Part shown: in pieces, positions 1 to 33,828 of the stretch
Position numbering within the stretch: the stretch's first letter is position 1
Layout of the letters: each line of letters starts with the position of its first letter
Origin: Chloroflexota bacterium
GTDB taxonomy: Bacteria; Chloroflexota; Dormibacteria; CF-121
Length of the DNA stretch: 33,828 nt
Reading direction: 5' to 3'
Assembly (NCBI GenBank): GCA_005880395.1
Contig: VBHQ01000162.1
Span: 1 to 33,828, forward strand
The notes under the pieces: generated by a model
Told to the model about the DNA's origin: nothing
Database searches by the model: none
The model's input: the letters and a program-made list of their open reading frames with translations, nothing else
Position numbers and translations under genes: made by a program

Positions 1-105
1 CAACGGGGAGACTTCTTGCTCGTGGCCGGGCCAAATCGCGTGCCGGTAAACATCATGGCGCCGCCATGGATGGATGAAATGATCGTGGCTTCCCGTCGTC
101 ATTGA
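1..105 (+). CDS. C-terminal fragment of an unidentified CDS truncated by the window edge
   Basis: Frame 1 is open from base 1 to TGA at 103-105: ...QRGDFLLVAGPNRVPVNIMAPPWMDEMIVASRRH*. Too short to assign a family. Confidence 0.3.
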   Translation, partial: QRGDFLLVAGPNRVPVNIMAPPWMDEMIVASRRH

Positions 106-230
106 CGGCTACCCCTCATTGATTTTTACCGTGTCACGCCTAATAATTAGCGCCTGAATTTGCGCTGAGGGTCACCTGGCGTTTGGGGACCTCCGGCGCG
201 GCGCTGGGGACCGCGCAAAGGGGAAAGACG

Positions 231-437
231 GTGCAGGACCTCACCGATCGTCGCAATGAGGAGGCCCGCGAGATCCGGGATTTGCTGGCGTCCAAGCTCA
301 AGATGCACCCGATCTGGCTTGGAGGCCTCGATACCCAGGCGGCCCGCCACATCTATCTCTTTATCCAGTCGCTCGAGGGGCGGAAGCCCTTTGGGCGCGT
401 CCGGCGGCAGCGGGCGCCGAACCTGACGCTAGACTGA
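231..437 (+). CDS. Small hypothetical protein
   Basis: GTG start at 231 preceded by an AAAGGGGAAAGAC purine-rich SD; in frame with the 183..437 ORF. No family recognised. Confidence 0.5.
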   Translation: MQDLTDRRNEEAREIRDLLASKLKMHPIWLGGLDTQAARHIYLFIQSLEGRKPFGRVRRQRAPNLTLD

Positions 438-489
438 CCCCGATCTGGAACTGACGCCACGCGCCGACCAGGCGGCTGGGACCTTCAGC

Positions 490-2544
490 GTGGTCGCCGG
501 CGACTACCCCCTGATCCGCAACGCCGCCTGCGCGGTGAAGCTCAACGGCGAGTGGTTTGTCAGCACCTCTGCGCCCAAAGCTCATGCTGATGCGTTTGCG
601 CTTCACTGGCAGGCAGGCGGAGCACGGGCAGTCGCCCGCTTGATCCCGCACGAGGGCGGCGTCGTGATCGAGTGCGAGCTGAACAACGAGAGTGCCGGCA
701 CGATGACCTTTAACGGCTGGCGTCCGCTGATGATCGACGGTGGCGATGCGGCGCTGCGGGTCGGCGACGAGCCCTGGCGGGCCAGCGTGCTCATCAATGG
801 ATACCAGTCCTGGGACTACGCCGGCATCCATCCACTGGACGAGGCGATCAAGGAAGGCGATCCCAGGCCACCGGTCACCTCGTGGTGGACGGCAGCCATC
901 TGCGACGGCAAGGCGATGTTCGTCGCCCAGGTGCTCAAGGCGAGCCGGTTTGCCACCGTCTTCAACTGGCATTACCACCGCGATGAACACGCGGGCGAGG
1001 CATTACCGACGGATATCCGGACGTTTGTCGCCGAGCAGCACGGCTCACCCTTATCGCAGCCCGAGCAGCGAAGCGGGCTTCCGGAAGAGCTGCAGCTCGA
1101 AGTGCCGGCGCAGTCGGGGTTAGTTTCCGATCCAATCCTGATCGCATACGGCGACGACGGGACGGCGACGCTGCGGCGCGCGCTCGATGCCGCGGGCCGT
1201 GCTTCCGGCGCCAGCAGCTTCGAAGCCGTTCCGCGGGGCTGGTGCAGCTGGTACCACCTGGGCCTCGCCGTCACGGAAGACGACATCGCGCGGCACGCCG
1301 CCTTCATCGCCAAGCGCCTGCCTGAACTGGCAAAAGCCTCCAGCGCGAGTTACCGCCCGGTCATCCAGCTGGACGACGGGTGGATGCCCCGCTGGCAGCA
1401 ATGGGGCGACTGGGTCGCGAATGACTTTTTCAGCCGGGGCCTGCGGGCGCTGACGACGCGAGTCCACCGCCACCGCTTTGAAGCGGGCATCTGGCTGGCG
1501 CCGTTTCACGTCGCAACCGATTCGCAGCTGGCCGGCGCTCACCCCGACTGGCTGCTCAAAGGCAAAGACGGTTCCGCGCTGGTTGATCCCCGCCTGAGCA
1601 AGGGCTATCACCTGCTCGATGCGACGCATCCGGAGGCGCAGCGCTTCCTCCGGGAGCTTTTCGCAGGACTGCGTCGGGACGGCTTTACCTATTACAAGCT
1701 CGACTTTCTGTACGGCGCCGCCTACGAGGCACGCCGCCATGATCCCGACGTCACCGGGACCCAGGCGCTGCGGCTGGGCCTCAAGCAGATCGCGGATGCC
1801 ATCAACCCACCGGGCAAACCCGCAACCTCATTCATACTCGCCTGCGGCGCGCCGCTCATGCCGGTCGTTGGTCTGGTGCATGGCGCCCGCACCGGAGGGG
1901 ACGTCGGGGCCCCCACCATGGAGGATGGCAGGGCGGGAGCGCCGCATCTAGGCTTCCCGTTGATCCTGTCAATGGCACGCAACCAGGCGGCGCGCCTCTT
2001 CTTCGACGACTCGCTGTTCGCGATCGACGCCGATGTCGTCATGGCGGCCTCGCCACAACTCACCACGGGAGAGGCGCAGGTCATGATCACGATCGCCGCG
2101 CTTTCCGGCGGCGTCTTCATGCTCAGTGACGATCTGGAGACGTTGCCGGCTGAGCGGTTGACGCTGCTCCGCAACCCGAACGTGCTTGGGCTGGTGGGTG
2201 GTCCCGCCGCTGAGCCCGTCCACCTGTTCAGCGCACCCGAGCGGGAAGCGCAGGACCACTGGTTTGCCTTCCCGGCGGAGCTCCCACCGCTGTGGGTCCG
2301 GGCCGAGCCAGACGGCGGGGCCGTCGTCGCCATCTACAACTGGGCCGACACACAACGTCCCTATCGCCTCCACTTCGCCGAGGCGACCGGGTCGGCGGGC
2401 AGCTATGCCGTGACCGACCTGTGGTCAACGCGGCGCGGCGGCCGAAGCCTCGGTGTCAAGACCGATTCGATGCGGCTGACGCTCCTCCCACACAGTGTGC
2501 GACTACTTAGAACGAAGCCCACGGCCGCCGGCGCGCAGCGCTAA
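490..2544 (+). CDS. Alpha-galactosidase / GH36 melibiase-like glycoside hydrolase
   Basis: 684 aa; motifs GWCSWYHLG, QLDDGW, YYKLDFLYGA (nucleophile region) and ARTGGDVGAP typical of GH36/clan GH-D. Confidence 0.85.
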   Translation: MVAGDYPLIRNAACAVKLNGEWFVSTSAPKAHADAFALHWQAGGARAVARLIPHEGGVVIECELNNESAGTMTFNGWRPLMIDGGDAALRVGDEPWRASVLINGYQSWDYAGIHPLDEAIKEGDPRPPVTSWWTAAICDGKAMFVAQVLKASRFATVFNWHYHRDEHAGEALPTDIRTFVAEQHGSPLSQPEQRSGLPEELQLEVPAQSGLVSDPILIAYGDDGTATLRRALDAAGRASGASSFEAVPRGWCSWYHLGLAVTEDDIARHAAFIAKRLPELAKASSASYRPVIQLDDGWMPRWQQWGDWVANDFFSRGLRALTTRVHRHRFEAGIWLAPFHVATDSQLAGAHPDWLLKGKDGSALVDPRLSKGYHLLDATHPEAQRFLRELFAGLRRDGFTYYKLDFLYGAAYEARRHDPDVTGTQALRLGLKQIADAINPPGKPATSFILACGAPLMPVVGLVHGARTGGDVGAPTMEDGRAGAPHLGFPLILSMARNQAARLFFDDSLFAIDADVVMAASPQLTTGEAQVMITIAALSGGVFMLSDDLETLPAERLTLLRNPNVLGLVGGPAAEPVHLFSAPEREAQDHWFAFPAELPPLWVRAEPDGGAVVAIYNWADTQRPYRLHFAEATGSAGSYAVTDLWSTRRGGRSLGVKTDSMRLTLLPHSVRLLRTKPTAAGAQR

Positions 2545-2563
2545 CCTCTACTGGCAACCCACC

Positions 2564-3160
2564 ATGCGGCGCGTGCTCTTTTACCGCCTTTACGAGGTCG
2601 AGCCTGCCCGGCTTTCCGAGCTGGAGCAAGAGGCGCGCACCTTTGCGCGGGCCCGCGCCTGGCGCGGCGATGCCTTCTGGCTGGCAACCGAACGGTCAAC
2701 CGACCTCTTCGCGATGGAATATTTCCGGCACGCCCGCAATGAGGAAGGCGCGGCGCTGTCAGCGGCCGGGTTTGTGCGCATGCTGGGCGATGAAACCGAT
2801 GCGATTGCGACCCTCTACTTTCTCAATGATGCGGCCCAGCAATTCCACGCCCGGGCCGCGCTGCACGACGATGAGAATCCGATTGCGAAGCTGCGCCACC
2901 TCGAGATTCGGCAGGGACGCCTCCCGTCGGGCTCGCCGATCGAGGATGTGCTGGCGGCGCGGCCGGTGATCAAGAAGATGGAAGGCGAGCCCATCACCTT
3001 CTATCCCCCCACCTACAGGCCGAATGCGTATTTCCGGCGGGACAAGCCAGGCATGTGGGGCTTCAGTCTGAAGGGGATCCGCGACTTCGCGCCGTCGTTC
3101 CTCGAAGCTGAGGCGGAGGCCTTGCGCATTTATCGGGGCTTTCGCCGCCTGAATCCGTGA
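2564..3160 (+). CDS. Hypothetical protein (MRRVLFYRLYEVEPARLSELEQEA...)
   Basis: ATG at 2564 inside the longer ORF; stop overlaps the start of the next gene (GTGA-type coupling). No recognised domain. Confidence 0.65.
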   Translation: MRRVLFYRLYEVEPARLSELEQEARTFARARAWRGDAFWLATERSTDLFAMEYFRHARNEEGAALSAAGFVRMLGDETDAIATLYFLNDAAQQFHARAALHDDENPIAKLRHLEIRQGRLPSGSPIEDVLAARPVIKKMEGEPITFYPPTYRPNAYFRRDKPGMWGFSLKGIRDFAPSFLEAEAEALRIYRGFRRLNP

Positions 3161-3905
3161 ACGCCTCGACCTTCACGCTCAAAAGCCGCGACGGCCTGGA
3201 GCTCGCCGTCCGCCGGTGGGAGCTCCAGGGCGCGGCGCACCAGTGGACCTTCGTAGTCGTCCACGGCCATGGCGAGCACGCTGGACGCTATCAGCATCTG
3301 GGGGAATGGTTCAGCACGCTTGGCACGACCACCTATGCGATGGATCAACGCGGGCACGGGCACAGTGGCGGCCAGCGCGGGCACTCACCCAGCCTCAGCA
3401 CCATCCTCGACGATATCGACGATGTCATCAGTCGAGCGCGCGATGAACGGGGCCGGCCGCTGGTGCTCATCGGCCATTCCATGGGCGGCTTGCTGGCGAT
3501 CGCATACACGCTGGATCGTCCCGACCGCGTCGATCGCGCGATCTTCTCGGCGCTGAACGCGCCGTCGTTGACGCCTATCGCACCGATCCGCTGGTGCACA
3601 ACCAGATCAGCGCCGGGATGTACGACGCAACGATCGCAAAAGGTGAGTCGTTGATCCAGCGGGCGCCGGCGCTGCGCGTGCCGTTCTTGCTGATGCACGG
3701 CCGCGACGACCGCATCATTGACCCGGCGGGAAGCCAGCGGTTCTTCGCCCGGGCAACCGCACCAGGGCGCGCCTTCTGCCTTTACCCGGGGATGTACCAC
3801 GAGATCTTCAACGAGGTCGGCCATGAGAAGGTCTTTGCCGATATCGAGAGCTGGCTGACCGAGCGAACGGACGCCCAGGTCACTGGCTGGAATCCGCCCC
3901 CCTGA
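3157..3905 (+). pseudogene. Alpha/beta hydrolase (monoacylglycerol-lipase-like), split across two frames with apparent loss of an internal segment
   Basis: Frame 1 has VVHGHGEHAGRY, DQRGHGHSGGQRGH, VLIGHSMGGLLA and then breaks after FSALNAPS. A second frame continues VVDAYRTDPLVHNQISAGMYDATI...LMHGRDDRIIDPAGSQRFF...LYPGMYHEIFNEVG. The lid region between the halves is missing. Confidence 0.75.
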
Positions 3906-3912
3906 ACCGCTG

Positions 3913-4371
3913 ATGCGCGCGGTGCTGCAGCGAGTCAGCGAGGCCTCGGTCAGCTGGGCGGAAGGACAGTCGTCGATCGGCCCCGGTTATTGCATCCTCC
4001 TGGGCGTGGCGCAATCAGACCAGGAAGGCGACGCCGACTACCTCGCCGACAAGATCCTCAAGCTGCGCGTGTTCAGCGACGCGGCGGGGAAGTTCAACTT
4101 GAGCGCCGCCGACGTGAAGGCGGATTTCCTCGTCGTATCGCAATTCACCCTCTTCGCTGACGCCCGCGGCCAGAATCGTCCCAGCTTCCTGCAGGCGGCG
4201 CGGCCGGAGATCGGCCGGCCGCTGCTCGAGCGGTTCATCCAGCGGCTCGGCGCCAGCGGTCTCCGGGTCGAGACCGGTTCCTTCGGGGCGCAGATGACCG
4301 TTCGGATCGTTAACGACGGCCCAGTCACCATCGTCCTCAGCACGGATTCCTGGGAGCCACGCATCGGCTGA
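3913..4371 (+). CDS. dtd: D-aminoacyl-tRNA deacylase
   Basis: 152 aa; [32 protein letters not shown] motifs. Confidence 0.95.
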
Positions 4372-4546
4372 CCAAACCCGTACGCCCGACCGGCCCAGCA
4401 CGATACGCTGCCTGCCGTAATCGCCTGTGAAGTGCTTGTGCGCGTCCGTTCGTGGCGCGCGACGAGGCGCCGGCGCTGGGTGACGTTAGCCTGCCGGCAA
4501 TGTTGCGGCCGCCAGCTGGCGATAGGCTGACAGCGAGGCAATCGAG

Positions 4547-5068
4547 ATGGTCATCACGATGACGAACCGGCTACTCGCCCTGGTAATCGCTGTCGCGCTC
4601 AGCGGCGGGATTGCGGCTCACGCCGCGCAGTCGCCACACCAGCCGATGGCTCCGATCACGCTGACCTCGGCCACCAGCCTGCCGGTCGTGCTGCAGACGG
4701 CGGCCAGCCACCTGACCGAAACCGCAACCGGCACCATCGATCCGAGTGCCGCCATCCGGAGCGCCTACCAGCGCGACCATGTCGCGCTCGAGCACCTGCG
4801 GCAGCAGGCCTCCGCCCTCAAGGGCAGCGCGCACCCGGCTTTCAACCAGTACATCTCCGACCAGGAAGCGGCGCTCACCGAGCTGGAGCGGACGGCAATG
4901 GCGACCATTCGTCCGTCGGCCGGCGGCTCGATCGCCGCGATGGATCAGCTGGTCAGTGCGGCCCAGGCCACGCTGAATCGCGAACTGGCGCAACCGGCGG
5001 CTATGAAGACGAACGGTTCCACCGGTTCTGCAAAGTCGAACCAGGGACAGGGCAGCACCAAGAAGTAG
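4547..5068 (+). CDS. Secreted hypothetical protein
   Basis: N-terminal signal peptide MTNRLLALVIAVALSGGIAAHAA; helical, Q/A-rich body; alternative start ATG at 4559. Confidence 0.55.
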   Translation: MVITMTNRLLALVIAVALSGGIAAHAAQSPHQPMAPITLTSATSLPVVLQTAASHLTETATGTIDPSAAIRSAYQRDHVALEHLRQQASALKGSAHPAFNQYISDQEAALTELERTAMATIRPSAGGSIAAMDQLVSAAQATLNRELAQPAAMKTNGSTGSAKSNQGQGSTKK

Positions 5069-5073
5069 TCCGT

Positions 5074-5715
5074 TTAGGCCGCGATTGTCTCGAGCCGATG
5101 CCACCGCCGAAGGCGGATCGCGAGGTAGGCAGCCGTCAGCACCGGGAGAAGAAACAGGACGATCACGAGCGCGGTCTGCGCCACACTGCCAATGATGTCG
5201 AGCACCGACGTTCCGCTGCAGCTGCTCTGAAGCACGTCACCCGCCGCGTTCCGAACGGTAATACATCTGCTGCCGTGCCCGGCGCCAGCGCCCGCCAACA
5301 CCAGGCCGATGAGAGAGATCCCCGGATAACCACCCAGGGAAAAGACGGACCCGATGATCTTGTCACGCGTCTTCCACTGCGACGACAGCCAGAGCAACAC
5401 CACGCCGGCGGGCCAGAGGAAGAGCAGCAGGACCAGCGCGGCAATCTCGAGGAGCCCTGGCCGCTCGGGCTGCTGGGTCTTGATACCAAGCCGCTCGCGC
5501 GCCTCGGCAACCAACACGGCCGGCTCACCCAAACGGTCGAGGATGTTCAGAATCGTGGCGTCCGTTTCCTGCGAATCACGGGCGCGCGCGTCGGCGATGT
5601 GCGACCGCATGTCGTCGAGCAGCTCATCGCGAGCCGCCGCCGGAAAATCGTGGGCTGCGGCGCAAATTCGTGCCAGGTAGCCGTCGATCAGCTGGTCGGC
5701 GTGCGGAGCGGTCAT
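5074..5715 (-). CDS. HAAS/DUF1700-like membrane protein
   Basis: ATG at 5715 overlaps the padR stop (ATGA). N-terminal HAAS-like helices (LIDGYLARICAAAHDFPAAARDELLDDMRSHI...ILDRLGEPAVLVAEARERLG) followed by several TM segments; partner of padR. Confidence 0.7.
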   Translation of the reverse strand: MTAPHADQLIDGYLARICAAAHDFPAAARDELLDDMRSHIADARARDSQETDATILNILDRLGEPAVLVAEARERLGIKTQQPERPGLLEIAALVLLLFLWPAGVVLLWLSSQWKTRDKIIGSVFSLGGYPGISLIGLVLAGAGAGHGSRCITVRNAAGDVLQSSCSGTSVLDIIGSVAQTALVIVLFLLPVLTAAYLAIRLRRWHRLETIAA

Positions 5716-6050
5716 GACTTCTTCGCCTCCTGAAGAATTGCGTCGACAGCGCCCCGGAAAGTCGTCCACTCGCTCTTGAAGCCGGTCAAAGCTCGCCGGC
5801 CCTCAGCGGTCAGCTCGTAATAGCGCCGGGGCGGACCATCGGCTGACTCCCGCCACTCGGTCTTCACCAGGCCGTCGCGGCGAAGCCGGCTCAGCAACGG
5901 ATACAGTGTTCCCTCCGTCGTCAGCATGCCGGTCTTAGCGAGCGCGTCGATCAGGTCGAACGCGTAGCGCGGGGTCTGCTGCATCAGCGCCATCACGCAG
6001 TACTCCAGTGCCCCGCGGCGCATCTGGCTCACGAGTCCGTCCGCCGGCAC
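5712..6050 (-). CDS. PadR-family transcriptional regulator
   Basis: MRRGALEYCVMALMQQTPRYAFDLIDAL...LTTEGTLYPLLSRLRRDGLVKTEWRES...PPRRYYELTAEGRRAL. GTG start at 6050 lies 6 nt after TACATT. Confidence 0.9.
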   Translation of the reverse strand: MPADGLVSQMRRGALEYCVMALMQQTPRYAFDLIDALAKTGMLTTEGTLYPLLSRLRRDGLVKTEWRESADGPPRRYYELTAEGRRALTGFKSEWTTFRGAVDAILQEAKKS

Positions 6051-6072
6051 GCGGCCAATGTACCACAAGCAT

Positions 6073-6087
6073 CCTTGCGGCGCAAGG
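6073..6087. promoter_or_regulatory. Perfect 15-bp dyad CCTTGCG-G-CGCAAGG upstream of padR, candidate PadR operator
   Basis: Seven-bp perfect arms around one base; overlaps the position expected for the -35 of padR relative to TACATT (6062-6057, minus strand). Confidence 0.45.
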
Positions 6088-6157
6088 GACTTGGACTCGT
6101 TACAAATGCCCCTACGGCGCTGGCCTCGCCGGTACGGCTGGTGTATCCTACCGGCGC

Positions 6158-7258
6158 TTGAAGCGTTCCCTCGCGCTGCTCCTCTCGCTGTTGCCCGCGC
6201 TCGCCGCCTGTTCGTCACCGACCAGCGGACCCACGGGGGCCAGTCCCGTGGCCGCCCTGGCGGCGGCGACACCGAGCCACGCGCCTACGCCGACGCCCAA
6301 GCCGACGCCGCCACCGCTCGCCCTGACAAGCATCTTCGGCGATATCAAACCGGACCTTTCCCAATATGACCCGTCGCAGCTGCGGGTCATCATCGCCACC
6401 GGTGACGTCATCCCAGCCCGGGACGTGAATTACGAGGTGCTCGCCCATCATGACTTTCTCTATCCCTGGCGACAGACCGCCGACTACCTGAAAAGCGGCG
6501 ACCTGCTTTACATCAACCTCGAGTCACCGTTGCTGAAGAACTGCCCGGTCGTGCGCACCGGCTTCACCTTTTGCGGCGACGCCCGGTCGATCGCCGGACT
6601 GGATTACGCAGGGGTCAACGTCGCGAATCTAGCCAATAACCACCTCACCAACTACGGCCCCGCCGGCACGAGCGAAACTCAGATGCTGCTCGCCAAGCAT
6701 GGGATCGGGATGTCGGGACTCGGCACCTACGAGATCCGCGACATCCGGGGCGTGAAGTTCGCCTTTCTCGGTTTCAACGGCGTCGGCGCGCGCGTCGATC
6801 GTGTCGAGATGAAGCGCGAGATCGACCTGGTTCGTCCGCAGGCCGACGTCGTCGTCGTGCAGTTCCACTGGGGCAAGGAGTACGAGCTGATGCCGCAGGC
6901 CGCCGCTGGGATTGCCCCCGACAATCCGCGAGACATCGGCCACCTTGCCATCGACGACGGCGCGGACCTGGTGATCGGCAACCATCCCCACTGGGTGGAA
7001 CCGGTCGAGATCTATAAAGGCAAGCTGATCACCTACGCGCACGGGAATTTCATCTTCGACCAGATGTGGTCGCAGGAAACCCGTGAAGGCGTGGTCGGCC
7101 GATACACCTTCTACGGGACGCAACTGGTCCGGGTCGACTACCGCCCGCTGGTCATCGACAACTACGCCCAGCCACGCTGGCTGGACGACTCGACCGGCGA
7201 AGGAAAAGCGATCGTCGACCGGATGACTACCGCGTCCTACCAGCTGGCGGCAGGCTAG
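6158..7258 (+). CDS. CapA-family (poly-gamma-glutamate synthesis type) lipoprotein
   Basis: TTG start followed by KRSLALLLSLLPALAACSSP lipobox; GDVIPARDVN, NLESPL, ANLANNHLTNYG, VQFHWGKEYE, GNHPHWVEPVEIYKGKLITYAHGNFIFDQ. Confidence 0.85.
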   Translation: MKRSLALLLSLLPALAACSSPTSGPTGASPVAALAAATPSHAPTPTPKPTPPPLALTSIFGDIKPDLSQYDPSQLRVIIATGDVIPARDVNYEVLAHHDFLYPWRQTADYLKSGDLLYINLESPLLKNCPVVRTGFTFCGDARSIAGLDYAGVNVANLANNHLTNYGPAGTSETQMLLAKHGIGMSGLGTYEIRDIRGVKFAFLGFNGVGARVDRVEMKREIDLVRPQADVVVVQFHWGKEYELMPQAAAGIAPDNPRDIGHLAIDDGADLVIGNHPHWVEPVEIYKGKLITYAHGNFIFDQMWSQETREGVVGRYTFYGTQLVRVDYRPLVIDNYAQPRWLDDSTGEGKAIVDRMTTASYQLAAG

Positions 7259-8342
7259 CGGCCTCGGCCGCCACCACAAACGGCTCCACCGAGACGGAGC
7301 CGCGTCGATAGACCTCGAGGTAGCGCTCTGCCATGTTGCGTGGGCCAAAGCGCTCCCGCGCCACATCGGCGCAACGAACCCGATCGATCTCGTGAATGTG
7401 GCGAGCCGCCTCGATCAGGCCGTCCATGTCTTCGGCAAGAAAGCCGGTCACCCCGTGTTCGATCAGCTCGGGGGTCGAGCCGGTCCGCAGGGCGATGACC
7501 GGCGTTCCCGCGACCATGCACTCCGCCATGGCAAGGCCAAACGGCTCTGACCACTGCAACGGAAAGACTCCGGCCGCGGCGCGCGAGATCAATTTGGTCT
7601 TCTGTGACCCCGCGACATTGGGGTAATACTCGACGCCAGGCCCCAGGTAGGGCTCAACCTGTTCTTCGAAGTAGCGCGCACCTTCACCGCTCCGCTCGAC
7701 CTTGCCGGCGAGGATCAGCTTCCGGCCGACCGACCTAGCGAGCCGGATCGCCAGATGCTGCCCTTTGTCCGGGGTGATCCGGGCAACCTCGATCAGGTAC
7801 CGCTCATGCGTCGTACTCGGCGGCGCCGCTGGAATCTCGACCGCGTTGTGGACGATGCCGGCGAACTTGAGCGCTGGCGCGCTGGCCGCCTGGCTGACGC
7901 TGATGGCGCAGAGCCGCGCCTGCAGCATGACCTCGCGGTAAAAGGTGCACATCGGCTCCAGCAGCTCTCCATGAATGGTGTGAACCACGACTGGAGCGAC
8001 CCCCGAATGCAGCGCCAGCAACGTACCTTCATATCCGGCATGGTCGTGGAGCACGTCGAAGCGCTCCCCTTGAATCGAGGCGAAGACGCGGGCGAGGTAG
8101 GTGGATAGCCTGGCCGCCTCATCGTGTCCGCCCAGGTCATGGCTCCATTCCGCCTTCGCGATGGCGACGACGTCCGGCTCCGAGCCCTCAGCGCCGAAGA
8201 CCACGACGTCGTGGCCCATCCGCCGCAGCTCGCCATGCAGCAGGTGCACGACCAGCTCGGTCCCGCCGTAGCCGCTGGGCGGCAGCGGATACCAGGGGGG
8301 CGCGACGATCCCAATGCGAAGCCCGTCGCTCGCCCGGCTCAC
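7227..8342 (-). CDS. Glycosyltransferase family 4
   Basis: GTG start; PPSGYGGTELVVHLLHGELRRMGHDV, VEVARITPDKGQHLAIRLA, PLQWSEPFGLAMAECMVAGTPVIALRTGSTPELIEHGVTGFL. Confidence 0.9.
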   Translation of the reverse strand: MSRASDGLRIGIVAPPWYPLPPSGYGGTELVVHLLHGELRRMGHDVVVFGAEGSEPDVVAIAKAEWSHDLGGHDEAARLSTYLARVFASIQGERFDVLHDHAGYEGTLLALHSGVAPVVVHTIHGELLEPMCTFYREVMLQARLCAISVSQAASAPALKFAGIVHNAVEIPAAPPSTTHERYLIEVARITPDKGQHLAIRLARSVGRKLILAGKVERSGEGARYFEEQVEPYLGPGVEYYPNVAGSQKTKLISRAAAGVFPLQWSEPFGLAMAECMVAGTPVIALRTGSTPELIEHGVTGFLAEDMDGLIEAARHIHEIDRVRCADVARERFGPRNMAERYLEVYRRGSVSVEPFVVAAEAASLPPAGRTR

Positions 8343-8485
8343 CTCCTCCTGGGCACCGGCCCGGGACGAATAATACCGGCCGGCGGCGCGGTTCGACTGA
8401 CAGAAAAGTTGATAGTGGCGCCAGCGCGATCGAGCCCTCCCCTCAAGTGTCGTTTTGCTGAGTCCCCGGCGGTAGAGTTGTCTCG

Positions 8486-10384
8486 ATGACCGCGCTCCGC
8501 ATTGTGCAGGTCGCCGTCAGTCTCAGCTTCCTGGCATTGGGCGTGTTCACGGTCGCCGATTGGCTGCGTCACCGAGAACGCAGCCGCGGCTACCTGGCGC
8601 TAGCGCTGGGCACGCTGGGATTGACCAGCGTTCTGGGCCAGGTCAACACGCTAACGAATGATGCGCTCGGCGTCGTGATTAGCGACCTGAGTCTGATCCT
8701 CTTCATGGTCTCGGGGTACGCCCTTCTCCTGTTCCGCGACTCCTTCATCCCCCTGTCTCGCGAGATCCGTGTAGGCGCGGCGATTGCCTGCGTGGTCAGT
8801 CTTGTGGCTTACCTCGCGGTTGGTTATCCCGCCAGCCCCCAGGCCAGGCCAACGGCGCTGCAATCGATCGCCGTCATTGCGATCATCCTGGTCTGGTCGG
8901 GATGTGTCCTGGAACCGGTGCTCCGCTTCTGGGCGGCGTCACGGCAACGACCGGCGGTCCAGCGCGCCCGGCTACGGGCGTTGGGCGGAGGGTACGCCGC
9001 GATCGTCGTGATCCTGGTGATTGCCGGCTTCGGTGGATCGGCGGCAACCAGCCCAACCGTGCAGTGGGTCTTCGAGATCGTCGCCGTCATCGCCCTGCCC
9101 CTTTTGCTGGTCGGCTTCGCGCCGCCCCGCTGGCTGCGCCGCATCTGGCGCGAGCCGGAAGTCGATCGCTTGCGTGACGCCTTGCACGACCTGGTGCTGG
9201 TGAGTCCCGACCGACCAACGCTCGCCCGTCGTGCGGCCCAATGGGGAAGCCGGCTGGTGGGCGCTGATGGGGTCGCCATCGTCGACGCCGATGGGCAAAT
9301 GCTGGCCCTCGAGGGAATGGATGCGACCGCAGCGCAGCAGCTCGCGGCGCAGGTCGATAAGGAAGGACGGGCACAGCTGCTGGCAACTCCCGGCTCGCCA
9401 CGCGAAAACGCCATCGTCATCCCGCTGCCGGTCGACGCCGGGACCGGGGCGATGGTCGTCGTTTCAGGGCCCTTCACGCCCTTCTTCGGTACCGACGAGG
9501 TCGGGCAGCTTCGCGCGTATGCGGTCAACATTACCGCGGCACTCGACCGGGAACGGGTGACCGAACGGCTTGCGGCCCTCGACAAGATGAAGTCCCAGTT
9601 CCTCAACCTCGCATCACACGAGCTGCGCAGCCCGCTCGGGGTCATCAATGGATACCTCTCGATGCTCGAGCAGGGCGCCCTCGGCCAGCTCAAGGAAGCG
9701 GGCGTCCGCGCCATCGAGGTGCTCAAGGCCAAGACGCTGGACATGAACCTGCTGGTGGCACAGATGCTCGACGCCGCCCGCCTGGAGGACGGCAAGCTGG
9801 TGCTCAAGCGCGAGCACCTCGACCTGAGGCGGATCGCGAATGAGGCACTCCAGGTCGTCAGGCCGATGGCGAGCGCTCGGCATCAACTCACGCTGGAGAC
9901 ACCGTCCGATGAGGTGCCGGTCTTCGGCGACGATGAGCGACTCGTCACCATCGTCACCAACTTGTTGGAGAATGCCGTGAAGTACTCGCCGAACGGCGGG
10001 CTCGTTCGCTGCCTGGTCGACGTGGATGGGCAATCGGCCAGGCTCCGTGTGATCGACACCGGGGTTGGGATTTCTGCCGACGATGTCCCCCGGCTTTTCA
10101 ATCGGTTCGAGCGCTTGCAGAATCCGCAAACGACTCACGTCGGTGGCACCGGTCTCGGTCTCTACCTCTCGCGTGAACTCGCTCGCCAGCACGGGGGCGA
10201 TATCGAGGTCCAATCGCAGCCGGCGGCCGGCAGCACCTTCACCCTGGTCTTGCCGGTCACCCGGCCGGTGCTCGCGGCGCTGGACACCCAAGCACCGCTG
10301 CAGCAGCCACCGGCCCCAGCGGCCCCAGCCGCCCCACGGCTACACGTCCTGACCCCCGAAGCCGACGAGAGCCAGCTGGCTTAG
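8486..10384 (+). CDS. Membrane sensor histidine kinase (N-terminal TM region, GAF-like region, HisKA, HATPase_c)
   Basis: Multiple N-terminal TM helices; H-box NLASHELRSPLGVINGYLSML; N-box VTIVTNLLENAVKYSP; DTGVGIS; GTGLGLYLSRELARQHGG. Confidence 0.9.
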   Translation: MTALRIVQVAVSLSFLALGVFTVADWLRHRERSRGYLALALGTLGLTSVLGQVNTLTNDALGVVISDLSLILFMVSGYALLLFRDSFIPLSREIRVGAAIACVVSLVAYLAVGYPASPQARPTALQSIAVIAIILVWSGCVLEPVLRFWAASRQRPAVQRARLRALGGGYAAIVVILVIAGFGGSAATSPTVQWVFEIVAVIALPLLLVGFAPPRWLRRIWREPEVDRLRDALHDLVLVSPDRPTLARRAAQWGSRLVGADGVAIVDADGQMLALEGMDATAAQQLAAQVDKEGRAQLLATPGSPRENAIVIPLPVDAGTGAMVVVSGPFTPFFGTDEVGQLRAYAVNITAALDRERVTERLAALDKMKSQFLNLASHELRSPLGVINGYLSMLEQGALGQLKEAGVRAIEVLKAKTLDMNLLVAQMLDAARLEDGKLVLKREHLDLRRIANEALQVVRPMASARHQLTLETPSDEVPVFGDDERLVTIVTNLLENAVKYSPNGGLVRCLVDVDGQSARLRVIDTGVGISADDVPRLFNRFERLQNPQTTHVGGTGLGLYLSRELARQHGGDIEVQSQPAAGSTFTLVLPVTRPVLAALDTQAPLQQPPAPAAPAAPRLHVLTPEADESQLA

Positions 10385-12309
10385 GCGGGGCTAGCGGCCT
10401 GGCTGGCTGGCGGCGCCGGAAGCGCCTCCGGTGACGCCAGCATTCGCCGAATGCGAGCCGCCACGCCGGTCGCGTCGAGCTCCAGCTGCTTCAGCAGCTC
10501 GACCTGCGTTCCCTGCCCGATAAAGGCATCGGGGACCGCGAGCACGGTCACCGGGATGGCGAGCGGGGCGAGGACCTCGCTGACAGCAGAGCCAAAGCCG
10601 CCCGTCATGACGTTGTCTTCAAGCGTCAACACGCAGGGATGGCGGCGCGCCCAGCTTTCGAGCCTCGGGTCGAGCGGTTTGATATAGCGGGCATTGACGA
10701 CGGTAAGCGGAATGCCCTCCGGCTCGAGCAGGGCCGCTGCCTCCATGGCGACCGACACCATCTTTCCGGTCGCCAGCAACAACCCGGCGCTCCCCTGGCG
10801 ACGGACCTGCCATTCCCCGATCGGTAGCAGCTGCGCTGGCTGCATCTCGACCTCGGGAGCGGCGCCCTTGGGGAATCGGATCGCGAACGGACCGTCGTTG
10901 TCGCGACTGACCGCCGTGTGCAGGAGGTCCCGCAGCTCCTGCGGGTCGCTGGCGGCCGCCAGAGTCAGGCCAGGCATCGCCCGCAAGAAGGTGAGGTCAA
11001 AGATGCCGTGATGCGACGGGCCGTCGTCGCCGGTGATCCCGGCGCGGTCAAGGACGAAGGTGACCGGTAAGCGGTGCAGGCAGACGTCCATCATGACCTG
11101 GTCGAGGGCCCGCTGGAGAAACGTCGAGTAGATGGCGACCACCGGTCGCATGCCGGCCATCGCCAGCCCGGCGGAGAAGGTGACGGCATGCTGTTCGGCG
11201 ATCCCCACGTCGTAGAACCGGTCCGGAAAACGTTCGGCAAATGGGCTGAGCCCGGCGCTGCTTCCCATGGCTGCGGTGATGGCGACGATCCGCGGATCGG
11301 TCTGCGCCTCCTCGACGAGAGCGTCCCCGAAGACATCGGTGTACGTCCGTTTGCGGCTGATGGGCTGCGCCGTCAGGACATCGAAGGCGCCCACCCCGTG
11401 CAGATGGTCGATCTCGTCCTCTTCCGCCGGACCGTATCCATGACCCTTGCTCGTGATGACGTGCACGACCACCGGACCGCCGAGCCGGCTCACCTGCCGC
11501 AGCGTGCGCTCCAGATCCTGGACGTTGTGGCCGTCGATCGGACCGGAATACTTGATGCCGAGGTACTCGAAGAAGGTTCGAGGAGAAACGAGTTCCTTCA
11601 GGCCCTCCTTGATGCGCCGGCCGGCCTCGATCGCCTTCTCTCCGGCAGGGACGGCTCGGAGAACGCGATCGACACGGCTCTTCGTCCGGTGGTAGCTGGG
11701 ATTGAGCACCGTCAGCTGTTGGGCGAGGTGCTGGGCCAGGCCGCCGATGGTCGGCGCATAGGAACGGCCGTTGTCATTGACGACGATGATCACCGGGCTC
11801 TTGCGGTGGCCGATGTTGTTCAGCGCCTCGTACGCCATGCCGCCGGTGAGGGCGCCATCACCGACGACCACGACGACGTGGTCTGCGCGTCCCTGACGCT
11901 GGAGCGCCTCGGCCATTCCGGCGGCGTAGCTGAGCCCGGTTGAGGCGTGGCTGTTTTCGATGAAATCGTGCTCGCTCTCCACCCGGCTGGGATAGCCGCT
12001 CATGCCACCCAACTTCCGCAGCCGGGTAAAGCCGTCGCGCGGCCGCGTCAGGAGTTTGTGCACGTAGGCCTGATGGCCGGTGTCCCAGAGGATGCGATCG
12101 CGCGGGCTATCGAACGTCCGATGGAGCGCCAGGGTGAGCTCCACTACGCCAAGGTTGGGACCCAGGTGCCCCCCGGTCTTGGAGACGGTGGCCACCAGGA
12201 ATTGACGGATTTCTTCGCCGAGGGCGTGAAGCTGCGCATCGCTCAGCGAGCGAAGATCGGCCGGCGTTTTGATCTGGTCAAGCAACGGTGTGTTGGGAAT
12301 CTGGTTCAT
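10381..12309 (-). CDS. dxs: 1-deoxy-D-xylulose-5-phosphate synthase
   Basis: 642 aa; GHLGPNLGVVELTLALH, WDTGHQAYVHKLLTGR-type motif, VVVGDGALTGGMAYEALNN, DRAGITGDDGPSHHGIFDL. Confidence 0.97.
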   Translation of the reverse strand: MNQIPNTPLLDQIKTPADLRSLSDAQLHALGEEIRQFLVATVSKTGGHLGPNLGVVELTLALHRTFDSPRDRILWDTGHQAYVHKLLTRPRDGFTRLRKLGGMSGYPSRVESEHDFIENSHASTGLSYAAGMAEALQRQGRADHVVVVVGDGALTGGMAYEALNNIGHRKSPVIIVVNDNGRSYAPTIGGLAQHLAQQLTVLNPSYHRTKSRVDRVLRAVPAGEKAIEAGRRIKEGLKELVSPRTFFEYLGIKYSGPIDGHNVQDLERTLRQVSRLGGPVVVHVITSKGHGYGPAEEDEIDHLHGVGAFDVLTAQPISRKRTYTDVFGDALVEEAQTDPRIVAITAAMGSSAGLSPFAERFPDRFYDVGIAEQHAVTFSAGLAMAGMRPVVAIYSTFLQRALDQVMMDVCLHRLPVTFVLDRAGITGDDGPSHHGIFDLTFLRAMPGLTLAAASDPQELRDLLHTAVSRDNDGPFAIRFPKGAAPEVEMQPAQLLPIGEWQVRRQGSAGLLLATGKMVSVAMEAAALLEPEGIPLTVVNARYIKPLDPRLESWARRHPCVLTLEDNVMTGGFGSAVSEVLAPLAIPVTVLAVPDAFIGQGTQVELLKQLELDATGVAARIRRMLASPEALPAPPASQAASPA

Positions 12310-12497
12310 CCTGCGCGCTTTCGAGTCTACCCAAGCGCCGGCGGCGCGGCCCGCCAGATGAGAAACGGGTGAGGCCGGCGTTTGGTTTCAGGTGGTTGGC
12401 GTGACGGCCCTTTCCCTTGATCCCTACGTGACACGAACCGCCCGTATCAGTGGTCTACACTCGGCGCAGCGGGCGAGAACCCAGCAGGAGGCCGGCC

Positions 12498-14072
12498 ATG
12501 GAGACAGCGCTGACGCCGCTCGAGTTCATGCGGCGCACTCGACGGTTGCATCCGCAGCGGGAGGCGGTGGTCGACGGCCAGCTTCGGCTGACCTACGAGC
12601 AGTTTTTCGACCGGTGCGATCGCTGGTCAACCGCCCTGCAGCGCCTCGGGGTCCGCGAGGGTGATCGCGTCGCCTACATCGCGCCCAACGTCCACCAGCA
12701 GCTCGAATCGTTTTATGCCGTTCCCCAGATCCGCGCGGTGCTGGTGCCGATCAATTTCCGGCTGACCGCCGATGACTTCGCGTACATCATCGAGCACTCA
12801 GGCGCAACCGTCGTCTGCGCTTGCGAGGAATACCTCGACGCGGTTGATGGCGTGCGCGAGCAGATCGCGGGCGTCAAACACTTCGTCGCGTTGACGGGAA
12901 AGCGCGATGGCTGGCTGGATTACGAGACGATGCTGATGGCGCAGGCGGCTGATGTACGCCGGCCCGAGATCGATGAGCGTGATTTGCTCACGATCAACTA
13001 CACGAGCGGAACGACGGCCCGGCCGAAGGGCGTCATGATCACCCATCGCAACGCCTACATGAACGTCGTCGGCACCCTGATCCACCTCCGGCTTGGCATC
13101 GGCGATCGATATCTGTGGACGTTGCCGATGTTCCATGCCAACGGCTGGACCTTCGTCTGGGTGGTCACGGCCGCCGGCGCGACCCATGTCTGCCTGCCGA
13201 AGTTCGACCCGGCACGCGTCTTCCAGCTGATCCGCGATGAGCGTGTGAGCTGGCTTTGTGCCGCCCCGACCGTTCTGATCGGCCTCGCAAACGCACCGGC
13301 TGAAGTCCGGAGGGACACGCCCAGAGGCGTTCATGTCGTTACGGCCGGCGCGCCTCCCGCCGCCGCAACCATCGAGCGGCTGGAGGGCGACCTGGGCTGG
13401 GACGTAACGCAGGTGTACGGCCTGACCGAAACATCCCCATTCATCACCGTCTGCGATCCGCTGCCCGAGCACGAAGGATTGAATCCTGAAGAGCGCGCAG
13501 CGATCAAGGCGCGTCAGGGCGTCGAGCTAATCACGTCTGGCGAGTTACGAGTCGTCGATAGTGAGAGCGGCGAGGAGGTCCCCCACGATGGCAGCACGAT
13601 CGGCGAGATCGTCGTCCGCGGCAACGTGGTCCTCCAGGGTTACTACAACGATCCCGAAGCCACGGCCAAGGCGATTAAGGACGGCTGGTTTCATACTGGC
13701 GACGCGGCGGTCGTCCATCCCGATGGCTACGCCGAGATTCGTGACCGGATCAAGGACGTGATCATCAGCGGTGGCGAGAATATCTCCTCGATCGAGGTGG
13801 AAGGCTGCCTCTTGCATCATCCGGCGGTCCAGGAGGTCGCCGTCGTCGGCCTTCCCCACGAGCGCTGGGGTGAGGCGCCCTGCGCTTTCGTCGTCCTGAA
13901 GTCGGGACAGACCGCCACCGAAGATGAACTGCGGGAATTCGCCCGCGCGCGCCTCGCCCACTTCAAGGTGCCGCAGTGGTTCAAGTTTGTCGACGAGCTC
14001 CCGAAGACGGCGACCGGCAAGATTCAGAAGTTCGTACTTCGAGGACGGGTCCCGGCGATCGCCCGGCAGTAG
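12498..14072 (+). CDS. AMP-dependent acyl-CoA synthetase/ligase
   Basis: SD AGGAGG at 12486-12491 before ATG 12498; YTSGTTARPKGVMITHRN, GLTETSPF, GWFHTGDAAVVHPDGYAEIRDRIKDVIISGGENISSIEVE, PKTATGKIQKFVLR. Confidence 0.93.
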   Translation: METALTPLEFMRRTRRLHPQREAVVDGQLRLTYEQFFDRCDRWSTALQRLGVREGDRVAYIAPNVHQQLESFYAVPQIRAVLVPINFRLTADDFAYIIEHSGATVVCACEEYLDAVDGVREQIAGVKHFVALTGKRDGWLDYETMLMAQAADVRRPEIDERDLLTINYTSGTTARPKGVMITHRNAYMNVVGTLIHLRLGIGDRYLWTLPMFHANGWTFVWVVTAAGATHVCLPKFDPARVFQLIRDERVSWLCAAPTVLIGLANAPAEVRRDTPRGVHVVTAGAPPAAATIERLEGDLGWDVTQVYGLTETSPFITVCDPLPEHEGLNPEERAAIKARQGVELITSGELRVVDSESGEEVPHDGSTIGEIVVRGNVVLQGYYNDPEATAKAIKDGWFHTGDAAVVHPDGYAEIRDRIKDVIISGGENISSIEVEGCLLHHPAVQEVAVVGLPHERWGEAPCAFVVLKSGQTATEDELREFARARLAHFKVPQWFKFVDELPKTATGKIQKFVLRGRVPAIARQ

Positions 14073-14087
14073 CGCGGGCGGCGTGCG

Positions 14088-14573
14088 TTACGGGTGCACC
14101 ACGCTCCAGCCGGTGTAGTTGCCTTTGGTGTCGCCGGTCTGGCTGTCCGTGTGGAAGAAATAGAGCGGCAGGCCTTTATAGGTGACTTGCAACGAGCCAT
14201 CGCTGCGAGTGATGGTTCCGAGTTGCCCGGTGACGCCGGCGCCGCCGGTCGGCGTTTGCCCAGCGGCGACCGTTAGCGGCGGCCAGATCGCGGCGCATTG
14301 CCCGGTGCAGCGGCTCACGCCCGGGCTATCGCTATCAAAGGTATAGAGCGTGTGGCTGTTCGAGGCGGCGACGACCAGTGTCCCCATCGTGCCAACACTC
14401 TGCGCCATCACAACAGGTGCGGCCGCTGATGGCGATGGGCTCGGCGTCGCCGTGGCCGAGGCAGTCGGCGAAGAACTCGCCGCCGGAGCGTTCGCCTGCG
14501 AACCGCAAGCCGCCAGCACGGTGATGGAAAGCCCCAGGATTATCACACCGCGAGCCGCGGAAGTGAGAGTCAC
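14088..14573 (-). CDS. COG4315-type lipoprotein (secreted repeat of unknown function)
   Basis: GTG start with GGAGG SD; ITVLAACGSQ lipobox; HTLYTFDSDSPGVSRCTGQCAAIWPPL...GLPLYFFHTDSQTGDTKG. Confidence 0.85.
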   Translation of the reverse strand: MTLTSAARGVIILGLSITVLAACGSQANAPAASSSPTASATATPSPSPSAAAPVVMAQSVGTMGTLVVAASNSHTLYTFDSDSPGVSRCTGQCAAIWPPLTVAAGQTPTGGAGVTGQLGTITRSDGSLQVTYKGLPLYFFHTDSQTGDTKGNYTGWSVVHP

Positions 14574-14662
14574 ATTGCGCCTCCTCCGAAATCTCCTCAA
14601 GGCTGGTACGCGGCGACGTTACGCGGCCGGTACCTTCCCGGCGGTAAGGCACTACGCAAAAT

Positions 14663-15046
14663 ATGTCCATGGGCCAACCGGGCTGGTGGCGGGTGGTCCA
14701 AGCCACCGTGGCAGTCATCGGATCAATTGCATTCCTATCGTCCTATGTCGCTATTCCGTTCATCGTGGCGCGCCGGCGGCATAAAGAGCGGGGAACACCG
14801 ACTCGGTCGACGATGAAGCTCGCCTTCAAGTTGACCCTGATCCTCAACTCGATTTGGTGGGCGATTCCGCTGGTGCCGGCCCTTTTTCTGCAGAAGTGGA
14901 GTGCGATCCAGTTGATACTCGTCGTGGTTTGGGCAGCGTTAACCATCCCGATAGGCGTTCAGCTTGTCTCCAGGTTGATTTCGCCGCTGTCCGACAAAGA
15001 CATCGTGACGTTTATGAGCTTCCGGCGTGACGCCCAAAGGCGCTAG
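14663..15046 (+). CDS. Small hypothetical membrane protein
   Basis: Three hydrophobic segments (VVQATVAVIGSIAFLSSYVAIPFIV; LILNSIWWAIPLVPALFL; LILVVVWAALTIPIGVQLV). Confidence 0.6.
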   Translation: MSMGQPGWWRVVQATVAVIGSIAFLSSYVAIPFIVARRRHKERGTPTRSTMKLAFKLTLILNSIWWAIPLVPALFLQKWSAIQLILVVVWAALTIPIGVQLVSRLISPLSDKDIVTFMSFRRDAQRR

Positions 15047-15714
15047 GCGGTATACACCTCAACCTGGCCGCGCTCGATCCGAACGTTCAGCGACGGCAGC
15101 CGCGGCAACGGTGTCTCGTACTGATCCGTTGGCTGGCCGTCCGTCTGGAAGGTGGCCCCGTGACAGGGGCACTCGAATTGACTCCGGAACTTGCTGTAGT
15201 TGAGGATGCAACCCATGTGGGTGCAGACCGCCGACAGTCCCTTCACGTCCTGACCGCTACGAATCAGGAATCCCTCGATCGCTCCGGCTCGGAACGCGAT
15301 CGGCGTCCCTTCGGGGAGATCGGCAAGCGCCTTGACGGGCTTCCAGGTCCCGTTTGTCACCAGCGCCTGACTGGCTGCCGGCGGCGTTTGCTTGGCCAAC
15401 CGGTCAACGCCAATCGTGGCCGCGATCCCGGCGGCTAGACCGGCGGCGCCGGTCAGTAACAGCGAACGGCGGCTCGGACGGGCAACCGGCTGTGGCCTGG
15501 CCGACTGCTCACCAACCCACTGCGGAATCGATGCCTGGATCCGCTCCAGAAATTCCTTCGACGGCAGGCCGGCGCCCGGCTTGGCGGCGCGCAGCATCGC
15601 CGCGGTCTGTCGCGCCCGCAGGGCGTCCTCGTCCGGCAGTGGCGTCCGTTCGGGCTTGCGGTCCTGGAGCAGGTCCTCGACGTACTGGTCCAGCGTTTCG
15701 GGATCGTCGTTCAC
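15043..15714 (-). CDS. Membrane-anchored (Tat-type) Rieske [2Fe-2S] protein with ~75-aa N-terminal extension; candidate anti-sigma/redox partner of the adjacent ECF sigma factor
   Basis: CTHMGC...CPCHGATF Rieske ligands; twin-arginine SRRSLLLTGAAGLAAGIAA anchor; N-terminal LDQYVEDLLQDRKP...LRAAKPGAGLPSKEFLERI; GTGA start/stop overlap with the sigma factor gene. Confidence 0.9.
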   Translation of the reverse strand: MNDDPETLDQYVEDLLQDRKPERTPLPDEDALRARQTAAMLRAAKPGAGLPSKEFLERIQASIPQWVGEQSARPQPVARPSRRSLLLTGAAGLAAGIAATIGVDRLAKQTPPAASQALVTNGTWKPVKALADLPEGTPIAFRAGAIEGFLIRSGQDVKGLSAVCTHMGCILNYSKFRSQFECPCHGATFQTDGQPTDQYETPLPRLPSLNVRIERGQVEVYTA

Positions 15715-16277
15715 GGCGTCCTCCCGCGCTCGCGCCCGGCGCGATTCAACGCCCGAAACTGCAGGACCTTGACGTTGGTCTCCGTGAGGCTCAGCTCCTG
15801 GGCCGTCTCCCTGACGGAATAGCCCTTGAGGAATCGCAGCTCGAGCACTCGACGGTAACTCTCGGGAAGCGTAGCCATCAGGGCATCGACCCGCTGGATC
15901 GCCTCCGGATTCTCTCGCGCGGCCAGCGGCTTGCTGACGTCCTCTTCGAGCTCAGCGATGTCCTCGGCGTAATAGTGCCGCCAGTGATCGGCCAGCGTCG
16001 TCTGCGCCACGCGGTAAAGCCAGCTGCGCAGCTCGGGGACCGAGACGTCGCTGCGCATGCCATTGATTGCCTTCATAAAGACCTGGGCGGTGAGATCCTC
16101 CGCGTCCGGCCGGTTGCCGACTCGGCTGTAGATGTACTGGTAGATCGCGGTGACATGCGTTTGATACGCCCAGGTGAGGTGGTCCTGGTCTTTGGTCGTG
16201 TCCGGCTGGCGCAGCGGCACGACCTTTCCCGGGGAAGCGAACGTCGTCGCGGCGGCGGTCGACTCATCCTCACGCAT
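15711..16277 (-). CDS. ECF-type RNA polymerase sigma factor
   Basis: Sigma2 region YIYSRVGNRPDAEDLTAQVFMKAI...LRSWLYRVAQTTLADHWR; sigma4 region LPESYRRVLELRFLKGYSVRETAQELSLTETNVKVLQFRALNR. Confidence 0.93.
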   Translation of the reverse strand: MREDESTAAATTFASPGKVVPLRQPDTTKDQDHLTWAYQTHVTAIYQYIYSRVGNRPDAEDLTAQVFMKAINGMRSDVSVPELRSWLYRVAQTTLADHWRHYYAEDIAELEEDVSKPLAARENPEAIQRVDALMATLPESYRRVLELRFLKGYSVRETAQELSLTETNVKVLQFRALNRAGRERGRTP

Positions 16278-16306
16278 CCGCTTCCGCAGTTATATACCGG
16301 CGGAGG

Positions 16307-16355
16307 TTACAGCGGGTGACTGGCATTTAACCGCATTCCAGCCACTCCGCTGTAA
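16307..16355. promoter_or_regulatory. Long imperfect inverted repeat between the divergent ECF sigma gene and trxB
   Basis: TTACAGCGG-GTGACTGG (16307-16323) against the reverse complement of CCAGCCACTCCGCTGTAA (16338-16355) = TTACAGCGGAGTGGCTGG: perfect 9-bp outer arms, one indel and one mismatch inside, 14-nt centre. Confidence 0.6.
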
Positions 16356-16407
16356 TTGAGGAAGGTTGAAGCTGGGAATACTTTCTTATGGAAAGGCCTT
16401 GGATAAC

Positions 16408-17424
16408 ATGGGAGCCGCGCAAGCAATGGAAAACCATCACCAGTACGACATCGCCATCATTGGCGGTGGTCCGGCGGGATTGACGGCCGCCCTGTACGCC
16501 GGGCGGGCTCGGGTCAAGACCGTGCTGCTGGAGCGCGGAGCGCCAGGCGGGCAGCTGCTCAACACCGAGGCGATCGAGGACTATCCAGGCTTCGACCATA
16601 TCACCGGGACGGAACTTGCCCAGCGGATGGCCGACCAGGCGGTCAAGTTTGGCGTCGAGCTGAAGACGGCCAACGTCACCTCGATCCGGCGCGAGGGCGG
16701 CAAGAAAGTCATCCAGACCGATGACGGCTCGTTCCTCGCCGACTTCGTGATCCTGACCGCCGGCGGCGAGCCGAAGAAGCTCGGCATTCCCGGTGAAAAG
16801 GAATTCCAGGGCAGGGGCGTTTCGCAGTGCGCCGTATGTGATGGGGCCTTCTTCAAAGAGGAAGAAGTGGCCGTGATCGGCGGGGGCGACGCGGCACTCG
16901 AGGAGGGCGTCTTCCTGACCCGCTACGTAAAGAAGGTGTACCTCATCCACCGGCGCAGTCAGTTCCGCGCCCAGGCCATCCTCGTCGAGGCGGCCAAGAA
17001 GAACGCGAAAGTCGAGATGGTCCTCAACACCGTCGTCACCGAAATCCGTGGCGGCGACGGGCAGGTGCGCGAGGTCGTCCTCAAAGACGTTGACTCCGGC
17101 CAGATGCGAACGCTTCCGGTGACCGGCGTCTTTGTCTTCATCGGCTTCCAGCCGAACGTGCAGTTCTTCGACCATCGCGAGCACCTGGAGCATGACCCGC
17201 TCGGATTCCTGGTCACCGACTCGACCATGCAGACCAGCTTGCCTGGGGTTTACGCAGCCGGCGACGTGCGGGCGCAGCTGACCCGGCAGATCACCACCGC
17301 GGTCGGCGATGCCACGACTGCGGCCATCGACGCCGTCAAGAAGCTCGAAGCCAAAAAGCACGAGGCGACTCCCATCCCCGTTGACCTCTACGGTCCAACG
17401 CGCCCCGACCTCATCGTCGGGTAA
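16408..17424 (+). CDS. trxB: Thioredoxin reductase (NADPH)
   Basis: YDIAIIGGGPAGLTAALYAGRA, CAVCDG redox-active motif, VIGGGDAALEE, GVYAAGDVR. Start uncertain (TTG 16366, ATG 16408 or ATG 16426). Confidence 0.93.
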   Translation: MGAAQAMENHHQYDIAIIGGGPAGLTAALYAGRARVKTVLLERGAPGGQLLNTEAIEDYPGFDHITGTELAQRMADQAVKFGVELKTANVTSIRREGGKKVIQTDDGSFLADFVILTAGGEPKKLGIPGEKEFQGRGVSQCAVCDGAFFKEEEVAVIGGGDAALEEGVFLTRYVKKVYLIHRRSQFRAQAILVEAAKKNAKVEMVLNTVVTEIRGGDGQVREVVLKDVDSGQMRTLPVTGVFVFIGFQPNVQFFDHREHLEHDPLGFLVTDSTMQTSLPGVYAAGDVRAQLTRQITTAVGDATTAAIDAVKKLEAKKHEATPIPVDLYGPTRPDLIVG

Positions 17425-18872
17425 CCGACGCCGCCTCTGGGCGGCGATCGTTTTCGTTTTCCTTGGCGCGCTGGCGCTCCGGCTCTGGGGCATTAACTTC
17501 GGCCTCCCCGCCCTCTACCGTCCTGACGAAGACGTCCTCGTCGGACGGGCGATGGGAATCTTGCGCGGCGTCCTCGATCCGCACTTTGCCAACTGGCCCC
17601 ACCTCTACTTCAACCTGTCGGCAGCCTGGCTTGCCCTGCTTCGCCTTCCGGGATTGGTTTCTGGCCAGGCCTCGGGCTATCTCGGGGTGCGGATCCTCGA
17701 CGCGCTCCTGGGAAGCGTTACGGTCGTCGTCGCCTTTGTTTTCGGACGGCGTGCCTACGGCGCGCTGGCCGGCTTCTTCGCCGCGGTCACGACCGCCGTC
17801 GCCTTCCTCCATGTCCGCGATAGCCATTTCGGCACCGTGGACATCCCGCTCACGCTCGCCATTATCGGCGGGCTGTACGTCGCCTATCGCGGGCTGGCCA
17901 TGCGTGGCTGGCGGACGCTGGTGCTGAACGGGTTTCTGCTCGGAATCGCGACGAGTCTCAAGTACAACGGAGGCCTTTTGATCAGCGGCATCGCCGCCGC
18001 CGAGATCGTTCGCGCGCGGGCGCAAGAGACTGGCGCCCTGGTCGTGGTCCGGCGGCTGGCGATCATCGGGGTGATCGGCGTGGCGACGCTGATCGTGACC
18101 TCGCCTTTCCTGTTGCTGGATCCGTCGAACACCGGGCGGGGACTCGGCTACATCTTTTATCACCTCGAGGAACCAACGGCACCGGCGATTGGCTGGGTCG
18201 AGCTCAGCCGTGCCCTCTGGTTCGGCATCGATCCGGCGCTGGTGGTGGCTGGCATTGCCGGCGTGCTGTTGGCGGCCTGGCGGCGCGAGCCCGCGGACTG
18301 GATCCTGCTCACCTTCATCGGCACCTATGATCATCGCGGCCCTCCCATCGCTTGTCCACGATGTGCGCTACGACTTGCTGATCCAGCAAACCGATACCAG
18401 GACGCTTGCCTTCGACTGGCTGGCCCAGCATGTGGCGACCGGGAGCCGCGCCGCCGTCCCGTACATGGCTGGACCTGCGCATGACCAGGCGATGATCGAC
18501 AGCGGCGAACACAGTCACGGCGCGACGGATCCCTACGTGGCGAGCTTCCTCGACAGCCGGCTGGAAACGCAGTACACCATCCACGAGTTGACCGACGGGG
18601 ATTTGAGGCTGGCATCGCTGGACGGGTTCCGCCGGGAAGGCGTCCAGTACGTCGTCATCGGCTACCAGAGACCCGGAACTGGTTGCCGGGTCAGCAGCCG
18701 CCTCGAGCGGCTGCTCCAGCAGCAGGCGCGGCTGGTTGCCAGCTTCTCGCCCACCGCCGGATGCCCGGTCAGCGTCTTCGATCCGATCGATACCTATTAC
18801 GTCCCGCTGGCCGGATACAGCGGCTGGCTTCGCCCTGGGCCTCCCCTCCGGATCTACCAACTGCCGGGCTGA
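17381..18872 (+). pseudogene. GT39/ArnT-type membrane glycosyltransferase, split across frames with apparent internal loss
   Basis: N-terminal half LWAAIVFVFLGALALRLWGINFGLPALYRPDEDVLVGRAMG...LKYNGGLLISGIA...DWILLTFIGTY, then a frame change; C-terminal soluble part continues in another frame as MIIAALPSLVHDVRYDLLIQQTDTRTLAFDWLAQHV...LRIYQLPG. TTG start at 17381 is a guess. Confidence 0.7.
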
Positions 18873-18925
18873 ATGCAAATCAACCACTTGGCCGCGGACA
18901 AAAGTGGCCTCTATAGTGGAATCGA

Positions 18926-19252
18926 GTGAATCTGATCGCGCTGATCAAAGAGCGGGCGAAGTATTACAAGTGCCTGGCGTGCTCACAGGCGCTGGCCGAT
19001 TGCGACGTCAAGCTCCTCAACGAGGCGGACGCGCACTGTACCGTCGAGGTCACCTGCGCCAAGTGCGGCGTCAGCTTCGTCGCGGTGCTGCTCCTCAAAA
19101 AGGCGAAGCATCCCGATGGCCTTCCCAAGGCGGCGAGTGAGGGACCGATCAGCAGCGACGAGCTGCTCGACGTCCATGAACATCTCAGCCGATTCAACGG
19201 CTCATTCCACGAGCTGGTGCGCTGGCGTTCACCGCGCCGGCGATCCGTGTAG
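18926..19252 (+). CDS. Small zinc-ribbon-like hypothetical protein
   Basis: GTG start; two cysteine pairs in YYKCLACSQ...VEVTCAKCGVSF; promoter-like TTGGCC-N18-TATAGT immediately upstream. Confidence 0.7.
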   Translation: MNLIALIKERAKYYKCLACSQALADCDVKLLNEADAHCTVEVTCAKCGVSFVAVLLLKKAKHPDGLPKAASEGPISSDELLDVHEHLSRFNGSFHELVRWRSPRRRSV

Positions 19253-19304
19253 CCGGGCGCCCACCTCGTCGGTGACCGCCGGATCGCGCCATAGAATGGT
19301 GCCG

Positions 19305-20462
19305 GTGGTTTACCTCGATCATTCGGCGACCACGCCGCTGGATCCCGAAGTCCTACAGGCGATGATGCCGTATCTGACCGATGAGTTTGGCAACGCCTCG
19401 AGCGTCTATGGACTCGGCCAGCGCGCCCGACAGGCAATCGACGAGGCGCGCGACCAGGTGGCCGTCTTCTACGGGATTCCAGCCAAAGAAGTGATCTTCA
19501 CCTCCGGCGGCACCGAAGGCGACAATCTTGCGCTGCGCGGCGTCGCGTCCCGCAACGCCGACCGCGGCAAGCACATCGTTATTTCGTCGATCGAGCACGA
19601 CGCGGTGCTGCGCTCAGCGGAGGCGCTGGAGCACGATGGCTTCGAGGTGACCCGTTTGCCGGTCGATCGCGAGGGTGTGGTTCGACCCGGAGTCTTACGG
19701 GCGGCGCTTCGCCCCGACACCATCCTCGTCAGCATCATGCACGCCAACAATGAGATCGGCACGATCGAGCCGATTGCTGACCTGGTCAGGGTCACGCGCG
19801 AGCACAGCGCCGCGTATTTCCACACCGACGCGGTGCAGTCAACGGGAAAGATTCCAACCGGCGTCGACGACCTGGGGGTCGACCTGCTGTCGATGTCCGC
19901 CCACAAGCTGCATGGCCCCAAAGGGGTCGGCTGCCTGATCGTGCGCACCGGCGTCCGGATCGAGCCACAAATCCTGGGCGGCGGTCATGAGCGGAACCGC
20001 CGCGCCGGCACCGAGAACGTCGCCGGCATTGTCGGGTTAACCGCCGCGCTGCGCATCGCTCGCCGCGACTGGGATCAGAACACGGCGCAGCTGACGGCGC
20101 TTCGGAACCGCCTGATCGAAGGGATCCTGGCGACGATTCCAGGAACCGCGCTCACCGGACACCCAACAGACCGGCTGCCCCACCATGCGAGCTTTCTTTT
20201 CGAAGGCGTCGAAGGGGAATCGTTGCTGCTCCAATTGGACATGGAGGGGATCGCCGCCTCTTCCGGCTCGGCGTGTACGTCCGGTTCGCTTGAACCGAGC
20301 CACGTCATCCTCGCCCTCGGCTATCCGCGGGAGCGTGCCCTTGGAAGCCTGCGGCTCTCGGTTGGCAAGGGAAATACCAACGCCGACGTCGATCTTCTGC
20401 TCGACCGGCTGCCAACCATGGTTAGCCGATTGCGGACGATGGCGCCGATCTCCGCCGCTTGA
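19305..20462 (+). CDS. Cysteine desulfurase (NifS/IscS family)
   Basis: VYLDHSATTPLDPEV, SGGTEGDNLALRG, HTDAVQSTGKIP, SAHKLHGPKGVG, SSGSACTSGSLEPSHV. Start could be ATG 19296, GTG 19299 or GTG 19305. Confidence 0.93.
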   Translation: MVYLDHSATTPLDPEVLQAMMPYLTDEFGNASSVYGLGQRARQAIDEARDQVAVFYGIPAKEVIFTSGGTEGDNLALRGVASRNADRGKHIVISSIEHDAVLRSAEALEHDGFEVTRLPVDREGVVRPGVLRAALRPDTILVSIMHANNEIGTIEPIADLVRVTREHSAAYFHTDAVQSTGKIPTGVDDLGVDLLSMSAHKLHGPKGVGCLIVRTGVRIEPQILGGGHERNRRAGTENVAGIVGLTAALRIARRDWDQNTAQLTALRNRLIEGILATIPGTALTGHPTDRLPHHASFLFEGVEGESLLLQLDMEGIAASSGSACTSGSLEPSHVILALGYPRERALGSLRLSVGKGNTNADVDLLLDRLPTMVSRLRTMAPISAA

Positions 20463-20471
20463 GCACCGGCC

Positions 20472-20846
20472 ATGCCCGAGAAGTTTTACAGCGTCGCAGA
20501 GGCGAACGCCCTGATTCCCAGCCTCCGTAGCCTCCTACCGCGGATTCGCGAGACGCAGCAGGCGCTGGCGCAGGATAAAACCCTGGCACGAGTTCGAGAA
20601 AAGGCCGCGCACAACGGCGGCGGCCAACCGGGTCGGCACCTCAGCGAGATGACGCGAACGCTGGAACAGGATCTCCATCAGTTAGAGGAGTGGGGTATCG
20701 TGCTGCGCGATCCACACATCGGCCTCATCGATTTTTTCCATCGGCGCGAAGGGCAAACGGTCTTCCTTTGCTGGAAGCTCGATGAGTCAGCGGTCGAGTG
20801 GTGGCATCCGGTCGACACCGGGGTTGCCGGCAGACAGCGCCTCTAA
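20472..20846 (+). CDS. DUF2203 family protein
   Basis: MPEKFYSVAEANALIPSLRSLLPRIRE...LEEWGIVLRDPHIGLIDFFHRREGQTVFLCWKLDE...WWHPVDTG. Confidence 0.88.
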   Translation: MPEKFYSVAEANALIPSLRSLLPRIRETQQALAQDKTLARVREKAAHNGGGQPGRHLSEMTRTLEQDLHQLEEWGIVLRDPHIGLIDFFHRREGQTVFLCWKLDESAVEWWHPVDTGVAGRQRL

Positions 20847-21934
20847 CCGCTCCGGAAGATGAAGCCGATGAGGAACAGCAGCACGATCAGCGATGAAATC
20901 GCGAGCGCGATGATCCCCAGCAACCGTCCGGTGTTGGCCCGGTCGGCCCCCTGCCAGGTTTCCGGTTCACGCCGAATGGCGGTCCGCGCGCGACTGCCGA
21001 AGACGATGGCGAGGACGCCGGTCGGAATGCCGATCGGTGGGAACCATGCAAAGACGAGCGAGGTAATTCCCCAGGCCATGGCTTGGCCGGCGTGCCGGTG
21101 CATCGCCCGGGCCGGTGAAACGCCCTCGCGTTCAGCCAACAGATCGAGCGCGGCCAGCGGCCCGCCTGAAGCAACGACGTCGGGCAAGGCGGCGCGCAAC
21201 GCCGGCTCGGCGCTCTTCGCCAGCGCCTGACGGCGAAAGGCCGGCAGCCCTTCTCGCCGGGCCGCGTAGGCGACCACGAGGCGGCGCAGCGCCGGATCGA
21301 TCGGGCGGTCGAGTGGCATGGGGACACCTGCGGCGCTTGCCGTTTGGTCCACCTCGACGGTCGGCGGGGGCGCCCAGATCGAGGCGGGCGTGGGCGGCGG
21401 CTCGACTGGGGCTTGTGCACTGCCGCTGCCCAGGTCATACAGGTTGATCCGCTCGCGATCGCGAACGACCAGCGTGCCGGCGGCAAAATCGCCGAGCCGC
21501 TTCGCCCGCCGGTTGGCGAACATGACCACGATGCCCACCGCGTAGAGGACGGGCAGGAAATCGACCACCCGCACCAGGTTGCGAGTGACCGCCTGGCCGG
21601 TCGTCAGGGGCTCGCCCTGGTCACCGACCACCCGCAGTCGCACCGCGCGCTTGCCCACGGTTTGCCCATTCATCGCCGCCTCGCTGATCATGAAATAGCC
21701 CGCGAGCAGGACGAAGGTAAGGATCAGCTCGACGAGCAGGGCTAACTCCCCGGCATTGAAAAGCCCGGCGAGTGATGCGGCAAGGATCGTGATCACGAGC
21801 TGGATCAGGCCAATCGCCACCACGTCGAGGACCTGGGCCAGGAAGCGGCTGCCAATCCCCGCGGTCTCGTACTGAAACGCCACCCGTTCCGGGGTCGAAA
21901 CGACCAGGTCCTCGGAAGCGTCGGGAGGCTGCAT
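20843..21934 (-). CDS. RDD family membrane protein
   Basis: [34 protein letters not shown]...[14 protein letters not shown]...[21 protein letters not shown]-terminal DUF4190-like TM pair. Confidence 0.88.
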
Positions 21935-22026
21935 GCCCGCAGTCTAACGAGGGATTCTCGAGTCGCCGTCGCAGGGATGCGACAGCCCTGGAAGGGGGTA
22001 GCGCCGTGCTCCGTCATGATGGGCCC

Positions 22027-23016
22027 ATGCGCGCGGATGAATTCGTCACCCGCCGCCGGCCCGAATGGGACCGGCTGGAGAAACTCCTGGCGCGGGCGGG
22101 GACCGGGCGCATCGGCGGCCTCCGTCCCACCGAGGTGCTTTCCCTGGCGGGACTGTACCGGCGGGCGACAGCCGACCTGGCGCGGGCCAAACGGGATTGG
22201 CCGACCGAACCAGTGGCCGCGTACTTGAACGGCCTGGTCGCTCGTGGTCATGCCGCCGTATACCGGGGAGGCGGGAATGCGATCGAACGGCTCGCTTTCT
22301 TCTATCGACGCACGTTGCCGCAGACGTATCGAGCCGCGGCCCCATACCTGATCGCGTCCGCGCTGTTGCTCTTCGGCCCGGCCGTGCTTGCCTTCATCGC
22401 GATCACCCTCGACCCTTCGCTCGCCTACGCGCTCGTCCCACCGCAGTTGGTGCAATTGATCCATAGCCATCATCTCTGGACGCAGATCCCCGAGTCAGAG
22501 CGGCCCCTGATGTCGGGCGTGATCATGACGAACAACATCGGCGTCTCGATGCTGGCCTTCGCCTTTGGCGTGCTGCTCGCGCTGCCAACCATCTACGTGC
22601 TGATCACGAACGGCATTCAGCTCGGCGCATTGCTCGGGCTCACCAACGCCTACGGAATCGCTCCCGGGCTGATCGACTTTGTCATCGCCCACGGCGTGAT
22701 CGAGCTGTCGGTGGTCGTCGCGGCCGGGGCTTCTGGCCTGATGCTGGGGTGGGCCCTCTTACTCCCCGGGGCCTATCGACGACGCGATGCGCTCGTGCTC
22801 GCGGCGCGGCGGGCCGTCATCATCCTCGCCGGCATGGCACCGATGCTGGTAATTGCCGGGATCATCGAGGGCAACCTGAGCCCCTCCGGGGCTCCCACCA
22901 TCATCAAGGTCGTCGTCGGCGTCGGCAGTGGCGTACTGCTCTACAGTTACCTGCTGTTCAGCGGGCGCCCGTCCGGGGAGGCTCAGAGCAGCGCGCGCTC
23001 CTTCAACTCGAGGTAG
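22027..23016 (+). CDS. SpoIIM-like (stage II sporulation protein M family) membrane protein
   Basis: [102 protein letters not shown]. Confidence 0.88.
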
Positions 23017-24302
23017 CGCTCGACCAGCGAGGGGCTGAGCCGGCCCGCCTCCACGTCGACGCCCAGGACGCCACCCTGGCGGAGCTGCTCGAAGCTGGCA
23101 CGCCGCGCCGAGAGCAATTCCTCGGCGGCCGCCCATTCGTAGGCCCGGCCCACCGCGTCGATCGGTGCATCGCGAGCGGCGAGCAGCTCTGGGTCCGACA
23201 TCGCGACCACCATCACCAGGTGGCGCCGGCTCAACCGGACGGCATGCGCGACGAGGTCGCGGCTGGCCTCGGGATCCAGGACGTCGGTGAGCACGACGAC
23301 CAGCGAACGCCGGCTGACACGAAGGGCAAGGTGGCCGAAGGCTTCGGCAAAGTCGGGCTCGCTGTACTCCGCTTTGACGTCGTACAGGACCTTGTTGATG
23401 TGGCTCACCTGGGCGGCGCCGCGCTGGGGCGCGACAAAGCGCCGCACCGCGTCGCTGAAGGTCATGATGCCGACGCGGTCTCCCTGGCTCTGGGCCACCC
23501 AGGCCAGCAGCAGGGCGGCGTTGACCGAGTGATCGAGCTTGGTCAGCAACCCGGCAGGCGCCGTCATCAGCCGGCCGCAATCGAGCGCGAGGATCGCCTG
23601 CTGGCCTCGTTCGGCCTCCACCTCCATCGCCACTGGACTGTCGCGGCGCGCCGTCGCCTTCCAGCTGATGCGGCGAAAGTCGTCGCCCGGCAGGTACTCA
23701 CGCAAACCCGCAAACGAGGTGGTGGCGCCGGGCGGACGCGCCCGCCGCAGACCGAGCATGATGCGCATGCCTCGTCGAAGCGTGAGGTCGTAGCGTTTGA
23801 CGGCGAGGACGTCCGGATAGACGGCGGCGGCTTCGTCGGCCTTGATGCGCACCTGCCGCATGAGCCAACCACCTGGTCGCCAGCAGCGGACATCCACCGG
23901 GCCGAAGCGATAGCTGCCGCGGTGCGACGGCTCGACGGTGTACTCGGCTGTAAGCAACCCTTCTTGATCGAACGATCCGGCAATCACGCGCCGGTCCGGT
24001 CGTAGCTCGAGCGGCACATGGTCAGCGACCTCAGCAGGAAGACCCGCGGCGCCGCCATGAGCCACGAGCACCTGGATCGCCTGGATCTCGCCCAGCGAAA
24101 ACGGTTGTGGCAGGACCCGGCTGGCCGCAAAACCAGAGGCGCCCGGCAGCCGGGCGGCATCGGCGACCGCGATCCCGACCAGCACCACGTAGTACCCCAG
24201 CACCAGCAGCAAGAACGCCGGGTGGACGGTGATCAGAATGATCAGCGGGACGCCCACCAGCAAGCCGACCATCAGGCGCCGCTGCGGGACCAGCGTCAAC
24301 AC
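22983..24302 (-). CDS. DUF58 domain protein
   Basis: [58 protein letters not shown]-like region. Confidence 0.92.
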
Positions 24303-24309
24303 GGCGCCG

Positions 24310-25257
24310 TCAGCGCGGCGGCGTCACCCGGGCGATCACCGCGTCCAGCAGGCTGTCGGAGGTCTGACCCGCGACCTCAGCCTCGGGACGGAGCAGCAGT
24401 CGGTGGCGAAAGGTCGGACGGAGCAGCGATTTGACATCGTCCGGCGTGACGTAATCGCGGCCGTCGAACGCCGCGGCCGCTTTAGCCGCGAGGAGCAGGA
24501 GCACCTCGGCGCGCGGGCTCGCCCCCAGGATCAACTCGGCAGCCTGCCGGGTGGCGACCGCCAGCTCGATGATGTAGCGCCGAATCTTCTCCTCGACCGT
24601 CACCCGGCGCGCCTCGTCGCGAGACTCCGCGATCGCGGCGGCGCCGAGGATCGGTTCGACGCCGGCCTTTGCGGGGTCGCGGAGCTCGACGCCTGCGTCC
24701 CATCGGCGCAACATCTCGAGCTCCTGCTCGGGCGTCGGGTACCCCATGAACGCCTTGAAGAGAAACCGGTCCTGCTGCGCCTCCGGCAAGGGAAACGTTC
24801 CCTCGTATTCGATCGGGTTCTGCGTGGCCAGCACGATAAAGGGGTCGGGCAACGGCAGCTGCTTGCCCTCCAGGCTCACGCCGCGCTCCTCCATTGACTC
24901 GAGCAAGGCCGCCTGGACCTTCGCCGGGGCGCGGTTGATTTCGTCCGCCAGCAGCACGTTGGTGAAAACCGGTCCCTGCCGGATCCGAAACGAGCGCGTC
25001 TGCAGGTCATAGATCGAGGTGCCAACGATATCTGCCGGCATGAGATCCGGTGTGAACTGGATACGCCCATACTCGAGGGAGAGCAGGCGCGCCATCGTCT
25101 TCGCCAGCAGCGTCTTGGCCACCCCCGGCACGCCCTCGATCAGCACGTGCCCCTGCGCGATCAGCGCCAGCGCGCAGAGGCGGACGGCCTCGTCCTGGCC
25201 GACCACGGCCTTGGCGGCTTCTGCCCGAAACTTCGCGTAGAACTCGGCGGCGGTCAT
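24310..25257 (-). CDS. MoxR family AAA+ ATPase
   Basis: VVGQDEAVRLCALALIAQGHVLIEGVPGVAKTLLAKTMA, VLLADEINRAPAKVQAALLESMEERGVSLEGKQLPLPDPFIVLATQNPIEYEGTFPLPEAQQDRFLFK. Confidence 0.96.
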   Translation of the reverse strand: MTAAEFYAKFRAEAAKAVVGQDEAVRLCALALIAQGHVLIEGVPGVAKTLLAKTMARLLSLEYGRIQFTPDLMPADIVGTSIYDLQTRSFRIRQGPVFTNVLLADEINRAPAKVQAALLESMEERGVSLEGKQLPLPDPFIVLATQNPIEYEGTFPLPEAQQDRFLFKAFMGYPTPEQELEMLRRWDAGVELRDPAKAGVEPILGAAAIAESRDEARRVTVEEKIRRYIIELAVATRQAAELILGASPRAEVLLLLAAKAAAAFDGRDYVTPDDVKSLLRPTFRHRLLLRPEAEVAGQTSDSLLDAVIARVTPPR

Positions 25258-26390
25258 GATCGCTCCCCCTTCCCGATGGACGCAGCTGCAACTGGATAGG
25301 CGAGGGCGTGCAACCGGCGGGCGATCGTCAGGACCTCCTGCTCAGAGGTCGGGGCCGTGGCCAGCGAGGCTTCAACACCGGCCAGTTCCGCGGCGATCGC
25401 CGGAGCCCGCTGGGCGAGCGCTTGCGAGACAAGCGTCGGCGGCGTCTCCTGGCTGAGGCCCACCCGCTCCGCCACGGTTCGCCGGGTGGCACCGAGCAAG
25501 GTCTCCAACGCGACCGAGCGGGCTCCGGTTCGATGCAGGAGGCTGCCGACGGCGGCAGCATACTCCGCCGTCGAACGATCGGCCCGCGGCTGCAACGGAA
25601 TCGCCGGGCCAAAAGCTCGGCCGCGCGACGCCAGGCCGATCAAGATGACGAGCACCGCCAGGGTTAGCGCCGCGCCCCAGGCCGTCGAGAGCCACGCGAC
25701 CGCGGGCGACGCGCCGGCGGCGGCGCCGTGGTGGAATTCGTCGAAGAGCACCGACCCACCCGCCGGCGTCATGGCGACCAGGTCGGCGGCGAAGCGCCCA
25801 TTGTCGGCAAGGGTCAGGTATCCATTACACAGAACGAGCGGATCGGTGAGCGCGAGCAGGGTTCCCGAGCCAATCGTCGACCGAACGGCGAGGACGTCGC
25901 CATGGCCGTTGCGCAACAAGGGGACCTGCGTGGAATTGGGCCGGAAGGCGAGCGCTTGCTGGGCTCCCGAAAGCGAATTGACGCCGCCGAAGACGGGAGC
26001 CGCCGCCGTGGCGGCCGCGTCGACGCCGGCCGAGGTTCGCTGGAGGCCGAACTGCCGGTCGAGATCCGGGTCGCCACCCTCCGAGCCATAGACCACGACA
26101 TTGCCGGCACCGATCCAGGCCTGGAGCTGCTGGGCTTCGGTGATGCTATAGCCACTGGTGGGCGTAAAGACGAAGAGCAAGGAGGGCGACGCCGGGAGGG
26201 AGAAGTCGCCCTCGACGGTTCCGGTGGTGTGTCCGAGCGCCTGGGCATAGGCGCGGAGGGCCGACGTGCCATTGCCGCCGTCGCTTTGGGAGCTGTGGTC
26301 GGGCGAGTCGTTTGCGGAGGTGCCGCGCAACGTGACGACGATCGCGATCAAGGCGATCAAGACGGCGAAGCCGAGCCAGGAGCGTCGCAT
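25254..26390 (-). CDS. DUF4350 domain membrane protein
   Basis: N-terminal TM, NGTSALRAYAQALGHTTGTV, VVYGSEGG, LTDPLVLCNGYLTLADNGRFAADL, FDEFHHG, second TM; located between moxR and the DUF4129 gene. Confidence 0.82.
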   Translation of the reverse strand: MRRSWLGFAVLIALIAIVVTLRGTSANDSPDHSSQSDGGNGTSALRAYAQALGHTTGTVEGDFSLPASPSLLFVFTPTSGYSITEAQQLQAWIGAGNVVVYGSEGGDPDLDRQFGLQRTSAGVDAAATAAAPVFGGVNSLSGAQQALAFRPNSTQVPLLRNGHGDVLAVRSTIGSGTLLALTDPLVLCNGYLTLADNGRFAADLVAMTPAGGSVLFDEFHHGAAAGASPAVAWLSTAWGAALTLAVLVILIGLASRGRAFGPAIPLQPRADRSTAEYAAAVGSLLHRTGARSVALETLLGATRRTVAERVGLSQETPPTLVSQALAQRAPAIAAELAGVEASLATAPTSEQEVLTIARRLHALAYPVAAASIGKGERS

Positions 26391-27277
26391 TATGCCGCCT
26401 TGCGGAATCGCAGAGCGGCCTCAGCCGCTCGGGCGTAACCTGCCTGGTCCAGCGGACGATTGCCGTAGCTGGCTTCTTCGAACGAACGGAGCAGCGGCCG
26501 CAGCGCCTCCGGTTGATCGGCGCGCGAGAAGAGCTCCCGGACGGTGTCGGGGCTCCGGTCCCAGGCTCGCTCGCCACTGAGTCGCACCGCCACGCCGCCG
26601 GCGAGCGCACGAACGGCGCCCACGTAATCGCCGGCCGTCGCCATCCGGTCCGCTTCGGCAAAGAAATTCAATGACGGTGGCGCTGGCGTTGGCCCGGTCG
26701 TCGGCCTCGCCTGGCGCCCACCGAGGGTAATGGCTCCGCGAATCGGCCAGAGGATGATCGACAGGATGACCAGCCCTGCGAGAACGAACCAGATCCACAG
26801 TGGCACATTGAGATGAAGGTTGCCGACGCCGAGCCAGGACAAGAAGCGACGGATGCCGTTGAGGATCCCGCCGATGATGCGTTCGGCCAGGCTTGGCCCG
26901 CTGCTGAGCCCGGCGTAGCGCGGCATCGCCAGCACGTCGTGGAGGTCCCGCTGCGCGAGCCCGGGATCGGGGGTGTCCACATGCTGCTGCAGCGCCTGGT
27001 ACAGCGCCTGCAAGCGCTGGTCGGCATCGACGAGATTTGGCTCAGCGCTGCGGAGATCGCGAAGGATTTCGGGCTGGGGGGGGCCGGGCGCAATTTCAAG
27101 CACCTGGAGGGCTTGGTCGACCGCCGGGGCGTCACCCTTCTCGGCGAACTGCACCAGCGAGAGCGCGTGGTGGATCGCGCCGGCGTAGTCGTCGACCGAC
27201 GTTTGCGCCGCCGCGGGCTGTGCCGAGAAGACGCTAACGAGGAGGGCCAGGACGGGAAGCGCGGCTCGCGTACGCAG
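26390..27277 (-). CDS. DUF4129 domain protein with N-terminal signal peptide; no canonical start codon for the full-length form
   Basis: Reading frame continues upstream of the listed GTG (27154) as LRTRAALPVLALLVSVFSAQPAAAQTSVDDYAGAIHHALSLVQFAEKGD, back to a CTG at 27277-27275 and then CCC ACG after an in-frame TAG. C-terminal DUF4129 signature VRALAGGVAVRLSGERAWDRSPDTVRELFSRA. Confidence 0.65.
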   Translation of the reverse strand: MRTRAALPVLALLVSVFSAQPAAAQTSVDDYAGAIHHALSLVQFAEKGDAPAVDQALQVLEIAPGPPQPEILRDLRSAEPNLVDADQRLQALYQALQQHVDTPDPGLAQRDLHDVLAMPRYAGLSSGPSLAERIIGGILNGIRRFLSWLGVGNLHLNVPLWIWFVLAGLVILSIILWPIRGAITLGGRQARPTTGPTPAPPSLNFFAEADRMATAGDYVGAVRALAGGVAVRLSGERAWDRSPDTVRELFSRADQPEALRPLLRSFEEASYGNRPLDQAGYARAAEAALRFRKAA

Positions 27278-27283
27278 CGTGGG

Positions 27284-28180
27284 CTAGGCGGGGGCCGGCC
27301 CCGGAGCCGTCTGCCGGGCCAGCTGGTCGAGATCGAGGCCCTCCTTGCGCACCCGAAGGTCGAAATACAGAAGAACGAGGCCGATGGTGAAGATCGGCGA
27401 CACGATCGCGCCGAGCAATGTCGACGCGATGGCCGATAGCGCGAGCCGGAGATCGCCGCTCAGCCCCACGCTCACGACGATTTGCACCAGCACTCCCAGG
27501 GCGAGGTTGACGATGGATTGGAGGATCGCCAGGACCACGATGACGCCGACGGTCCGCCACCACATGCCGCCGACCAGGCTCCAGCTCCGACGCATGCCTC
27601 TAATGGGACCGATGTCCTCGGCCATCATCGCCGCGACGACTAAGCCCCAGCGAACGAAGAGGTAGGCGCCCAGCGCGAGCACGACGAGCCCCGGAATCAC
27701 CAGCAGGATGAAGCCCAGCACCAGGGCCACCACCCAGAGGACGGCGATCCCATAAAAGATGCCAACCAGCCCGAGGAGCGGCAGGTATTTGGCGAGCGTC
27801 TCGCGGAGGACCCCGACGATCGTTACCGGACGACCGAGCGCGACATCGGTCACGGCACGGTAGACCGCGCCAAGCGTGAAGGGAAGCAGGATCAAGCCGC
27901 CAAGACCGCCGACGGCCAGCAGACCGAAGAGGCTCGAAAACCGCGTGCTGTTGAAGGTTGGGGTGACGGATCCACCGGGCGCGGCGAAGATGTTGGTAAT
28001 CGTCGTCGACGTCAGGCGGTAGGTACCGGTCACGAGCGTCCAGAGCAGACCTGGCAGGACGACGATCAGGGCGACGCCAACGATCAGGCCGAATTGACGG
28101 CGATACAGTCGGAACAGTTCGTCAAGAAGCTCCGGAAGCGGCATCGGCCTGAAGCGCACTGGGGCGGGGCTGGATGCCAC
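27284..28180 (-). CDS. Multi-pass membrane protein (glycerophosphodiester phosphodiesterase membrane-domain / YIP-like family)
   Basis: Six or more TM segments; RPMPLPELLDELFRLYRRQFGLIVGVALIVVLPGLLW; FDLRVRKEGLDLDQLA C-terminus. Confidence 0.75.
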   Translation of the reverse strand: MASSPAPVRFRPMPLPELLDELFRLYRRQFGLIVGVALIVVLPGLLWTLVTGTYRLTSTTITNIFAAPGGSVTPTFNSTRFSSLFGLLAVGGLGGLILLPFTLGAVYRAVTDVALGRPVTIVGVLRETLAKYLPLLGLVGIFYGIAVLWVVALVLGFILLVIPGLVVLALGAYLFVRWGLVVAAMMAEDIGPIRGMRRSWSLVGGMWWRTVGVIVVLAILQSIVNLALGVLVQIVVSVGLSGDLRLALSAIASTLLGAIVSPIFTIGLVLLYFDLRVRKEGLDLDQLARQTAPGPAPA

Positions 28181-28227
28181 CGGCCCATATTGCGGGACGG
28201 CGGCGTCCCGTGTCTAGTTGTTTTCGC

Positions 28228-28443
28228 TCAATTCGAACAGGAGCAGCTGCCGCCGCACGCGCATCCGCCTGCCGTCGATGCGGACGATGCTTTGCCGCCC
28301 GTCACTGCGAACGTCGAGAACATGGCCTTGGTGTTGGTCCCCTCGCATTCCGGACAGATCTGGCGCGCATCCCGGCTGGCATAGCCGCCGAACACCTCGA
28401 ACGTGTGCCGGCAGGTCAGGCAGGAAAACTCGTAGATCGGCAC
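28228..28443 (-). CDS. FmdB-type zinc ribbon protein
   Basis: MPIYEFSCLTCRHTFEVF...CPECEGTNTKAMFSTFAV...GGCACGGSCSCSN; GTG start at 28443 gives the canonical MPIYEF start. Confidence 0.88.
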   Translation of the reverse strand: MPIYEFSCLTCRHTFEVFGGYASRDARQICPECEGTNTKAMFSTFAVTGGKASSASTAGGCACGGSCSCSN

Positions 28444-28448
28444 GGCCA

Positions 28449-28455
28449 TATTGTA
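28449..28455. promoter_or_regulatory. Overlapping divergent -10 elements (TATTGT on +, TACAAT on -) between fmdB-like gene and rsmG
   Basis: + TATTGT 28449-28454, 6 nt, GTG 28461 (rsmG). - TACAAT 28455-28450, 6 nt, GTG 28443 (fmdB). -35 elements are not well conserved. Confidence 0.5.
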
Positions 28456-28460
28456 AGGTC

Positions 28461-29090
28461 GTGAACGGGTCGCTGCGGCGCTATGCGGAGCTGCTGCTCG
28501 ACTGGAACCGAACGGTCAACCTGACCGGCGCCCGAACGCTTGCCGAGGTCGAAGCGCAAATCGCGGACGCCGACATCCTGCTCGGCGTCTCCTGGGAGCG
28601 CACCCGCACGGTTGTCGACATTGGCAGCGGCGGCGGCCTCCCGGCCGTACCCCTGGCGCTGGCGTTGCCCCAGGTGACGTTCTTGCTGCTCGAGGCGAAT
28701 GCACGGAAGTGCGCCTTTCTCGAGCACCTCGGCGGGGCGCTGGCGCTGGGGAATGTGACCGTGATCCACGGCCGTGCCGAGGAGCTGGCGCATCGAGCCG
28801 AGCATCGGGAGCACTTCGACCGCGCCATCTCGCGAGCGGCCGCCCGGCCGGCGGTACTGCTGGAGCTTGCCCTTCCCTTCGTTAAACCAGGGGGAGAGTT
28901 GATTGCCCAGGTCACAAGCGCCGATCCGCACCCGCTGCAGGCAGCCGCGACCCGGCTTGGCGGCGGTGCCCCGCATCTCGTTAGGCCGATCGAGGGCGGC
29001 AGCTCTCTGCTTGTCGTTCCCAAGATCGCGACCACCCCGGCCGAATTCCCCCGTCGTGTCGGGGTTCCCAACCGACGGCCCCTGGCGTAA
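28461..29090 (+). CDS. rsmG: 16S rRNA (guanine(527)-N(7))-methyltransferase
   Basis: YAELLLDWNRTVNLTGA...DILLG...VVDIGSGGGLPAVPLALALPQVTFLLLEANARKCAFLEHL...FDRAISRA. Confidence 0.92.
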   Translation: MNGSLRRYAELLLDWNRTVNLTGARTLAEVEAQIADADILLGVSWERTRTVVDIGSGGGLPAVPLALALPQVTFLLLEANARKCAFLEHLGGALALGNVTVIHGRAEELAHRAEHREHFDRAISRAAARPAVLLELALPFVKPGGELIAQVTSADPHPLQAAATRLGGGAPHLVRPIEGGSSLLVVPKIATTPAEFPRRVGVPNRRPLA

Positions 29091-29120
29091 CTGGAGCTCT
29101 GACAGAGGCGTTGCACCGAT

Positions 29121-29984
29121 ATGAGGTCGGCTCTCCGCTTGATTCCCCTGATGGTCATCGGCGCAGTTGCGGCCTTCCTGCTGGCTGGCCCGCTGTTTTC
29201 CCTCTACAAGTCGACCGCCGTGGCGAGCCGGCCTCACGCTTCGCCCTCGGGAAGCATCAACCCGCATGCGTCCCCCACGACGTGCCCGGCCTCGCTGCCG
29301 ATGCCAAAATCGCCCGGTACGGTGCCGCTGGCAGCGCCCGCGCTGCCGTTTCCGGTCTGGGTCAATGATCCCCTCGGCGTGAACCTGCGAGCCGCCGCCA
29401 GTGCTTCAAGCGCGCGACTGACGACCTTGAACCAGGGGACGCAGGCCACGGCGGACCGCCAATCGCCGGACAGCTCGGGCAGCCTCTGGTACCACGTCAC
29501 GGTGGGCGCGACCGCCGGCTGGTTGCGCTCGGACTTCGTGGCGACCACGCCGCTTCACGCCGCCAGTGGGCCCGGCTGGAGCTTGATGCTACCGCAGGGT
29601 TACGTGAGCACACCGAGCGCCGACCTCTCGCTCGTCAACGTCGTCAAGAGCGGGGACGACCTGCCGTTTCTCATCGTGCAGGCGACGATCGCCAGCACGC
29701 TGACCGTCCAGTTGCCTGGCTCGCTTCGCGCCGACCTGGCGCCGATCGCCGATCATACGTCGACCATCCAGGTCTGGAACTACACGGTCACGGAACACGT
29801 CTCGCGCGTCGCGCTCGATACCTGCAAGATCATGTCCGCCTGGGCGCGACCCGACCAGGGTTGGCCCTATGAGACCTCCGTGTACGTTCATACGTCGGGA
29901 CGGAGTTACGAGTTCACCTTCTTCAGTCCCGACCCGAACAGCGGCCTCGCCAGCCAGGTCCTGAACAGTATCGCCCTGAGCTGA
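29121..29984 (+). CDS. Secreted/anchored protein with bacterial SH3-like domain
   Basis: N-terminal TM; NDPLGVNLRAAASASSARLTTLNQGTQATADRQ...LWYHVTVGATAGWLRSDFVA. Confidence 0.75.
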   Translation: MRSALRLIPLMVIGAVAAFLLAGPLFSLYKSTAVASRPHASPSGSINPHASPTTCPASLPMPKSPGTVPLAAPALPFPVWVNDPLGVNLRAAASASSARLTTLNQGTQATADRQSPDSSGSLWYHVTVGATAGWLRSDFVATTPLHAASGPGWSLMLPQGYVSTPSADLSLVNVVKSGDDLPFLIVQATIASTLTVQLPGSLRADLAPIADHTSTIQVWNYTVTEHVSRVALDTCKIMSAWARPDQGWPYETSVYVHTSGRSYEFTFFSPDPNSGLASQVLNSIALS

Positions 29985-29995
29985 CGGGTTCGCGG

Positions 29996-31492
29996 TCAGG
30001 GCGAGATGCCACGGATGGCGGCTTCGGCGACGGCGCGCTCGTCCCAATCCTGCTTGTCGCGCCCGATGAGGATGCTCCGCTCGTGCCCTTTCCCGGCAAG
30101 CAGGATAGTGTCGCCCGGCCGGGCCCGGCGCACGGCGTGCGTAATGCCCTGGCGCCGGTCTTCGATCCGGGCGTAGTTCTCACCCTCCTGCCAGCCGACC
30201 GCCTCCGCGCCTCCGGCGATTTCGTCGATGATCGCCATCGCATCTTCTTCGCGTGGATCTTCGTTCGTGAATACGGCGTAGTCGCTCAGCCGGGCCGCGA
30301 TCTCGCCCATCCAGGGACGTTTGTCGCGATCGCGGTCGCCGGCGCTGCCGAAGACCGCGATCAGTTTGCCTCTGGTGATCGGTCGGAGCTCGCGAAGCAC
30401 TTTTTCCAGGCTCTGCGGCGTGTGCGCGTAATCGATGACCACCCGGAACGGCTGGCCAAGGTCGACACGTTCCATTCGGCCGCTCACTCCCTGGAAGCTC
30501 TCGAGGCCGTTGCGAATCTCCTCGAGCGTCAGGCCGATCGCGATCCCGGCGGCCGCCGCGGCCAGCGCGTTCGCCGCGTTCCATCGCCCACTCTGCTTGA
30601 GCCGAATCGGCAACGCCCCCAGCGGAGTGGTCGCCTCGATGCGAAGGCCTTCCGGCGTTACCTCCACGCGCTGCGCCTTGAGGTCGGCATCGAGCTGGAT
30701 GCCGTAGGTAATCCGCCGCGGAATCGCGCGCTGGGCGAGGTACGGGTAGCTCGGGTCATCGCGGTTCAGGACGGCCGTTTTCTCGATACCTTTGGCGACG
30801 CTCTCGGCCGTCAGGTCGATCAAGGAAGCCTTTGCTTCGCGATAGGCCTCAATGGTCTTGTGAAAGTCGAGATGCTCGTGGGCGATGTTCGTGAAGACGG
30901 CAACGTCATAATCGACGCCGACGACGCGCTGCAGCGCCAGGCCGTGGGAGCTGGTTTCGATCACCACCTGCGTGATGCCCCGCTCGCGCATCCGCGCAAG
31001 CTGGGCCTGGATCTCGAGAGCCTCAAGGGTGGTCTGGCGGGAATCATTCAGGTCGACATCGCCGCCCGCCCGGATGTCGACCGTGCTCATCGACCCGGCT
31101 GGACGCCCCGACGCCAGCACCATCTGCTGGATCATGGTCGTGGTCGTCGTCTTGCCATCGGTGCCGGTGACACCGATCACGGTCATCGCCTGACTTGGAT
31201 GTTCAAACCACGTGCTCGACATCAGTGGCAGGGCGCGCCGGGTGTCGTCGACGACGACCTGGGGCCAGGCGGTCCCCACCCGGTGTTGCACGACCGCCAC
31301 GACGGCGCCGTCCCGGAGCGCGGTCTCGACGTAGCGGTGCCCATCCGTATGGGTGCCCGGGATCGCGATGAAGCAGTCGCCCGGCTTCAGTCGTCGCGAG
31401 TCATAGCAGAGCCCGGTGACCTCTGGGTCCGCCGGGGCTTGCTCCAGCACGCGAACGCCGTCGAGCAAGCGGGTCAATCGCATGGAGGCCAT
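29996..31492 (-). CDS. murE: UDP-N-acetylmuramyl-tripeptide synthetase (MurE)
   Basis: GVTGTDGKTTTTTMIQQ, ETSSHGLALQRV, FTNIAHEHLDFHKTIEAY, VIDYAHTPQSLEKVL, VFGSAGDRDRDKRPWMGEIAARLSDYAVFTNEDPREED. Confidence 0.94.
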   Translation of the reverse strand: MASMRLTRLLDGVRVLEQAPADPEVTGLCYDSRRLKPGDCFIAIPGTHTDGHRYVETALRDGAVVAVVQHRVGTAWPQVVVDDTRRALPLMSSTWFEHPSQAMTVIGVTGTDGKTTTTTMIQQMVLASGRPAGSMSTVDIRAGGDVDLNDSRQTTLEALEIQAQLARMRERGITQVVIETSSHGLALQRVVGVDYDVAVFTNIAHEHLDFHKTIEAYREAKASLIDLTAESVAKGIEKTAVLNRDDPSYPYLAQRAIPRRITYGIQLDADLKAQRVEVTPEGLRIEATTPLGALPIRLKQSGRWNAANALAAAAAGIAIGLTLEEIRNGLESFQGVSGRMERVDLGQPFRVVIDYAHTPQSLEKVLRELRPITRGKLIAVFGSAGDRDRDKRPWMGEIAARLSDYAVFTNEDPREEDAMAIIDEIAGGAEAVGWQEGENYARIEDRRQGITHAVRRARPGDTILLAGKGHERSILIGRDKQDWDERAVAEAAIRGISP

Positions 31493-31521
31493 CGAAAGGA
31501 CATGATGCTACGCTCAGGCCG

Positions 31522-32226
31522 ATGGCCGCCACGATGCGCCAGACCCGCATCGGCGAGCGCGAGTTCCATTGGGGGTCCAGGACGTTTGTCATGGGCATCC
31601 TCAACGTCACGCCCGACTCGTTCTCCGGTGACGGGATCACCAGGGTTGATCGCGCGATCAGCCAGGCTCGGAAATTCGAAGAGGACGGCGCCGACCTGAT
31701 CGACATCGGCGGTGAATCGACTCGACCCGAAACCTGGAGCGATGCCGGTCTGCCCGCGAGCGAGGAACTGCGACGGGTCGTTCCGGTCGTGGAGCAGGTT
31801 GCCGCCGTGGTCGGCATTCCGGTGTCGATCGATACCTATAAGGCTGAGGTTGCCCAGCAGGCGGTGGCAGCCGGCGCTCGGCTGATCAACGACGTCTGGG
31901 GCTTGCGGCGGGACCCGCGGATGGCGGCGACCGTCGCGGCCACCGGCATGCCCGTGGTGCTGATGCATAACCAGCCGGGCGGCCAGAACCTCGAGATCAT
32001 CCGGCGGCTTCCCGAACTGCGCTCGCTCGGGTTTCCGCTGCTGGTCGGGCCCTCACGAAAGTCGTTCATCGGCAAGACGCTCGACCTGCCGATCGACGAA
32101 CGCCTCGAGGGCACGGCGGGGGCGGTGGCCCTGAGCATCGCCGGCGGAGCCGACATCATCAGGGTCCACGACGTCAAGGCGATGGTCCGGGTCGCCCGCA
32201 TGGTGGATGCGATCGTCCGCGCATGA
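31522..32226 (+). CDS. folP: Dihydropteroate synthase, apparently lacking the internal pterin-binding loop segment
   Basis: MGILNVTPDSFSGDG, DIGGESTRPE, PVSIDTYKAEVA, INDVWGLRRDP, LLVGPSRKSFIG, RVHDV; DPGxGFGK motif absent between HNQPGG and QNLEIIRRL. Confidence 0.85.
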   Translation: MAATMRQTRIGEREFHWGSRTFVMGILNVTPDSFSGDGITRVDRAISQARKFEEDGADLIDIGGESTRPETWSDAGLPASEELRRVVPVVEQVAAVVGIPVSIDTYKAEVAQQAVAAGARLINDVWGLRRDPRMAATVAATGMPVVLMHNQPGGQNLEIIRRLPELRSLGFPLLVGPSRKSFIGKTLDLPIDERLEGTAGAVALSIAGGADIIRVHDVKAMVRVARMVDAIVRA

Positions 32227-32621
32227 GCCGTGCCTGGCTGGCGCTCGGGAGCAATCTCGGCAATCGGGATCGGTATCTCGCCCGGGCACGGACCGCGCTG
32301 GCAGGGGCTGGGGTACACATCGTCCGTGAATCGCGCGTGGCGGAGACTGCGCCCGTTGGCATCACGGATCAGCCGGCCTTTCTCAACCAGGTCCTCGAGG
32401 TGGAGACCGCGCTCGACCCACGGCCCCTGCTGCAAACCGTGAAACGAATCGAGCAAGATCTGGGACGTCAACCTCGCCTGCGCTGGGGCCCGCGCGAAAT
32501 CGACATCGACATCCTGCGGTATGACGAGCGCAAGGTCGACGAGCCAGGCCTTCACATTCCCCACGCGGAGTTGCAGAATCGACCTTTTCTGCTCGACCTG
32601 CTAACAGAGATCAGCGCGTGA
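32223..32621 (+). CDS. folK: 2-amino-4-hydroxy-6-hydroxymethyldihydropteridine diphosphokinase
   Basis: LALGSNLGNRDRYL, ETAPVGITDQPAFLNQVLEVETAL, LGRQPRLRWGPREIDIDILRYD, IPHAELQNRPFLLDLL. Confidence 0.94.
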   Translation: MSRAWLALGSNLGNRDRYLARARTALAGAGVHIVRESRVAETAPVGITDQPAFLNQVLEVETALDPRPLLQTVKRIEQDLGRQPRLRWGPREIDIDILRYDERKVDEPGLHIPHAELQNRPFLLDLLTEISA

Positions 32622-33754
32622 GCGATCAACTGCGGGTTGCCTGGCTTGGGCATCAGAGCGGGCGGGCCGGCGACGGCCTGCTGACCTACTCCAGGGAAAC
32701 GGTTGCCGGCCTGCGAGCACGCGGCGTCAAGGTGTTCTTCGTCCACCACGGCAGCCTGCCGGCCACGACGGATGACAGCCTGACGCTCCGCTCGCTGACG
32801 GCAAGCCATCGCTACACCATCTCGTCGCCGAGAACCAAGCGGCTGATCACCGATCTGCTCCGGCGCGAGCACATCGACCTGGTGCACGTCTCACTCAGCT
32901 TTTCCACCCTGATCGACTTCGGCCTTCCCGACCTCTGTCACGAGCTCGGCCTGCCGGTGGTGGCGACCTTTCACGTCCCCTACGACTCGCGATTTTCGTT
33001 ATGGCAGGGCATCAGCACGGCGCTCTATCGCCTTTACGCCCAGTCGCTGGCCAGCTTCGACCGCGTGATCATCTTCTCCGAGCAACAGAAGAACCTGCTG
33101 GAAAGCCACGGCGTGCCGGCGAGTAACGTCAGCGTGATCCCCAACGGCGTCGACATCGAGAAGTACGCGCCCGGCCCATCGGGCTACAAACAGACACTGG
33201 AGTCATCAGTGTTGATCGGCTACCTCGGCCGAGTCGATCCAGAGAAAAACGTCGACCTCCTGATTCGTGCGTTCCAGGACATCGACGCAGCCGAGGAGGT
33301 CAAGCTGGTCGTGATTGGTGGCGGCAGCGAACGGCGACGGTTGGAGCGGCGCTATCGCGGCAGCCGGGTCATCTTCACCGGGCCGGTCATGGACGAGACC
33401 GACCGGATCACCATGCTCCGCGCCATGGACCTCTTCGTTCTCCCCTCGCTCGTGGAAGGCCTGTCGCTCTCGCTCCTGGAGGCGATGGCCTGCGGCGTCG
33501 CTCCGGTCGCTACCGATGTGGGCTCAGATGGGGAGGCGCTGCGCGGCGCGGGTTTGCTTCTCGACCCAAAGGATCTCGATGGACAGCTGCGCCTGGCGCT
33601 GCGCACCTTGCTCGAGTTTCCGGACTTCAGGACCGAGCTCGGCGGGCGGGCGCGCGCGCGCGCGGTCGAACGCTACAGCCTGTCAGACAACCTGAATCGC
33701 CTGCTCTCGGTCTACCGCGAGCTTCGTCCGGCGGCCGGCGCGGCGGCCTCCTGA
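32618..33754 (+). CDS. Glycosyltransferase family 4
   Basis: GTG start overlapping folK stop; VIPNGVDIEKY, GYLGRVDPEKNVDLLIRAF, LPSLVEGLSLSLLEAMACGVAPVATDVG. Confidence 0.92.
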   Translation: MSDQLRVAWLGHQSGRAGDGLLTYSRETVAGLRARGVKVFFVHHGSLPATTDDSLTLRSLTASHRYTISSPRTKRLITDLLRREHIDLVHVSLSFSTLIDFGLPDLCHELGLPVVATFHVPYDSRFSLWQGISTALYRLYAQSLASFDRVIIFSEQQKNLLESHGVPASNVSVIPNGVDIEKYAPGPSGYKQTLESSVLIGYLGRVDPEKNVDLLIRAFQDIDAAEEVKLVVIGGGSERRRLERRYRGSRVIFTGPVMDETDRITMLRAMDLFVLPSLVEGLSLSLLEAMACGVAPVATDVGSDGEALRGAGLLLDPKDLDGQLRLALRTLLEFPDFRTELGGRARARAVERYSLSDNLNRLLSVYRELRPAAGAAAS

Positions 33755-33828
33755 GCACCGATCCCATTTTTCTCGAGCCGCGGTTTGAGCTCCTCGCTCC
33801 AGAAGCGGATGAATCCTTCTTGGTCCGC
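33712..33828 (-). CDS. Possible C-terminal fragment of a CDS entering from the right edge
   Basis: Minus-strand frame open from 33828 to TAG at 33714-33712: ADQEGFIRFWSEELKPRLEKNGIGAQEAAAPAAGRSSR*. No family assigned; convergent overlap with the GT gene. Confidence 0.3.
   Translation of the reverse strand, partial: ADQEGFIRFWSEELKPRLEKNGIGAQEAAAPAAGRSSR

Follow-up and report, generated by a model that had tools for sequence, protein, structure and literature searches.

A Tat-anchored Rieske protein as the probable anti-sigma factor of a BldN-like ECF sigma factor

Background

In the window analyzed here, a 33,828-nucleotide stretch of DNA from a Chloroflexota bacterium of the class Dormibacteria, a gene for an ECF sigma factor is followed and overlapped by a gene for a membrane-anchored Rieske iron–sulfur protein. 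This arrangement raises the question of whether a Rieske protein can act as an anti-sigma factor and, if so, what it senses and which genes respond. The original prediction for this locus was a Rieske-type anti-sigma factor with an extracytoplasmic Fe–S sensor that acts on a sigma factor controlling trxB and other thiol-redox genes. The anti-sigma part of that proposal is supported by the gene pairing, the ASDIII-like N-terminal domain, the domain swaps, and the fusions described below, while the part concerning trxB and thiol control is not. To our knowledge, the redox sensors among the characterized anti-sigma factors monitor the cytoplasm by means of thiols and zinc, and we found no description of a Rieske-type anti-sigma factor in the open-licence full-text literature, though an earlier mention is possible. 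If the assignment is true, such a protein would report directly on extracytoplasmic electron transfer, both in the Chloroflexi/Dormibacterota of soils and in Actinomycetota, among them Mycobacterium, Nocardia, and Streptomyces.

Organization of the sigma–Rieske locus

The predicted gene layout was confirmed by the open-reading frames. The sigma gene (15711..16277, minus strand) encodes a 188-aa, BldN-like protein that carries the sigma2 and sigma4 domains (PF04542 and PF08281) and no other domain, the composition of an ECF (group 4) sigma factor. Its closest solved structure is BldN from the RsbN–BldN complex (6dxo_A, E = 3.7e-14), and it scores 96.5 bits against the BldN family model TIGR02952, below the cut-off of 206 bits for a BldN equivalog. 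The Rieske gene (15043..15714, minus strand; 223 aa) begins at a GTG that overlaps the sigma stop codon as GTGA, and trxB (16426..17424, plus strand; TIGR01292, E = 3.9e-108) lies divergently on the other side of the sigma gene. A convergent reading frame at 14663–15046 (plus strand) encodes a 127-aa membrane protein with no Pfam match; the 3′ end of this frame shares 4 bp with the Rieske stop codon.

The expected architecture of the Rieske protein, with a twin-arginine anchor, intact ligands, and an N-terminal extension (here ~80 aa), was also recovered. The only Pfam match is the Rieske domain (PF00355, E = 8e-13, aa 123–197). The proposed sigma-binding, ASDIII-like cytoplasmic domain occupies aa 1–72 (15499..15714, minus strand), followed by a twin-arginine signal anchor identified in family alignments at aa 80–110, with the arginine pair at 82–83 (15385..15477, minus strand), and by the Rieske [2Fe-2S] domain at aa 122–222 (15049..15351, minus strand), delimited by AlphaFold2. 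In an AlphaFold2 model built from 53 sequences, the Rieske fold was predicted with a pLDDT of about 92–98 and the preceding Tat/transmembrane stretch with low confidence. The ligand motifs CTHMGC and CPCH are intact and both extra cysteines are kept, and these CxH...CxxH ligands together with the fold place the protein among the Rieske [2Fe-2S] proteins; Foldseek matched it to the Rieske domains of 8hn2, 9rk4, and 5cxm.

This bc/b6f-like fold with its disulfide cysteines is what one would expect if the protein belonged to a respiratory complex, either of the bc1/b6f type or an alternative one. That assignment is nevertheless hardly credible, given that the protein falls below the NCBIfam bc1/b6f cut-offs (36 bits against 97.4 for TIGR01416), that no cytochrome b is found among the neighboring ORFs of the window, and that the genome encodes a separate Rieske protein beside a membrane-protein ORF.

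The twin arginine is common to all 170 Rieske-bearing relatives, and 163 of these retain all ligands and both extra cysteines. In the other seven (L018, L022, L137, L258, L267, L277, and L278), which form two clades, an Asp replaces the first His ligand (CxDxxC), with all cysteines, the sigma gene, and the architecture kept. The Rieske frame of L014 is broken downstream of CTHMGC, reflecting either an assembly error or a decayed copy. The loss of a His ligand in two clades that keep their sigma factor favors a variant of the anti-sigma reading, in which the Rieske domain senses iron or Fe–S supply, or Tat export, rather than redox state. Tat exports Rieske proteins folded, and an unloaded protein would stay unexported or be degraded, freeing sigma. 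The full set of ligands and cysteines in the great majority of the family argues against this variant, as does the target list discussed below.

Conservation of the pairing

The original prediction had proposed a search for conserved sigma–Rieske pairs, and such pairs proved abundant. Searching 61 related genomes turned up 30 Rieske loci, each with an ECF sigma gene directly upstream and mostly with a 4-nt overlap, and a scan of genome contigs gave 80 further loci, largely from Actinomycetota (Mycobacterium, Mycolicibacterium, Nocardia, Streptomyces, Actinomadura, Kribbella, and Pseudonocardia). A sigma gene adjoined the Rieske gene in 137 of 140 loci. With further loci added, there were 175 unique pairs, 166 of them overlapping (140 by exactly 4 nt), in two phylum-level groups, the class of the window and Actinomycetota, indicating that the pairing is more than chance. 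The one clear exception is L249, where the N-terminal domain is present and sigma absent. None of ten Rieske proteins without the N-terminal extension (L182–L190 and L290, matched from the anchor onward) had a sigma partner. The family is present in most genomes of the window's class (77 of 110 by an N-terminal profile search), and its occurrence in orders of the Actinomycetota is sporadic (7/250 and 11/201).

The N-terminal domain

The N-terminal domain of the window protein is predicted to form helices at aa 5–16, 28–44, and 53–70 (same AlphaFold2 model), and aa 1–80 contain no Cys. A zinc-free, three-helix cytoplasmic N-terminus on a membrane-anchored protein co-transcribed with sigma is characteristic of the ASDIII class, and the anchor and the gene overlap are family-wide (twin arginine in 170/170 members, overlap in 166/175 pairs). 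The HxxxCxxC zinc/thiol motif that marks class I zinc anti-sigma factors of the RsrA type was not found in this domain. A profile search of PDB, Pfam, and NCBIfam with the domain alone returned nothing significant. Compared with a set of RsbN-like N-termini, consisting of RsbN genes adjoining bldN and DUF5667 proteins beside ECF sigma genes from the window's class, the alignment was collinear over the full length (P = 0.0016; hhalign probability 6.5%), a match that is weak by itself; zinc class I domains gave P = 0.0033 and sigma-segment controls 0.56 and 0.86. The window protein also matched the anti-sigma model NF052375 weakly (E = 0.0047), which we did not count alone.

In 6dxo, the founding ASDIII complex, helices 1 and 2 of the anti-sigma factor contact sigma4, and helix 3 contacts sigma2 (PMC7406223, which interchanges the two names in one sentence). 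Direct coupling analysis of 174 pairs linked sigma4 residues 160/164/169 with helix 1 residues 20/15/16 and sigma2 residues 42/78/84 with helix 3 residues 56/63/67, and the mean strength of the top ten couplings was 1.91, compared to at most 1.34 for shuffled pairings. Ten of the top 20 sigma couplings fell in the N-terminal domain, five in the transmembrane segment, and five in the Rieske domain, against an expected 6, 4, and 9. In an internal control, sigma was coupled to the exported Rieske domain only somewhat less strongly, presumably through common descent; because of this partly shared phylogeny, the agreement of the N-terminal couplings with the ASDIII layout is suggestive only. In L027, sigma and Rieske lie in frame across one TAG, and a fused AlphaFold2 model based on this locus gave confident domains but a pTM of only 0.49, in an arrangement that matched no known sigma/anti-sigma complex, so the model was excluded from the evidence.

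Domain swaps and sigma fusions

In two Mycobacteriales loci (L288/L411 and L289/L412), the same sigma factor, upstream motif, and N-terminal domain are found with a C-terminus that is not Rieske. The L288 and L289 proteins match the NCBIfam anti-sigma model NF052375 (6.9e-9 and 3.8e-7) and PRK13920, and in L412 the motif is also followed by a Lipoprotein_15 gene. In three other loci, an ORF directly upstream of the sigma–Rieske pair fuses a sigma-like protein to the N-terminal domain (L401 546–1674; L402 994–1750; L403 828–1818, reverse complement). The sigma part of the fusion is degenerate, with only region 4 recognized by Pfam (L402), and the fusion proteins are possibly decoys or soluble regulators. 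The occurrence of one domain on both non-Rieske anti-sigma proteins and sigma-like fusions supports a Rieske-type anti-sigma factor, and, judged from the sequences, this shuffling is stronger support for the putative anti-sigma role than the RsbN profile match.

The same observations bear on the alternative of an electron-carrying Rieske protein that sigma merely co-regulates and whose extension does not bind sigma. Rieske proteins and cupredoxins are classic electron-transfer partners, and L401 and L402 encode a second Rieske protein downstream of the operon. An extension unrelated to sigma, however, would not be expected beside the same sigma on non-Rieske anti-sigma matches or fused to sigma-like proteins, nor would Rieske proteins lacking it be invariably unpaired, and we regard this alternative as improbable.

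An upstream motif and its candidate regulon

The motif YGTAACC-N7-STAT lies upstream of the sigma gene in 81 of 107 non-redundant regions, in both groups. A weight-matrix (PWM) scan of the window found it at two places only, 16311 and 14623, both on the minus strand: upstream of sigma as TGTAACCTCCGCCGGTAT (16294..16311; 22.1 bits) and, as the weaker copy CGTAACGTCGCCGCGTAC (14606..14623; 12.8 bits), upstream of a gene for an exported Lipoprotein_15 with YxFxxD repeats (14088..14600, minus strand; PF03640, E = 5.3e-24), a probable regulon member.

Forty Actinomycetota genomes with the pair contained 95 exact matches, compared to three in 40 genomes without the pair drawn from the same orders; the reversed pattern gave 18 and 6 in the same two sets. 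Some of these 95 matches lie in the sigma promoters from which the motif was defined, and it is the excess over one per genome, with the cupredoxin sites, that is independent. Per 771 kb, 134 matches were found in real and one in shuffled sequence.

Among the genes behind the motif in all loci, cupredoxins of the plastocyanin/azurin type form the largest cluster (81 motif sites), followed by clusters of Lipoprotein_15 (19), CHRD (13, slightly below the Pfam cut-off), DoxX (12), and PAP2/haloperoxidase-like proteins (11). In relatives, the motif also precedes a TIGR03118-like protein, named by eye with no Pfam match, and other exported proteins. The 78 genome contig loci hold 47 same-strand copies after the Rieske stop codon; most lie no more than 40 nt beyond it, and the gene that follows typically encodes the cupredoxin. 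A cupredoxin gene adjoins the Rieske gene in about half of the genome contig loci. Downstream of the sigma–Rieske operon, L409 and L410 (genomes G035 and G037) carry another Rieske gene, of the bc type, and a Lipoprotein_15 gene, joined in L409 by a haloperoxidase/PAP2-like gene.

The sigma regulon thus probably consists of exported proteins of these five clusters. Rieske proteins and cupredoxins pair as donor and acceptor in bc/b6f and arsenite oxidase chains, and since the proposed Rieske sensor and the cupredoxin targets would form such a pair, extracytoplasmic electron transfer is the likely input. The targets also bear on the iron or Fe–S supply variant: the cupredoxins could conceivably replace iron proteins, but the targets are redox carriers and not iron uptake genes, and we judge that variant unlikely. 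The motif provides an immediately testable regulon and suggests that exported families whose function is unknown, such as Lipoprotein_15, have roles in electron transfer.

Promoter geometry

The BldN promoter is CGTAACN16CGTTGA, the −35 box of which equals YGTAAC (PMC2375139), and ECF sigma factors need a rigid spacer, with an optimum of 17 bp for sigma-H (PMC6411747). The second element of the motif lies about 8 bp from YGTAACC, compared to the 16–17 bp expected, too short for a normal ECF promoter. Counted from the first base of the motif, an ATG stands at position 26 in 22 of 193 cases, compared to about 3 elsewhere; leaderless starts fall at positions 24–26, several of them opening signal peptides, and GGYR peaks at positions 23–26 (41/193). 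The ATG cluster and the GGYR peak indicate that transcription seems to start there. YGTAACC was also considered as an ordinary −35 box, but this reading would place the leaderless starts at position 26 ahead of the transcription start, and it was dropped. Either the promoter is an unusual one that sigma recognizes, or YGTAACC is recognized by a different factor. Promoter elements at about −26 and −11 would be roughly 8 bp closer than in any ECF promoter we know of. The most far-reaching version of the proposal, a widespread class of Rieske [2Fe-2S] anti-sigma factors that is tuned by cupredoxins, reads extracytoplasmic electron transfer, and acts on an ECF promoter at −26/−11, we hold to be doubtful.

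The neighboring trxB gene

Within the window's own family, trxB is the divergent neighbor at 17 of 18 loci, the observation that would favor a SigR/RsrA-like thiol-redox module with sigma controlling trxB. Among the loci compared, however, this neighbor is missing from other families, from Actinomycetota, and from the f1 paralogues, and the weight-matrix scan of the window found no sigma-type motif before trxB. A block conserved within the family does lie upstream of trxB at about 16330–16425 (GGGAATAC ... TTAGATAACATG), and we take it to resemble a SigR-type −35. With no zinc/thiol motif in the N-terminal domain and with other motif targets found, a SigR/RsrA-like module is very unlikely, and trxB is probably a bystander. 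The co-occurrence of trxB with sigma–Rieske pairs, a check proposed with the original prediction, is thus limited to one family, and the suggested control of trxB and thiol redox by sigma did not hold up.

Proposed mechanism

Given the conserved pairing, the architecture, and the domain shuffling, we consider it likely that the two genes encode an ECF sigma factor and its anti-sigma factor, a pair of the BldN/RsbN (ASDIII) kind whose sensor is the exported Rieske [2Fe-2S] domain of the anti-sigma factor. Counting against this reading are the weak similarity to RsbN, the partly phylogenetic coupling signal, the fused model that resembles no known complex, the L249 member without a sigma gene, the short motif spacing, and the seven members with Asp at the first His ligand. 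The three-helix N-terminal domain would hold sigma at the membrane, with helix 1 against sigma4 and helix 3 against sigma2, and so repress it. The folded Rieske domain, exported by Tat, would report extracytoplasmic redox state or electron supply, with a cupredoxin as the probable partner in this step. We infer the direction of the signal as well: sigma would be released when the cluster changes or is lost, and the freed sigma would transcribe its own operon and the genes behind YGTAACC-N7-STAT, namely those for cupredoxins, Lipoprotein_15, DoxX, CHRD, and PAP2/haloperoxidase-like proteins.

Comparison with known systems

The closest known system is RsbN–BldN of Streptomyces (6dxo). The window sigma is closest to BldN, the gene for a membrane anti-sigma factor lies just downstream, the N-terminal domain has three helices and is zinc-free, and YGTAAC equals the BldN −35 box. 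Unlike RsbN, which ends in DUF5667, the window protein ends in a Tat anchor and Rieske domain, the similarity of the N-terminal domains is weak, and the two promoter elements are separated by about 8 bp rather than the 16 bp of the BldN promoter. The DUF5667 anti-sigma factors of the window's own class share the 4-nt overlap with an ECF sigma gene and the three-part N-terminus but have another extracytoplasmic domain and another sigma subgroup. RsrA–SigR and RslA–SigL, which are redox-sensing pairs of the class I zinc type, resemble the present pair in that a redox input would reach an ECF sigma factor through its anti-sigma factor; in contrast to these, the window protein has no HxxxCxxC, its proposed sensor is an extracytoplasmic [2Fe-2S] cluster, and trxB is not a target by motif. 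Finally, the protein shares its fold, ligands, disulfide cysteines, and Tat-type signal with high-potential Rieske proteins (C. tepidum 8hn2, K. stuttgartiensis 9rk4, PetC3 5cxm, and bc1/b6f), and is set apart from them by an extra, sigma-associated N-terminal domain and by a partner that is a sigma factor rather than cytochrome b.
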